Of a stretch of DNA of 64,000 bases, positions 1 to 64,000 are shown piece after piece. The notes below the pieces were generated by a model, which saw only the letters and a program-made list of their open reading frames with translations, was not told the DNA's origin and did no database searches. The DNA comes from Rhodoferax sp. Its GTDB lineage: Bacteria > Pseudomonadota > Gammaproteobacteria > Burkholderiales > Burkholderiaceae_C. Positions within the stretch are counted from its first letter, which is position 1. Every line of letters begins with the position of its first letter. The translations under genes and the position numbers were made by a program. The stretch lies in the NCBI RefSeq assembly GCF_028715765.1, contig NZ_JAQURE010000001.1, positions 1-64,000 of the forward strand, given 5' to 3'.

Positions 1-3
1 CAG

Positions 4-327
4 GTGACGCTGCCCAACGGTGAACCCGGTCTACCCCGACCGTGGGATACCGCAGCAACTTCGTTGCTACTGGCCCTGGCCAGGGGCCACAAGTGGCTCG
101 CCATGCTGGAGTCTGGTGAAGTCAGCACCATGACCGAAATTGCCAAGCGGGAGGGCATCGACAACAGCTACGTCAGCCGGATGGTCAACCTGACCACCCT
201 GGCGCCGGACATCATTGACGCCATTCTGCTCAATGAATTGCCGGACCATCTGACACTGTTTGATCTGGCTGTGGATCCCCCGTCGTTGTGGGAAGATCAG
301 CGCGTCAGAATCATAGAGAAAATGTGA
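4..327 (+). CDS. HTH-containing protein resembling the C-terminal/companion part of large recombinase modules
   Basis: ORF translation with EIAKREGIDNSYVSRMVNLTTLAPDI...LTLFDLAVDPPSLW, a pattern recalled from recombinase-associated HTH proteins; at window edge, may be truncated. Confidence 0.5.
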   Translation: MTLPNGEPGLPRPWDTAATSLLLALARGHKWLAMLESGEVSTMTEIAKREGIDNSYVSRMVNLTTLAPDIIDAILLNELPDHLTLFDLAVDPPSLWEDQRVRIIEKM

Positions 328-352
328 CAGACCAAAACAAAGGGAGAGCACT

Positions 353-580
353 ATGGCTGCATGCAACGCTTGTAACGAACTATCCAATAAGGGGAAAGAG
401 GTCGAACCTCACCCCGCGCTCGTCCTGAAAAGTTCTGTCAATCTCGGCAGACTTTCGATGGGACAAGCCAAAGGTAATGTTAATCACTACGTGTGTTCTG
501 TTTGCGGAACAAAAATGAGCTGCGACACGGACAAGCACGACAAGTTTGCCGGTTGGTGGATTTCTGGTGATGCCAAATGA
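353..580 (+). CDS. small hypothetical protein with CxxC pairs (zinc-ribbon-like)
   Basis: 75 aa ORF with CNAC and CSVCG motifs; follows the HTH ORF on the same strand. Confidence 0.35.
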   Translation: MAACNACNELSNKGKEVEPHPALVLKSSVNLGRLSMGQAKGNVNHYVCSVCGTKMSCDTDKHDKFAGWWISGDAK

Positions 581-683
581 AATGTCGGCTAACTGAATTT
601 GCGAATCACCTACCAATGCCATTAATCAACCGATTGATTAGTCCGGGCGTAACCCATTGATTTTTATGAGTATGAGCCGTGAC

Positions 684-795
684 TCTTGCGGACTTCGAGT
701 CGTTTGGTGTGCTCTCCGTTCCGGAGACTATCGGCCCGGAGAGAGCAAAAGTGGCGAATTTCTGGGCGCCCGGAAAAACCACGAAGTCCGCAAGA
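684..795. repeat. 112 bp segment bounded by a perfect 14 bp inverted repeat (TCTTGCGGACTTCG ... CGAAGTCCGCAAGA)
   Basis: Arms at 684-697 and 782-795, with an inner hairpin TCTCCG-TTC-CGGAGA at 713-727. Confidence 0.7.
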
Positions 796-834
796 ACCCT
801 CGGGAACCCCAATAAACACGCGGGGATAGGCAAA

Positions 835-866
835 AAAAATCCAACCGGAGACCCGGTTGGATTTTT
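835..866 (-). terminator. Rho-independent terminator of ssrA
   Basis: AAAAATCCAACCGG-AGAC-CCGGTTGGATTTTT just beyond the tmRNA 3' end; U-tract on either strand. Confidence 0.8.
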
Positions 867-870
867 AATC

Positions 871-1259
871 TGGTGGAGCTGGGGGGATTTGAACCCCCGT
901 CCGCAAACCTTCTTCGAACAGTTCTACATGTGTAGCCGTCTGATTTGAATCTCGCTTTTCACATCGCGCAGTGGCACGCTATGCAAATCGCCAGCAACCT
1001 ATTTTCTCGAACCACCCTAAGTTACCCAAGGCGGCTCCAGCCGAATGAAATGACCCCACAGCCTGGACGGTTCAATCTTTCGATCAAGCCACCCTTGCCC
1101 AGCCTATCGGCTTGCTGTTGTGAGGCTCACGTGCAATTAAGCAGCGAGTGCGAAACGTTCGTCGTTTGCAGTTAGTTTTTTTGAATCTGTTTTACGAGCG
1201 CATTCAGCTCGACATGCCCTGCTGCGCGTCCGAATCCACGTCGAAACCAGTGCAGCCCC
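871..1259 (-). ncRNA. ssrA: tmRNA (ssrA)
   Basis: Minus strand begins GGGGCTGCACTGGTTTCGACG and ends GGACGGGGGTTCAAATCCCCCCAGCTCCACCA; tag ORF at 1137-1169 reads ANDERFALAA-stop. Confidence 0.96.
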
Positions 1260-1268
1260 AAGTCTCGT

Positions 1269-1295
1269 ATTTTAGTCCTACACAGGTATTTTCAA
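1269..1295 (-). promoter_or_regulatory. candidate sigma70 promoter for ssrA
   Basis: Minus strand TTGAAA (1295-1290), 15 bp spacer, TAAAAT (1274-1269), about 10 nt before the tmRNA 5' end. Confidence 0.45.
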
Positions 1296-1964
1296 GAGCC
1301 CAAGCAAATCATTCACACAATTAATACTGGCATGCGCACCCCATTTGCTTGTGTCTGTCTGCTGCCCCAGATAGCCGTAAGTGACAGCGACAGTAGCCAT
1401 GTCAGCAGCCAACCCAGCCACGATGTCGCGCTCATCGTCTCCCACATAGACACAGCGTTCAGGCTGCACCGCCAAGCGTTTAGCTGCCTCCAGCAAGGGC
1501 GCAGGGTGTGGTTTGGAGAACGGTGTTGTGTCGCCGCTGACAATGACATTCGCCGAATCGAAAAGCGGCATGGAACGCGTCAATGGCAAGGTAAAACGCT
1601 CAGATTTGTTGGTGACCACCCCCCACTTCAAACCCTGTTGGACAAGCTTTGCCAGCACGCTTGGTACACCGTCAAATATTCTTGTGCGCTGTGTCATACA
1701 ACGCTCATAGTTGCAAAAAAATTCTTCACGCAAAGCTAAAAAATCTGGGTGTTCAGGAGAAATGCCAAACGCCACTCCCAGCATGCCACGCGCACCAGCA
1801 CCGGCCATGGGTCGGTAAACGGAAAAAGGCAGTGATGGCAGCCCTCGCGCGGTACGCATGGCATCTGCCGCTGCCGCTAAATCAGGGGCACTGTCAATTA
1901 GTGTGCCGTCCAAGTCAAACAGCACGGCTTGAACATCTGTAAACACCTGGAATTGACCCATCAC
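1278..1964 (-). CDS. gph: phosphoglycolate phosphatase (HAD superfamily)
   Basis: VLFDLDGTLIDSAPDL, VTNKS, KPHPAPLLEAA, VYVGDDERD motifs; adjacent to ubiG. Confidence 0.9.
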   Translation of the reverse strand: MMGQFQVFTDVQAVLFDLDGTLIDSAPDLAAAADAMRTARGLPSLPFSVYRPMAGAGARGMLGVAFGISPEHPDFLALREEFFCNYERCMTQRTRIFDGVPSVLAKLVQQGLKWGVVTNKSERFTLPLTRSMPLFDSANVIVSGDTTPFSKPHPAPLLEAAKRLAVQPERCVYVGDDERDIVAGLAADMATVAVTYGYLGQQTDTSKWGAHASINCVNDLLGLLKIPV

Positions 1965-2683
1965 AACACCGATTCGGCTGGTTTTTGCGTGGCCAGTAGA
2001 TAGTTCACACTGGTGTCGTTGTTCAAAGCGTACTTTTGCGTCAATGGATTAAAAGACAAGCCGCGCGCATGAGACACATTCAGACCCGCATTGCGACAAA
2101 AGCCAGCCAATTCACTGGGTCGAATCATCTTGGCATATTCATGCGTGCCGCGTGGAAGCATGTTCAACACATATTCGGCGCCCACAATGGCCAGCATGAA
2201 TGACTTGGGGTTGCGATTCAGTGTAGAAAAACACACCCAGCCCCCCGGCTTCACCAGTGTGGCACAGGCTTGCACCACCGAAGCTGGGTCAGGCACATGC
2301 TCCAGCATTTCCATGCATGTCACCACATCAAAAGCAGCTGGTTGCTCAAGTGCCATGGCTTCGGCACTGATTTCTCGGTAGCTGACGTTGTGCGTTTCAG
2401 CATCCATGGCGTGCAACTGGGCAATGCGCAGCGCCTTGGTTGACAAGTCGATCCCCGTAGCAACTGCACCAGAGCGCGCCAGCGAATCGGTCAAAATGCC
2501 GCCACCACAGCCGACATCAAGCACAGTTTTGCCGTTGAGGGGGCATAAGCCATTGATCCACGCCAATCGCAATGGGTTGATTTGATGCAATGGCCGAAAT
2601 TCGCCATCTGCATCCCACCAGCGGTGGGCTAAATCTGAAAATTTTGCCAATTCGGCAGGGTCAGCATTGATAGTTGGGTTCAT
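1961..2683 (-). CDS. ubiG: bifunctional 2-polyprenyl-6-hydroxyphenol methylase / 3-demethylubiquinol 3-O-methyltransferase
   Basis: WWDADGEFRPLHQINPLRLAWI, VLDVGCGGGILTDSLAR, 4 bp overlap with gph. Confidence 0.93.
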   Translation of the reverse strand: MNPTINADPAELAKFSDLAHRWWDADGEFRPLHQINPLRLAWINGLCPLNGKTVLDVGCGGGILTDSLARSGAVATGIDLSTKALRIAQLHAMDAETHNVSYREISAEAMALEQPAAFDVVTCMEMLEHVPDPASVVQACATLVKPGGWVCFSTLNRNPKSFMLAIVGAEYVLNMLPRGTHEYAKMIRPSELAGFCRNAGLNVSHARGLSFNPLTQKYALNNDTSVNYLLATQKPAESVL

Positions 2684-2730
2684 GCCGTGATTATCTGAAA
2701 TTTAACTACGTCACCACGCAAGCCCTGAAA

Positions 2731-2760
2731 AAACAAAACCCACCGCAAGGGTGGGTTTGT
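2731..2760 (-). terminator. terminator downstream of the HiPIP gene
   Basis: Stem ACAAACCCACC/GGTGGGTTT followed by a T-rich run on the minus strand. Confidence 0.7.
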
Positions 2761-2788
2761 AAGAGGCTGAGAAAAACTTCAGACCAAA

Positions 2789-3085
2789 TTAAGCCTTTTT
2801 GGCGTAAGCAGAGCACCATGCTTTGGCAGTCACTTGCTTACCAGCAAACAAGGGGCAGCCACCAGCAGCATCACCTGCCTTGCCTTGGAACAAAGCGCAG
2901 TTACCGCAAGCAGAACCTGCTTTGTATTTGGCATTCTTGGACTTGGTAGCGTCCTCAACATAAGCTAAAGCTTTTGCATTGCCATCAGTTTCAGCAACCA
3001 TAGGAGCAGCAGCCATGGCTGCACCAGAGGCCAAAACGCTGGCACCAACCACAGATTGCATCATGAATACGCGACGTGTTGTCAT
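2789..3085 (-). CDS. high-potential iron-sulfur protein (HiPIP), Tat-like signal
   Basis: MTTRRVFMMQSVVGASVLASGAAMA leader; CGNCALF...GCPLF...KAWCSAY cysteine pattern; start refined from the 3133 ORF. Confidence 0.88.
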   Translation of the reverse strand: MTTRRVFMMQSVVGASVLASGAAMAAAPMVAETDGNAKALAYVEDATKSKNAKYKAGSACGNCALFQGKAGDAAGGCPLFAGKQVTAKAWCSAYAKKA

Positions 3086-3256
3086 AGGGTTTCTTTCCAA
3101 GTGAGTTAAACAAAATCTCAGCAGCTGCACCATGCACTGCCTAAGCTAACAACGGTGTGTCAGCCAATTGGTTGACAGCGGAAATAATAACAAAAAAAGA
3201 CTACTTAAGTCTTTAACGAATTACCTCTAAAACCATCAAACTGTGAAGGATTTTAA

Positions 3257-3290
3257 GGTTTGTGCCGATGCAAAACCATGGGCACAAACC
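3257..3290. other. intergenic hairpin (10 bp perfect stem, 14 nt loop)
   Basis: GGTTTGTGCC ... GGCACAAACC between PfkB and HiPIP genes. Confidence 0.6.
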
Positions 3291-3386
3291 CTTAACTTGA
3301 CCACCGCTTTGCCTTGTTTGGCAGATGTTTGGCAAACTGATCTCGCTGATCAAAAAATGCAAAGCGTATTGAATCAGCGATCTTCA

Positions 3387-4391
3387 TCAGGCTGCCAAAA
3401 AGCGGACAAAGTCAGCTTTCAGGCCATCCATCACGGCTTGACTCAAGCGGTTGCCATATTGCGCCACCACGCGCGCCGCCGCTTGGTTGGCCAGCCAAGC
3501 GGCATGGGCGTGGCTGTGACCGTGTGTGACTGCGTACAAAAAAGCACCGGCAAACATGTCGCCAGCACCATTGGTGTCCACAGCTTTCACTTGAGCTGCA
3601 GGCACCTCAGTTACCTGACCTTGTTCGATGACCAGGCAACCTTTGGCGCTGCGGGTCAGGCACACCGTGTGGGCTTGGCTGCCAAGCTGTTGGGTGATTT
3701 GCGCCAAGTCTTGTGAACCGCACCAGACCTGGGCTTCTTCTTCGTTGCAAAACAAAAAGTCCAGGTCATTGCCCACCATGGCCTCCAGGCCTGGGCGGCA
3801 AAAATTGATCATGCTCACATCACTCAACGTGGTGGCAAGTTTCACGCCGGCTTGGCTGGCAATGGCGCGACCTTTGAGGGCAGCAGCACACCCAGTGGGC
3901 GATGCGGCCAGGTAGCCCTCCATGTAATACACCTGGGCTTTGACGATGTCGTGCGGGTGCAAGGCGGACTCATCCATGTCTGCCGTGGCACCCAAAAAAG
4001 TGCTCATGCTGCGCTCAGCGTCTGGGGTGACCATCACCATGCAGATACCGGTTTGACCTTGCGGTGGCTTGGTGTGCGTCAGATTGCTGGCCACGCCATG
4101 GGCGGTGAGGTCTTTGGTGTAAAAGTCACCCAGCTCGTCGTCTGCCACACGGCACGAGTAAAACGCCCTGCCCCCCAGCTGCGCCAGCGCCACCACGGTG
4201 TTGCCGGCCGAGCCACCACCTGTACGGTGCGATCTGACGGTTTGCACGTGCTTGAGCAGTTCGGCGCGGCGCGGCGCGTCAATCAGCGTCATGTGGCGCT
4301 TGGCCACACCAGCCGCTTCCAGCTGTGCCTCTGTGACTTCGTATTCCGTATCAACCAGCGCGTTACCGATGGCGTAGAGGTGGTAGGTCAT
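3387..4391 (-). CDS. PfkB-family (adenosine/sugar) kinase
   Basis: GNALVDTEYEV, RTGGGSAGNTVVALAQLGG, VDTNGAGDMFAGAFLYA motifs. Confidence 0.9.
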   Translation of the reverse strand: MTYHLYAIGNALVDTEYEVTEAQLEAAGVAKRHMTLIDAPRRAELLKHVQTVRSHRTGGGSAGNTVVALAQLGGRAFYSCRVADDELGDFYTKDLTAHGVASNLTHTKPPQGQTGICMVMVTPDAERSMSTFLGATADMDESALHPHDIVKAQVYYMEGYLAASPTGCAAALKGRAIASQAGVKLATTLSDVSMINFCRPGLEAMVGNDLDFLFCNEEEAQVWCGSQDLAQITQQLGSQAHTVCLTRSAKGCLVIEQGQVTEVPAAQVKAVDTNGAGDMFAGAFLYAVTHGHSHAHAAWLANQAAARVVAQYGNRLSQAVMDGLKADFVRFLAA

Positions 4392-4393
4392 GT

Positions 4394-5167
4394 TTATTGC
4401 TCCACAAAGGCGCGTTCCACCACAAAGTCGCCCTGTTTGGTGGTGTTGCCTTCAATGAAACCACGTTTTTCAAGAATGGCTTTCAGGTCTTTGAGCAGCG
4501 CCGGGCTGCCGCACATCATGGCGCGGTCGGTGGCGGGGTCAAACTTTGGCAAACCCAAGTCAGCCTGCATTTTTCCGGATTCAATCAAATCAGTCACCCG
4601 GCCTTGGTTGCGAAACGGCTCGCGCGTGACAGTGGGGTAATAAAGCATTTGCTTGGTGACCATTTCGCCCAAAAACTCATGGTCAGGCAGCTCTTGGGTC
4701 AGGTAGTCGTGGTAGGCCAGTTCAGCCACCTCACGAACGCCGTGCACCAAAATCACTTTTTCAAATTTTTCATAGGTTTCGGGGTCGCGCACCACGCTCA
4801 TAAACGGTGCCAGACCCGTGCCCGTGCCAAACAAATACAGATTTTTTCCCGGCAATAAATAGTCAATCAGCAGCGTGCCGGTGGGCTTTTTGCCCACCAC
4901 AATTTTGTCGCCCACCTTGATGTGCTGCAGCTTGGAGGTAAGCGGCCCGTCTTGCACCTTGATGCTCAAAAACTCCAGATGGTCTTCGTAGTTAGCACTG
5001 ACGATGCTGTAGGCACGCAGTAGCGGTTTGCCGTCCACGCGCAGACCGATCATGGTGAAGTGGCCATTGGAAAACCGCAAAATTGGGTCGCGTGTGGTGG
5101 TAAAGCTAAACAGGCGGTCGGTCCAGTGGTGGACGCTTAAAACCGTTTCATTCAAAAAAGCACTCAT
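4394..5167 (-). CDS. fpr: ferredoxin--NADP reductase
   Basis: RPxSx-type FAD motif LLRAYSIVSANYEDHLEF, LFGTGTGLAPFMSVVRDPETYEKF, MMCGSPALLKD, C-term VVERAFVEQ. Confidence 0.93.
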   Translation of the reverse strand: MSAFLNETVLSVHHWTDRLFSFTTTRDPILRFSNGHFTMIGLRVDGKPLLRAYSIVSANYEDHLEFLSIKVQDGPLTSKLQHIKVGDKIVVGKKPTGTLLIDYLLPGKNLYLFGTGTGLAPFMSVVRDPETYEKFEKVILVHGVREVAELAYHDYLTQELPDHEFLGEMVTKQMLYYPTVTREPFRNQGRVTDLIESGKMQADLGLPKFDPATDRAMMCGSPALLKDLKAILEKRGFIEGNTTKQGDFVVERAFVEQ

Positions 5168-5360
5168 GATTGGCCTTGAAAGTAGTGGCAGTCAAAAAAC
5201 GTGAGAGTCTAAAACACCAGCCCGCTGGCGCCGTGACAAATCACAACAAGTCTCAATATTTCGCATGGGTGCCAAGTGGGGGTGAACCCAAGCCGTCAAC
5301 ACAGCGCAAGGAACCCACCCACCTGTAACAACAGGCACCCCAAACAGGTCCAATTTTTAT

Positions 5361-5412
5361 ATGCAAAATTGGCCTCTAGCACTTATGGATAGTGCGTGAG
5401 TAGCTATTGATT
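5361..5412 (-). repeat. short palindromic repeat family R1, intergenic copy
   Basis: Minus strand AATCAATAGCTACTCACGCACTATCCATAAGTGCTAGAGGCCAATTTTGCAT, alignable to the other R1 copies. Confidence 0.7.
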
Positions 5413-5425
5413 TGATAATCATCAA
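5412..5425. promoter_or_regulatory. perfect FNR-type palindrome TTGAT-AATC-ATCAA
   Basis: Exact TTGATN4ATCAA at the alaS stop codon, about 245 bp upstream of fpr. Confidence 0.3.
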
Positions 5426-8070
5426 AGCTTGACTGAGACCCAGCCGTACACGCTGGCCAAGGCTGCATCCAGCTGGCCTGGCTCGGTGCCGCCGGCCATG
5501 GCCATGTCGGGCTTGCCACCGCCCTTGCCGCCCACTTGGCCTGCGACAAAATTCACCAGCTCACCCGCTTTGACACGTGCGGTGGTATCAAAGGTCACGC
5601 CCACGGCGATTTGCACCTTGGCACCGTCAACCACGCCCAGCACAATCACGGCGGTTTTGAGCTTGTCTTTGAGCTTGTCCATGGTGTCGCGCAGGGTTTT
5701 CACATCAGCCCCTTCGAGCCTTGCTACCAGCAGTTTGACGCCACTCACATCTTGGGCTTGCATCACCAACTCGTCGCCTTGGGCGCTGGCCAGCTTGCCT
5801 TTGAGGGCGGTCAACTCGCGCTCCAGAGATTTGACGTGATCCAGCACGCTGGCCAAGCGGTCATTGACCTCAACCACCGGAGCCTTGAGCTGGTGCGCGG
5901 CATGACCCATGCAGTCTTCCAGGTGCTGCAAATAAGCCAAGGCGTTTTCACCAGTTACCGCTTCAATGCGGCGCACACCTGAGGCCACACCGCTCTCGGC
6001 CACCACCTTGAACAAGCCAATGTCACCGGTGCGCGCCACATGCGTACCGCCACACAGCTCGCGGCTGCTGCCAATGTCTTGCACCCGCACCGACTCGCCA
6101 TATTTCTCGCCAAACAGCATCATGGCGCCGGTTTTTTGAGCCGACTCGATGTCCATCACCCGCGCCAGGGTGGCGGTATTAGCCAAAATTTCGGCATTCA
6201 CCAAGGCTTCAACCTCACGGATTTCAGCATCTGTGACGGGGGCGTTGTGGGCAAAGTCAAAGCGCGTGCGCTCGGGGTTGACCAAGCTGCCTTTTTGCTG
6301 CACGTGGCCGCCCAGCACTTCGCGCAGGGCTTTGTGCATCAAGTGGGTGACCGAGTGGTTGCGCTGGGTGGCCGCGCGCGCACTGGAGTTCACATGTGCG
6401 GTCACGCCCACGCCCACCTTGAGCTCGCCCGTTTTGAGCGTGCCGTGGTGGGCAAACACATCGGCCTTGATTTTTTGGGTGTCAACCACGTCAAACAAGG
6501 CGTGGTCGCAAAAAATGGCACCCGAGTCACCGACCTGGCCACCGCTTTCGCCATAAAACGGTGTGGTGGCCAGCACCAGAACCCCTTGTTGACCAGCTTT
6601 TAGGCTTGTAGCGCTTACACCGTCTGCATAGATAGCCACAATTTCTGTAGTGGTTGTGAGGTGCTCGTAACCAATGAAGGCATTGCCAGCACCGGTGTAC
6701 TCCAACGCTTTATCTTGCTTGAATTTGCCCGCAGCACGACCTTGCGACTTTTGCTTTTCCATGGCGGCGTCAAAACCTGCACTGTCCACCGTCACACCGC
6801 GTTCACGGCACACGTCGGCTGACAAGTCCAGCGGGAAACCAAAGGTGTCGTGCAGCTTAAAGGCCACTTCGCCTGGCAACACGTTGACCGCCTGAGCAGC
6901 GCCCGCTGCAGGCGCCAAGGCCTCGTCCAAAATTTCCATGCCAGTGGCCAGCGTCTCATAAAACCGCTCTTCTTCCACCCGAAGCACGTCCATGATGCGC
7001 GTGGCTTGTGCGGCCAGATTCGGGTAGGCCGCGCCCATTTGCGCCACCAGGTCAGGTACCAGCTTGTGGAAAAACGGGGTCTTTTGACCCAGTTTGTAGC
7101 CGTGACGAATGGCGCGGCGGATGATGCGGCGCTGCACATAGCCACGGCCTTCGTTGCTGGGCGGCACGCCGTCGGCCACCAAAAAAGCAGTGGCGCGGAT
7201 GTGGTCGGCAATCACCTTCAATGAAGGGTTGGTCAGGTCGGTGGTGTGGGTTTCACGCGCGGCGGCTTTGATCAGCGCATCAAACAGATCAATTTCGTAG
7301 TTGCTGTGCACGTGCTGCAAGATGGCGGCCAGGCGCTCCAGCCCCATGCCAGTGTCCACACAGGGCGCGGGCAGCGGCGTGACGGCGCCGGTCTCGTCCA
7401 TGTTGAACTGCATGAACACGTTGTTCCAGATTTCGATGAAGCGGTCGCCGTCTTCCTCGGGGCTGCCCGGAGGGCCGCCAGGAATGTGGTCGCCGTGATC
7501 GTAAAAAATTTCGCTGCATGGGCCGCACGGGCCGGTGTCGGCCATCATCCAGAAGTTGTCAGACTTGTAGCGGCCCCCCTTGTTGTCGCCAATGCGGATC
7601 ACGCGCTCTGGCGGCAGGCCAATTTCTTTGGTCCATATGTCATAGGCTTCGTCGTCTTCTTCATAAACGGTGGCTAGCAGGCGCTCGGCGGGCAATTGGT
7701 AAACCTCGGTCAGCAGTTCCCATGCCCATTTGAGCGATTCGCACTTGAAGTAGTCGCCAAAGCTCCAGTTGCCCAGCATCTCGAAAAAGGTGTGATGGCG
7801 CGCGGTGTAGCCCACGTTTTCCAGGTCGTTGTGCTTGCCACCGGCGCGCAGGCAGGCTTGCACCGAAGTGGCACGCACATAGCTGCGCGTGTCGGTACCC
7901 AGAAACACGTCTTTGAACTGCACCATGCCTGAGTTGGTGAACATCAGCGTCGGGTCGTTGCCTGGCACCAAGGGACTAGACGCCACCACGGTGTGGCCTT
8001 TGGAGGCAAAAAAATCCAGAAAGGTTTTGCGAATGTCGGCAACGGTGAAAGGCACAGCGGATGGGTTCAT
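5422..8070 (-). CDS. alaS: alanyl-tRNA synthetase
   Basis: [74 protein letters not shown]. Confidence 0.98.
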
Positions 8071-8106
8071 GGCGAGAGTGACCTGTTGTTCAATGAATGA
8101 GACGTT

Positions 8107-8271
8107 TAGTAGTCCATTTCACCAAAACGCTTACATGAAATCGTGTCTTTTCCAACCTGGCGTTGTTGCTCGTCGTTGCCATAGCTACGGCTATGTCGCC
8201 TCCTCGCGCCTAGCCAGTCTGAAAAATCCATCGACTTCATTTTGTAACCGTTTTGATGAAACGAACTACTA
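8107..8271. repeat. 165 bp MITE-like/long-hairpin element A between alaS and the CoA-transferase gene
   Basis: Terminal 28 bp imperfect inverted repeats (24/28 match by eye): TAGTAGTCCATTTCACCAAAACGCTTAC and GTAACCGTTTTGATGAAACGAACTACTA; central hairpin CATAGC-CGTA-GCTATG; shares a core with element B. Confidence 0.75.
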
Positions 8272-8360
8272 GCCCGGCAGCCACACCGTGGTTGCCATTG
8301 GCCTACGCTGCCCTCGGCGAGCGCAGCAAACCGCAGATTTTAAGAGATCACCACGCCGGC

Positions 8361-9614
8361 TCAAACCACGCCCTTGCGACGCAGTTCAGCCACTGCCTGG
8401 GGGCTCAGCCCCAGCTCAGACAGCACCTCAGCGGTGTGCTCGCCCAGCGCTGGGGGCGCCCGCTGCAGCACTGGCGGGGTGGACTGCAGGCGCAGCGGGC
8501 TGGCCACGGTTGATATGCTTTCAATAGCTGCTTGTGCACTATTCACGGGCGCTACAGGCTGATTTACCACTAAACCTCGGGCTTGCACCTGGGGGTCAGC
8601 AAAGGCTTGCGCCAGGTCGTTGATGGGGCCGCAAGGCACGGCTTTGTCTTCCAGCAGGCTGACCCACTGCGCCGTGCTGCGGCTGCGGGTGACCGTGTGC
8701 AGCAGCGCCACCAGCGCCGATCTGTGTTGCACGCGCAAGGCGTTGCTGGCAAAACGCGCGTCTGCCGCCCATTCAGGGTGGCCGGCGGCTTCGCAAAAAC
8801 GGCTGAACTGGCCGTCGTTGCCCACCGCCAGCAGCATTTGGCCGTCTAAGGTGTCAAAGGTTTGGTACGGCGCCAGGCTGGGGTGAGCGTTGCCTTGGCG
8901 CTGTGGCACCCGCCCGGTGTTCAAAAAACCTGCAGCTTGGTTGGCCAGCACCGCCATGCCCACATCCAGCAGAGCCATGTCGATGTGCTGACCCAGCCCG
9001 GTGCGGTGGCGCGACTCAATGGCCGCCAAGATGGCACTGCAGGCGTAAATGCCGGTCAAGATGTCGATCAGCGCCACGCCCATGCGCAAGGGGCCACCGC
9101 CAGGCTCGCCATCGGCGTGGCCGGTAAGGCTCATCATGCCGCTCATGGCCTGGATCATCAGGTCGTAGCCAGCGCGCTCGGCGTAGGGGCCGCTTTGGCC
9201 AAACCCGGTGACCGAGCAGTAAATCAACTTGGGGTTGACGGCGTGCAGGCTTTCAAAATCTAGTCCGTATGCCTTGAGCCCGCCCACCTTGAAGTTCTCC
9301 ACCAGCACGTCAGACTGCGCGGCCAGTTGTTTGATCAGCGCCTGGCCGTCTGGCTGCGCGATGTCCAGCGTGATGGCGCGCTTGTTGCGGTTGCAGGCGG
9401 TGTAGTAAGTGGCAAGGTCTGTGTCTGCGCCTTGGGCATCCTGCAAAAACGGGGGGCCCCAGTGGCGTGTGTCGTCGCCCGCGCCGGGGCGCTCGACCTT
9501 GACCACATCGGCACCTAAATCAGCCAGCATTTGCGTGCACCAAGGCCCCGCCAGCACGCGAGACAAGTCCAGCACCTTGAGGTGGCTCAGCGCTGCAGGT
9601 GGTGTGGTGGTCAT
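8361..9614 (-). CDS. CaiB/BaiF family CoA-transferase (possible succinyl-CoA:glutarate CoA-transferase)
   Basis: LKVLDLSRVLAGPWCTQMLADLGADVVKVERPGAGDDTRHWGPPF; adjacent to a glutaryl-CoA-dehydrogenase-like gene. Confidence 0.9.
   Translation of the reverse strand: MTTTPPAALSHLKVLDLSRVLAGPWCTQMLADLGADVVKVERPGAGDDTRHWGPPFLQDAQGADTDLATYYTACNRNKRAITLDIAQPDGQALIKQLAAQSDVLVENFKVGGLKAYGLDFESLHAVNPKLIYCSVTGFGQSGPYAERAGYDLMIQAMSGMMSLTGHADGEPGGGPLRMGVALIDILTGIYACSAILAAIESRHRTGLGQHIDMALLDVGMAVLANQAAGFLNTGRVPQRQGNAHPSLAPYQTFDTLDGQMLLAVGNDGQFSRFCEAAGHPEWAADARFASNALRVQHRSALVALLHTVTRSRSTAQWVSLLEDKAVPCGPINDLAQAFADPQVQARGLVVNQPVAPVNSAQAAIESISTVASPLRLQSTPPVLQRAPPALGEHTAEVLSELGLSPQAVAELRRKGVV
8514..8573 (+). 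repeat. R1 repeat copy inside the CoA-transferase CDS (antisense to it)
   Basis: TTTCAATAGCTGCTTGTGCACTATTCACGGGCGCTACAGGCTGATTTAC; encodes VNQPVAPVNSAQAAIESIS in the host protein. Confidence 0.6.
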
Positions 9615-9641
9615 TGGTGCGATGAAGATGTGTTTCTGAAA

Positions 9642-10835
9642 TCAGCAAAAAGCCTGGATGCCGGTTTGCGCCCGGCCCAAAATCAGTGCATGAATGTCGT
9701 GTGTGCCTTCATAGGTGTTGACCACTTCCAGGTTGACCAAATGGCGCGCCACGCCAAACTCGTCGCTGATGCCGTTGCCGCCCATCATGTCGCGCGCAAG
9801 GCGTGCCACGTCCAGCGCTTTGCCGCAGCTGTTGCGCTTCAAAATTGACGTGATCTCAACTGCGGCAGTGCCTTCGTCTTTCATGCGCCCCAGGCGCAGG
9901 CAGCCTTGCAAGCCCAGTGCAATCTCGGTTTGCATGTCGGCCAGCTTCTTTTGAATGAGCTGGTTGGCGGCCAGCGGGCGGCCAAACTGGTGGCGGTCCA
10001 GCACATATTGGCGCGCACGCAGCCAGCAGTCTTCAGCCGCACCCAACGCGCCCCAGGCAATGCCAAAACGGGCCGAGTCCAGGCAAGTGAACGGGCCTTT
10101 GAGGCCGCGCACCTCGGGGAAAGCGTTTTCTTCAGGGCAAAACACACCGTCCATGACAATCTGGCCGGTGATGCTGGCACGCAGGCCCACCTTGCCGTGA
10201 ATGGCTGGGGCGCTCAAGCCGGGCGCACCTTTGTCCAGCACAAAGCCGCGAATGGGGCCCACAGTGCCCGCTTCAGTCACCTCTTTGGCCCAGACCACAA
10301 ACACATCCGCAATGGGGCTGTTTGAAATCCACATCTTGTTGCCGGTGAGCTTGTAGCCACCAGGCACTTTCACCGCGCGGCTGAGCATGCTGGCGGGGTC
10401 AGAGCCGTGATTGGGCTCGGTCAGTCCAAAGCAGCCAATCCACTCGCCACTGGCCAGCCGGGGCAAGTATTTTTGCTTGGTGGCCTCAACGCCGAATTCA
10501 TAAATAGGCAGCATCACCAGCGAGCTTTGCACGCTCATCATGCTGCGGTAGCCGCTGTCGACTCGCTCCACCTCACGGGCAATCAGGCCGTAAGCGACAT
10601 AGTTCAGGCCTGGGCCACCATAGGTCTCTGGAATGGTGGGGCCCAGCAGACCCAGCGCACCCATTTCACGAAAGATACCGGGGTCGGTTTGCTCGTTGCG
10701 AAACGCCTGCACCACCCTCGGCTGCAGCTTGCTCTGGCAATAGGCTGCGGCAGCGTCTTGCACCATGCGTTCGTCGTCGCTGAGTTGTTGCGCCAGCAAG
10801 AATGGGTCTTGCCAGTTGAAAGAGGCATGCGCCAT
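9642..10835 (-). CDS. gcdH: acyl-CoA dehydrogenase, glutaryl-CoA dehydrogenase-like
   Basis: [66 protein letters not shown]-term [24 protein letters not shown]. Confidence 0.85.
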
Positions 10836-10975
10836 GGGAGTCTCCTGAAAATGATGGCATCAAAATCTGCATGGTAGCGCGGCAAGACTGCCCGTTAAAT
10901 TGCCAGAGTGGGCAGAAAGCTGCGCCAAAATGGGTCATGACGAGCTGATAATGAAGTTCAAGCGCACATTTACCT

Positions 10976-13141
10976 ATGCCAGATCGACAGAGTCAAACAC
11001 CCACTCCCCCCGCCCACTCCACCCGGCGCTTGCGCTGGCTGGTGGTGCTGGGGCTGGTGGGTGTCAATGTGTTGCTCTTCGCCATGTCTTCCTATTTGCT
11101 ATGGCGCAGTCAGCAGCAGCATGAAAAGCGCGCCGAAACCCTGACGCAAAACGTGACCAAGGCGGTGGAACTCAACGTGGTCAAAACCGTGGCTGCGGTT
11201 GATTTGGCGCTGCAAGCGGTGGTGGATGGGCTTGAAGCACAGCTGGCTCACGGCGGCATTCAACCTGATGCAACTCAAAAACTGTTGGCCACCTATGAGG
11301 GGCGCGTGCCCGCCATTGAAGCCATTCGCGTGTCTCGCTTCGATGGCTTGGTGATTTATGGTCGTGGCCTTGTCCCTGCCGAGCAAGCCAGCTGGGCCGA
11401 CCGAGATGAATTCAAGCTGCTCCAAAGCCAGCCCCACAGCGGCCTGCAAATCACAGAAGCGCGCATCGGCAAGGTGGCCAAGCGTGCCATTATTGATGCA
11501 CATGGCACCATCACCAAAGTCAACCAAGCCTGGCTCAAATTTGCCACCGACAACGGCGCTACCCAGTGGGACAGCATCCAGCCAGGCGCCAATTATTTTG
11601 AGGTGTGTGTGGGTGCCTCCACGTCCACAGCGGGTGATGATGCAGCCAAGGTCTTGCAAGGCATTCAAGCCGTGATGAACGGACAGTTGCCTGAGTTCAC
11701 CTTGGAATACCCGTGCCATTCGCCGCATGTGCAGCGTTGGTATGTGATGCGGGCGGTCAACCTGGCAGGCAGCCACAAAGGCGCCGTGCTGCTGCACCAG
11801 GATGTGACGCAACGCCACCGCGCTGAAGACTTGCTCAAAGCCAGCGAGGAGCGGTTTCACCTGATGTTTGACACCGCCATCGACGCCATGATCCTGACCG
11901 CACCTGATGGGCGAATATTTGCAGCCAACAGCACCGCCTGCACCTTGCTGCAGCGCACCGAAGAAGAAATTCAGGCGGTGGGTCGCAACGGCGTGGTGGA
12001 CACCACCGCCCCCGCGCTTGAGCCAGCACTGCAAACCCGTTTGCATGACGGACGGATTGCCTGTGAACTGACCTTTGTGCGCAAAGATGGCACACGTTTT
12101 CTCTGTGACGTGTCAAGCACGCTTTACAACGACAGCACGGGCCAACGCATGAGCAGCGTGGTGTTCAGAGACATCACTGAGCGCAAACGCATTGAAGCCG
12201 CACTGCGCGAAAGCGAAGCACGCATGGCTGCGGTGTTCAAGGCCAGCCCCTTGGGCATTGCCATCAGCCGCTTGGATGACGGCACGGTGATGGACATCAA
12301 TGATGCCTGCGCCAGGCTGTTTGGCTTTGAGCGCGAAGAAATCATTGGTCGCAAGGCGGTGGCCGACTTGGCACTCTACCGCCAGCCAGCACAACGCGAC
12401 GAGCTGGTGCGCCTACTGCGTGAGCACGCCACGTTCCAGGGGGTTGAGGTTCATTACAAAACCCATGCCGACCAAGACCTGGTGGTAGAAGTGTCTGCCC
12501 GCTTGATTGAAATCAACCAACAACCCTGTGTGCTGGCTGTGATGCTGGATGTGACCGAGAAAAAACGCGAGCAAGACCTGATTCATGCGTTTGCTTTTCA
12601 TGATGCGCTCACTCAATTGCCTAACCGGCGGCTGCTCACAGACCGGCTCAAGCAAGCCATTTTCAACACCAAGCGCCACGAACGCGTGGGCGCTTTGATG
12701 TACCTGGACCTTGACAACTTCAAACCCCTGAACGACACCCATGGCCACGAGGTAGGCGACCTGCTGCTGCAGGAGGTGGCACAACGGCTGACCCGCTGTG
12801 TGCGAGAAATTGACACCGTGGCGCGCGTGGGTGGGGATGAATTTGTGGTGTTGCTCAGTGACCTGGCCCCCAGCCGTGCCGAAGCGCATGAGCTTGCACG
12901 TGCAGTGGCCGAAAAAATTCTGACCGCTGTAGCCGCACCCTACCAGCTGATTGTGGGGGAAAGTGCCGATGTTGCCACCGTCACCCACCACTGCAGTGTC
13001 AGCGTGGGGGTGGCGCTTTTCGCAGGGGATGCCAGCAGCCACACCGACATTCTGAACTGGGCTGATGCCGCCATGTACCAAGCCAAACACGCTGGCCGCA
13101 ACACGGTACGGTTTCACAGCTTAGGGCTTGTAAAGCCCTGA
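10976..13141 (+). CDS. multi-PAS diguanylate cyclase (GGDEF) with N-terminal membrane/sensor region
   Basis: N-terminal TM helix, PAS repeats, HDALTQLPNRRLLTDRL and RVGGDEFVVLLSDL (GGDEF); no EAL domain before the stop. Confidence 0.92.
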   Translation: MPDRQSQTPTPPAHSTRRLRWLVVLGLVGVNVLLFAMSSYLLWRSQQQHEKRAETLTQNVTKAVELNVVKTVAAVDLALQAVVDGLEAQLAHGGIQPDATQKLLATYEGRVPAIEAIRVSRFDGLVIYGRGLVPAEQASWADRDEFKLLQSQPHSGLQITEARIGKVAKRAIIDAHGTITKVNQAWLKFATDNGATQWDSIQPGANYFEVCVGASTSTAGDDAAKVLQGIQAVMNGQLPEFTLEYPCHSPHVQRWYVMRAVNLAGSHKGAVLLHQDVTQRHRAEDLLKASEERFHLMFDTAIDAMILTAPDGRIFAANSTACTLLQRTEEEIQAVGRNGVVDTTAPALEPALQTRLHDGRIACELTFVRKDGTRFLCDVSSTLYNDSTGQRMSSVVFRDITERKRIEAALRESEARMAAVFKASPLGIAISRLDDGTVMDINDACARLFGFEREEIIGRKAVADLALYRQPAQRDELVRLLREHATFQGVEVHYKTHADQDLVVEVSARLIEINQQPCVLAVMLDVTEKKREQDLIHAFAFHDALTQLPNRRLLTDRLKQAIFNTKRHERVGALMYLDLDNFKPLNDTHGHEVGDLLLQEVAQRLTRCVREIDTVARVGGDEFVVLLSDLAPSRAEAHELARAVAEKILTAVAAPYQLIVGESADVATVTHHCSVSVGVALFAGDASSHTDILNWADAAMYQAKHAGRNTVRFHSLGLVKP
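13123..13139. repeat. AGGGCTT-GTA-AAGCCCT palindrome at the GGDEF gene stop; shares 13-mer AGGGCTTGTAAAG with element B ends
   Basis: Direct sequence match to 51319-51331 and the inverse of 51468-51480. Confidence 0.6.
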
Positions 13142-13166
13142 ACGGCAGCCACGCCATCGAGCCGAC

Positions 13167-13607
13167 TCAATGGTCGCGCACCACCAGCACGGGCAGCTTG
13201 GTGTGCGACAGCACGGCTTGCGCCACACTGCCCAACACCAGTTTTTCAAGTGCATTGCGGCCATGCGAGCCCATCACAATCAAATCGGTTTGCAATGACA
13301 CCCCCGCCTCCACAATGCCGCGCCAGGCGGTGTGGGCTTCGATGATGGACGAGTCTGCCACCACACCGGCTACCAAAAAGGCTTCTTTGGCCTGGTGAAT
13401 GGCGTGGTTGGCCTCGGCCATGGCGGCACTCAGGTACTCGGCCTGCCCATAGGCAAAGTCAGTGCCCACGCCGGTGAAGGGATAGGGGTCAATCACGTAA
13501 ATCACGGTCACACGGCTGGCAAAGGCTTTGGCCAGACCAATGGCCTTGTCGACCGCCAACTGGGCGGTGGCTGAACCGTCTACGGGAACCAAAATATGTT
13601 CAAACAT
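13167..13607 (-). CDS. universal stress protein (UspA family)
   Basis: MFEHILVPVDGSATAQLAVDKAI ... IVMGSHGRNALEKLVLGSVAQAVLSHTKLPVLVVRD. Confidence 0.95.
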   Translation of the reverse strand: MFEHILVPVDGSATAQLAVDKAIGLAKAFASRVTVIYVIDPYPFTGVGTDFAYGQAEYLSAAMAEANHAIHQAKEAFLVAGVVADSSIIEAHTAWRGIVEAGVSLQTDLIVMGSHGRNALEKLVLGSVAQAVLSHTKLPVLVVRDH

Positions 13608-13643
13608 GGTTTTCTCCTGATCAAAGTTGTGAATGATTCAAAT

Positions 13644-13660
13644 TGTGAGCCAAGCTCACA
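13644..13660. promoter_or_regulatory. palindromic operator candidate TGTGAGC-CAA-GCTCACA upstream of usp
   Basis: Perfect 7 bp arms, about 37 bp upstream of the usp start. Confidence 0.4.
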
Positions 13661-13685
13661 TGGCTGTGTCAAAAATTCAGCACTT

Positions 13686-14447
13686 TCATGCCCCATCATC
13701 TTGGAACCCGCCCGCTCTGAGCGTGATCACCAAGGTGTCCCGAAAGCAGGTTTGCAGGTCGGTATGCGTGGACAACAAGGGCTGGATGGGCGTGGACTCG
13801 TGAATGACGCGGGCATCGTCAAGCAGCAGCACAGACCACCGCTCAAGCAAGGTAAAGCGCTGCCCGTGGGCGCCATCCGCAGCAAACACCCGGGTTTCGC
13901 CGCCTTTGATGCCTTGGCGGTTGACCATGAACACGGCCACCAGATCCACACCGTCGCGGTGCGCGCCCTCTGGCGTGGGGCGGCCAATGCCGTCGGTGGT
14001 GTCAATGCGAAACTGGTGCGCTTCTACAAACCAAGGCTGCTGCCCTTTGAGCGCCGAACACACCGCCCCCGCCCACACCAGCAATTGCTGCCAAACGGGT
14101 TGCGCCGCCACGGCTTGCAGCACCGGCTCAAACCAGCGCTGCATGCCGCCATGCAGCGCGTTGTATTCAAGCGGCTGCCAGTGCGCACGGTGTGGCACAG
14201 CTTGCAACTTCCCTTGCGCCAGTACGTAACTGGCATGGCGGCGGCGGCGGTAATGACCTCCATCTTTCAAATAGCGGTCAGGCGGCAGGTCTGCCCAACT
14301 TTGACTTAAATTTTGCAAGTCTTGCGCGGTGCAGCCAGTCAAGGTCTGCACACTGGCAGCGTCCAACACAGCAAAGCCTTGCTGCTGCAAGGTAGAGGTA
14401 CAGGCTGCAGGTTCCACCACCGGGGGCATAGAGATAAAGGCATTCAT
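13686..14447 (-). CDS. 2OG-Fe dioxygenase family protein
   Basis: EGAHRDGVDLVAVFMVNRQGIKGGETRVFAADG ... LLLDDARVIHESTPI (Fe/2OG-like HxD...H pattern). Confidence 0.75.
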   Translation of the reverse strand: MNAFISMPPVVEPAACTSTLQQQGFAVLDAASVQTLTGCTAQDLQNLSQSWADLPPDRYLKDGGHYRRRRHASYVLAQGKLQAVPHRAHWQPLEYNALHGGMQRWFEPVLQAVAAQPVWQQLLVWAGAVCSALKGQQPWFVEAHQFRIDTTDGIGRPTPEGAHRDGVDLVAVFMVNRQGIKGGETRVFAADGAHGQRFTLLERWSVLLLDDARVIHESTPIQPLLSTHTDLQTCFRDTLVITLRAGGFQDDGA

Positions 14448-14489
14448 ACCCCAACTTTAGCGCCTGCGGCTGCGGTTTGATGCCGGGTG

Positions 14490-16115
14490 TTAAATATCTT
14501 CTGGCACCATTTTGATGGCACCGCACGGGCATTCCGAGACGCAAATGCCACAGCCCTTGCAGTAGTCGTAATTGAACTCAAACCCCTTGCCGGGACCGAG
14601 CTTGATGACCGCGTTGTCCGGGCACACGCCGTAGCAGTTGTCGCACTCAAAACAGTTGCCACACGACAGGCAGCGGCGCGCTTCAAACAAGGCATTGGTC
14701 TCGTCCAGCCCGCCCTGCACTTCTTCAAACGTGCTCTGGCGACGGATGATGTCGAGCACCGGGCGCACGGTTTTGGGTGCGTCGCTGTAATACCAGGTGT
14801 TGAGCTTCTCGAACCCGGCCACTTCACTCTGGGGTGGCGGCGTATAGACCGTGCCATGCAGCCAGGCATCGATGTTGCGCGCAGCCTTCTTGCCGTGGCC
14901 AATACCGACCGTGATGTTGCGCTCGGCAGGCACCATGTCGCCACCGGCAAAAATGCCGGCGTGGCCTGTCATCATCTGCGTGTTGACCTGCACCACGCCG
15001 TCTTGCACCACCAAACCTGGCACACCCTCAATCAGCGACAAGTCCACGTCTTGCCCCAGCGCCAGCACCACCGAGTCGGCTTCCAGCGTTTCAAACTCGC
15101 CCGTGGGTTGCGGAAAGCCCTGGTCGTCCAACGCCATTTTCTCGACCGTGATGGACGATTCGCCCGCTTGTTTGATGGTTGACAGCCACTTGACCAGCAC
15201 GCCCTCTTGCAGCGCTTCTTCGAGCTCAAAGTCGTGCGCGGGCATTTTTTCGCGGTTGCGCCGGTAAACAATGATGGCCTCTGTGGCACCCAGCCTTTTG
15301 GCCGTGCGCGCCACGTCAATGGCCGTGTTGCCGCCACCGTACACCACCACTTTGCGACCCAGCAGCGGTTTGTCCGCGCCTTCCATGGAGCGCAACACCG
15401 ACACCGCGTCAAGCACGTGCGCCGAGTCACCCGCCGGAATGTAGGCGCGCTTGGCAATGTGCGCGCCCACGGCCAGAAACACGGCATCAAACCCGCCCTG
15501 CTGCTTGGTTTCGAGCACGTTGCTGACCTTGGTGTTGTACTTGATCTGCACGCCCAGCTCGACAATCCGCTGCACCTCGGCGTCGATCACGTTGCGCGGC
15601 AAGCGGTATTGCGGAATGCCAAAGCGCATCATGCCGCCGGGCAAGGGGCCGGCCTCAACAATGGTGACGCTGTGACCCAGCATGGCCAAGTGGTAGGCGG
15701 CGGACAAACCCGATGGCCCAGCACCCACCACCAGCACTTTTTTACCGCTTTGGTTGGTGGGTGGCACAAACTTCCAGCCCTGGGCAATGGCTTGGTCACC
15801 CAAAAAGTGCTCCACTGAATTGATGCCCACCGCCGAATCCAGTTGCCCCCGGTTGCACGCGCCTTCGCAGGTGTGGTAGCAGGCGCGCCCCATGATGGCG
15901 GGAAACGGGTTTTCTTCGACCAGTTTGCGCCAAGCGCCTTCGTAGTTGCCAGATTCAGCCAAAAACAACCAGGCCTGGATGTTTTCACCCGCTGGACACT
16001 GGTGGTTACAGGGCGGCTTGCGGCTCAAGTACACCGGCCGGTTGGTGCGCCAGGAACCGGTGTGGTTAGCCAGCGAGGTGCCAACGTCGAGCGTGATGGC
16101 AAAAGGTTTTTCCAT
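14490..16115 (-). CDS. FAD/NAD(P)-binding GltD-like subunit with C-terminal 2x[4Fe-4S] ferredoxin domain
   Basis: CNHQCPAGENIQAWL, VLVVGAGPSGLSAAYHLAMLG, VVVYGGGNTAIDVARTAKRLGA, CLSCGNCFECDNCYGVCP and CKGCGICVSECP. Confidence 0.9.
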   Translation of the reverse strand: MEKPFAITLDVGTSLANHTGSWRTNRPVYLSRKPPCNHQCPAGENIQAWLFLAESGNYEGAWRKLVEENPFPAIMGRACYHTCEGACNRGQLDSAVGINSVEHFLGDQAIAQGWKFVPPTNQSGKKVLVVGAGPSGLSAAYHLAMLGHSVTIVEAGPLPGGMMRFGIPQYRLPRNVIDAEVQRIVELGVQIKYNTKVSNVLETKQQGGFDAVFLAVGAHIAKRAYIPAGDSAHVLDAVSVLRSMEGADKPLLGRKVVVYGGGNTAIDVARTAKRLGATEAIIVYRRNREKMPAHDFELEEALQEGVLVKWLSTIKQAGESSITVEKMALDDQGFPQPTGEFETLEADSVVLALGQDVDLSLIEGVPGLVVQDGVVQVNTQMMTGHAGIFAGGDMVPAERNITVGIGHGKKAARNIDAWLHGTVYTPPPQSEVAGFEKLNTWYYSDAPKTVRPVLDIIRRQSTFEEVQGGLDETNALFEARRCLSCGNCFECDNCYGVCPDNAVIKLGPGKGFEFNYDYCKGCGICVSECPCGAIKMVPEDI

Positions 16116-16132
16116 GATCTTTCCTCAACTGA

Positions 16133-17122
16133 TTAATCGAGCAGGCCAAAGCGGCGGATATTGCGGTCAGCGCGCGCTTGCAGGCGTGCAATGGTGGCCA
16201 CGTCCGGGTGTTTGCCAAACAGGTGGGCAAAGCGCTTTTGGGGTCGCAGGTAATCTTCAATCGGTATCTGGTGGCGAATTTTGCGCACCCCCGTCACTTC
16301 ACCCGCCTCGGCTTCAAACACCGGAAACATGCCGCTTTCAACTGCCAGCCTGGACAGCTTGATGGTGTCTTGCGAGGCCGCTCCCCAGCCCAGCGGGCAT
16401 GGCACAAAAATGTGGATGTAGCGCGCGCCGTGAATCGACATGGCCTTGGTGACCTTGCGCTCCAGGTCACGCAAATCGGCCACCGTGGCCGTGGCCACGT
16501 AAGGAATCTCGTGCGCCATGGCGATCAGCGGTACGTTTTTGCCTTGGCCAAAGTCATTGCCTGGGTGCTCGCCCACAGGCATGGTGGTGGCGGTGCGCGC
16601 CGCCGGTGGCGTGGCGCTGGAGCGCTGCACGCCGGTGTTCATGTAAGCCTCGTTGTCGTAGCAGATGTAGAGCACATCGTCGTTGCGCTCAAACATGCCG
16701 CTGAGGCAGCCAAAGCCGATGTCGGTGGTGCCACCGTCGCCGCCTTGTGCGACCACGCGCACCTCGCTGCGGCCTTTGGCTTTCATGGCCGCGGCAATGC
16801 CGGTGGCCACTGCGGCGGCGTTGCCAAACAGCGAGTGCACCCAGGGCATTTGCCACGAAGTTTCAGGGTACGGCGTGGAAAACACCTCCAGACAACCGGT
16901 GGCGTTGGCGGCGATCAACTGGCCGTTGGTGGCGGCCATGGCGGCATCAATGGCGTAGCGTGCACCCAGTGCCTCGCCACAGCCCTGGCACGCACGGTGA
17001 CCCGAGTTGAGTGAATTGCGCCGCTGCGGCCCGGCCTGCACGCTGCGCTGCTCCGGCGCCAGCAGGCGGTTGCCTACGGTGAAGGTGCCGGTCTGGTAAA
17101 ACTTGACAGTTGCTTGTTCCAT
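16133..17122 (-). CDS. 2-oxoacid:acceptor oxidoreductase beta subunit (TPP-binding)
   Basis: GHRACQGCGEALGARYAIDAAM, VVAQGGDGGTTDIGFGCLSGM, ICYDNEAYMNTGVQRSSATP. Confidence 0.92.
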   Translation of the reverse strand: MEQATVKFYQTGTFTVGNRLLAPEQRSVQAGPQRRNSLNSGHRACQGCGEALGARYAIDAAMAATNGQLIAANATGCLEVFSTPYPETSWQMPWVHSLFGNAAAVATGIAAAMKAKGRSEVRVVAQGGDGGTTDIGFGCLSGMFERNDDVLYICYDNEAYMNTGVQRSSATPPAARTATTMPVGEHPGNDFGQGKNVPLIAMAHEIPYVATATVADLRDLERKVTKAMSIHGARYIHIFVPCPLGWGAASQDTIKLSRLAVESGMFPVFEAEAGEVTGVRKIRHQIPIEDYLRPQKRFAHLFGKHPDVATIARLQARADRNIRRFGLLD

Positions 17123-17133
17123 TTTTTATCTCC

Positions 17134-18387
17134 TCAGACTGACCCAGCAGCCACCGTGCCAATGTCGCGCAACACCCCTTCAGCCACTGGGCCAGAGCGA
17201 CGTTTGATTTTTTCGCGCTCCAGCACACGGTTGACAATGTCCCAGTCCAAATCCAAAAATGTGAGCAGGTCAAGCTTGTCGGTAAAGGACTGCAGCAACA
17301 ATTTATGCACAGCATCCTGGGTGATGGCGCGCCCGCCCAAGCCCGCCACCACGGTGTACACCGGTTGTGGGCGGTTGCGCACGGCGCTGCGCACGTCGCG
17401 CGACACAATGCCGCCAATGCCCACGGCAAAGCACTTTTCAATCACCACAATGCGTTCGGCACGCACCGTGGCATCGCGAATGGCAGAAATCGGGAACGGC
17501 CGGTACGAAGTAATGCCCAGCACGCCCACTTTGTGCCCCTCAGAACGCAGCCCATCGACCGTGTCCTTGATGGTGCCCAACACGGAACCCAGCGCAATGA
17601 CGATGGTGTCGGCGTCTTCGGTCAGGTAGGTCTTGATCAATCCGCCTGAATCACGGCCGAATTGCGCTTTGAATTCTGTAGCAATCTGCGGAATCAGATC
17701 AAGCGCTTGCATCTGCTTGGCGTGGGCCAGATAACGCACTTCGGTGAACGCCTCGGGGCCGACCATGGCACCAATGGTGACCGGGTCGTTGGGGTCAAGC
17801 ACCTGGCGCGGCTCGTAGGGCGGCAAGAATTTGTCCACCTGCTCCTGGCTGGGCATGTCGACGCGCTCGTAGGCGTGCGTCAGGATGAAGCCGTCCATGC
17901 ACACCATCACCGGCAGCGACAACTCTTCGGCTATTTTGAAGGCCTGAATGTGCAGGTCAAGTGCTTCCTGGTTGGTTTCGGCAAACAGTTGCAGCCAACC
18001 GGCGTCGCGCATGCTCATGCTGTCGGTGTGGTCGTTCCAGATGTTGATGGGCGCACCAATAGCACGGTTGGCCACCGTCATCACAATCGGCAAGCCCAGG
18101 CCAGACGCGTTATAGACCGCTTCAGCCATGAACAGCAGGCCCTGGCTGGCGGTGGCGGTGTATGAGCGCGCACCCGCGGCTGATGACCCAATGGCTACGC
18201 TCAAAGCGGCAAATTCAGACTCAACATTGATGAATTCGCACGGCTTCAACTCGCCCGACTTCACCATCTCGCCCAAGCCCTCCACGATGTGGGTTTGCGG
18301 GGAAATGGGGTAGGCGCAAATCACTTCGGGGCGGCTCAGCGCCACGGCACGGGCTACGGCGTGCGAGCCTTCGCATTGTTCAAGCAT
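17134..18387 (-). CDS. 2-oxoacid:acceptor oxidoreductase alpha subunit
   Basis: VICAYPISPQTHIVEGLGEMVKSGEL, ESEFAALSVAIGSSAAGARSYTATASQGLLFMAEAVYNASG. Confidence 0.92.
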   Translation of the reverse strand: MLEQCEGSHAVARAVALSRPEVICAYPISPQTHIVEGLGEMVKSGELKPCEFINVESEFAALSVAIGSSAAGARSYTATASQGLLFMAEAVYNASGLGLPIVMTVANRAIGAPINIWNDHTDSMSMRDAGWLQLFAETNQEALDLHIQAFKIAEELSLPVMVCMDGFILTHAYERVDMPSQEQVDKFLPPYEPRQVLDPNDPVTIGAMVGPEAFTEVRYLAHAKQMQALDLIPQIATEFKAQFGRDSGGLIKTYLTEDADTIVIALGSVLGTIKDTVDGLRSEGHKVGVLGITSYRPFPISAIRDATVRAERIVVIEKCFAVGIGGIVSRDVRSAVRNRPQPVYTVVAGLGGRAITQDAVHKLLLQSFTDKLDLLTFLDLDWDIVNRVLEREKIKRRSGPVAEGVLRDIGTVAAGSV

Positions 18388-18970
18388 GGTGGGGCTCCTT
18401 CGCTTGGTTCTCTTGTTGCATCACAATTTCATAGGCTTCGCGGGCGGCGGCTTGGTTGCCTTTGGCGACCGCACCAGAAAACTTTTCGCCAATGGCGTGC
18501 AGCACGGCATCCAGAGAAATCAGCCCACCCAAGGCGGCAAATGCACCCAGCAGCGGCACGTTCGGCACCGGTCGGCCCACGTGCTTCATGGCCAGCTCGG
18601 TGGCGGGCACCGTCAACAGATGATCAGCTTTGAAGTCTTTGACAAAGTCTCCCAGACCCATCTCGGCAAAAGTCTTGGTGGTGTTGATCAGGATATAACC
18701 GTCTTTCTTAAGACCACCAAACACGTCCACCTGGTGCAACAGCGTCGGGTCTTGGATGATGATGGCATCGGGCTGCATGATGGGCTCGCGCAGACGAATC
18801 TCTTTGTCGTCCATGCGGCAAAACGCCACCACCGGCGCGCCGGTGCGCTCGGAGCCAAAACTGGGAAAAGCCTGGGCGTGGCGGCCGCCCATGAAAGCCG
18901 CGATGGACATCATCTCGGCACCAGTGACAACGCCCTGGCCACCACGGCCGTGGATACGAACTTGGAACAT
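18380..18970 (-). CDS. 2-oxoacid:acceptor oxidoreductase gamma subunit
   Basis: VRIHGRGGQGVVTGAEMMSIAAFMGGRHAQAFPSFGSERTGAPVVAFCRM. Confidence 0.93.
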   Translation of the reverse strand: MFQVRIHGRGGQGVVTGAEMMSIAAFMGGRHAQAFPSFGSERTGAPVVAFCRMDDKEIRLREPIMQPDAIIIQDPTLLHQVDVFGGLKKDGYILINTTKTFAEMGLGDFVKDFKADHLLTVPATELAMKHVGRPVPNVPLLGAFAALGGLISLDAVLHAIGEKFSGAVAKGNQAAAREAYEIVMQQENQAKEPHHA

Positions 18971-19060
18971 GGAGTCTCCTCTTGGATTGCAGCAGTCCGT
19001 GAGTCAAATACCCATGGCTTTGCAACGGGGCGTATCTTGAACCCGTGCCACAACCCAGTT

Positions 19061-19074
19061 TTGACTTGCGTCAA
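19061..19074. promoter_or_regulatory. FNR/CRP-type palindrome TTGAC-TTGC-GTCAA in the divergent por-like / hemerythrin intergenic region
   Basis: Perfect 5+4+5 palindrome in the 220 bp divergent intergenic region. Confidence 0.55.
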
Positions 19075-19190
19075 ACAAATGGTGCGCTGCTTGGCAGACC
19101 CTGCCACCTCGCACATTCATGACGTGTATCAAAGCCACAGCAGCTGTGTCTGGCTATGCTTCGCGCTTCAAAATTTGAAAGGAAGACTGC

Positions 19191-19694
19191 ATGCCCACGC
19201 TCCAATGGTCTGACACGCTGGCTCTGGGGTTGACCCAGATGGATGACACACATCACGAATTTGTTGACCTGTTGGCCAACGTGGTCAACGCCGCTGATGC
19301 CGACCTGCTGCCGCGCTGGCGCAGCTTGATAGAGCACACCGACGCGCACTTTGGCCAAGAAGACCGCTGGATGAAAGACACCGGTTTTTCCAGCACCAAC
19401 TGCCACACCACCCAGCACAAAGTGGTGCTGCAGGTGATGCGCGAAGGCGACACCCGGGGCAGCGCAGGTGAACTGACAGTGGTGCGCCAAATGGCCGCCG
19501 AGCTGGGCACCTGGTTTCCCATGCATGCCCAGGCCATGGACGCCGCGCTGGCACTGCACCTGCGCGGCCTGGGCTACGACCCCAGCACCGGCCAAGTCAG
19601 CATGCCGCAAGCCTTGCCGGCACAAGCCATTCAGGGCTGTGGCGGTGCCACTTGCTCACCCGCCGAGGCGACTACCGAAGAACTGGAGGCATGA
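19191..19694 (+). CDS. bacteriohemerythrin-like protein
   Basis: LGLTQMDDTHHEFVDLLANV ... HTDAHFGQEDRWM ... NCHTTQHKVVL histidine pattern. Confidence 0.88.
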   Translation: MPTLQWSDTLALGLTQMDDTHHEFVDLLANVVNAADADLLPRWRSLIEHTDAHFGQEDRWMKDTGFSSTNCHTTQHKVVLQVMREGDTRGSAGELTVVRQMAAELGTWFPMHAQAMDAALALHLRGLGYDPSTGQVSMPQALPAQAIQGCGGATCSPAEATTEELEA

Positions 19695-19727
19695 GGGTTT
19701 GCACGCCATTGTTCAGTGTGGGTCTTG

Positions 19728-19961
19728 TTAGCCCGGGTTGACACCCAGTATCTTCCCGGTGAGCTTGCGCGCAATCGGTGCCATGAAAAAGATCACCGGC
19801 ACGCCCACCACGTAGGCAACGGCAAAGGCTTTCATCCAGCGTGCCAAAAAGTCGGGGCCGGGGCCCACATTGACCAGCGTGATGACCATCGTCATCAGAA
19901 AAATCATCATCGCGCCCATGACAAACGAGAAGACCAAGTGGAATTTTTTTTGCGGTTGCAT
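19728..19961 (-). CDS. DUF2798-like small membrane protein
   Basis: 77 aa, FHLVFSFVMGAMMIFLMTMVITLVN ... WMKAFAVAYVVGVPVIFFMAPIARKL. Confidence 0.75.
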   Translation of the reverse strand: MQPQKKFHLVFSFVMGAMMIFLMTMVITLVNVGPGPDFLARWMKAFAVAYVVGVPVIFFMAPIARKLTGKILGVNPG

Positions 19962-19990
19962 CTTGCAATTTCCTCAGCGTTGAATCGGTA

Positions 19991-20227
19991 TCAGGCGCCA
20001 GCCAACCAGCCTTCGATTTTGTCACGACTGGGGATGCCGCCGGTGTGCACCACTTTGCCGTTGACGACCACACCAGGCGTGCTCATCACGCCGTAGCCCA
20101 TGATGGCGCGCAGGTCTTCAACTTTTTCAAGTTTGACCGCCACACCCTTGGCTTGCGCCACCTGGTCGATCAGCGCGATGGTGGTTTTGCAGTTGGCACA
20201 ACCTGTGCCTAGAACTTTGATGTCCAT
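19991..20227 (-). CDS. small thioredoxin-like redox disulfide protein
   Basis: MDIKVLGTGCANCKTTIALIDQ ... GVMSTPGVVVNGKVVHTGGIPS. Confidence 0.9.
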   Translation of the reverse strand: MDIKVLGTGCANCKTTIALIDQVAQAKGVAVKLEKVEDLRAIMGYGVMSTPGVVVNGKVVHTGGIPSRDKIEGWLAGA

Positions 20228-20266
20228 GTGGTTCCTTGAAGTTGGTGATAAATATGGGGATGCGTT

Positions 20267-21322
20267 TTACAGCACCGCGTTAAAGATGTAGCCCACCAGC
20301 AAAATGCCGACAGCGACCACCCCGGCAAAGGTAGCAATCAGCTGCGGTTTGAGCACCTTGCGCAGAATGATCATCTCTGGGGCAGAAAGCGCAATCACGC
20401 TCATCATGAACGCCAGCACCGTACCCAGCGCCGCCCCCTTACCGATCAGCGCTTCCACAATCGGGATGATGCCGGCCGCGTTGGTGTACATCGGTACACC
20501 CAGCAGCACCGCCGCAGGCACTGACCACCAAGGCGCGTCGTGCCCCATGATGCTGGCCATAAAGTCTTCGGGTACAAAACCATGAATGGCCGCGCCCAGC
20601 GCAATGCCAGCCAGGATGTACGGCCAGACCTTGCCCACAATCTCACGCACATGGGCAAAGCCGTTCTGAATGCGATCGCCCCACGGCATGTGAGCCACTT
20701 CCACGGCTTCAGCCGTCTGGCTGTTTTGCATCTCGCGCACCCAGTCTTCCAGGTAGCGCTCCATGCCTAACTTGCCAATCACCACCCCGGAGACGATGGC
20801 CACACTCAAGCCCAGGCCCAAATACAACGCCGCCACCTTCCAGCCAAACATGCCAAACAGCAGCGCCAGCGCCACCTCATTGACCATGGGTGCGGAGATC
20901 AAAAACGAAAACGTCACACCCAGTGGCACACCCGCCTGCAAGAAACCGATGAACAGCGGCACCGCCGAGCACGAGCAAAACGGTGTCACGATGCCCAAGC
21001 TGGCCGCCATGCCATTGCCCACGCCCAGCGGCTTGCCAGCCAGCATGGCGCGGGTGCGCTCGGGCGAGACAAAGGTGTGGATGATGCCCATCACAAACAC
21101 AATGCCAGTCAGCAGCAGCAACACCTTGGGCGTGTCGTAAAAGAAAAATTGCAGCGCACCACCCAGGTGGCTGGCGCGGTCTACCGGAAGCGCTGCGACC
21201 AAGCCTTCAGAGGCGGGAATCAACATCTGGTAAAGACCCAGCCAAACGGCTGCGGCCAGCGCCAAAAAAACCAGGGGCTGGCGCTGTGGCCAGGATTTGA
21301 GGGGGATGGTTGTAGTGTTCAT
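20267..21322 (-). CDS. permease (YraQ/ArsP-type, DUF318)
   Basis: TPFCSCSAVPLFIGFLQAGVPLGVTFSFLISAPMVNEVALALL, VPMYTNAAGIIPIVEALIGKG. Confidence 0.88.
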   Translation of the reverse strand: MNTTTIPLKSWPQRQPLVFLALAAAVWLGLYQMLIPASEGLVAALPVDRASHLGGALQFFFYDTPKVLLLLTGIVFVMGIIHTFVSPERTRAMLAGKPLGVGNGMAASLGIVTPFCSCSAVPLFIGFLQAGVPLGVTFSFLISAPMVNEVALALLFGMFGWKVAALYLGLGLSVAIVSGVVIGKLGMERYLEDWVREMQNSQTAEAVEVAHMPWGDRIQNGFAHVREIVGKVWPYILAGIALGAAIHGFVPEDFMASIMGHDAPWWSVPAAVLLGVPMYTNAAGIIPIVEALIGKGAALGTVLAFMMSVIALSAPEMIILRKVLKPQLIATFAGVVAVGILLVGYIFNAVL

Positions 21323-21361
21323 GCCTGTGAAGACGAATGACCTGTCAAAAAGACGCAATTT

Positions 21362-22339
21362 TTATGACGATTGGCAACCCAACCCCGGGCGCAAACCGCA
21401 CACGGCAGCGTAAGCCGGGGTTTCGAGCTGCAGTGTGACGTGGCGAATCTCAAAATGCTCGTGCAATTCTTCTTCGGCGCTGCGCAGCAGCGCACCCGTG
21501 TCGCTGGCTTGCGTGACCAGGTGCGCGGTCAACGCAATGTGGCTGGTGCCCATGGCCCACACATGCAGGTCGTGCACATCGGCCACGCCGGGCAAACCCA
21601 GCAACAGGGCGCGCACCTGCTGCACGTCCACACTGGCGGGCACGCCGTCAAACAGCAGGTGCAGGCTTTGCGTGAACAGGCTCCAGGTGCTCCACAAAAT
21701 CACCGCCGCAATGATGAGGCTAACCACCGGGTCCAGCCAGACCCAACCCAGCCACAGCGTCAGGCCACCAGCCACCACCACACCGGCCGACACCAGCGCG
21801 TCTGCGGCCATGTGCAAAAACGCACCTCGAATGTTGAGGTCATCGCCCCCGCGCATGAACAGCCAGGCAGTCACCGCGTTGACAACAATGCCAATGCCTG
21901 CCACCGCCATGATGATGCCGCCCTGCGCCTGCAACGCGGCCTGCGGTGCGCTCAGGCGGCCAACAGCTTCCCAGGTCAGGCCGCCCATGGCCAGCAGCAA
22001 CAGCAGCGCATTGGCAAACGCCGCCAGAATGGTAGCGCGCTTGAAGCCATAGGTGTGGCGCGCGTCGGGTTTCAGGCCCACTGCCAGCGAACCCGCCCAG
22101 GCCAGCACCAGCCCGGCCACGTCGCTCAGGTTGTGGCCGGCATCGGCCAGCAGCGCCAATGAATTGATCTGCCAGCCATAAAAAGCCTCGATGGCGACAA
22201 AACCGGTGTTGAGCGCAATGCCCACCGCAAAGGCACGGTTGAAGTTGGCGGGTGCATGGCTGTGCGCGTGCCCGCCGTGGCTGTGGCCGTGGTCATGTGT
22301 GTGGACCGGGGTGTGGTTGTGATCGTGGTCGTCGCTCAT
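21362..22339 (-). CDS. cation diffusion facilitator (CDF) metal exporter
   Basis: His-rich N-terminus, NSLALLADAGHNLSDVAGLVLAW, HMAADALVSAGVV, VHDLHVWAMGTSHIALTAHL. Confidence 0.95.
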   Translation of the reverse strand: MSDDHDHNHTPVHTHDHGHSHGGHAHSHAPANFNRAFAVGIALNTGFVAIEAFYGWQINSLALLADAGHNLSDVAGLVLAWAGSLAVGLKPDARHTYGFKRATILAAFANALLLLLAMGGLTWEAVGRLSAPQAALQAQGGIIMAVAGIGIVVNAVTAWLFMRGGDDLNIRGAFLHMAADALVSAGVVVAGGLTLWLGWVWLDPVVSLIIAAVILWSTWSLFTQSLHLLFDGVPASVDVQQVRALLLGLPGVADVHDLHVWAMGTSHIALTAHLVTQASDTGALLRSAEEELHEHFEIRHVTLQLETPAYAAVCGLRPGLGCQSS

Positions 22340-22479
22340 GAAGCGTCTTTCAAAAATGGGGCGAAACGGCTTGCGCTTGTACGTCTGTAGGTTTCAGATG
22401 ATGCACAGATAAATATTGAGGTTCACAGTCCGGAGACGTGAAATTTGGCCAAAGGACGCAGGGCTTGGCGATGATGAAC

Positions 22480-22530
22480 AAAAATGCCTTCTAGCCCTTA
22501 TTAAATAAGGACTGGTAGCTATGTTTATAC
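22480..22530 (-). repeat. R1 repeat copy, intergenic
   Basis: Minus strand AAACATAGCTACCAGTCCTTATTTAATAAGGGCTAGAAGGCATTTTT. Confidence 0.65.
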
Positions 22531-22600
22531 AAGTTCATTCGACAGCTGGCTCGCCATACCGCTGCGCTTTCTGATGACGGTTTGAATCTACACGACAGGG

Positions 22601-23668
22601 TCACGTCCGCTCGTACCACCCCTTGCTGCGGTTAACGATGTTGACCACCAGCAGCATCACCGGCACTTCAATCAACACCCCCACCACAGTGGCCAGCGCC
22701 GCGCCTGAGTTGAAGCCAAACAGGCTGATGGCCGCAGCCACCGCCAGCTCGAAGAAGTTGCTGGCACCAATCAAGGCCGACGGACAAGCTATCGAGTGTT
22801 TTTCGCCCACCGCGCGGTTAAGCAAATACGCCAAGCTGGCATTGAACACCACCTGAATCAAAATTGGTACCGCCAGCAGGCCAATGATCAGCGGCTGTTT
22901 CAGAATCGCCTCGCCCTGAAACGCAAACAGCAGCACCAGCGTGGCCAGCAGCGCGGTAATCGACCAAGGGCCGATGCGCTCCATCGCCGCATCAAACGCC
23001 GCTTGCCCCTTGGCTAGCAGCGACTTGCGCCACATCTGCGCAATGGCCACCGGGATGATGATGTACAGCCCGACCGAAATCAGCAGCGTGTCCCAAGGCA
23101 CGGTGATGCTCGATAGCCCTAGCAAAAATGCCACCAGCGGCGCAAACGCCAGCACCATGATGCTGTCGTTCAAAGCCACCTGGCTCAGGGTGAACAATGG
23201 GTCGCCACCGGTCAGGCGGCTCCAGACAAACACCATGGCGGTGCACGGCGCGGCGGCCAGCAAGATGAGTCCGGCGATGTAGCTGTCAATCTGATCCGGC
23301 GGCAACAGCGGCGCAAACAGGTTGCGGATAAACAGCCAGGCCAAAAAAGCCATGGAAAACGGCTTGACCAGCCAGTTGACAAACAGCGTCACGCCGATGC
23401 CTTTGACGTGCTGGCGCACCTCGTGCAGAGCGCCAAAGTCCACCTTGACCAGCATCGGAATGATCATCACCCAGATCAGCATACCCACCGGCAGGTTGAC
23501 CTGCGCCACTTCCATGCGGCCGATGGCCTGGAACACCCCGGGCAGCAACTGCCCCAGCAAGATGCCAACGACGATGCACAAGCCCACCCACACCGTCAGA
23601 TAGCGCTCAAACACGCTCATGGGCGCACCAGCGGCGCGCTTGGCGGTAACTTCACATTGGGCGCTCAT
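22601..23668 (-). CDS. arsB: ACR3 family arsenite efflux transporter
   Basis: YLTVWVGLCIVVGILLGQLLPGVF, IPMLVKVDFGAL, AAPCTAMVFVWSRLTGGDP, ALIGASNFFELAVA. Confidence 0.95.
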   Translation of the reverse strand: MSAQCEVTAKRAAGAPMSVFERYLTVWVGLCIVVGILLGQLLPGVFQAIGRMEVAQVNLPVGMLIWVMIIPMLVKVDFGALHEVRQHVKGIGVTLFVNWLVKPFSMAFLAWLFIRNLFAPLLPPDQIDSYIAGLILLAAAPCTAMVFVWSRLTGGDPLFTLSQVALNDSIMVLAFAPLVAFLLGLSSITVPWDTLLISVGLYIIIPVAIAQMWRKSLLAKGQAAFDAAMERIGPWSITALLATLVLLFAFQGEAILKQPLIIGLLAVPILIQVVFNASLAYLLNRAVGEKHSIACPSALIGASNFFELAVAAAISLFGFNSGAALATVVGVLIEVPVMLLVVNIVNRSKGWYERT

Positions 23669-23672
23669 GGGC

Positions 23673-24173
23673 TTACTCCTTGCTCAAAGCGCGTGCTGTG
23701 TTTTGCAGCATGGTTTTTTCCAATTTTGACTGCGGCAAGCTGATCAAGATATCCAGGCGGCGCTTGAGCGCGTGCAAGGTTTGCGTAAAGGCTTCGAGTT
23801 TTTGGGCTTGGGTTCCGTCGCCTGCTGACGGATCGGGGTAACCCCAGTGCGCGGTCGCGGGCTGGCCGGGCCAGTACGGGCAGACTTCACCGGCGGCGTT
23901 GTCGCACACGGTAATCACCAGATCCATGTGCGGGGCATCCGGCTGGCCAAACACGTCCCAGCTCTTACTGCTCAGGCCTTCGGTGGCTATGCCAGCTTGC
24001 CGCAACACCTGCAAGCCCAGTGGGTTGGGCTGCTGGTTCTCATGGGGGTGACTGCCAGCGGAAAAGGCCTTGAAGCGACCGCGACCGATGTGGTTCAGGA
24101 TCGCCTCGGCCAAAATGCTGCGAGCCGAGTTGTGGGTGCATAAAAACAGGACATTGAGTACTTTTCCAGACAT
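23673..24173 (-). CDS. arsC: arsenate reductase (LMW phosphatase family)
   Basis: VLFLCTHNSARSILAEAILNH, SAGSHPHENQQPNPLGLQVL, DLVITVCDNAAGEVCPYWPG; start refined. Confidence 0.95.
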   Translation of the reverse strand: MSGKVLNVLFLCTHNSARSILAEAILNHIGRGRFKAFSAGSHPHENQQPNPLGLQVLRQAGIATEGLSSKSWDVFGQPDAPHMDLVITVCDNAAGEVCPYWPGQPATAHWGYPDPSAGDGTQAQKLEAFTQTLHALKRRLDILISLPQSKLEKTMLQNTARALSKE

Positions 24174-24201
24174 GGTGGTTCTCCTTGAGGGGGTTAAAAA
24201 A

Positions 24202-25995
24202 TCAAGACAAGTTAGCAGCCATTTGTGACAGTCGGGTGGCACCTACGGGCTCATCTTTCAAGAGCGGCACCAGCGCATAGCGCTGTGCATGGCGCGTGGC
24301 CACGGCATCGATCTCGCACAGCTCGTTGCGCGCGCGTGCCTGAAGCAGCGGGGCGCTGGGGTGTGCGGCGGCCACGCTGTTGTTGATGACCCAAGCCCAG
24401 GGCTCGATGCCGGCGCGGCGCAAGTCGGCCTGCAGGTTGGCGGCTTCGAGCACCGGCGTGGTCTCAGCCAGCGTGACGATCAGCACCTTGGTTTGCTTGG
24501 GGTCTTGCAGCTGCATCATCGGTGTCGTGAAGTGCGTGCTGGAACTGCCCATCTGGCGCACGATATCGCGGTGGTAGGCACCGGTGGCGTCCAGTAGCAG
24601 CAGGGTGTGACCGGTGGGTGCCGTGTCCATCACGACAAACTTTTTGCCCGCCTCGCATATCACGCGCGAGAAGGCCTGGAACACCGCGATTTCTTCGGTG
24701 CAGGGTGAGCGCAGGTCTTCTTCGAGCACGGCGCGCCCGGCAGCATCGAGCCCGGCCCCCTTGGTGGCCAGCACCTGGGCACGATAGGCTTCGGTAACGG
24801 TAGCTGGGTCGATGCGGCTGATATGCAGATTAGGCAGGTCGGCCTCAGTGGCCAGCGTTTCGCTCAGGTGCGCGGCCGGGTCGGATGTGCTCAGGTGCAC
24901 CGCGTGGCCGCGGCGCGCCAGCTCTAGCGCCACGGCAGCGGCCAATGTGGTTTTGCCCACGCCGCCCTTGCCCATCAACATGATGAGGCCATGGCCTTGG
25001 GTGGCGATGGCATCGACCAGCGTTGCCAGCCCTGGGTGTGCCGAGGCTGCTGGTGCTGTAGCAGCGCTTGACAGCATGGGTGCAGCGGTCGGCGCGGGCG
25101 CTTCTGGGCGATTGCCAAACAAGCCGCGCAAGGCATCAAGCCCCACCAGGTTATAGGGCTTGAGCGCGATTTGATCTGTGGGCAGCGCGCGCAAGACGGG
25201 TGGCATGGCGGCCAACGCTGCCTGCTCGCGCTCCACAATGGCCAGCGCCAGTGGGTCGCCCTGGGCGTCGGCGGCATTCAAAATGCCGTTGATGATCAGG
25301 TGCTGGCGTGTCAGACCTATTGCAGCCAGCTCGGCGTGTGTTCTGGATGCTTCGTTTAATGTAGCTATTTGTGCGCGTGTAACAAGGGCTAGACGTGTTT
25401 TTTGTGCATCAGACAAAGCGGCTACAGCCGCCTGGTACTGGCTGCGCTGCTTGTCCAGCCCGGCCAGCGGCCCCAAGCACGAGGCATCACCCTTGCCTGC
25501 TTCCAGAAAGCCGCTCCAGGCACCGGGTAACTGCAGCATCCGAATGGTGTGGCCCGTGGGTGCGGTGTCGAACACGATGTGGTCGAAGTCTGCGGTGAGT
25601 GTGCTGTCGGTCAGCAGCGCGGTGAACTCGTCAAACGCTGCAATTTCGGTGGTGCACGCGCCCGAGAGCTGCTCTTCGATGCCCTTGACCACGGCATCCG
25701 GCAGCAGGCCGCGCACCGGGCCCACGATGCGGTCGCGGTAGGCTGCAGCGGCGGCTTGCGGGTCAATTTCTAGCGCGCTCAAGTTGGGCACGTCGGCTAC
25801 TGGGGTGATCTGGTTGCCAATGGCGATGCCAAACACCTGGCCGACGTTGGAGGCTGGGTCAGTGCTGACCAGCAGTACCCGCTGGCTCTGCGTTGCCAAC
25901 TTAATCGCTGTGGCGCAGGCGATAGACGTTTTGCCAACGCCCCCCTTGCCGGTGAAGAACAGGAAGCGCGGTGGATGGCTCAAGAATTGCAGCAT
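24202..25995 (-). CDS. arsA: arsenical pump-driving ATPase
   Basis: Two P-loop halves: FFTGKGGVGKTSIACATAI and LMGKGGVGKTTLAAAVALELA; DTAPTGHTIRMLQLPGAW and DTAPTGHTLLLLDATGAYH. Confidence 0.97.
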   Translation of the reverse strand: MLQFLSHPPRFLFFTGKGGVGKTSIACATAIKLATQSQRVLLVSTDPASNVGQVFGIAIGNQITPVADVPNLSALEIDPQAAAAAYRDRIVGPVRGLLPDAVVKGIEEQLSGACTTEIAAFDEFTALLTDSTLTADFDHIVFDTAPTGHTIRMLQLPGAWSGFLEAGKGDASCLGPLAGLDKQRSQYQAAVAALSDAQKTRLALVTRAQIATLNEASRTHAELAAIGLTRQHLIINGILNAADAQGDPLALAIVEREQAALAAMPPVLRALPTDQIALKPYNLVGLDALRGLFGNRPEAPAPTAAPMLSSAATAPAASAHPGLATLVDAIATQGHGLIMLMGKGGVGKTTLAAAVALELARRGHAVHLSTSDPAAHLSETLATEADLPNLHISRIDPATVTEAYRAQVLATKGAGLDAAGRAVLEEDLRSPCTEEIAVFQAFSRVICEAGKKFVVMDTAPTGHTLLLLDATGAYHRDIVRQMGSSSTHFTTPMMQLQDPKQTKVLIVTLAETTPVLEAANLQADLRRAGIEPWAWVINNSVAAAHPSAPLLQARARNELCEIDAVATRHAQRYALVPLLKDEPVGATRLSQMAANLS

Positions 25996-26585
25996 GATGT
26001 GGCAGTCTTGGCTGTGTTCTGGCCACAGCAGCCAGCCGCAGCCGCTACAGCGGCGCCAGGCTCAAGCATGCGCAGTGCCAGCTCGTGCACTGCCCGGGCT
26101 GCGCTGTCTTTAACCTGCTGTGCCAGGTTGACGGCTTGCAGCATGTCTTCAGTGCTCACGCCCAGTTTGTATGCGGCATCAAAGTGGTGTTTGAAACACG
26201 GTTCACAGTTGCTGGCAATGGCTGCGCCAATGGCCACCAGCTCGGCCACTTGCGGCGTGAACAGCGCGACCGGCAGCGTCCGCCCCATCCATTGGGCCAG
26301 TTCGGCGCGCTGGGGGTAACGTCCCGACAACAACAGTTTGCCGTCAGCCACCAGTGCCGGCAGCGTTGCTTCCCCACCTTGTTGCAGCAGCGCTTTGACG
26401 ATGGCATTGTCCGCAAAAGCCATGGGCTGCTGCGCCAGGTTGAAACGCTCAACGGCCAATCCGTTTTGTTTGGCCCAATCCACATCGGCCGAAAACGTGA
26501 CCAAGGCCTGGTCAACGTTGGTACCGCAAACGCCACTGCTGCAGCACAGAGCAGGATCAAAGATTTGTAATTTTTTCAAGATCAT
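25980..26585 (-). CDS. arsD: ArsD-like metallochaperone fused to a carboxymuconolactone decarboxylase/AhpD-like domain
   Basis: N-term LQIFDPALCCSSGVCGTNVD; middle AELVAIGAAIASNCEPCFKHHFDAAYKLGVSTEDMLQAVNLAQQV (CxxCxxH CMD); C-term CC...CC. Confidence 0.88.
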   Translation of the reverse strand: MILKKLQIFDPALCCSSGVCGTNVDQALVTFSADVDWAKQNGLAVERFNLAQQPMAFADNAIVKALLQQGGEATLPALVADGKLLLSGRYPQRAELAQWMGRTLPVALFTPQVAELVAIGAAIASNCEPCFKHHFDAAYKLGVSTEDMLQAVNLAQQVKDSAARAVHELALRMLEPGAAVAAAAGCCGQNTAKTATSCCNS

Positions 26586-26724
26586 CTCCTTCGGTTATAA
26601 AAAAACAGATTCAAGCGGGCAACAAGTCACCCATTCGTTGCAGCTCGGCTTTGAGCGAGCCGTGAGATTGGGTGAACTTGGGCAATTGGCAATTTGGGAA
26701 CGGCTGGTTCGCATCAGCATGGTC

Positions 26725-27063
26725 TTAGACGATGCTGGCGCAAAAAGGGGCAGAGTCAATTTCGGCGCACTGTTCGGGGCGCCCAGCGCAGCACTCGGCT
26801 GTCAAATAGGCAATGAGTTCCTGCATCAGCGGCAAGTTGGCGCGATACCTTTGATAACGTCCCTCTTGCGCCACCGACACCAGTTGGGTGTGGGTCAGCG
26901 CTTTCAGGTGAAATGACAGGTTGGTTGGGGGCACTGCGAGGGCAGTGCCAATTTCTCCAGCCACCAGCCCAAGTGGGCCGGCTTTGACGAGCAGGCGGTA
27001 AATGTCCAACCGCACGCCCGAAGCGAGGGATTCAAAAATGCCTGTGGCGAGTTGTTTGTCCAT
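26725..27063 (-). CDS. arsR: ArsR family transcriptional regulator
   Basis: LASGVRLDIYRLLVKAGPLGLVAGEIGTALAVPPTNLSFHLKALTHTQLVSVAQEGRYQRYRANL; C-term CCAGRPEQC. Confidence 0.92.
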   Translation of the reverse strand: MDKQLATGIFESLASGVRLDIYRLLVKAGPLGLVAGEIGTALAVPPTNLSFHLKALTHTQLVSVAQEGRYQRYRANLPLMQELIAYLTAECCAGRPEQCAEIDSAPFCASIV

Positions 27064-27065
27064 TT

Positions 27066-27089
27066 TTCAATCATACAACTATTATTGAA
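27066..27089. promoter_or_regulatory. candidate ArsR operator TTCAAT-N12-ATTGAA
   Basis: Inverted repeat directly upstream of arsR; further ATTGAA at 27105-27110. Confidence 0.6.
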
Positions 27090-27327
27090 TTAACAAAACA
27101 AAATATTGAAAAACGTTCAAGTAACGACGAAATCTCAAGCTTGCAACGCTGGCGCAGAGCTGCATCCGGCCAGCTTTGCCAAGGCGGTGAGGCAAGCTCA
27201 GAAATCAGGGATGCAATGATTTTGCAAGGTGACTGGGTTGGCCAAGTCAAGGTCTGACAAGCCAAGCCTGGCCGCAACACACATGTCTTTGCTCCTCAGA
27301 TTGCTCGATTTTGCTGAACGTGCCCAC

Positions 27328-27546
27328 TCAGCGCCGGCGCAAGACGCCACTTAAAGCGGTCCCCGGAGCCACAGTGTTGAACACCGTGCCGTATTTTTTG
27401 ACGTTTTCATGCAGCAAGCTCAGGCGCTAGTCTGACTCCTCGGTGTCCAGTGAAATTTGGGCTTGTTTGCACAGCGAGATGCTGGCGTGGGCATCAATGC
27501 GCCGGGACCCAACATGAAAGCGCATTTTGGTGGGGTTGATTGTCAT
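27328..27546 (-). pseudogene. OsmC-family remnant: internal deletion plus in-frame TAG
   Basis: MTINPTKMRFHVGSRRIDAHASISLCKQAQISLDTEESD*RLSLLHENVKKYGTVFNTVAPGTALSGVLRRR*; start overlaps the rhodanese stop (TTATGACA). Confidence 0.7.
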
Positions 27547-27908
27547 AAGTGCTGCGATTTATCAAGGGTTGTGAAGCGTCTGCCAAGCACAGGGTAGCCC
27601 TTTTGCATCCAGAGCAACATGCCGCCGCGCATGGGATGCACATTGTTCAAGCCCTGCGCTAGCAAAAACTCAGCAGCTTGCTGGCTTTTGTCGCCATTGA
27701 AGCAGACGGTCACCAGTTCACGGTCTTTGGGTAGCTCCTGCCAGTGCTGCGCCAACTGGTTCAAAGGCAGGTTGATGACTTCAGGCGCGTCAAAAGCCAG
27801 AGCCGCTACGTCAGCTGGCTCGCGCACATCGACCAACACAGCGCCTTGAACGGATTGGGCGCGAACCTGGGTGGTGCAAAAGGATGTTTCCGGTGTACTC
27901 ATATTCAC
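27543..27908 (-). CDS. rhodanese-like domain protein
   Basis: VQGAVLVDVREPADVAAL ... VTVCFNGDKSQQAAEFLLAQGLNNVHPMRGGMLLWMQKGYPV. Confidence 0.92.
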   Translation of the reverse strand: MNMSTPETSFCTTQVRAQSVQGAVLVDVREPADVAALAFDAPEVINLPLNQLAQHWQELPKDRELVTVCFNGDKSQQAAEFLLAQGLNNVHPMRGGMLLWMQKGYPVLGRRFTTLDKSQHL

Positions 27909-28080
27909 GGAGACGCAACGCGGTGCCGAAAGATGCAGCCCGCACGGTGGGCATCAGTGTCAGCAAAGACTGATCGCACTGTAAAAAATCAGGTTTGATA
28001 CGCATGCATCTTTCTCATGGGCTGGCCGTCTTCACTGATGACACTTTCGTCAACCTCGTTTTATACAGGAGCCAATTACC

Positions 28081-28449
28081 ATGACTGCCAATGAAATTCT
28101 CGACATGATGCGCAAAGGCATGGGTCAAGTGCCCGCTGCGATTGAAAAATCAGTACCCGTTGATCCGGCGCTGATCCAAGAGCATGTGCGCTCCAAGGGC
28201 TTTGCCATGCCCGCAGAAAACCCTGCGCTTGACGAAGAAACTCGTACCCTGATTTATCTGGCAGCGGCGCTGGCCGGTACCAGCCCGGCATGTGTCAAGG
28301 CCATGGCCAACAAAATTGCCCAGCAAGGCATTGCGGCCAATAAAGTAATCGAGACGGTACACATCGTGCGCCTGGCCATGGCAACCAAGATCATTGGCGA
28401 TGCCGAGCCGGTGTTTGATGCCTTGAGCGCTGTTGCCGCCCAAAAGTGA
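28081..28449 (+). CDS. carboxymuconolactone decarboxylase-like / AhpD-fold protein
   Basis: LDEETRTLIYLAAALAGTSPACVKAMANKIAQQGIAANKVIETVHIVRLAMATKIIGDAEPVFDAL. Confidence 0.75.
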   Translation: MTANEILDMMRKGMGQVPAAIEKSVPVDPALIQEHVRSKGFAMPAENPALDEETRTLIYLAAALAGTSPACVKAMANKIAQQGIAANKVIETVHIVRLAMATKIIGDAEPVFDALSAVAAQK

Positions 28450-28506
28450 ATGGGCTGTTGGGACTTGCTTGACGCTTTCAGGTGCGAAGCCGTCAGCAAA
28501 ATGTTT

Positions 28507-29190
28507 TCATCCAAGCCCAACCCCTAAGCCCTGCGTCACCCACCAAGCACCGGCCAGCAGCATGACTGCGGCAAAGGTGCGCCGGCCCGGCAGCCAGGCG
28601 TCCCAGCGAGAAAAGCGGGCAATCAGCGCACTGGCCGCTGAGGGCATGGCGCCAGCCAGCAGCAGCAATACGCTGTGCCCCAAGCCGTAAGCCAACAGCA
28701 GCGCTGCACCCCACGCCATTGATGCGCCCAGCGCTGCACCCGAGCCTGCAATGGCCAGTGCCGCACCCAGTGCCGGTGTGGCGCACGGGCTCATCACCGT
28801 GCCAATCAAGGCGCCCAGCACCGCCGCACCCCATAGCCCGGAGCGCGCCAAACGAAGTTGCCAAGCGCTGGGCAGGCTGATACTGCATGAGTTGCCTGCC
28901 CGCCATAACCAAATCGCCAGCACCATCACCCCGGCGCCCACCACCACCAGCCAGGGGCCTGGCAGGGTGCCCATCATCAAACCCAATCGCGCTGCCAGCA
29001 AACCCATCACCAAGAGCGCCAGGTTCATGCCCGCCACAAAGGCCAGTGACAGACCCCAAGCAAGGCGTGGGTTGTTGGTCTGGCCGCCGACAAAACCCAC
29101 CGCCACCGGCACGGCGGCCAGCACGCAGGGTGATGCCGATGTCAGCACGCCACCCAGCAGGGCGGCCGCCAAGCCTTCCAAGCCGTTCAC
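28507..29190 (-). CDS. CcdA/DsbD-type cytochrome c biogenesis / thiol-transport membrane protein
   Basis: LLGGVLTSASPCVLAAVPVAVGFVGG ... ALIGTVMSPCATPALGAAL. Confidence 0.85.
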   Translation of the reverse strand: MNGLEGLAAALLGGVLTSASPCVLAAVPVAVGFVGGQTNNPRLAWGLSLAFVAGMNLALLVMGLLAARLGLMMGTLPGPWLVVVGAGVMVLAIWLWRAGNSCSISLPSAWQLRLARSGLWGAAVLGALIGTVMSPCATPALGAALAIAGSGAALGASMAWGAALLLAYGLGHSVLLLLAGAMPSAASALIARFSRWDAWLPGRRTFAAVMLLAGAWWVTQGLGVGLG

Positions 29191-29708
29191 AGCAACGCCT
29201 TGGGGAGCGCTGCGCCCGTTGTGGCGTTGGATGGGGCCAGCCCCAGCTGCGCCAGAATGTCTTGAGCGCTGATCTTGCCCATATGCCGCCCGATCTCTTC
29301 ACCCCTGGCGTTGTAAAACACTTGCGTGGGCATCAGGCGAATCTGGTATTTGCTGATGTAGCTGCGCTCTTTCAGGATGTCCACGTCAGCCACAGCAATG
29401 CGGGTGTCTTGCAAGAGCGCATGCAAAATGGGTTTCATCTCGCGGCAGCTCACGCAGTTATTGGCTCCAAACTCAATGATGGTGGGTTTTCCGGCACTGA
29501 GCACGCGCTGCACCGCATCAAGTGTCTGTGATGGTTCTGCCACGCCCTTGGCATTGACCGTCTGCGACGTGCTTGCCACGTAAATCCAGCCACCCAACAA
29601 CGTCGCTGCAAGCGCTGTGACCCCTGCCATGAATGCAAATGATGGATGCCACCACGGGCTTGATTTGCTATTGGAAAAGCGTATGGACTTTGACGGAATA
29701 TCAGACAT
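29187..29708 (-). CDS. membrane-anchored thioredoxin family protein
   Basis: KPTIIEFGANNCVSCREMKPILHALLQDTRIAVADVDI ... YQIRLMPTQVFYNARGEEI; 4 bp overlap with the CcdA-like gene. Confidence 0.9.
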   Translation of the reverse strand: MSDIPSKSIRFSNSKSSPWWHPSFAFMAGVTALAATLLGGWIYVASTSQTVNAKGVAEPSQTLDAVQRVLSAGKPTIIEFGANNCVSCREMKPILHALLQDTRIAVADVDILKERSYISKYQIRLMPTQVFYNARGEEIGRHMGKISAQDILAQLGLAPSNATTGAALPKALL

Positions 29709-29850
29709 GGTCTACCCAAAAAATAGTTCAGATTTCAAAAATGCAAACAAGCACGAAGTGCTTGGCAACGCAAACAGAAGGCGTTGAAGCCATCAAAAAG
29801 ATGCAAAAGACACGGCGGATACCTGGCTGGAGAAAACAGGGGTCGAACAG

Positions 29851-30134
29851 CTAGAGCACCTGATCGCAGCACATGCCACTGTCGCCGGTGAGGCGCACAC
29901 GACGTTTGTCGCGCTCAATCTTGCCGACGGTCTCGAGCTGCGTCAGGGCGCGGTACAGCGTGGACGGTTCCAGGCTGAGTTCGCAGGCCCATTCCAGCCT
30001 CACTGGACTTTTTCACCACCACGAAAAAGGCATTCGCCACGCGCCACGGTCATGGTGATGGCAAGAGCAGAAAGTGCCTCTGGCAAGACCAGTGGCACGG
30101 CTTGGATAAGCTTACGGGTCGTTTTCGTGGGCAT
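29851..30134 (-). pseudogene. Crp/Fnr-family regulator remnant (N- and C-terminal fragments in different frames)
   Basis: N-fragment MPTKTTRKLIQAVPLVLPEALSALAITMTVARGECLFRGGEKVQ*; C-fragment KSPVRLEWACELSLEPSTLYRALTQLETVGKIERDKRRVRLTGDSGMCCDQVL*. Confidence 0.7.
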
Positions 30135-30155
30135 GGTTGGCGTCTGGCAACGGGT

Positions 30156-30614
30156 TCAGTGGCTGGCAAACACGCGCCGCCACCAACTCTGGCGGGAGCC
30201 AGGCAGGGGTGCATCTTCTTCGAATGGCTCGGGTTGCACGCGTGACAACACCCAGCGTGGCTGGATGATGGCACCGCCATGGCTGCAGAATGAACCAAGG
30301 TGGTGCGGATCGAAAATCTTGATGAAGGTTGGCTGCGCGCGGCTGTCGGCATAGACGATGCCACAGTAGTTGTATTGATGCTCATGCCGCAAAAGGGCAT
30401 CTATTTCATCAATGAAATTGTGTAGCACAGCGGCAGTCATCGACACTTGCGCTGCAGCTTCTCCGACCTGGCTGGCGTACCAGCCCAGCGGCTGGGAGCG
30501 CACCTTGAGCCACAAGTCGTCAAGCTGCGACCAATCCAGCATACCGACGAAGTTGCCATGAAACTGCTGCGAGAACGCGCTGGGCGTTCCCGCATCTTTG
30601 GGCGCCACAGTCAT
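30156..30614 (-). CDS. conserved hypothetical protein
   Basis: ORF downstream of DUF2892 gene, start MTVAPKDAGTPSAFSQQF overlapping its stop; MLDWSQLDDLWLKVRSQPLGWYASQVGEAAAQVSMTAAVLHNFIDEIDALLRHEHQYNYCGIVYAD. Confidence 0.6.
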   Translation of the reverse strand: MTVAPKDAGTPSAFSQQFHGNFVGMLDWSQLDDLWLKVRSQPLGWYASQVGEAAAQVSMTAAVLHNFIDEIDALLRHEHQYNYCGIVYADSRAQPTFIKIFDPHHLGSFCSHGGAIIQPRWVLSRVQPEPFEEDAPLPGSRQSWWRRVFASH

Positions 30615-30844
30615 TACGAGCAGCAGGCTGCGCCGTTTTTGTCTTTCAAACCCAGCATGCGCATGACAGAAGCTGCCGGGCAAAAGCCGGTGAAGCCCAT
30701 CTGGAACAGGTTGGCACCGACAAAAGCGGTCAGCCACAACCAACTCATCTGGCTCAGGTTGATCTGCCCGGTGAAGTGGGCAGCGGCCAGGCTGGCCATG
30801 ATCATGAAGCCAGCAAAAATACTAACAGCGCGGTTAACAGTCAT
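30614..30844 (-). CDS. DUF2892 (YgaP-type) inner membrane protein
   Basis: MTVNRAVSIFAGFMIMASLAAAHFTGQINLSQMSWLWLTAFVGANLFQMGFTGFCPAASVMRMLGLK. Confidence 0.88.
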   Translation of the reverse strand: MTVNRAVSIFAGFMIMASLAAAHFTGQINLSQMSWLWLTAFVGANLFQMGFTGFCPAASVMRMLGLKDKNGAACCS

Positions 30845-30873
30845 GAGAAATCTCCTAGTGATGATGTGCTATA

Positions 30874-30890
30874 CGTCCCATACAGGGACG
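30874..30890. promoter_or_regulatory. palindrome CGTCCC-ATACA-GGGACG upstream of the DUF2892 gene
   Basis: 6 bp arms, 30 bp upstream of the start codon. Confidence 0.4.
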
Positions 30891-30998
30891 CGGTGGAGAC
30901 GGATGAAAAACCAAAAAGACGCAAGCTTTCATCAATATATAAAAAATAGTCCTTCAGACCCATGAATAAAGCGTCAGCAGCTCTTAAATCTGCAGCAA

Positions 30999-31976
30999 TC
31001 AAGGCGTGCTTTTAAACACCTCTTCGGCCATTCGAATGGCGTTGTTGCTGCGAAACTGGGTGTCGGTGTAGTTCACCAGGTAGGCATACGGGCTTTGGTC
31101 GATGGCCTGTGAGGCCTCTACCGGGTCGAAGGCACCATTTTTGAAGGCCTGAGTTGCGCCATCACGCAGCAGGGTCAAGTAACCCAGGCTGTCTTTGAGT
31201 GCCTTGTCCAGACTTGAGACTTGGCCGTGACCAGGAATGACCGTGACCGGATGCAGTTCATCGCGCAGATAAGTCAGTGCCGAAATCCATTTCAGCCCCA
31301 TACCAGGCATGACACCAAGCAAGCGGTCGGCAAAAACGATGTCGCCAGAGAACACAAGTTTTTCTTTGGGCAGCCAGACAAATACGTCGGCTTTGGTGTG
31401 TGCACCGCCAGACTCAATCAACTCAATGTCAACGCCTTTGACCGCCAGTGTGTGGCGCTTGCTGAAGGTGATGTCTGGATAGGCCAGCACCGTACCGTCA
31501 AAGCGCTCGACCAGGTTTTTTTGGGCATTTTCAAACTGCTGCAGCCCGCGTGCCTTCATGTCCAGCACCCCAGGCTCGGAGGCAATGACCCGGGCGCCGA
31601 CCACGCGCTGAAAATAATCATTGCCAAACCAGCGGTGGTCTTGCCCGCCTGAGTTGATGACCCAGCGCACAGGTTTGTCGGTCACCGCCCGGATGGCCTC
31701 GACGATCACTTTGGCGCCTTCGGCAGAACCACCCGAATCGACCACCACCACACCGTCATCGGCAATGATAAAACCGCTGGTCATGTTGTTGCCCAGGTTT
31801 TCTTTGGCGCGTTGGGTCAATGCCCCCACCAGCGCATAGACCCGGTCGGTGACTTTCACGGTCTTGAAAATTGGCTCCGTGGCCTGCGCCTGGGCAGCAG
31901 TGACGAAAATCAACAAAGCAGTGAAGGCTTGCACGAGCAAAGGGTGCAGCCGCAGGAAGAAATTGGAAGATCGCAT
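30999..31976 (-). CDS. MBL-fold metallo-hydrolase, secreted (SoxH-like)
   Basis: Signal peptide; VVDSGGSAEGAKVIVEAI, INSGGQDHRWFGNDYF, ESGGAHTKADVFVWLPKEKLVFSGDIVFADRLLG, VIPGHGQ; near sox genes. Confidence 0.82.
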   Translation of the reverse strand: MRSSNFFLRLHPLLVQAFTALLIFVTAAQAQATEPIFKTVKVTDRVYALVGALTQRAKENLGNNMTSGFIIADDGVVVVDSGGSAEGAKVIVEAIRAVTDKPVRWVINSGGQDHRWFGNDYFQRVVGARVIASEPGVLDMKARGLQQFENAQKNLVERFDGTVLAYPDITFSKRHTLAVKGVDIELIESGGAHTKADVFVWLPKEKLVFSGDIVFADRLLGVMPGMGLKWISALTYLRDELHPVTVIPGHGQVSSLDKALKDSLGYLTLLRDGATQAFKNGAFDPVEASQAIDQSPYAYLVNYTDTQFRSNNAIRMAEEVFKSTP

Positions 31977-31983
31977 AAATATA

Positions 31984-32036
31984 TAGAAAAATAGCCTCTA
32001 GCCCTTTATTTATAAGCGCTAGTAGCTATTAAACAA
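31984..32036 (-). repeat. R1 repeat copy, intergenic
   Basis: Minus strand TTTAATAGCTACTAGCGCTTATAAATAAAGGGCTAGAGGCTATTTTT. Confidence 0.7.
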
Positions 32037-32045
32037 ATAGCACTG

Positions 32046-32588
32046 TCAAAGCCAGTTGGCCAACAGTGCCACATCCTCGGGAAACATCTGGCCGCGTTCG
32101 GCTTGCAGCACACGGCCATCCCGCCCCAACACCAAAGTCACGGGCAAGCCGCGCGGCTTGGGCAATGCCTTGTGAATCTCGGGGGTGACCCAGCCCGAAG
32201 GAAAGGTGTAGCCCTTTTTTTGCAGGTAGGTCTCGGCCTCGGCAGGTTTTTTGTCTACCGACAGCGCCAGCATGCGCAGTCCCCGGGCCTGCTGGGCTTG
32301 CCAGAGTTTTTGCATCTCGGGGCTTTGCAGCGCACAAAATGGGCAGGTGCTGGCCCACCAGTAAATCACGGCGATGTGGCCTTTAGCCTGCTCTGGCTTG
32401 AAGACCGTGCCATCAAAAAATGGCACCTCAGGCAGCGCCAGAGTGCTGCCCACGGCTGGCAACGGCGGTGCCACCGCCTCCATGGCTGCTGGTGTGATTT
32501 GAGCCAGCAAACCACCGTGCCGCATGCTCAGCAGCAGCGCGCCCAGGGCGGGCAAGCTGGTGGTGAATTGGCGGCGCAGTGGGTTCAT
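32046..32588 (-). CDS. TlpA/SoxW-like thioredoxin family protein
   Basis: HIAVIYWWASTCPFCALQSPEMQKLWQAQQARGLRMLALSVDK ... RGLPVTLVLGRDG. Confidence 0.88.
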   Translation of the reverse strand: MNPLRRQFTTSLPALGALLLSMRHGGLLAQITPAAMEAVAPPLPAVGSTLALPEVPFFDGTVFKPEQAKGHIAVIYWWASTCPFCALQSPEMQKLWQAQQARGLRMLALSVDKKPAEAETYLQKKGYTFPSGWVTPEIHKALPKPRGLPVTLVLGRDGRVLQAERGQMFPEDVALLANWL

Positions 32589-32608
32589 GGCGACTCCAGA
32601 TACTCTGG

Positions 32609-33247
32609 CTACTTGTTGATGGGCGAATCTGGCGAGACCAGATAGGCCACCAAGTCGGTGATTTGCTTGGGCGACAAAATCTGCTTGTGCCCCAAGCGCG
32701 GCATGGCAGAACAGGCGTTAAAGGCCTTGGCGTTGTATATCTTTTCGTAGGTGTATTTGATGACTTGCGGTTTTTGACCTCGATTTTTGCCCCAGTGCAG
32801 CAAAGATGAGCCCATGTTGCCGTAAGCGAGCTCTTTGGCCTCGCCCTGATGGCAGGCGTAGCAATTACCACCGTGCACTGCATCCGGCTTGTTGGGCATG
32901 AAAGACCCAATGTGCATGGTGAAACCACCATTGAACACTTTGGCACCGGCCTTCCAGTCACCCATCAGCTTGCCGTCGGCGGGGTAAACAATGGTTTGAG
33001 CTTCACGCGCCATCATGGTTGCAGCCAAGGCTTTTGTGGGTGCCGCACGCGACACCGAGCAGTCCTTTTGTGTCTGGTCTTGCTCAAGCCGGGTCAAGTC
33101 TTGGCCTTTGCCTGGCAAAAAACTGGCCTTGAACGTTTGGTCAGCCAGCGTCTGAATGTCTGGCGGGGTGCCAGGGGCAGCGCAACCTGCCAATGCAACA
33201 ACGGCAGCAGCCAGCGCTGACAAGAGAACAATATTTTTCTGAGTCAT
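32609..33247 (-). CDS. soxX: sulfur oxidation c-type cytochrome SoxX
   Basis: VHGGNCYACHQGEAKELAYGNMGSSLLHWGK (heme CxxCH), lipoprotein-like signal; between soxA and tlpA. Confidence 0.88.
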   Translation of the reverse strand: MTQKNIVLLSALAAAVVALAGCAAPGTPPDIQTLADQTFKASFLPGKGQDLTRLEQDQTQKDCSVSRAAPTKALAATMMAREAQTIVYPADGKLMGDWKAGAKVFNGGFTMHIGSFMPNKPDAVHGGNCYACHQGEAKELAYGNMGSSLLHWGKNRGQKPQVIKYTYEKIYNAKAFNACSAMPRLGHKQILSPKQITDLVAYLVSPDSPINK

Positions 33248-33288
33248 GGGGTATTTCCTGAGTTGAGTGTTCTGGAGGCGCATGACGA

Positions 33289-34107
33289 TCAGCGACGCAT
33301 GCCTGGCAAGTCCAGCTTGACGCCATCGGCCTGGTTGGTCAGGTAAGAGATCAGCGCCACGGTGCCTGGTGAGCCCATGTCAATGTCGGGCATTCGCATT
33401 TGCCAGTGGCAGTCCCACATGCGGTGCTGCATGGTGCGCATGGCATTGTGTGACACGCGGTAAGTGGGCCAGGAGCTCATGACATCGCCGGCTTGTTTTT
33501 TGTCGAGGCCGTTGAATAGAGCTTGCAGACGGATGCGTGTGTCGGTCTTGCCGTGGCAGGTGGCACATGAAAAATCCATCGGTCCAACCGACTTGAAGTA
33601 GAGCACTTCACCCACTTTGATGGCTTCTTGCGCCTTCGGATGGTCTTTACGCATGGACAAGGTCATGCCGTCTGACTGGTAGGCGATGTAGGAAACAATT
33701 TTTTCCCAGTCGGTGTTGTTTTCGCTCCTGCTTTCATTGGCGAAACGGTGAGCCTTGATCTCGGTGGCATCTTTGCCTTGCAGGGTCACCATGCAATGCA
33801 GCAGGCGGGTTTCAAGGTCTTCCACGCGCTGGGTGTCGGGCATGTAGCGAGGCATCTGGGCGTAAGCCCCTTTGATGACACCGGGGCCCAGACCAAAGTC
33901 GCATTTTTCAAGGGTGGCGTTTTTGGGCCCGGATGCAGTCTTGTACAAGATTTCACCCTTGTCGATGATGAGCAGGCCAGGGTTGCCATCTTTATCAGCC
34001 AAGGCAGCACGGTAAGCGGCAACGGCAGGGTCAACTTTTTGAGCAAACGCCACGCAAGACAGCAGGCTCAGGCCGCAGGCGGCGGCAATGCAACTGAATC
34101 TTTTCAT
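33289..34107 (-). CDS. soxA: sulfur oxidation c-type cytochrome SoxA
   Basis: MDFSCATCHGKTDTRIRLQALF, SWPTYRVSHNAMRTMQHRMWDCHWQMRMPDIDMGSPGTVALISYL. Confidence 0.93.
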   Translation of the reverse strand: MKRFSCIAAACGLSLLSCVAFAQKVDPAVAAYRAALADKDGNPGLLIIDKGEILYKTASGPKNATLEKCDFGLGPGVIKGAYAQMPRYMPDTQRVEDLETRLLHCMVTLQGKDATEIKAHRFANESRSENNTDWEKIVSYIAYQSDGMTLSMRKDHPKAQEAIKVGEVLYFKSVGPMDFSCATCHGKTDTRIRLQALFNGLDKKQAGDVMSSWPTYRVSHNAMRTMQHRMWDCHWQMRMPDIDMGSPGTVALISYLTNQADGVKLDLPGMRR

Positions 34108-34131
34108 TGGATACGGTCTCTTTCTTGTTGT

Positions 34132-34443
34132 TTAGGAAGCGGTGGCTTCGTCGGTGCGGGTATCACCCTTGGTGTCTTTCCAGGTGATGGCAAATTTGTC
34201 GCCCGCCTTGGCACCTTTGACGGTGAACTGCAGGAACGGATTTTTGGAGACGGCCGAGCCCCAGTCGGCCGTCAGGACGACCTTGCCGTTGTGGCTGGCA
34301 CTGACTTCGGTGATGTGCATCGCCGGCACCAGTTTTCCTGCGGCATCTTTGCGCTGGCCAGATTCCATTTCATGGCTCATCAAAACTCGTACGGTGGCTT
34401 TGCCGCTGTCTACTTTGGCGCGAATGCGCATTGGATCTGCCAT
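34132..34443 (-). CDS. soxZ: thiosulfate oxidation carrier complex protein SoxZ
   Basis: DPMRIRAKVDSGKATVRVLMSHEMESGQRKDAAGKLVPAMHITEVSASHNGKVVLTADWGSAVSKNPFLQF. Confidence 0.95.
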   Translation of the reverse strand: MADPMRIRAKVDSGKATVRVLMSHEMESGQRKDAAGKLVPAMHITEVSASHNGKVVLTADWGSAVSKNPFLQFTVKGAKAGDKFAITWKDTKGDTRTDEATAS

Positions 34444-34522
34444 TTTGAAACTCCTGAATTCAAACAATTAATCGGTGTTGCCAACAGTGTGGCGGGGGCG
34501 TGCAAGAGGGGGCAGCAAGGGC

Positions 34523-34984
34523 TTAGCCGCCGCAGCCGCCCAGGGTGACTTTGACTTCTTTTTTGGCAAACAAGGCTTTGCCGTCGTTCATGATGGCCAC
34601 GGCGTAGACGTCTGAGGATTGCCCCATCTTGGAGCGGGTAGCAAAGCTGGGCTCAACACTGTCAGTCACATTGAACTGAGCCACCAGGGTTGACGGGTTT
34701 TTTTCAACCAGCAGCAACATGTGCTTGACACCGGCCAGGGTGGTGCTTGCCGTCAAGGGCACCACAGCACCGTTTTCTGCGATGTCTGGGCCACCTATGG
34801 TGACGTCTTTGCTTTCCACCGGAGCGCTGGCACCCAGGGCTTTTATCACGTCAGCAACAGATTTAGCCTTGAAAGCACCTTCGTTATAGGCAAAGGCGCA
34901 TTGGGGAAACAACCCGGTGGTGGCCAGCAGGCCGGCCACGATGGCGCTGTGTTTGAGAGTATCGCGACGACTGGGCATAAACAT
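34523..34984 (-). CDS. soxY: thiosulfate oxidation carrier protein SoxY
   Basis: C-terminal VTLGGCGG swinging-arm motif; VLPLTAS-like PLTASTTLAGVKHMLLLVEKNPSTLVAQFNV. Confidence 0.95.
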   Translation of the reverse strand: MFMPSRRDTLKHSAIVAGLLATTGLFPQCAFAYNEGAFKAKSVADVIKALGASAPVESKDVTIGGPDIAENGAVVPLTASTTLAGVKHMLLLVEKNPSTLVAQFNVTDSVEPSFATRSKMGQSSDVYAVAIMNDGKALFAKKEVKVTLGGCGG

Positions 34985-35068
34985 CTCCTGTTTGATTAAG
35001 GTAGACCCATCTTACGGAGGTGGTATGCCATTGAATTTAAGTAATTACCCTCTTTAACATGACAGGAA

Positions 35069-35701
35069 TCAGTTGGGATTCGCTGGGTTACCAACTTGTT
35101 CGCACCCGGCGCACAGACGCATGCGGCGTTTGTCGCGCTGCACCAAGCCGTTTTCTTCCAGCGCGCGCAGGGTTCGGTACAGCGTCTCTGGCTCCAGCCC
35201 CAAATCGACGGCCCACTCGGACAAGGGCATGGTGAGTTGACAACAACCGTCTAATGCAGATTCACAGCTCAGGTAGTGCAAGATGCGCTCAGTTGCCGTA
35301 CGCAGCCGCAATCGCTCAACGCGCGCGCATTGGCGGCGCAGCGACAACACCGCGGCGCGAAGAAACATCTCGGCAAAATGGGCATTTGTGGCAAGTGCTG
35401 AACGAAAGCTTGCCACTGGAATGGCCAGCACAACACTCGGCTTCCTGGCCAAGGCTGTGCAGGTGTAGTGCGGTGTGAACAACGAGGCTTCGGCAAAAAA
35501 TTCACCCGCGCTGCCTCGCATCATGACCACTGTTTGCCCGGATGGCGTCGTTCGCATGGCTTGCAACTCGCCACGCATGAGCCAGTGCAACAGCGTGACC
35601 GGTTCGCCCAACTTGAACAGACTTGCGTTGGCTGGCAATTCGATCCGCTTTGAAACAGCCAGCAAGGTAGCAGGCAAATATTCAGGGGTTTTCAACATCA
35701 T
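35069..35701 (-). CDS. Crp/Fnr family transcriptional regulator
   Basis: cNMP-binding fold plus PLSEWAVDLGLEPETLYRTLRALEENGLVQRDKRRMRL; C-term CAGC. Confidence 0.88.
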   Translation of the reverse strand: MMLKTPEYLPATLLAVSKRIELPANASLFKLGEPVTLLHWLMRGELQAMRTTPSGQTVVMMRGSAGEFFAEASLFTPHYTCTALARKPSVVLAIPVASFRSALATNAHFAEMFLRAAVLSLRRQCARVERLRLRTATERILHYLSCESALDGCCQLTMPLSEWAVDLGLEPETLYRTLRALEENGLVQRDKRRMRLCAGCEQVGNPANPN

Positions 35702-35759
35702 GACTCAATCAACAAAGGTAAGAATCTCAGGGAAACAAATGTAATTTGCCTATGGCGCC

Positions 35760-36041
35760 ATGGATGAAGCGCAGCAACTGCGCAGCTTCAACCTGGTGTA
35801 CGACATGTGCTACGCCTTGGCCACCGACAAAAAATTTGACAATCTTCTGAGTGTCTACGCTTTAGACCCACCCACTTGCCAATTCTTGACCGAACTCAAA
35901 CCGCACATGGCAGACAACGTAACCATGTTGGGAGCCATTTTGCAGCGACTCATCATGGATCGGGTGGAAGCCCAGATGCCCTTGGCGCATGCCATTGAAG
36001 ATGTCGCCCAATGGCACGCTGCGCTTGTGTCGGGCAAGTAA
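35760..36041 (+). CDS. small hypothetical protein divergent from the Crp-like gene
   Basis: 93 aa ORF MDEAQQLRSFNLVYDMCYALATDKKFDNLLSVYALDPPTCQFLTELKPHMADNV. Confidence 0.5.
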   Translation: MDEAQQLRSFNLVYDMCYALATDKKFDNLLSVYALDPPTCQFLTELKPHMADNVTMLGAILQRLIMDRVEAQMPLAHAIEDVAQWHAALVSGK

Positions 36042-36071
36042 TGCCATAAATGCTAGAAGCCAATACCCCCT

Positions 36072-37373
36072 TCACCACAAGTCCGTCAACCGGTGGTACA
36101 GCATGCCCAGCACCAGGCTCGGGGTGCGCAGCATGGCGCCGCCAGGGAACGGGCGGTGCTGCAGTTTGGCAAACACATCAAAGCGCTCGGCCTGGCCGGC
36201 CACGGCTTGCGCCACCAGCTGCCCAGCCAGACCGGTCAACGCCAGGCCATGGCCACTGAAGCCTTGCAGGTAATACACATTGGCCGCCAAGCGGCCAAAG
36301 TCGGGCGCGCGGTTCATGCTGATGTCCACAAACCCGCCCCACACATGCGACACCGCTACGCCCTTGAGCTGCGGAAAAATTGCCACCATGCGTTGCGCCA
36401 TCAGCGTCTCCAAGTGGGCGGGGGTGCGGGTGGAGTAGCTCACCTGGCCGCCAAACAACAGGCGGTGGTCGGCACTGAAGCGAAAGTAGTCCAGCACAAA
36501 ATTGTTGTCGCAAACCGCGGCGTTGCTGGGAATCAAGGCTTGGCACAACTGGGGCGAGAGTGGCTCGGTGCTGATCATGTAGGTGCCCACTGGCATGATG
36601 CGCGGCGCAAGCGCTGGTGCCACCTGCGGCGCATATTCCGCCAGGGTGCAGTTGCCCGCCAGCACCGCGTGCTGGGCGCTGACTTGTCCGTGGGCGGTGT
36701 GAGCTGTCACACGCGCGCCATGGGTCAGTTGGGTGACGGCAGATTTTTCAAAAATCTTCACCCCCAGCGACTGGGCGGCACGCGCCAACCCCAAGCCATA
36801 TTTCAGCGGGTGCAAATGGCCTGAAACATCCTCAAATGCGGCGGCGCAATAGCGTGGGCTTTGAATCAGGCTTTGCACTTGGGCGCCACTGACAAAGTCG
36901 TGGGCAAAGCCGTATTGGCGCTGCAAAGCGTCGCAGTCGGCCTGCAGGGCACGGGCTTTGCGGGCAGAGTCGGCCACATACATGTAGCCTCTGACCCAAT
37001 CGCAATCCAGCGCAAAGTCTTGCACGCGCTGCTCAATCAAAGCCAAAGACTGCAGCGACATGGCCCACGCCTGGCGTGCCAAATCGTTGCCCAACTGCTG
37101 CTCAAACGGTGCTTGCCCACTGGCAAAGCCCACAATAGCCTGCCCACCATTGCGCCCCGAGGCACCCGCACACACCCGGTCAGCCTCCAGCACTGCCACC
37201 TGGTAGCCACGCTGAGCCAGTTCAATGGCGGCCGAGAGCCCGGCAAACCCGGCACCCACCACCAGCACATCAGCCTGTACCGCGCCTTGCAGCACCGGCT
37301 CAAGCAGCGGGCGCGTCACGCTGGCTTCGTAATAGCTGTGTTGGTTGAGTTGGGTGTCAGAGTCCAGCAGCAT
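36072..37373 (-). CDS. FAD-dependent oxidoreductase (gamma-glutamylputrescine oxidase-like)
   Basis: ADVLVVGAGFAGLSAAIELAQRGYQVAVLEADRVCAGASGRNGGQAIVGF ... YYLQGFSGHGLALTGLAGQLVAQAV. Confidence 0.88.
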   Translation of the reverse strand: MLLDSDTQLNQHSYYEASVTRPLLEPVLQGAVQADVLVVGAGFAGLSAAIELAQRGYQVAVLEADRVCAGASGRNGGQAIVGFASGQAPFEQQLGNDLARQAWAMSLQSLALIEQRVQDFALDCDWVRGYMYVADSARKARALQADCDALQRQYGFAHDFVSGAQVQSLIQSPRYCAAAFEDVSGHLHPLKYGLGLARAAQSLGVKIFEKSAVTQLTHGARVTAHTAHGQVSAQHAVLAGNCTLAEYAPQVAPALAPRIMPVGTYMISTEPLSPQLCQALIPSNAAVCDNNFVLDYFRFSADHRLLFGGQVSYSTRTPAHLETLMAQRMVAIFPQLKGVAVSHVWGGFVDISMNRAPDFGRLAANVYYLQGFSGHGLALTGLAGQLVAQAVAGQAERFDVFAKLQHRPFPGGAMLRTPSLVLGMLYHRLTDLW

Positions 37374-37385
37374 GGCGGTGCTCTT

Positions 37386-38303
37386 TCACACGCGTTTGGC
37401 CACTTGGCCGCACAGGTAAGTCCACACCAGTGTGGCAGCCACGTTGCTGGTGAGCTCGGCGTGGTCATAAGCGGGCGCCACCTCTACGCAGTCCATGCCA
37501 ATGCAGTCCAGTGCCGACAACGCCTCCAGCAGGGTCAGCACTTGCGAGCTGCTTAAGCCGCCTGGCTCTGGGGTGCCGGTGCCGGGGGCAAACGCGGGGT
37601 CAAGGCAGTCGATGTCTAGCGTGATGTAGCACGGCCGCCCAGCCAAGCGGGCTTTGATGTCGTTCACCACGGGCATGAGCCCGGCACCGTCAAGCCCGCG
37701 CAACTGCCGAGCGGTAAAGATCAAGCCGCCCTGGTCTTGCACGTACTCGCGTGCGGCGCGTGCGCCACTGGAGCGCAGGCCAATCTGCACGGTGTGGCGC
37801 GGGTTGACCAGCCCCTCAGCGATGGCTTCATAAGTCCAGGTGCCGTGGCCAGAGGGCTCGCCAAAGTGATCTGTCCAGGTGTCGCAATGGGCATCAAAGT
37901 GCACCAGCGCCAGCTCGCCATGCTGGGCGCGGGCGGCGCGCAGCAGCGGCAAGGTCACCGAATGGTCGCCGCCCAAAAACACGCAGTGGTGGCGTGCCAT
38001 CAAGGCCGCAGCTTGGCGCTGGATGTGCGCACGCACTTCGGATAAAGGAGAGGCATTGGGCAGGCGCATGTCAAAAGCATCACCCAGCCACCCCAGCGGC
38101 GACACGTCAAACAGCGGGTGAATGCCGTCGCAAAGCATCAAGCTGGCGCGGCGAATGTCGCTCGGACCAAAGCGCGCGCCAGGGCGGTGGGTGACCGCGC
38201 CATCAAACGCAACGCCGGCCACCGCAAAAGGCTGGTTGGTCAGGGCGGGCGCAGCAAGAAAACCCGTGGTGTGGTGGGCGTAGGCAAATTGACCAAGCGG
38301 CAT
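37386..38303 (-). CDS. speB: agmatinase / ureohydrolase
   Basis: FLGGDHSVTLPLLRA, LVHFDAHCDTWTDHFG, YITLDIDCLDPAFAPGTGTPEPGGLSSSQVL; start refined to MPLGQFAYAHH. Confidence 0.93.
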   Translation of the reverse strand: MPLGQFAYAHHTTGFLAAPALTNQPFAVAGVAFDGAVTHRPGARFGPSDIRRASLMLCDGIHPLFDVSPLGWLGDAFDMRLPNASPLSEVRAHIQRQAAALMARHHCVFLGGDHSVTLPLLRAARAQHGELALVHFDAHCDTWTDHFGEPSGHGTWTYEAIAEGLVNPRHTVQIGLRSSGARAAREYVQDQGGLIFTARQLRGLDGAGLMPVVNDIKARLAGRPCYITLDIDCLDPAFAPGTGTPEPGGLSSSQVLTLLEALSALDCIGMDCVEVAPAYDHAELTSNVAATLVWTYLCGQVAKRV

Positions 38304-38434
38304 GGCAGGCTCTCCAGAAATGGCATTGAAGAAGATGGTAACGCCGCCCTGTGCAGCGCTTTGCGCCAGTTGATACCGATCAGCCAGAGCCAGTTGCGGG
38401 ATGAAATCTGGGATGATGCAGCTACCCTTTATTC

Positions 38435-39421
38435 TTGCGCTGCACGCTTTTGAACTCAGCACCCTCCTCACCCGCCCCACCGCTTTGGTTGGCCTATGGT
38501 TTTTTGGCTTTGAGCATGGCCTTGGTCGGCAGCTATGTGGCGTTGAGCAAGCCGCTGGTGGCGGCTATGCCCGTGTTTTTGCTGGCCTGGCTGCGCTTTC
38601 TCATCGGCGCACTGGCCATGCCGCACTGGCTGTGCAAGCCTGCAAATGAGCCCCCTTTGAGCCCAGCCACCCAGCGGCTGATTTTTTTGGAATCGTTTCT
38701 GGGCAACTTTTTGTTCACGGTGTGCATGCTGTTTGGTGTGAGCCTGACCAGTGCGGTGTCGGCCGGGGTCATCATGGCGGCCATTCCCACCATGGTGGCG
38801 CTGCTGAGCTGGCTGTTTTTGCGCGAACGCATTGGTCTGCGGGTGTGGCAGGCCATTGCCTGTGCAGTGGCTGGGATTGCCTTGTTTTCACTCTCAAAAA
38901 GCGAGCTACCAGCGCATGTATCACATGCTCTAGAGGCCAATTTGGCTTATAAAAATAGCTGGTTGGGTAATGTCTTGGTGTTTGGGGCGGTGGTGTGCGA
39001 AGCGTCTTATGCAGTCATAGGCAAAAAGCTCACGGGCTGTGTCAGCCCCAAGCGCATCACCGCGCTGATCAACTTGTGGGGCTTGGCTTTGATGACGCCA
39101 TTTGGCCTGTATGCAGCGTGGACGTTTGACTTTGCCAGCGTGAGCGTGTCCATGTGGCTGTTGCTGCTGTTTTACGCGCTGGCGGCCAGTGTGTGGACAG
39201 TGTGGCTGTGGATGACCGGGCTGAAAACCGTGCCTGCTGCACGCGCCGGGGTGTTCACGGTGATGCTGCCTGTTGCTGCTGCACTGGTGGGTGTGGGCGT
39301 GCTGGGCGAGCGCTTGACGGCGCTGCAGCTGCTGGCCTTTGGCCTGTGTCTGGTGGGTGTGGTGCTGGCCACCCTGCCCGCACGACAGGCGGTGCCAGCC
39401 AAACCGCCAGCTTCTGACTAA
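38435..39421 (+). CDS. EamA/DMT family transporter
   Basis: Ten hydrophobic segments; AAIPTMVALLSWLFLRERIGLRVWQAIACAVAGIALFSL; VMLPVAAALVGVGVLGERLTALQLLAFGLCLVGVVLA. Confidence 0.9.
   Translation: MRCTLLNSAPSSPAPPLWLAYGFLALSMALVGSYVALSKPLVAAMPVFLLAWLRFLIGALAMPHWLCKPANEPPLSPATQRLIFLESFLGNFLFTVCMLFGVSLTSAVSAGVIMAAIPTMVALLSWLFLRERIGLRVWQAIACAVAGIALFSLSKSELPAHVSHALEANLAYKNSWLGNVLVFGAVVCEASYAVIGKKLTGCVSPKRITALINLWGLALMTPFGLYAAWTFDFASVSVSMWLLLLFYALAASVWTVWLWMTGLKTVPAARAGVFTVMLPVAAALVGVGVLGERLTALQLLAFGLCLVGVVLATLPARQAVPAKPPASD
38901..38960 (+). repeat. R1 repeat copy in frame inside the EamA transporter CDS
   Basis: AAAAGCGAGCTACCAGCGCATGTATCACATGCTCTAGAGGCCAATTTGGC encodes KSELPAHVSHALEANLA. Confidence 0.65.
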
Positions 39422-39939
39422 ACCAGCCGGGTGGCGCTGACCACCATGCCATCGGCGTCGGCGTACAACCATTCACCGGGGTTCACCCAAACGCCTTGCA
39501 GCTGCACCGGCACGTCTTTCAAACCTTGTTTTTGACGGTCTGTAGGTAGCGGCATGCTGGCCAGGGCGCGTATGCCCAGGTCTAACGGGGCAAGTTCGCC
39601 CACATCGCGCACACAGCCGTCTATCACCAGCCCAGCCCAGCCATTTTTGGCTGCGGCAGCGCCCAGGTTACCGCCCAGCAGTGCACGGCGCAGCGAACCG
39701 GCGCCATCGACCACCAGCACTTTGGCAATGCGCCCTGCAGCGGTGTCTTCATAGCCACACGACTCCACAGCGGCCTTGACCAGGGTGTTGTCTTCATAGC
39801 ATTTAACCGTGACCACCGGACCACAAAATGCGCGCCGTGCAGCAAAATCTTTGAACACCGGTGGCAGCACCCGAAACACCTCTGGCGCAGCGTTTTTATG
39901 GGCATCACACAGGTCACAGGAGGAGAAACTTGGGGTCAT
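39418..39939 (-). CDS. rraA: RraA family protein / 4-hydroxy-4-methyl-2-oxoglutarate aldolase-like
   Basis: FCGPVVTVKCYEDNTLVKAAVES, VLVVDGAGSLRRALLGGNLGAAAAKNGWAGLVIDGCVRDVGEL. Confidence 0.95.
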   Translation of the reverse strand: MTPSFSSCDLCDAHKNAAPEVFRVLPPVFKDFAARRAFCGPVVTVKCYEDNTLVKAAVESCGYEDTAAGRIAKVLVVDGAGSLRRALLGGNLGAAAAKNGWAGLVIDGCVRDVGELAPLDLGIRALASMPLPTDRQKQGLKDVPVQLQGVWVNPGEWLYADADGMVVSATRLV

Positions 39940-40131
39940 GAAAATTCCTTTTGGTGTCAGGTAAGGTTGAAAAATTGTAAAACCTTGAAAAACACGGTGT
40001 GAAACTTGACTTTAGCCACACAAATTCGTGTCTTCCCCCTTGGAAAGGTGCGGTTTCTCCATTAGGATTCGAGCCAACCAGCCTTCAGCGAGTGTGCTGG
40101 CGATTTTCTCAACTTGAAAAGGACTATCTCT

Positions 40132-40617
40132 ATGGCAACCGCACCCAAAGCCCCAGCAAAAAAAGCTGCCCCAGCCACCAAGGCTGCACCTGCAAAAAAA
40201 GCAGCACCCGCCAAAGCAGCGGCGCCCGCCAAGAAGGTAGCTGCAGCACCTGCCAAGGCTGCTGCCCCAGCCAAGAAAGCCGCTGCCCCAACTAAGAAAG
40301 TTGCGGCTCCTGCAGCTGCAGCACCGGCCAAAAAAGCCGCACCAGCCAAAGCTGCCGCACCCGCTAAAAAAGCTGTCAACTCAGCTTTCATGAAAGCCTT
40401 GACACCCAGCGCTGCGCTGGCCGCTGTGGTGGGTGCCAAACCGCTGCCACGCACCGAAGTGGTCAAACAACTGTGGGTTTACATCAAGGCGAACAAGCTG
40501 CAAGACAGCGTGAATAAAAAAATGATCAATGCCGACGCCAAACTCAAAGCCGTTTTTGGCAAAGCCAAGGCCGACATGTTTGAGATGCAAAAACTCATTC
40601 CCAGCCATTTGAAATAA
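40132..40617 (+). CDS. SWIB/MDM2-domain protein with histone H1-like Ala/Lys/Pro-rich N-terminus
   Basis: PAKKAA repeats followed by LPRTEVVKQLWVYIKANKLQDSVNKKMINADAKLKAVFGK. Confidence 0.92.
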   Translation: MATAPKAPAKKAAPATKAAPAKKAAPAKAAAPAKKVAAAPAKAAAPAKKAAAPTKKVAAPAAAAPAKKAAPAKAAAPAKKAVNSAFMKALTPSAALAAVVGAKPLPRTEVVKQLWVYIKANKLQDSVNKKMINADAKLKAVFGKAKADMFEMQKLIPSHLK

Positions 40618-40651
40618 AGGCGTGGCGCTCGCGGGTTAAACCGCCAGCCCC

Positions 40652-40680
40652 AAAAAAAGCCAGCATCTGCTGGCTTTTTT
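40652..40680. terminator. bidirectional Rho-independent terminator
   Basis: AAAAAAGCCAGCA-TC-TGCTGGCTTTTTT between convergent SWIB and MFS genes. Confidence 0.85.
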
Positions 40681-40689
40681 CATGACAAT

Positions 40690-41898
40690 TCAGCGCGTGC
40701 GCGCCCCTACCCCCAGCGCAGCCACCACGCTCAAGCCCAGCACCAACGCAGCGCCCATCAGGGTGGCGCTGTACCACCCCCGATCCATGAACGCACCAAA
40801 CATCAAGGGTGAGATGGCAAACCCGGTGTCCAGGCCCGAGTACACCAACCCATAGACCCTGCCGGTTGCGCCTTTGGGGGTGGCTTTTTTGATCATCATG
40901 TCGCGCGACGGCCCGCCTATGCCCACCGCAAACCCCGTGGCCGCCAGCACCACCATGGTCCAGGTGGCACCCAGCCACGCTGTGCCACACAGCGCCAGCA
41001 ACAAAGCCGCTGTCAACATCGACAACGCCACCACCCGGTCACTGTGTCTGGAATACGCCGCCACGAAGCCGCCCACAAACATGCCTAAAGCGCCACACAG
41101 CATGTAAGCCGTGAGCGTGAGCGTGGCCGACTCAAAACTGATGCCGTGCATGGCCTTGAGGATGGACACTGAAAAACTCTGCACCACCGCCAACGTCATG
41201 GTGGAGAGCAAAAAGAACGCAAAACACCACCACACCACCGGCAGCTTCATGAAGGCCATGCTGTGCTCCACCACCGCATCAGGCGCATGGCGTACCACTT
41301 GGGTATGAAGCTGGTCGCGGTTGAACACCAACACTGCCAGCACGCTGGCAAACAACACGGCAGCGGCCAGGTAGGCGGTGCGCCAGTCGCTCAAGGCCGT
41401 CACTGTGGCAAAAAACACCGGCGCCAAAGCCCAGCCCAAATTGCCTGTGAGCCCATGCGCGCTGAACGCGTGCCCCAAGCGTGGGGGCGACACGCGCTGG
41501 TTCAAGATGGTGAAATCCACTGGGTGAAAGGTGGCGTTGGCCAGCCCCGCCAGTGCCGCCACCGCCACCAAGCCACTGTAGCCAGTGACCCTGGATGCCA
41601 ACACCGCGGCCAACGTGAACAGCGCCAGCGCCACAAATAAAAGCGGGCGGGCGCCCAGTTTGTCCACCACAAACCCGGCGCTGGCTTGCCCCAAGCCAGA
41701 CACCACAAAAAACACGCTCATCAACGCACCCAGTTGCGAAAAACTCAAGCCAAACTCGTGCATGAAGACTGGAAACAACGGCGGCAACAACAAGTGGCCA
41801 AAGTGCGACGCCGCGTGCGCCATGCCCACCAGGGCGATCACCTTGGCGTCGTGTTGCAGCGGGATAGAGGTGGGTATGGCATGTGCGGCTGAAGTCAT
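40690..41898 (-). CDS. MFS transporter
   Basis: 12-TM-like pattern; FVVSGLGQASAGFVVDKLGARPLLF, GPSRDMMIKKATPKGATGRVYGLVYSGLD. Confidence 0.9.
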   Translation of the reverse strand: MTSAAHAIPTSIPLQHDAKVIALVGMAHAASHFGHLLLPPLFPVFMHEFGLSFSQLGALMSVFFVVSGLGQASAGFVVDKLGARPLLFVALALFTLAAVLASRVTGYSGLVAVAALAGLANATFHPVDFTILNQRVSPPRLGHAFSAHGLTGNLGWALAPVFFATVTALSDWRTAYLAAAVLFASVLAVLVFNRDQLHTQVVRHAPDAVVEHSMAFMKLPVVWWCFAFFLLSTMTLAVVQSFSVSILKAMHGISFESATLTLTAYMLCGALGMFVGGFVAAYSRHSDRVVALSMLTAALLLALCGTAWLGATWTMVVLAATGFAVGIGGPSRDMMIKKATPKGATGRVYGLVYSGLDTGFAISPLMFGAFMDRGWYSATLMGAALVLGLSVVAALGVGARTR

Positions 41899-41937
41899 GC
41901 ATTCATCTTAGCCTGCGCGACATTGGCACAACAAAAA

Positions 41938-41969
41938 AGCAGCTATTTACTCTCAAGTAAATAGCTGCT
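41938..41969 (-). terminator. Rho-independent terminator of clpB
   Basis: Perfect 13 bp stem AGCAGCTATTTAC/GTAAATAGCTGCT with 6 nt loop, followed by TTTTTTGT on the minus strand. Confidence 0.8.
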
Positions 41970-42000
41970 CACGCTTATTTCATAAGCGCTAGAGGCCTAA
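41957..42000 (+). repeat. R1 repeat copy, overlapping the clpB terminator arm
   Basis: GTAAATAGCTGCTCACGCTTATTTCATAAGCGCTAGAGGCC. Confidence 0.8.
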
Positions 42001-42007
42001 AAGACTC

Positions 42008-44608
42008 TTAAGCAAAGCTGAACTGTCCCGGCGCCTTGATCGGGTCTACACCGACGTGGATGGTGGCCTTGGGCGCAAACTTGCCTTCCAGCAGCAGCTT
42101 CGAGAGCGGGTTTTCAATGCGCTGCTGAATGGCGCGTTTGAGCGGCCGCGCACCAAACACCGGGTCGAACCCCACCTTGGCCAACTCAGCCACAGCGGCA
42201 TCGCTGACCTCCAACGTCAAATCCATGTGCGCCAGACGCGCGGTCAGCACCGCCAGTTGAATCTTGGCAATGTCGGCAATGTGGCTGGCAGCTAGGCTGT
42301 GGAACACCACGGTCTCGTCAATGCGGTTCAAAAACTCGGGACGGAAATGGTTTTTGAGTTCATCGGTCACCGCGTCTTTCACGTCTTCATAAGGTTGACC
42401 GACCATGTTTTGGATCATTTGCGAGCCAATGTTGCTGGTCATCACAATCACGGTGTTTTTGAAGTCCACGGTGCGCCCCTGACCATCGGTCAGGCGGCCA
42501 TCGTCAAGCACTTGCAGCAACACATTGAAGACATCGGGGTGGGCTTTTTCAACCTCGTCGAGCAGCAACACGCTGTAGGGGTTACGCCGCACGGCTTCTG
42601 TCAAATAACCACCTTCTTCATAGCCCACATAGCCCGGAGGCGCGCCAATCAATCGTGCAACGCTATGCTTTTCCATGAACTCGCTCATGTCGATGCGCAC
42701 CAGGTGCTCTTCGGAGTCAAACAAAAAGCCCGCCAGTGCCTTGCACAGCTCGGTTTTGCCAACCCCCGTGGGGCCGAGGAACAAAAAACTGCCGGTGGGG
42801 CGATCTGGGTCACTCAACCCCGAGCGTGAACGGCGAATGGCGTTGGCCACCGCGCCAATGGCTTCGTCTTGCCCCACCACGCGGTCATGCAGCTTGACCT
42901 CCATTTGCAACAATTTGTCGCGCTCGCCTTGCATCATCTTGGCCACCGGAATGCCCGTGGCACGGCTGACCACTTCGGCAATTTCGTCCGCGCCCACCAT
43001 GGTGCGCAGCAGTTGGGTACGGCCACCGTCTTTGGCCGTCTGGGCTTTGCCCGCTTCTTTGTCTTGCGCAGCTTTGAGCTTTTTCTCAAGCTCAGGCAGC
43101 GTGCCGTATTGCAATTCACCGGCTTTATTGAAGTCGCCTTTGTCAGTGAGGGTTTTGATCTGACCACGCACTTTTTCCACCTCTTGCATGAGGGTTTTGG
43201 AGCCCTGTGCCTGGGCTTTTTCAGCTTTCCAGAGCTCGTCCAAATCTGCAATTTCTTTTTGTAAAGCAGTGATTTCTTCGTTGATGAGTTCCAGGCGTTT
43301 TTGCGAGGCTTCGTCTTTTTCACGCTTGACGGCTTCGCGCTCAATTTGCAGTTGAATCAGGCGGCGGTCTTTTTTGTCCATCAGCTCGGGTTTGGAGTCG
43401 AGCTCGATCTTGACCTTGCTGGCGGCCTCGTCAATCAAATCAATGGCTTTGTCGGGCAAAAAACGGTCGGTGATGTAACGGTTAGACAGCTCAGCCGCCG
43501 CCACAATGGCCGGGTCGGTGATCTGCACGCCGTGGTGCACTTCGTAGCGCTCTTTCAAGCCGCGCAGGATGGCAATGGTGGCCTCCACGGTGGGCTCGCC
43601 CACCAGAATTTTCTGGAAACGGCGCTCTAGCGCGGCATCTTTTTCAATGTATTTGCGGTATTCGTCCAGCGTGGTGGCACCCACGCAGTGCAATTCGCCC
43701 CGCGCCAGTGCGGGCTTGAGCATGTTGCCCGCGTCCATGGCGCCCTCGCCTTTGCCTGCGCCCACCATGGTGTGGAGTTCATCAATGAACACAATGGTTT
43801 GGCCTTCATCTTTGGCCAGGTCTTTGAGCACGTTTTTCAGGCGTTCTTCAAACTCGCCACGGAATTTGGCCCCGGCCAAAAGGGACGCCATGTCCAGGCT
43901 CAGCACGCGTTTGCCTTTGAGGCTGTCAGGCACCTCCCCGGCCACGATGCGCTGCGCCAAGCCTTCCACAATGGCGGTCTTGCCCACGCCAGGCTCGCCA
44001 ATCAAGACCGGGTTGTTTTTGGTGCGCCGTTGCAGCACCTGGATGGCGCGACGGATTTCATCGTCGCGGCCAATCACCGGGTCGAGCTTGCCCAAACGGG
44101 CGCGCTCGGTCAGGTCAATGCAATATTTTTTCAGGCTTTCGCGCTGGTCTTCGGCATCGGCGCTGTCTACGTTTTGGCCGCCGCGCACGGCCTCAATGGC
44201 AGCCTCCATGCTCTTGCGGGTCAAGCCATGGGCACGCGCCACATTGCCCAGCTCTTGCTTGCTGTCGGACAAGGCCAGCAAAAACAACTCGGCTGCGACA
44301 AATTTGTCACCGCGCTTGATGGCTTCTTTCTCGGACGCTTGCAGCAGCGACACCATGTCACGCCCCACTTGCACCTGCTCTTGCCCGGTGACTTGAGGCA
44401 GTTTTTTAACCGCAGTTTCAGCCGTGGCCAGCAGCCCAGCCACATTGACACCAGCGCGCTGCAACAAGGCTTTGGGGCCGTCATCTTGCTTGAGCAGTGC
44501 CACTAGCATGTGGACTGGCTCAATGTAGGCATGGTCGTTGCCCAACGCCAAAGACTGGGCGTCGCCCAGGGCTTCCTGAAATTTTGTGGTGAATTTGTCG
44601 ACACGCAT
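42008..44608 (-). CDS. clpB: ATP-dependent chaperone ClpB
   Basis: [53 protein letters not shown] and [21 protein letters not shown]; coiled-coil middle domain. Confidence 0.97.
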
Positions 44609-44690
44609 GAGGCACTCCAAAAGTTTTATGAACTGAGTCTTACATGGGGTTCCAGTAGACGCATTCAAGTGCCTTGACGTGGGCGAAGGC

Positions 44691-45686
44691 TCAACCGCCT
44701 GACATCAAAGCCAGCATCAAGGCCACCCGGGCTTTGACGGGCGAGAGCCCTTCAGAGTGTGCAAATTCAGCGTGTTCTGTGGCCAGCACGCGGCCATTGG
44801 CGCAGCGGCTGGCGCGCACCACGCGCACACCGGCTTGGCTGGCGCGGCGCAGCGCAGCCTCAAGCGCATGATGCAGGGTGCCGTTGCCGGTGGCTGCTAC
44901 CACCAAGCCTTGCAGCGCGGGCACCCCTGGCAGCGGCTGCAGCATGGCATCAACCATGTAAGCACTGCCACCGGCGTAGTTCATGACAATTTCCACACGC
45001 GGCCAGTGGTCCAAAGTAGCTATTTTTTCAATAGCTGGTTGCGCTTGTTCTGATTGGGCTAGAGGCCAATTTCTTAATAATCTCAGCTGCCCTTCCTCAA
45101 CATACCCCAAGGCACCGGCATCGCCCGAAGAAAAGGCATCAGGTCGGTAGGTGTGGTTTTTTTGCACATCCAGCGCGCCGTGCACGCTACCCGCTGCGAC
45201 CACCACCACGCCACAAGCCTGCGGGCAAAGCGCCACAGCCATGGCATCCAACAGGTTTTGCGGGCCGTCGGGCGACAAACTTGTGGCCGGGCGCATGGCG
45301 CAAGTCAACACCACAGGCTTGCGGCCAAGCCACTGCGCTGGCAACACAGCATGCAAAAAATACGCTGTTTCTTCAAGCGTGTCGGTGCCGTGGGTGATCA
45401 CCACCGCCTGCACATCGGACTGCGCCAAGTGGTGCTGCACACGCTGCGCCAACACCTGCCAAACGGCAAAGCTCATGTCTTTGCTGTCAATTTGCGCCAC
45501 CTGTTCGCTCACAAGGGTGCAGCCACCCAGTACGCGATTCATGCCCGGCACAAGTGCCAATAAATCTGCCACACTGACCTGGGCAGCGGTGTAACCCAGG
45601 TTGTCAGACGCTTGGGTGGCCTTGCCGGCAATGGTGCCGCCAGTGCCTAAAACCACCACTTTTTTTGGGTTTTGATCAGAAATCAC
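44691..45686 (-). CDS. L-asparaginase
   Basis: [63 protein letters not shown]. Confidence 0.93.
45024..45076 (+). repeat. R1 repeat copy inside the asparaginase CDS (antisense to it)
   Basis: TTTTTTCAATAGCTGGTTGCGCTTGTTCTGATTGGGCTAGAGGCCAATTTCTTAA encodes [20 protein letters not shown] in the host. Confidence 0.65.
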
Positions 45687-45703
45687 TTGCTGACTTTCAA
45701 AAA

Positions 45704-45719
45704 CTGATTAAAAATACAG
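45704..45719. promoter_or_regulatory. LexA/SOS box 1: CTG-ATTAAAAATA-CAG
   Basis: CTGN10CAG upstream of lexA. Confidence 0.75.
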
Positions 45720-45722
45720 TTA

Positions 45723-45738
45723 CTGGATAAGAAAACAG
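45723..45738. promoter_or_regulatory. LexA/SOS box 2: CTG-GATAAGAAAA-CAG
   Basis: CTGN10CAG, 19 bp from box 1. Confidence 0.8.
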
Positions 45739-45808
45739 TGTTTATCCAAACTACTTGCTGTTTTCTGCCCCAGTCACTGTTTCTCAATTGCCGCTCACAG
45801 GAGGCCTC

Positions 45809-46483
45809 ATGATCACCAGACCCAAACTCACTGATCGCCAGCAACAGATTCTCGATCTTATCGAGCGCGCCATTGCCCGCACGGGCGCCCCCCCCACACG
45901 AGCAGAAATTGCCACAGAGCTGGGCTTCAAATCCGCCAACGCAGCCGAAGAGCATTTGCAAGCGCTGGCCCGCAAGGGAGCGATTGAACTGGTCAGTGGC
46001 ACATCGCGCGGTATTCGCTTGCGCGGCGACACGCTGCGGTCTATCAACGCATCACGCATCCAAAACCTTGAGGCTTCGGTCTCAAACCTGTTGCAACTGG
46101 CCTTGCCATTGGTGGGTCGGGTGGCAGCGGGCTCCCCCATCTTGGCACAGGAGCACATTGACAAAACCTTTTATGTGGAAAACAGCCTGTTTCAGCGCAA
46201 ACCAGACTACCTGCTGAAAGTGCGCGGCATGTCCATGCGCGACGCCGGCATCATGGATGGTGATTTGCTGGCCGTGCAAAGCACTCGCGATGCGAAAAAT
46301 GGCCAAATTGTGGTGGCTCGCCTGGGTGACGAGGTCACTGTCAAGCGCTTCATGCGGCACAACAACCTGATTGAGTTGCACCCAGAAAACCCAGACTACC
46401 AAACCATTGTGGTTGACCCCGGCGAGCCATTTGAGATCGAAGGCCTAGCGGTGGGGCTGATTCGCAACACCATGTTGATGTAG
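45809..46483 (+). CDS. lexA: SOS repressor LexA
   Basis: [90 protein letters not shown]. Confidence 0.98.
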
Positions 46484-46548
46484 CCCCAAGTTCAGCTTCA
46501 AGCAGCACAGCCGTATTTCCCCATTTTTTTAGCCTCAAAGGTTTCACC

Positions 46549-46902
46549 ATGACTTTAGCCATTCAATCTTTTGACGTGATCGCGCCACTGAAATCTTTAT
46601 GGCAATGGCTCGTGGTTCAGCCTGGGCACACCACGGCACGCGTGGCGCATCACCCCCGCATGCCGGTGCCCACAGCGCCCAACAGCACGCGCTGCAGACA
46701 GCCGGTGCTGCACCCGGTTTTCATCCATCAGGCCATCACGCCCCCAGCACCTCTGCGCAGTCACCAACCCCTGCGCGTGGTGCGGGTCATGGAAGCGGGG
46801 CAACGTGCGTCGCTAGCAGGGCGAATGGTGATTTCAGGTCGCATGGCCGATGTGTGCGCCGAACTTGACCGCCTGGCAGCCTTTGAGGCACAACTGCACT
46901 GA
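46549..46902 (+). CDS. uncharacterised protein immediately downstream of lexA
   Basis: 117 aa ORF, C-term RVVRVMEAGQRASLAGRMVISGRMADVCAELDRLAAFEAQLH; 65 bp after lexA with no obvious terminator between. Confidence 0.6.
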   Translation: MTLAIQSFDVIAPLKSLWQWLVVQPGHTTARVAHHPRMPVPTAPNSTRCRQPVLHPVFIHQAITPPAPLRSHQPLRVVRVMEAGQRASLAGRMVISGRMADVCAELDRLAAFEAQLH

Positions 46903-46984
46903 CGTAAGCCACGCACAACAAGACGTCTCTACTTCGCTAGGGTAGTTTTGCACCAGTCCTGAAGGGTCAAGGCACAATGGATGC

Positions 46985-47992
46985 ATGAACATTGTGATAC
47001 TAGACGACTACCAAGACGCTGTCCGCAAACTGGATTGCGCAAGCAAACTAGAGGCTTTTCAAGCCAAGGTTTACACCAACACTGTCAAAGGCATGGGGCA
47101 GCTGGCTATACGGCTCAAAGACGCTGATGTGATTGTGCTCAACCGTGATCGCACTCACCTGTCTCGCGCCCTGGTTGAAAAGCTCCCCAAACTCAAGCTC
47201 ATTGCGCAGATTGGCCGTGTGGGGTCGCACATTGATGTCAACGCTTGCACGGAACGCGGTGTGGCGGTGGCTGAAGGCACCGGCTCACCTGTCGCCCCGG
47301 CCGAGTTGACATGGGCCTTGATCATGGCGGCCAGCCGGCGCCTACCTCACTACATTGCGCACCTCAAACATGGTGCTTGGCAGCAGTCTGGTCTCAAAAA
47401 TGGCTCCATGCCGGCCAATTTTTGCCTAGGCACCACGCTCAAAGGCCGTACTTTGGGTATTTGGGGCTATGGCCGCATTGGCCAGTTGGTGGCCGGGTTT
47501 GGCAAAGCCTTTGGCATGCGCGTCATCATCTGGGGGCGCGCGCCCAGCCGTGAGCGCGCCTTGCTGGACGGCTATGAAGTGACTGGCTCACGAGACGAGT
47601 TTTTTACGCAAGCTGATGTGCTCTCGCTGCATTTGCGATTGACGCCAGAGACCGAGAAAATCGTCAAGCTTGAAGATTTGCTGCGCATGAAGCCCACCGC
47701 CTTGCTGGTCAACACATCAAGAGCCGAACTGTTGGAGCCTGATGCCTTGCTCAGCGCACTGAACCGGGGTCACCCCGGCATGGCCGCGGTGGACGTCTTT
47801 GAGTCTGAACCCATTTTGCAAGGCCATGCACTGCTGCGGCTTGAAAACTGCATTTGCACACCGCACATTGGTTATGTCGAGCAAGACAGTTACGAGCTGT
47901 ATTTCAGCGCAGCTTTTGACAACGTGGTGAATTTCATCAAAGGGCGCCCTACCAACATCGTGAACCCAGGGGCTCTGCAAGTGCGCCGCTGA
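46985..47992 (+). CDS. D-2-hydroxyacid dehydrogenase family protein
   Basis: LGTTLKGRTLGIWGYGRIGQLVAGFGKAFGMRVIIWGR, LLVNTSRAELLEPDALLSAL, CTPHIGYVEQDSYELYF. Confidence 0.92.
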   Translation: MNIVILDDYQDAVRKLDCASKLEAFQAKVYTNTVKGMGQLAIRLKDADVIVLNRDRTHLSRALVEKLPKLKLIAQIGRVGSHIDVNACTERGVAVAEGTGSPVAPAELTWALIMAASRRLPHYIAHLKHGAWQQSGLKNGSMPANFCLGTTLKGRTLGIWGYGRIGQLVAGFGKAFGMRVIIWGRAPSRERALLDGYEVTGSRDEFFTQADVLSLHLRLTPETEKIVKLEDLLRMKPTALLVNTSRAELLEPDALLSALNRGHPGMAAVDVFESEPILQGHALLRLENCICTPHIGYVEQDSYELYFSAAFDNVVNFIKGRPTNIVNPGALQVRR

Positions 47993-48030
47993 AGATGCTA
48001 CCGGCTATGAATTGCCCCAACCCTAGACCC

Positions 48031-48053
48031 AGCCCGCTGTTGCGGGCTTTTTT
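48031..48053 (+). terminator. Rho-independent terminator
   Basis: AGCCCGC-TGTT-GCGGGCT followed by TTTTT. Confidence 0.8.
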
Positions 48054-48154
48054 GCAGGTGCAAGACGCCCAGACACACAGGTGACACATCACACCCGCAG
48101 GTTGGCTTCGACGCGAGACAATGCGCAAGATGTCAGATATCCACCAGACAATTC

Positions 48155-48874
48155 ATGACTGAGCCCATTCTTACCCTTGACGAGCGTTCAGCCATCAATG
48201 CAGGGCGCTGGTTCTCAGGTCTTTCACCCTCGCTTCGGCACGACATCCTTCGCTGTGCGTTTGTCAAACGCTTCAAGGATGGCGACCTCATTACTGCACG
48301 AGGCGACACGCCGCAGGAGTGGATTGCGTGCGCCAAAGGTGCGGTGCGGGTCAGCTCCACGTCGTTATCTGGCAAACAAATTACCTTGACCTATGTTGAG
48401 CCTGGCATCTGGTTTGGCGACGTGGCCATGTTTGATGGCGACCGCCGCACTCACGACGCCTATGCGCATGACGACACCACCTGTTTGTGCGTGGCACGGG
48501 CTGATTTCAACAAAATTCTGGCGCAACACACCGAGTTGTATGAGGCCTTGCTGCGGCTGCACGCACGCCGCATTCGGCAACTTTATGGTCTGGTGGAAGA
48601 CCTCAACACCCTGCCCCTGCGGGCCCGCTTGGCCAAGCAGCTGCTGCACCTGATGCGCAGCTATGGCGTGCCCAGTTTGAGCGACGGTGCGGAAATTCGC
48701 ATTGGTCTGCAACTGGCACAAGAAGAGTTGGCGCAACTGCTGGGAGCCTCGCGCCAGCGGGTTAACCAAGAGCTCAAAACCCTGGAGCGAGAAGAAACCA
48801 TACGCATTGAGCCCGGCGGGCTGGTGGTGCGCAACCGAGCCGCACTGATGCACATCACCGAGCCAGACCGCTAA
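48155..48874 (+). CDS. Crp/Fnr family transcriptional regulator
   Basis: cNMP-binding-like domain with ITLTYVEPGIWFGDVAMFDGDRRTHDAYA; HTH LAQEELAQLLGASRQRVNQELKTLEREETIRIEPGGLVV. Confidence 0.9.
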   Translation: MTEPILTLDERSAINAGRWFSGLSPSLRHDILRCAFVKRFKDGDLITARGDTPQEWIACAKGAVRVSSTSLSGKQITLTYVEPGIWFGDVAMFDGDRRTHDAYAHDDTTCLCVARADFNKILAQHTELYEALLRLHARRIRQLYGLVEDLNTLPLRARLAKQLLHLMRSYGVPSLSDGAEIRIGLQLAQEELAQLLGASRQRVNQELKTLEREETIRIEPGGLVVRNRAALMHITEPDR

Positions 48875-48913
48875 GAGCTTGTCAACCAATAACCCACTCC
48901 CCATTGGCACACC

Positions 48914-49999
48914 ATGACAAACTTTGATCACCACCTAGGCACCCAGCCCGTGCCCCCGGCACAAGCTTTTGATGAGGCAGCTTTGGCACACTGGCTGGCG
49001 CGGTATGTGGCAGATTTTCAGGGGCCACTGCGTGTGGAAGCCTTCAAAGGCGGCCAGTCCAACCCCACCTACAAGCTCATCACACCACGGCAGTGCTATG
49101 TGATGCGCAGCAAACCCGGTGCCAAAGCCCAGCTGCTGCCTTCTGCCCACGCCATTGAGCGTGAATATGCGGTGATGCGTGGTTTGGCACACACCCAGGT
49201 GCCGGTGCCCGAGATGCTGTGCCTGTGCGAGGACGAGTCGGTCATTGGTCGAGCTTTTTACATCATGACTTTCATGAGCGGACGCATTTTGTGGGACCAG
49301 TCCCTGCCCGGCATGAGCCCTACTGAGCGCGCTGACATCTATGACGAAATGAACCGGGTCTTGGCCTTGCTGCACCGGGTTGACATGGCCGCCTGTGGCC
49401 TGTCGCAGTATGGCAAGCCCGGCAATTATTTTGAACGCCAGATCAGCCGCTGGAGCAAGCAATACCAGGCCTCCATCACCCAGCCCATCACTGAAATGGA
49501 CCGGCTCATGGACTGGTTGCCAGCGCACATGCCAGCCATGGCCAACGACCCCACCCTGGTCAGCATCGTGCATGGCGACTACCGGCTGGACAACCTGATG
49601 TTTCACCCGACTGAGCCGCGTGTGATTGCGGTGCTGGACTGGGAACTCTCCACGCTGGGGCATCCGTTGGCAGATTTCAGCTACCACTGCATGGGCTGGC
49701 ACATTCCACCGGGTGCGTTTCGTGGCATTGGGGGCTTGGATTTGGCTGCGCTGGGCATTCCTGCTGAGGCGGATTACATCCACCAATACTGCGCGCGCAC
49801 CGGTTTTGCCAGCCCTGAGCAGCTGGCACAAGACTGGAATTTTTACCTGGCCTACAACCTGTTCCGCATGGCGGCCATTTTGCAAGGCATAGGCAAGCGC
49901 ATCGAAGCTGGCACAGCGGCCAGCGCGCAAGCCATCAGCGCGGCCGCAGGCGCCCGACCACTGGCGCAATTGGCATGGCAATTTGCCCAGAAAAAATAA
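48914..49999 (+). CDS. phosphotransferase family (APH-like) protein
   Basis: FKGGQSNPTYKLITPRQCYVMRSKPGAKA ... LVSIVHGDYRLDNLMFHPTEPRVIAVLDWELSTLGHPLADFSYHCM. Confidence 0.93.
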   Translation: MTNFDHHLGTQPVPPAQAFDEAALAHWLARYVADFQGPLRVEAFKGGQSNPTYKLITPRQCYVMRSKPGAKAQLLPSAHAIEREYAVMRGLAHTQVPVPEMLCLCEDESVIGRAFYIMTFMSGRILWDQSLPGMSPTERADIYDEMNRVLALLHRVDMAACGLSQYGKPGNYFERQISRWSKQYQASITQPITEMDRLMDWLPAHMPAMANDPTLVSIVHGDYRLDNLMFHPTEPRVIAVLDWELSTLGHPLADFSYHCMGWHIPPGAFRGIGGLDLAALGIPAEADYIHQYCARTGFASPEQLAQDWNFYLAYNLFRMAAILQGIGKRIEAGTAASAQAISAAAGARPLAQLAWQFAQKK

Positions 50000-50003
50000 A
50001 TAA

Positions 50004-50056
50004 TTTTAATAGCTACTCACGCTTATTCCATAAGCGCTAGAGCCTGTTTTTGCATA
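50004..50056 (+). repeat. R1 repeat copy, intergenic
   Basis: TTTTAATAGCTACTCACGCTTATTCCATAAGCGCTAGAGCCTGTTTTTGCATAT. Confidence 0.8.
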
Positions 50057-50081
50057 TAACTTTGACGAACGAGAGGCCGCC

Positions 50082-51329
50082 ATGGATTTTGATTACTCCC
50101 CCAAAACCAAAGCCCTGCAAGCCAAACTGCTGCGCTTCATGGACGATGAAATCTACCCGCAAGAGGGGGCTTACCATGCTGAGATTGCGGCCAACACGCA
50201 AGCGGGCAAGCGCTGGACGCCGCTACAAACCATCGAAAAACTCAAACTCAAGGCGCAAGACCAAGGCCTGTGGAACCTGTTTTACCCCCAAGACAGTGAA
50301 GCCGCTGGCGGCATGGCTGGCGGTGCCGGGTTAACCAACCAGGAATACGCGCCGCTGGCAGAAATCATGGGGCGCGTGCTGTGGAGCAGTGAAGTCTTCA
50401 ACTGCTCGGCACCTGACACCGGCAACATGGAAACCATAGCCCGCTATGGCTCTGATGACCACAAGCAGCAATGGCTCAAACCCCTGCTGGCGGGTCGCAT
50501 CCGGTCTGCTTTTGCCATGACCGAGCCCGACGTGGCCTCCAGCGACGCCACCAACATCGAGACCCGCATTGAGCGTGTGGGTGACGATTACCTCATCAAC
50601 GGGCGCAAATGGTGGATCAGCGGCGCTGGAGACCCGCGCTGCGCCGTTCACATTGTGATGGGCAAAACCGACCCCACAGCCAAGCGCCACGCCCAGCAAA
50701 GCATGATTTTGGTGCCCGCCGATGCGCCGGGCGTGACGGTGTTGCGCCCGCTCAACGTGATCGGTTACGACGATGCACCGCATGGGCACATGGAAATCAG
50801 CTACCAAAATGTGCGTGTGCCAGCCAGCAGCATTTTGCTGGGGGTGGGCCGCGGCTTTGAGATTGCGCAGGGGCGGCTGGGACCTGGGCGCATTCACCAC
50901 TGCATGCGTTTGATCGGTCTGGCCGAGCGTGCGCTAGCGCTGATGTGCCAACGCACCAGCCGCCGCGTGGCGTTTGGCAAGCCGCTGTCGGAGCAAACCG
51001 TGACACAAGAGCGCATTGCCCAGGCGCGCTGCAAGATCGACATGGCGCGGCTGCTCACGCTTAAGGCCGCCTGGATGATGGACATGGCGGGCAATAAATT
51101 TGCCAAGAACGAAATTGCCATGATCAAAGTGGTGGCACCCGGCATGGCCTGCGAGGTGATTGACTGGGCCATACAGGCCTTTGGTGGCGCCGGTATGTGC
51201 GACGATTTCCCCTTGGCTTACGCGTATGCCAGTGCCCGCACCTTGCGTTTTGCCGATGGCCCCGACGAGGTGCACCGCAATGCCATTGCCAAAATGGAAT
51301 TGCGCAAATACGCCCCTAAGGGCTTGTAA
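50082..51329 (+). CDS. acyl-CoA dehydrogenase (ACAD10/11-like)
   Basis: [96 protein letters not shown]. Confidence 0.93.
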
Positions 51330-51480
51330 AGTAATAACTTGTGCATTTTGATCGCCAGATTTGGGATGCAGGGCTAGGCGCAAAGCGCGCCGTTTAGCTC
51401 TGCTAAACAAGCGATTTGCAACGACGCCATGCGCCCAAAGATGGCTGAGCAAAAACGCATGTTATTGCTTTACAAGCCCT
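51319..51480. repeat. 162 bp MITE-like/long-hairpin element B
   Basis: Ends AGGGCTTGTAAAGTAATAAC ... GTTATTGCTTTACAAGCCCT; core GGCTAGGCGCAAAG and central hairpin GTTTAGC-TCT-GCTAAAC; shares core with element A. Confidence 0.75.
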
Positions 51481-51485
51481 ATGGT

Positions 51486-52103
51486 CTAGCCGTTGTGGCC
51501 AAACCGGGTGCCAGCCAGCTTGATGCCCCACAACAGCTCAACCCACGCCGGGTTGTTGAGCAGGGGCTCACCTTGCAAGATCAGCCAGTAGCCTGTGTCA
51601 TCCACCCAAAAAGGGATGAACGCATGGTCTGGCAAAAGAAATTCCGGGTCTGAATGAAACGCCACGTAACCCGATGCACCCATCCAGCCACGTTTGGCTT
51701 GGCGCTTGGCATAGTCAGAAAAGTCTGCGGCAGCGGCTGAGAGAACGTCAGCATGTTCTTGGGTCACGCCCGCGCGCCCCAAGCAAAATCCTTCTTGCGA
51801 TGCCAACACAGCGCTGCGCTGAGCTGACAGCGCGGCAATCACATGTTGTAAAAAATCGTCCAGTTTGGCGTCTGGCCCTTGCAGCGGGCGTGCCAGGGTT
51901 TGGATCCAACCAGAGGCCTGCAGGTCAGCCACTTGGGAGAGATTGAGGTTGGCGAGTTGCATCCAACTTTCACGCGCCAAAGCACGCTCACCCGTGAGCA
52001 ACATTTGCAACGCCTGTGCCGGGGCATCAGGCGGGTTCGCGCCAAAGGCGCGCAAGCCGCCTGCAGGTGTCAACATCAACCAATCAGAGGCAAGGTGTGT
52101 CAT
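51486..52103 (-). CDS. uncharacterised protein, last gene of the roadblock/PAS operon
   Basis: Long ORF MTHLASDWLMLTPAGGLRAFGANPPDAPAQALQMLLTGERALARESWMQLANLNLSQVADLQASGWIQ. Confidence 0.65.
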   Translation of the reverse strand: MTHLASDWLMLTPAGGLRAFGANPPDAPAQALQMLLTGERALARESWMQLANLNLSQVADLQASGWIQTLARPLQGPDAKLDDFLQHVIAALSAQRSAVLASQEGFCLGRAGVTQEHADVLSAAAADFSDYAKRQAKRGWMGASGYVAFHSDPEFLLPDHAFIPFWVDDTGYWLILQGEPLLNNPAWVELLWGIKLAGTRFGHNG

Positions 52104-52148
52104 AGCGGTCTAAAAAAAGGAAAGAAAACAGGGCCGAATCGCAAAGCT

Positions 52149-52988
52149 TCAGGCTTTAAAACGAAACTTGGCCAAGAGGTCGTGTAAAAAAACATCAAGG
52201 TCGATGATGCGCATGGCCAATCGCTCGGCACGCTCCTCTGCTTCATCAACTTCCAACGTCCGAAAGGTCACGGCTGCCGCCAAGGCATTGCTTTGACAGA
52301 CACTTGCAATCACTTGCAGAGGAATGTTGGTGGCGGCCCAATGGCCAGCGGGATTCACAATCAAAAAGTTCTGCACCGTGAACCGCGCCTCAAACGGACG
52401 CTGCGTAGCAATGCCTTCAGAGATTCGCCGTAAAAAAACCCACGGGTTGACGGACGCATCAGCCAACAATGACGCCAACGCTTCGCTGCCCCCTCCCGCT
52501 GCAGGACTGGATGACACGTCAGGCGAATGCGGCGTGTCAAGCACCTGAGGCAGTTGCATGTGAGCATGGGGCACTGCAACGGACGCCGGTGGTTGCTGAA
52601 CCAACCCAGTGGCACGAGGCAACGCCGGACGGTTGGCAAACTGCAAAAGCACCTCGCGCATGCGCATGGCACCATAGGGTTTTGAGAGCAAAACACAGTC
52701 ATTGAGAGCTTGAGTAGCTATCAAATTTGACCATGAGCGGTCGTGTGCTGAGACCAGCAACACGGCGGGTTTTGACCCCAACAAGGTGTTGAGTTGAGTC
52801 AGATTCTGCTCATTGCCCTCTGCCCAACCAAGAGCTGCCATGTCGATGATGCAGACATCAGCTTCGTTCAGCGTGGTGTCTTGGCGAGCAGGAACGTGTT
52901 CCCAGTGCCAATTTGACAGGTTTTTCTGCATGAAAAAGTCAAACACAGCCGCATCTCTGACCGACATACCCAGCACTTTGAGCCTCAT
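52149..52988 (-). CDS. uncharacterised protein with receiver-like N-terminal domain
   Basis: MRLKVLGMSVRDAAVFDFFMQ ... ADVCIIDMAALG ... PAVLLVSAHDRS ... LLSKPYGAMRMREVLLQF resembles a response-regulator fold. Confidence 0.6.
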   Translation of the reverse strand: MRLKVLGMSVRDAAVFDFFMQKNLSNWHWEHVPARQDTTLNEADVCIIDMAALGWAEGNEQNLTQLNTLLGSKPAVLLVSAHDRSWSNLIATQALNDCVLLSKPYGAMRMREVLLQFANRPALPRATGLVQQPPASVAVPHAHMQLPQVLDTPHSPDVSSSPAAGGGSEALASLLADASVNPWVFLRRISEGIATQRPFEARFTVQNFLIVNPAGHWAATNIPLQVIASVCQSNALAAAVTFRTLEVDEAEERAERLAMRIIDLDVFLHDLLAKFRFKA

Positions 52989-53578
52989 GCCTGCTCCATG
53001 GATTGCTCTAGTTGTTGGCTGGTCAAATTCCAGTCTTCGGGTAACTCAGGCGACTGCGCCAGCATGGCACGGCGCGCCAGCATGAAGGCCAAGTTGTCAT
53101 GGCAGGTGATGCAGTGGTGCAAAAAAGCTTGCAGGGCTTCTTGGCGATTGGCCGCCATGTCTGCCATGGCTTGGGCGGCTAACAGCCGGGAATCATCCAC
53201 ACTGCAGCGTCTGGCACGGGTGCTGATGTCTGCCGAAGCGGTGGCCAGCACGCTCCAGCGGGTGGCCAATGCGGTGATGGGCGCAAGTGCCGGCGACATC
53301 ACCTGCGACTCAAACCAGCGCACCACGTGCGTGGCAAGGCGCGCCCGCGCCAGCTCCAGCGCGCCGCGTTTCATGACGGATTGCGTGGTGCCAAATGCCA
53401 TGAACAAATCTGCCAAAACACCTTGAGCAGGTTCTGCACCAGGCAAAGCCAAAGCCGCGTGCAAACGAGCCAGGTGAGCACTGACATCTTGGTGATTTTG
53501 CACAATGCGTCGCGCAGTTCGGCGCATTTCTTGGCGTGCCAATTTCAATGGATCGCTGGGCGTTGTGTGCACGCTCAT
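52985..53578 (-). CDS. uncharacterised alpha-helical protein
   Basis: ORF with 4 bp overlap with next gene; predicted helical, HHCITCHDNLAFMLARRAML. Confidence 0.6.
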   Translation of the reverse strand: MSVHTTPSDPLKLARQEMRRTARRIVQNHQDVSAHLARLHAALALPGAEPAQGVLADLFMAFGTTQSVMKRGALELARARLATHVVRWFESQVMSPALAPITALATRWSVLATASADISTRARRCSVDDSRLLAAQAMADMAANRQEALQAFLHHCITCHDNLAFMLARRAMLAQSPELPEDWNLTSQQLEQSMEQA

Positions 53579-53583
53579 GGGGC

Positions 53584-54333
53584 TTAATCCAGCAAGGTGT
53601 CCATCAGGTCAATCATGAATTCAGCTTGCTCTTGATCCATGGCCTCAAAGCCATCCACCAAACCTAACGCCTCTAAAACCTCGGTGTCACCCGGCTTTTG
53701 CCCAAGCTCCAAAAAAGCTTTTTCAATGGCCGGAAGGTCAGCGGCCATGCGCGGATGCGCCAGCAGCACATGAGAGATGTCGTGTATGGCACTTTCCACC
53801 AAGACATGCAGTTGACTGCGTGTCATTTTGGACAGCGAGGCATAGGCATCAGCCAAGAAAAAGGCAGCATCTACCTCGCCCTTGAGTGCTTTGCGCGCGG
53901 CAGCCTGGTAGCTGTCAACCGTAGACCAAACCACCTGGGCTTCGGTCACATCTGCGGGTTCAAGCAAGCGCAAGCCAATGAGCTTGACATCGCGGTTTTC
54001 AGTCAGGGCAATGCGGCAACCGGGCTTGAGGTCTTCAATGGCGTGGATGCCCGACGTCATGGCGGTGGCGATCACCATTTCATCAAAGCGTTTGGCCGGG
54101 CGCGCAAAGGGTTGATAGCCTTGCGTGCGAATCATGTCAACGGCATCAAAGGGGTTGGCATACACCAGGTCGGTTTGGCCAGCTGCCAACACCTCTAATT
54201 GTTCGTGCGCCGAGGCGGGGGTGACCAAATGCAAATGAATGCCCGAGCGGCGTTGCAAAGTGGTGTTGAGCATGTGCCAGCCGGCAAAGCGCTCTGGCGA
54301 GAAATCTGGCGCAATTAAAAATTGAAGGGTCAT
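53584..54333 (-). CDS. PhnD/SsuA-type periplasmic-binding-fold protein, no evident signal peptide
   Basis: MTLQFLIAPDFSPERFAGWHMLNTTLQRRSGIHLHLVTPASAHEQLEVLAAGQTDLVYANPFDAVDMI. Confidence 0.75.
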   Translation of the reverse strand: MTLQFLIAPDFSPERFAGWHMLNTTLQRRSGIHLHLVTPASAHEQLEVLAAGQTDLVYANPFDAVDMIRTQGYQPFARPAKRFDEMVIATAMTSGIHAIEDLKPGCRIALTENRDVKLIGLRLLEPADVTEAQVVWSTVDSYQAAARKALKGEVDAAFFLADAYASLSKMTRSQLHVLVESAIHDISHVLLAHPRMAADLPAIEKAFLELGQKPGDTEVLEALGLVDGFEAMDQEQAEFMIDLMDTLLD

Positions 54334-54824
54334 GATGCGGCCTGTTCTTGACTGCGCCACTGTTGGTATAGGGGAATCAACTCATTGATGCGGGTGCGAG
54401 ACGGCTTACGGCGCACCGAGGTGTAGCCCACAATGACGCCGTTGCGGATGTTGGGCACGGCCGTGGCATACACCCAATAAAACGCACCGTCTTTGCGCAG
54501 GTTTTTGACGTAGCCATGCCATTTTTTACCAGCTGCAACATCGTCCCACAACCCTTTGAAGGCCAGTTTGGGCATGTCTGGGTGACGCAAGATGTGGTGT
54601 GGGGCACCAATGAGCTCATCTCGGGTGTAGCCACTCATTTCGACAAAAGCATCGTTGGCATGGGTGATGATGCCCGCCAGATCGGTGCGCGACACAATCA
54701 ATCGCCCTTCTGGAAAAGCCACTTCGTGGTTCGTGGCGTAAACAGTGCGCGAAGTGCCGTCTGTGTAAATCATCCTGCTTGCGGTGCAAGGCTCTGCAGG
54801 TTGAGCCATATCAGTGATCACCAT
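54330..54824 (-). CDS. stand-alone PAS domain protein (Aer-like PAS)
   Basis: IVSRTDLAGIITHANDAFVEMSGYTRDELIGAPHHILRHPDMPKLAFKGLWDDVAAGKKWHGYVKNLRKDGAFYWVYATAVP. Confidence 0.92.
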   Translation of the reverse strand: MVITDMAQPAEPCTASRMIYTDGTSRTVYATNHEVAFPEGRLIVSRTDLAGIITHANDAFVEMSGYTRDELIGAPHHILRHPDMPKLAFKGLWDDVAAGKKWHGYVKNLRKDGAFYWVYATAVPNIRNGVIVGYTSVRRKPSRTRINELIPLYQQWRSQEQAAS

Positions 54825-54837
54825 GTCAGCCCTTTGG

Positions 54838-55206
54838 TTAAATCAGCTTGGACAAGGTCTCGGCGGCACGCTTGATGTCCAGAAAGATCAGGCCAAGCTT
54901 GGCGTTGGACTTGGCCAACACGGTTAGCACAGCCTCGGGGCCTGCTGAGCTCATGATGACGTAGCCGCGCTCGCCTTGAATCAAAACTCTGGCAAGCGAA
55001 CCACGTGCCAATTCACGGGCGGTTCGTTCCCCCAAAGACAGCAAAGCGGCCGACATGGCGCCAATGCGGTCTTCATCCATGCCGTGAGGCAAGGCAGAGG
55101 CAATCATCAAGCCGTCAGTGGAAATCAAAGCTGAGGCTTCAATGTCGGCGGTTGAGCCATTCAGGTCTTCCAACGATTGTTGGAACATGTCCGTGCGCAT
55201 AAACAC
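54838..55206 (-). CDS. roadblock/LC7 domain protein
   Basis: IEASALISTDGLMIASALPHGMDEDRIGAMSAALLSLGERTARELARGSLARVLIQGERGYVIMSSAGPEAVLTVLAKSNAKLGLI. Confidence 0.9.
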   Translation of the reverse strand: MFMRTDMFQQSLEDLNGSTADIEASALISTDGLMIASALPHGMDEDRIGAMSAALLSLGERTARELARGSLARVLIQGERGYVIMSSAGPEAVLTVLAKSNAKLGLIFLDIKRAAETLSKLI

Positions 55207-55295
55207 ATCCTTCGCGTCAAATTAAGATTTGTAACAGTGAATTTTGGACTATTGTCAATTTTTTCACTGTCTCAACGCTGACAGCGTGACTTTTT

Positions 55296-56015
55296 TTATT
55301 CAAGCCAGTGCGTGAATTCAGCAACAGATGTGCGTGGCGTATGTAATGTGTTGACGACAGCTGCTTCATCGGCATAGCCCAAAGCCATGCCACAGACCAG
55401 CATTTCTTCAGCAGGTGCACCAATGTGTGGCAGGATGATGTTGGCAAAGCCGTTCCAAGCGGCTTGCGGGCAGGTGTGCAGCCCTCTGGCACGTGCGGCC
55501 ACCATGATGTTTTGCAGAAACATGCCGTAATCCAACATGGAGCCACGACCCAAGACGCGGTCGATGGTGAACATCAAACCCACAGGCGCATCAAAAAACC
55601 GAAAGTTGCGCTGATGCTGTGCATGCATTTTGTCTTTGTCACCCTTGCCAATTTCAAGCAAGCCGTAAAGACTCCAGCCGTTTTCGCGGCGTCGGTCAAT
55701 GTAAGGGCTGACCCATTTTTCAGGGTAGTAGTCGTAAGCTTCTTTGTATTGGTGGGCCTTGCTTGGGTCTGCGCGAAGTGCATCGTGGGCGGCGCAGACC
55801 TTGTCTACCAGCAGTTGACGACTTTGGCCTTGAAGCACATACACCTTCCACGGCTGTGTGTTGGTGCCAGATGGGGCGCGGCTGGCCACATCCAGCATGC
55901 TGCGCAACATGTCTGAGGGAACCGCTTGCGGCGTGAAGGCGCGGCATGACATGCGGGAGATGATGGCGGCGTCAACCTCATTGAGGTCTTCTGGGGGCAA
56001 GGGTTGAGTAGGCAT
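55296..56015 (-). CDS. nitroreductase family protein
   Basis: ISRMSCRAFTPQAVPSDMLRSMLDVASRAPSGTNTQPWKVYVLQGQ ... LDYGMFLQNIMVAARARGLHTCPQAAW. Confidence 0.93.
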   Translation of the reverse strand: MPTQPLPPEDLNEVDAAIISRMSCRAFTPQAVPSDMLRSMLDVASRAPSGTNTQPWKVYVLQGQSRQLLVDKVCAAHDALRADPSKAHQYKEAYDYYPEKWVSPYIDRRRENGWSLYGLLEIGKGDKDKMHAQHQRNFRFFDAPVGLMFTIDRVLGRGSMLDYGMFLQNIMVAARARGLHTCPQAAWNGFANIILPHIGAPAEEMLVCGMALGYADEAAVVNTLHTPRTSVAEFTHWLE

Positions 56016-56126
56016 AGTTGACTTAAAACGGGTTTGAAATTCTCCGACACATGCGTTTATCAGGTGAATATGTCAGAGTTGTCATGACGCTTGATTTTGC
56101 CAGTCTCAAGCGATTGAGGGCGTGCG

Positions 56127-57560
56127 TTAAGGTTTGCGGTTTTTCATCAAATCGCGCAGCCGTTTGGGCGCAGGTACCAGCGGTGTGCGGCTGCGCGTCC
56201 ACGCACCCTGGTCGCTGGGTGACATGCCGCGCCCACGGCTGATGAACCACGAGGCCAATTTGTAAAGCCCGGATTTGCTGTACACCTGCGACCACATGCC
56301 CCACACCGTGGCAGCGGTCAACGTGCGGGCAGCACCGCTGCCACGCAAGGTGGCCTCTTCAGTTTCGGGTTTGGCTTGTGCTTCACTGCGCAAACGAACC
56401 AGAATGTCAGTGATGGGAATTTTGACCGGGCACACTTCGTTGCACGCACCGCACAAGGTTGAGGCAAATGCCAACGGGTAGGTTTGGTCAAGTCCAAGCA
56501 TGTGCGGCGAGATGATGGCGCCAATGGGACCTGGGTAAGTGGTGCCGTAAGCATGGCCACCAATGCGGGCATAGACAGGGCAGTGGTTCATGCACGCCCC
56601 GCAGCGAATGCATTGCAAGGTAACGCGCAATTCATCATCGGCATAGGCTTGCGTGCGGCCGTTGTCAAGCAGAATCACATGCACCTCTTGCGGGCCATCT
56701 TTTTCATCGGCCTTGCGCGGGCCGCTGATCATGTTGACATAGGTGGTGACCGATTGACCGGTGGCAGAGCGCGTGAGCAAACTCAGCAGGGGTGGCAAGT
56801 GCTCTAGTTTTTGCACCACTTTTTCAATGCCGGTGATGGCAATGTGCACTTTGGGCACTGTGGTGCACATGCGGCCATTGCCCTCGTTTTCTACTAAGCA
56901 GAGGGTGCCGGTTTCGGCAACTGCAAAGTTCACACCCGATAAACCAATGTCTGCTTCGGCAAACTTGCGCCGCAACACACGCCGACCAATTTGAATGAGA
57001 GCGTCCACATCTTCGGTGTAGGTCACGCCCGGCACTTCATCGGCAAACAATTGCGCAATTTCTTGCTTGGTTTTGTGGATGGCCGGCATGATGATGTGCG
57101 AGGGCGTTTCACCCGCCAACTGCACAATGTATTCACCCATGTCAGATTCAAAGGCTTCAATGCCAGCGGCTTCCATAGCATGGTTAAAGCCGACCTCTTC
57201 ACTCACCATGGACTTGCCTTTGATGATGCGTTTGGCATGCACCCGCTGGGCAATCTCCAGGGCAATGGCGTTGGCTTGCGCTGGATTTTCTGCCCAATGC
57301 ACTTGCACCCCATTGGCGGTCAAATTGGCTTCTAACTGCTCTAGCAAACGCGGCAAATTGGCCAAGCTGTAGCGGCGAATAGACGCACCAAGCTCGCGCA
57401 GGCCTTGTAATTCATCTTGCTCGCTGAATTGGGCTCGCCGCTTGGCCTGTAAAAAATCCATGGCGCCACGAAAATTTTTGCGCTGTCCAGGGTTGTCCAG
57501 CACCGCTTTGCTGCGCGCCTTGAAGTCTTCAGCCGGGTGAATATGAATCACTTTGCTCAT
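56127..57560 (-). CDS. lutB: LutB/LldF iron-sulfur protein (lactate utilization)
   Basis: CIRCGACMNHCPVYARIGGHAYGTTYPGPIGAIISP and CGACNEVCPVKIPI. Confidence 0.95.
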   Translation of the reverse strand: MSKVIHIHPAEDFKARSKAVLDNPGQRKNFRGAMDFLQAKRRAQFSEQDELQGLRELGASIRRYSLANLPRLLEQLEANLTANGVQVHWAENPAQANAIALEIAQRVHAKRIIKGKSMVSEEVGFNHAMEAAGIEAFESDMGEYIVQLAGETPSHIIMPAIHKTKQEIAQLFADEVPGVTYTEDVDALIQIGRRVLRRKFAEADIGLSGVNFAVAETGTLCLVENEGNGRMCTTVPKVHIAITGIEKVVQKLEHLPPLLSLLTRSATGQSVTTYVNMISGPRKADEKDGPQEVHVILLDNGRTQAYADDELRVTLQCIRCGACMNHCPVYARIGGHAYGTTYPGPIGAIISPHMLGLDQTYPLAFASTLCGACNEVCPVKIPITDILVRLRSEAQAKPETEEATLRGSGAARTLTAATVWGMWSQVYSKSGLYKLASWFISRGRGMSPSDQGAWTRSRTPLVPAPKRLRDLMKNRKP

Positions 57561-58258
57561 GACAGGTCTCCCGTAGATTGACGCAACAAGACGACCAACT
57601 CTTTGGGACCGTGTGCGCCATAAGCCAAAGTTTGTTGAATATCAGCCGTTTTGGAGGGACCACAGATCAGCAAGGCGTTGGTGGGCATGGCGTTTTCCCA
57701 GTGATTGGCCTTCATGGCTGAAAAGAGGTCTGAATGAATGTGGTCCACATCTAGCAAAACAAAATGAACAGAGGGCACCAGCGACATCAACCGAGGTTCA
57801 CTCGGCGTTGGCCAGAGAATCAAACTACCCGTTTCGGCCACCGCACCCATGGCCAAAGTCAATGCAGCATCCACACCGTCAAACAGCAGATCGCGCCAGG
57901 TGTCAATCGGCTGGGTGTATTCAATCAATTTCAGGTCAGGGCAATCGGTGGCTTGCAGTTGTGCACCATGCGGCGTGTCGGTGCCAATCAAAACTTGGCC
58001 AATGCCTTTTTGTTTGGCCAGCTCAACCAGTGTGGCGGTCCAGTTGGCTGGTGTGACTTCATGAATTTCAGTGTGAACGGCTTCTAATGCAGCTTTCAAA
58101 CGCGCTTTGCGCTCAGAGATGTTTTCGTTACGCTGCCGACCTTCAAACCAGGCGGCCACATCAGGCAACGGTGCTGCACTGGGTATTTGAGTTTGTTTTA
58201 AACGACTCAATATGTGTTCACGGGCACTCATGCTTTTTCTCCCTGTGTTCTGCGCCAT
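57557..58258 (-). CDS. lutC: LutC/YkgG lactate utilization protein
   Basis: VAETGSLILWPTPSEPRLMSLVPSVHFVLLDVDHI; ICGPSKTADIQQTLAYGAHGPKELVVLL. Confidence 0.93.
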   Translation of the reverse strand: MAQNTGRKSMSAREHILSRLKQTQIPSAAPLPDVAAWFEGRQRNENISERKARLKAALEAVHTEIHEVTPANWTATLVELAKQKGIGQVLIGTDTPHGAQLQATDCPDLKLIEYTQPIDTWRDLLFDGVDAALTLAMGAVAETGSLILWPTPSEPRLMSLVPSVHFVLLDVDHIHSDLFSAMKANHWENAMPTNALLICGPSKTADIQQTLAYGAHGPKELVVLLRQSTGDLS

Positions 58259-59079
58259 AGGAAAGAAGCCAAATGCTCGCCGGCCAAGCTGACTTGCTTG
58301 CTGCCAGCCAACTCATCTTGTTTAGCTGAACGGCCAGTGATGTTGAGCAAGCAACCACAATCTGCACTGACCACACGTGGCACCCCTGTGGCCTTGATGG
58401 CAGCCACTTTGTCGGTGGCAATGGCTTCCGAAATGTCTGGGTACAACATGGCGAAAGTGCCACCAAAACCGCAACATTCCTCAATACGAGCTTGTTCACG
58501 AACCTCCACGTTGGCCAGACTGTCAAGCAATGCAGCGCTGGTTTCATGTGCACCCATTTGCCGACGGGCATGGCATGAGGTGTGCAAAGCAATGGTGCAA
58601 GGCTCGCCGAGATCTTGATGGTCAAAATTGACCACATGAACCAAAAATTCACTGAGCTCAAACACGCGCTCTGCCAAAGCCACCGCCTTGGCATGCAACA
58701 CCGGGTCGTGGGCAAACAAATGCGGGTAGTGTGAGCGCATCATGCCGCCACAAGACCCAGAGGGCACCACGACCGGCCAGGGTTCTTTGAACAAGTCAAG
58801 TTGCGCCAAGGCCACAGCACGGGCTTCGTCTTGGTAACCGCTGCTGTGTGCAGGTTGACCGCAACAGGTTTGCTGGTCTGGATAGTGCACGCGAATGCCT
58901 TCGCGCTCAAGCAGCTTGACCGTGTCTAAACCAGCTTGAGGTGTAAATTGGTCAATCAAGCAAGTGGCGAACAAATACACATCGGTAGGCTTGGTTGGGT
59001 AAATGCGGTCAGTTAAACCATAGGGATTCAAGGCGTGCTCCAAGTTGTAATTTTTTAACTCATCAATTTTGAAGCACAA
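58228..59079 (-). CDS. lutA: LutA/YkgE (Fe-S)-binding oxidoreductase
   Basis: VYLFATCLIDQFTPQAGLDTVKLLEREGIRVHYPDQQTCCGQPAHSSGY ... CCGFGGTFAMLYPDISEAIATDKV; start uncertain. Confidence 0.93.
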   Translation of the reverse strand: MCFKIDELKNYNLEHALNPYGLTDRIYPTKPTDVYLFATCLIDQFTPQAGLDTVKLLEREGIRVHYPDQQTCCGQPAHSSGYQDEARAVALAQLDLFKEPWPVVVPSGSCGGMMRSHYPHLFAHDPVLHAKAVALAERVFELSEFLVHVVNFDHQDLGEPCTIALHTSCHARRQMGAHETSAALLDSLANVEVREQARIEECCGFGGTFAMLYPDISEAIATDKVAAIKATGVPRVVSADCGCLLNITGRSAKQDELAGSKQVSLAGEHLASFLWRRTQGEKA

Positions 59080-59173
59080 CGCAGCTCATGCGCTGTGAAA
59101 TCAAGAAGACCAGGCTGTCATATTTTTCAATATGCAACCGCATTCATCGTCAATTTTGATCAGATTGCATAAA

Positions 59174-59190
59174 TTGTTGCAATGCAACAA
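59174..59190. promoter_or_regulatory. palindromic operator TTGTTGCAATGCAACAA upstream of the phasin promoter
   Basis: Near-perfect 17 bp palindrome; PhaR-type operator is inferred. Confidence 0.55.
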
Positions 59191-59197
59191 AAAATAC

Positions 59198-59225
59198 TTG
59201 CATTGGATCGGGATAACCCTATAAT
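59198..59225 (+). promoter_or_regulatory. sigma70 promoter of the phasin gene
   Basis: TTGCAT (59198-59203), 16 bp spacer, TATAAT (59220-59225). Confidence 0.7.
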
Positions 59226-59231
59226 GAAATC

Positions 59232-59248
59232 ATGCTGCAGTGCAACAA
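59232..59248. promoter_or_regulatory. second operator-like site ATGCTGCAGTGCAACAA downstream of the -10
   Basis: Shares TGCAACAA half-site and TGCN3GCA-type symmetry with 59174-59190. Confidence 0.5.
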
Positions 59249-59310
59249 CATGAGCAAATTTGTCTCAGTTCAAATGCAACATCCATTTTTTTACCTCAAG
59301 GAGTCTTAAT

Positions 59311-59853
59311 ATGCTGACCGTAGAACAAATCCTCGCCGCTCAAAAAGCCAATGTCGAAACCCTCTTGGGGCTGACATCCAAAGCATTTGAAGGTGTTGAA
59401 AAAATCGTTGAATTGAATCTGAGCGCTTCCAAAGCTGCTTTGAATGAAACAGGTGAAAACGCCAAAGCTTTGTTGAGCGTGAAAGACGCTCAAGAACTGA
59501 TCGCTTTGCAACAAACCCTGTTGCAACCCTTGGCTGAAAAGACTGCCGCCTACAGCCGTCATTTGTACGAAATTGCCACCAGCACCAGCAGTGAATTCAC
59601 GAAAGCTGTAGAAAGCCAAGCCGCAGAAGCACAAGAAAAATTTGTCAGCTTGATTGATGCAGCATCCAAAAATGCACCTGCCGGATCTGAGTCAGCTGTG
59701 GCTGTCATGAAAAGCGCTGTGGCTGCTGCAAACAATGCACTTGAATCGGTTCAAAAAGCTGTGAAACAAGCCACTGAAGTTGCTGAATCCAACTTCAAAA
59801 CAGTCACAGCCACTGCCACCGCAGCTACAAAACCTGCTGCCAAAAAGCGTTAA
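59311..59853 (+). CDS. phaP: phasin family protein
   Basis: [46 protein letters not shown] ... AKKR tail; start refined to the MLTVEQ codon with AAGGAG upstream. Confidence 0.95.
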
Positions 59854-60016
59854 TGCTTTTTTGACCCTGATTTATTAAAAAAATATGAATTCAGGGGTGT
59901 CGCTCTAAAAACCAAGGGCAAACCCTGAGATACTACATATGAATTTTTGAGGCTTTTAGCCTTTACTGGTTGTCTCCTCGGGTCCTTTCGAAACCTTTTG
60001 GTTCAGGGATCCCTTC

Positions 60017-60047
60017 AGGGCTGGTCGCAAGACCAGCCCTTTTTTTA
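60017..60047 (+). terminator. strong Rho-independent terminator
   Basis: AGGGCTGGTC-GCAA-GACCAGCCCT followed by TTTTTT. Confidence 0.88.
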
Positions 60048-60135
60048 TTTGCACCCAGCATGGGTGTCAACCGACTACCGCAGCAGACAAGCTTGATCCA
60101 AGAGATGTGGAGCACATGGTTTTCAGTAAACTCTT

Positions 60136-60154
60136 AATAAGAATGATTCGCATT
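60136..60154. promoter_or_regulatory. Fur-box-like sequence AATAAGAATGATTCGCATT
   Basis: 19 bp match to the general Fur pattern (AATGAGAATGATTCTCATT-like), 44 bp upstream of an iron-binding-protein gene. Confidence 0.65.
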
Positions 60155-60197
60155 TGTGATAAAGTGAAATCTTCAACAACTTTATAAACTCAATCCA

Positions 60198-61241
60198 ATG
60201 AAAGCCAAATTCATTTCGACCCTTTGTCTGCTTGCAGGCATCAGCTTCAACAGTTTTGGGCAGAGTAATGAACTCAACATCTATTCAGCACGCCACTACC
60301 CCTCAGACACCGCGCTTTACCAGCAATTCACCCAATCCACAGGCATCAAAATCAACCGAGTTGATGCGGATGACGCTGGCATCATTGCCCGCCTGAAGGC
60401 TGAAGGCACCTCGTCACCGGCTGACATTATTTTATTGGTGGATGCCGCTCGTTTGTGGCGCGGAGAAATTGAAGGCTTGTTCCAACCTATCAAATCCAAA
60501 ACACTCAACGACGCGATTCCCGAACAATTCAGAGCCAACACCAACAGCGCTGGCAAAACCCCCTGGTTTGGTTTTTCGACCCGGGCGCGGGTGATCGTTT
60601 ACAACAAAGTCAGCGTCAAACCGCAAGATGTGGATACCTACGAAGAACTGGCCGATCCCAAAAACAAAGGCAAACTGTGCATTCGTTCGGGCTCACACCC
60701 CTATAACCTGTCGCTGTTTGGTGCGGTCATGGAGCACCTGGGTGAAAAACAAACCGAGCAATGGTTGCAGGGCATGGTAAGCAACATGGCACGCTCACCC
60801 AAAGGCGGCGACACCGACCAAATCAAAGGGGTTGCCTCGGGTGAATGCGGCATTGCAGTCACCAACAGTTATTACCTGGCCCGGCTGATGCGCTCAACCA
60901 AGCCAGAGGACAAGTCGGTTGTAGAAAAGGTAGGCGTGGTTTTTCCCAACCAATCCTCTTGGGGAACTCATGTGAACATTGCAGGAGGTGCAGTGGCAAA
61001 AAATGCGCCAAACACCGCCAATGCCGTCAAATTTCTGGAGTATCTGGCCAGCCCGTCAGCACAAAACCACTTTGCAGATGGCAACAACGAGTGGCCAGCG
61101 GCACGTGGCGTGCATATCAATAACCCTGCCCTGCAGGCCATGACGAGCGGCCATTTCAAAAGCGAAACGGTTCATGTCAGTGTGGTCGGCATGAACCAAG
61201 TGAAAGTCCAGCAGCTGCTGGACCGAGTTGGTTTCAAATAG
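60198..61241 (+). CDS. Fe(3+) ABC transporter substrate-binding protein
   Basis: Signal peptide; ELNIYSARHYPSDTALYQQFTQSTGIKINRVDADDAGIIARLKAEG ... GECGIAVTNSYYLARL. Confidence 0.93.
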   Translation: MKAKFISTLCLLAGISFNSFGQSNELNIYSARHYPSDTALYQQFTQSTGIKINRVDADDAGIIARLKAEGTSSPADIILLVDAARLWRGEIEGLFQPIKSKTLNDAIPEQFRANTNSAGKTPWFGFSTRARVIVYNKVSVKPQDVDTYEELADPKNKGKLCIRSGSHPYNLSLFGAVMEHLGEKQTEQWLQGMVSNMARSPKGGDTDQIKGVASGECGIAVTNSYYLARLMRSTKPEDKSVVEKVGVVFPNQSSWGTHVNIAGGAVAKNAPNTANAVKFLEYLASPSAQNHFADGNNEWPAARGVHINNPALQAMTSGHFKSETVHVSVVGMNQVKVQQLLDRVGFK

Positions 61242-63561
61242 TGCTGGCCTCCTGAGGCTCCGGTTTGGATTTGCCTTCTTTTTTAGGCAGTGGCTGAATA
61301 TCCAGCAAGACCTCGGTCTTGCTGGTGTCAGTTTCATCCAAATCCACAGTCAAACGCCCGCCGTCGACCAAGCGCCCAAAAAGCAGCTCATCGGCCAAAG
61401 CCCGACGAATGGTGTCTTGAATCAAGCGCTGCATTGGGCGTGCGCCCATCAGCGGGTCAAAACCTTTCTTGGCAAGATGTTTACGCAACTTGTCAGTGAA
61501 AGTGACTTCAACCTTTTTGTCGGCCAGCTGGGCTTCAAGCTGCAACAGGAACTTGTCAACCACCCGCAGAATGACGTTTTCATCGAGCGCCTTGAAGCTG
61601 ACGATGGCATCTAAGCGATTGCGGAATTCAGGTGTGAACAAGCGTTTGATGTCAGCCATTTCATCACCCGCCTCACGCGGGTTGGTAAAGCCAATGGTGG
61701 CCTTGTTCATGGTCTCGGCACCGGCATTGGTAGTCATGATGATGATGACATTGCGGAAATCTGCCTTGCGGCCGTTGTTATCGGTCAACGTGCCATGATC
61801 CATCACCTGCAGCAGCACATTGAAGATGGCTGGATGAGCTTTCTCCACCTCATCAAGCAACAACACGCAGTGCGGCTTCTTGGTGATGGCTTCCGTCAAC
61901 AAACCGCCTTGATCAAAGCCCACATAGCCCGGAGGTGCGCCAATCAGGCGACTCACGGCGTGCTGCTCCATGTACTCGCTCATGTCAAAGCGAATCAGCT
62001 CAATGCCCATGATGTAGGCCAACTGCTTGGCCGCTTCGGTTTTACCCACACCCGTGGGGCCGCTGAACAGGAATGAGCCAATCGGTTTGTCACCTTTACC
62101 CAAGCCAGAACGAGACATCTTGACCGCAGAGGCCAATTTATCCAAGGCCTGATCTTGTCCAAACACCACGTTGCGCAGGTCGCGCTCCAGACTTTTAAGT
62201 TTGCCGCGGTCATCGTTTGACACATTGGCTGGTGGAATGCGAGCAATCTTGGCCACTATTTCCTCAACCTCGGCTTTGGAAATGATTTTCTTGCGCTTGC
62301 TGGGCGCCAAGATGCGTTGTGCCGCACCGGCCTCGTCAATCACATCAATCGCCTTGTCAGGCAAATGCCGGTCATTGATGTATTTGGCGCTCAACTCAGC
62401 GGCAGCTTGCAATGCAGCCACGGCGTACTTGACGTTGTGGTGCTCTTCAAAGCGCGACTTCAGCCCTTTGAGGATTTCTACCGTTTCTTCCACTGTGGGT
62501 TCGACCACATCCACCTTTTGGAAACGACGGCTCAGTGCAGCATCTTTTTCAAAAATGCCACGGTATTCTGTGAATGTGGTGGCGCCAATGCACTTGAGGG
62601 CACCAGAACTCAACGCCGGCTTGAGCAGATTTGAAGCGTCCAGCGTGCCACCCGACGCAGCGCCAGCACCAATCAAGGTGTGAATCTCGTCAATGAACAA
62701 AATGGTATTGGGCTTGTCTTTCATGGACTTCAGCACACCTTTGAGGCGTTGCTCAAAGTCACCACGGTATTTGGTACCCGCCAGCAGTGCCCCCATGTCA
62801 AGCGAATAAACAATCGACTCTGCCAAAATTTCAGGCACAGCCTTTTGGGTGATGCGCCACGCCAGCCCCTCCGCGATGGCGGTTTTACCCACACCCGCTT
62901 CGCCCACCAAAAGTGGGTTGTTTTTACGGCGACGGCACAAAATTTGAATCACTCGCTCCACTTCGTACTCGCGTCCTATCAGCGGATCAATCTTGCCGTC
63001 TTTGGCGAGCTGATTCAGATTTTGCGTGTATTGCTCAAGGGGTGAAGCTTTTTCATTTTTTTCAGCTGCCGCTTCTTCGGCATCAGCTGGTGCCTCGCCT
63101 GATTTCACGGGCTCAGGTGGATCACTCTTTTTGATGCCATGGGCAATGAAATTCACCACATCCAGCCGGGTCACGCCTTGCTGATGCAGGTAATAAACCG
63201 CATGCGAATCTTTTTCGCCAAAAATGGCCACCAGCACGTTGGCACCAGTGACTTCTTTTTTGCCACTGCCGGTGGACTGCACATGCATGATGGCACGCTG
63301 AATCACGCGCTGAAAACCCAGCGTAGGCTGGGTGTCAACGTCATCACTGCCCGCCACTTGCGGGGTATTGTCTTTGATGAAAGTGAGCAATGATTTGCGC
63401 AAATCATCCATATTGGCTGAGCAAGCGCGCAGCACTTCGGCCGCACTGGGGTTGTCCAGCAAGGCTTGCAACAAATGCTCTACGGTGATGAATTCGTGGC
63501 GCTGTTGACGCGCCTCCACAAATGCCATGTGAAGGCTGACTTCCAGTTCTTGGGCAATCAT
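61234..63561 (-). CDS. clpA: ATP-dependent Clp protease ATP-binding subunit ClpA
   Basis: [40 protein letters not shown]; two Walker motifs; upstream clpS. Confidence 0.97.
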
Positions 63562-63645
63562 GGTGTTCCTTTGGATAGCTTTGGGTTGGGAGTTGACTGT
63601 AATCTGATTTAAAAATCAGTTCAGCATGAATGGAATACAGGGGCT

Positions 63646-63963
63646 TCAGGTCGGCACCGGCTCACTCACGCACTGCAAAGGATGACCGGCTTTTTGTGCC
63701 GCATCCATGACTTGATCGACCTTGGTGGCCGCCACGTCACGCGAATACACGCCACACACACCTTTGCCGTCTATGTGAATTTGCAGCATGATTTGCGTGG
63801 CGGTTTCAAGGTCTTTGGAGAAAAATTCTTGAATGACCATCACCACAAATTCCATGGGGGTGTAGTCGTCGTTGAGCATGACCACTTGGTACATCGACGG
63901 GGGGCGGGTTTTTTGGGTGCGCCGTTCCAGCACTACCGTGCCGTCGCCATCATCCTCTTGCAC
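63646..63963 (-). CDS. clpS: ATP-dependent Clp protease adaptor ClpS
   Basis: [62 protein letters not shown]. Confidence 0.97.
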
Positions 63964-64000
63964 ACGGGGTGCAATAGGGGTGGATTTTTTTGGGGTTTTG

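Follow-up and report, generated by a model that had tools for sequence, protein, structure and literature searches.

An old palindromic repeat family, R1, between and within the genes of Rhodoferax and some other Comamonadaceae

An L-asparaginase and a CaiB/BaiF-type CoA-transferase encoded in the window (the whole 64-kb stretch of Rhodoferax sp. DNA analyzed) were found to share a peptide that both genes read from copies of the same palindromic repeat, designated R1. The data are best explained by R1 being an old repeat family that is present in high copy number in Rhodoferax and some other Comamonadaceae. According to the reading that we favor, with a probability of about 0.55, R1 would have spread anciently in blocks, mostly by replacing resident sequence and subject to a filter on reading frame, and its DNA would be maintained as such wherever the repeat persists.

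R1 copies in the window and in the genome

The similarity between the two enzymes had been described in an earlier note on this DNA, which proposed that both carry a mobile or spreading palindromic repeat of about 45 bp inserted in frame. The alignment of 18 residues with nine identities was reproduced without gaps and at positions within a few bases: the asparaginase peptide is encoded at about 45018-45071 and its CoA-transferase counterpart, NQPVAPVNSAQAAIESIS, at about 8511-8564, both on the minus strand. The two peptides are, as the note had stated, antisense to the repeat. A covariance model (CM) was built from five window copies, and both enzyme sites were left out to avoid circularity; the training set was not purely intergenic and included the copy at 38899-38945. 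The scores of the two left-out sites (Table 1), compared with a top score of about 13 bits in the 64 kb outside R1 copies, corroborated the presence of the same repeat in both genes. The copy in the EamA transporter gene (38489-39421, plus strand) lies close to the junction of two EamA domains (PF00892, two stretches). The Rfam search of the window returned no match to R1 above the gathering score, and a tmRNA gene (871-1259, minus strand; RF00023, 184.5 bits) was its sole find.

Table 1. Positions and scores of R1 copies and of the two enzyme genes in the window (A, antisense frame; S, sense frame)
Feature	Position	Strand	Support
CaiB/BaiF-type (family III) CoA-transferase gene, 417 aa	8361-9614	-	PF02515, E=1.3e-128
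R1 in CoA-transferase gene, antisense, frame A2, encodes NQPVAPVNSAQAAIESIS	8509-8578 (core 8521-8567)	+	CM 29.0 bits, E=5e-7; PWM 42.4 bits
L-asparaginase gene, 331 aa	44691-45686	-	PF00710 + PF17763
R1 in asparaginase gene, antisense, frame A2	45016-45085 (core 45028-45072)	+	CM 25.6 bits, E=7.5e-6; PWM 36.8 bits
R1 in EamA transporter gene, sense, frame S2, peptide ELPAHVSHALEANLAYKN	38899-38945	+	CM 51.6 bits (one of five CM training copies); PWM 39.6
Intergenic R1, top match of the window	50006-50052	+	CM 60.7 bits
Intergenic R1	41958-42004	+	CM 55.7 bits
Intergenic R1	5364-5410	-	CM 55.6 bits
Intergenic R1	31986-32032	-	CM 54.2 bits
Intergenic R1, weaker	22479-22525	-	CM 33.6 bits

A whole-genome search with the CM gave at least 150 scored matches among 1303 candidates. 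The census was performed on 1.24 Mb (36% of the genome), in which a hexamer model called 1133 genes (91% coding), using a PWM of 47 columns trained on 73 noncoding copies and a threshold of ≥10 bits. It revealed 230 copies: 97 lay wholly inside genes (about 0.1 expected) and were spread over 88 predicted genes, another 97 lay between genes, and 36 extended across a gene end. The density of R1 was approximately 13-fold higher in noncoding DNA (133 copies in 116 kb) than in coding DNA (97 in 1.12 Mb), and it differed between intergenic types, with 1.96 copies per kb between convergent, 1.46 between co-directional, and 0.29 between divergent genes. Scaled linearly to the whole genome, these counts correspond to about 630 copies, of which about 270 would be inside genes, always in an open frame. 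According to NCBIfam and Pfam, the hosts of coding copies included RecB, UvrD, PurL, PutA (three copies), AroE, SrkA, IleS, MltG, and an MmeI-like enzyme. Two of these hosts are DNA-repair genes, recB (L136:1695-5324) and uvrD (L110:15370-17778); the MmeI-like restriction-modification gene (L108:12517-16539, plus strand) contained three coding copies by PWM and four CM hits, one of them weak.

Codon-shuffled or reversed genes contained no PWM sites of ≥10 bits, and at ≥8 bits there were 98 intragenic sites in the real genes vs. 0.1 in codon-shuffled and none in reversed genes. All 97 coding sites outscored 300 synonymous recodings of their own peptides, and in 86% of coding copies the columns not used in the PWM matched the element as well. 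The copies in genes are related to the intergenic ones over the full length of the element. The conserved columns extend from about -12 to +58, so that the element, with a GC content of 34–42% and the consensus ends AATTGCTAT...ATATAAATTT, is about 70 bp long and imperfectly palindromic, and longer than the supposed 45 bp. A chance similarity of the two peptides, or their convergence at the protein level, would fit the occurrence of short motifs in variable linkers and the partly similar native segment (GIxSI) of the CoA-transferase. However, the two sites reach 37–42 bits at the DNA level, a score seen in none of the shuffled genes, and the flanking columns match as well; the left-out CM scores and the PWM comparison with shuffled genes refute this explanation, and its probability is negligible.

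Weak partial matches were scarce, since 80 of the 98 sites of ≥8 bits already scored ≥20 bits, which argues for block copying and not for stepwise growth. This bears on a molecular drive of the uptake-sequence kind, by which the motif would be gained through point mutation and biased recombination. Such a drive would agree with the many intragenic copies in restricted frames and at unchanged length, and a lineage-wide gain and loss resembles the dialects of DUS (PMC3630211, PMC2346458). Nevertheless, the element measures about 70 bp and not 10–12, low-scoring partial matches are rare, true insertions exist, and copies are concentrated in noncoding DNA, all of which make it very improbable.

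Reading frames and protein length

The 97 coding copies were distributed among the frames as follows: A2, 38; S0, 37; S2, 11; A1, 5; A0, 4; and S1, 2. Given the frames that are free of stops in noncoding copies, the expected numbers were 18.4, 38.5, 0.9, 1.7, 20.1, and 17.5, respectively, and the bias relative to this expectation was strong (Monte-Carlo p ~1e-5). Hence, coding copies occur mostly in three of the six frames, and the intragenic copies and the frame bias for which the earlier note had proposed a genome search were both recovered. Stop avoidance accounts for part of the bias; why A2 and S2 exceed A0 and S1 must be explained otherwise, for example by the tolerability of the encoded peptide. 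The peptide is common to the asparaginase and the CoA-transferase because both read R1 in frame A2.

Alignment with PDB structures identified the asparaginase segment as the linker joining the N- and C-terminal domains, and in the AlphaFold2 model residues 204–214 are predicted as coil and residues 215–224 as a short helix (block pLDDT 65). The CoA-transferase segment was modeled as coil with strands E349-353 and E366-370 on either side. These models, built from 31 (asparaginase) and 29 (CoA-transferase) sequences, have moderate confidence at both segments. In general, the coding copies compared occupied weakly constrained protein segments, and in the two enzymes these are linkers of weak conservation.

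With about 23 residues encoded by the element, the net change in protein length could be compared with clean insertion. Relative to a repeat-free comparator genome of the genus (G018, 0.8 Mb sampled), the net changes at 11 sites were -2, -1, 0, 0, 1, 1, 2, 3, 7, 8, and 18 residues, the +3 being that of the asparaginase, and 90% of control windows showed a net change of 0. Six further sites, read from alignments by eye and with differing comparators, gave 0 for PutA sites 1 and 2, about +20 for PutA site 3, +4 for the CoA-transferase (+10 in long-form species), +7 for PurL, and about +20 for SrkA relative to E. coli. In the resulting table of 17 sites, which was compiled by hand, nine changes were within 2 aa, five were +3 to +8, and three were +18 or more. 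The outcome may depend on the comparator, as in AroE, where the change was -2 relative to G018 and about +5 relative to a Vibrio structure. The clearest length-neutral case was MltG, in which the segment aligned without gaps in 29 orthologues of the genus at PWM scores from -44 to +42.

The explanation originally offered was the clean in-frame insertion of a mobile palindromic repeat of the MITE, REP, or RPE kind, by which the protein would gain a peptide. There are true insertions: within the genus, PutA site 3 varies in length, SrkA has its additional residues, one of the comparisons with G018 yielded +18, and the asparaginase linkers of G040 and Rhodoferax sp. OV413 are longer by about 18. 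The in-frame copies and some of the insertions were thus confirmed; however, nine of the 17 sites show no length change, the net +3 and +4 in the two enzymes fall far short of the 23 residues encoded, MltG is free of gaps, and the copies are not recent (maximum identity 0.86). We therefore consider clean insertion as the general mode rather unlikely. One-step replacement and insertion followed by trimming are indistinguishable with the present data. No paper on the mechanism of short-patch double illegitimate recombination was found in the literature searched.

Two of the insertions concern places that may have been entered more than once. In the asparaginases of G040 (L045) and Rhodoferax sp. 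OV413 (L376), the element in the longer linker is placed after a native WP motif and probably reached this linker by a separate insertion. The putA gene (L142:15087-18239, minus strand) contains three R1-like sites; in other species, site 3 has either no element or peptides resembling other palindromic repeats (SMQSGKPWIPAQGRDD, SLRAQRGNP), which makes the linker look like a place where repeats have landed repeatedly.

Age of the copies and their joint retention or loss

The alignment of orthologues did not agree with a lineage-specific insertion. In the 29 orthologues of the genus examined, the asparaginase segment does not vary in length, with the exception of one that is three residues shorter, and the corresponding site carries R1-like DNA of 29–50 bits in Polaromonas, Acidovorax, Simplicispira, and other Comamonadaceae; no related DNA was found at this place in Ramlibacter, Limnohabitans, and Thiomonas. 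Both enzyme copies are old and are shared across the genus and with some members of other genera. Paralogous copies were diverged, with a mean pairwise identity of 0.55 (55%) and a maximum of 0.86 (86%), and recent near-identical copies, as expected of a MITE, were absent. Thus, the copies gave no sign of recent or present mobility. Orthologous copies were more alike (0.66–0.76) than paralogous ones, and on these grounds homogenizing gene conversion among copies was not supported.

Such separate evolution of each copy, together with the lack of recent ones, is what would be expected of passive relics, i.e., old block insertions or replacements that were inherited vertically and decay with no maintenance at the DNA level. 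The distribution of the coding copies was compared at five loci in approximately 30 related species placed on a tree of four genes. Species were either positive or negative at the available loci among asparaginase, CoA-transferase, MltG, and PutA site 2; PutA site 1 (weak) and site 3 (competing repeats) did not cleanly follow this split, and some species had intermediate scores of 4 to 15. One negative clade (clade X), represented by nine species on the tree and compared at loci other than PutA, is nested beside the positive G202. In addition, the negative G160 is sister to the positive G124, and G188/G197 form a third negative case. The flanks of the loci in 11 negative genomes of the clade X kind (72.5 kb) were free of copies, compared with 27 copies in 258 kb elsewhere. 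In clade X and G160, the absence was coordinated at unlinked loci with the length unchanged; the number of events behind this loss is small, and the branches of clade X and G188/G197 are long.

A further result was obtained from codon use. In positive species, the amino acid identity of the site windows was below that of the rest of the gene, whereas the same codon was used more often in them (0.69–0.83 vs. 0.56–0.65, six of six windows); identity at fourfold sites was higher in five of six windows, with PutA site 2 to the contrary (0.56 vs. 0.63). At equal gene divergence, comparisons among positive species showed higher conservation of the windows at most sites than comparisons among negative ones, and the windows approached the gene-average identity in positive species only; since the two classes were set by PWM score, this contrast is inflated and partly built in. 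Coordinated absence in nested lineages and identity near the gene average confined to positive species both speak against passive relics, which we consider doubtful. The joint keeping and loss in relatives suggests that the repeat is more than leftover junk, and codons that appear to be kept beyond the need of the protein point to maintenance at the DNA level.

Several candidates for the cause of such maintenance were explored. Base pairing of the palindrome was not above that of shuffled sequences and no covariation was detected, so that an RNA hairpin as the kept feature was not supported. The search for a trans-acting factor found none. The single RAYT-type Y1 transposase gene of the genome (L181:4146-4847) has an R1 copy of 65.7 bits at its stop codon (gene and copy within L181:4146-4889). 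RAYT genes occur in positive and negative species alike, and the RAYT loci of other species (L205-L211) have no neighboring R1; RAYT as a driver of R1 is thus unsupported.

Under the preferred reading of ancient block spread, copies would have entered genes long ago, most often by taking the place of a similarly long resident stretch and in some cases as a net insertion, and only those events that left a stop-free and tolerable peptide would have survived. Where the R1 population persists, the DNA of coding copies would be maintained beyond protein need, most simply, as a conjecture, through something in trans that recognizes R1; where the population is gone, coding copies would erode together. 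A possible, more tentative variant is that R1 is a large recognition motif that a DNA-acting system wrote into genes length-neutrally and filtered by frame, and that this system keeps it against protein drift; in a lineage that lost the system, the copies in coding and noncoding DNA, hundreds in number, would erode together.

Among the approximately 90 sequenced species of the genus, some have R1 at the sites compared and others lack it, and the copies lie inside core enzymes such as RecB, UvrD, PurL, PutA, and AroE. Such natural with/without pairs could be used to test by which route repeats get into genes, whether they are tolerated as junk or retained, and what drives their spread. The findings are also a warning that DNA-level forces, and not protein function, can shape the variable linkers seen in protein alignments.

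Comparison with known systems

Coding palindromes are best known from Rickettsiales. No description of R1 was found in the open-access literature searched, which is weak evidence of its novelty. The rickettsial palindromic elements (RPE) are 105–150 bp long and are fused to proteins as an added peptide (Ogata et al., 2000, 2002; reviewed in PMC10969869, PMC2229807). R1, compared with them by description, is likewise palindromic and present both between genes and in frame in many unrelated conserved genes. However, at about 70 bp it is outside the RPE size range, has an estimated several-fold more coding copies in three main frames, appears to be mostly length-neutral (nine of 17 sites within 2 aa, at least 18 residues added at three), and resides in a betaproteobacterium of the free-living type.

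Coding copies have also been reported for intragenic GTAG/CGTC REPs, including copies in DNA-repair genes (PMC3733652). R1 resembles REP and RAYT-REP (PMC3733652, PMC2817692) in its high copy number, palindromic structure, location between convergent or co-directional genes, and coding copies in the repair genes RecB and UvrD. In contrast to REPs, it is longer and has no GTAG/CGTC tetranucleotide at either consensus end, and unlike RAYT-REPs it lacks a consistent RAYT neighbor; the RAYT gene of the genome itself has one copy and not two inverted flanking ones.

BRE, a betaproteobacterial repeat reported in Rhodoferax and Polaromonas, also has some copies inside genes (PMC3110155), as does R1. 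In Bordetella, BRE is about 90 bp long with 69% GC, often tandem, and present in ≤29 copies per genome (PMC3110155), whereas R1 is AT-richer (34–42% GC), dispersed, and present in an estimated 630 copies, a comparison made by description. Finally, the DUS of Neisseriaceae and the USS of Pasteurellaceae share with R1 intragenic copies in restricted frames or orientations and lineage-wide changes of dialect, and differ from it in the size of the core, which is 10–12 bp compared with an R1 element of about 70 bp.
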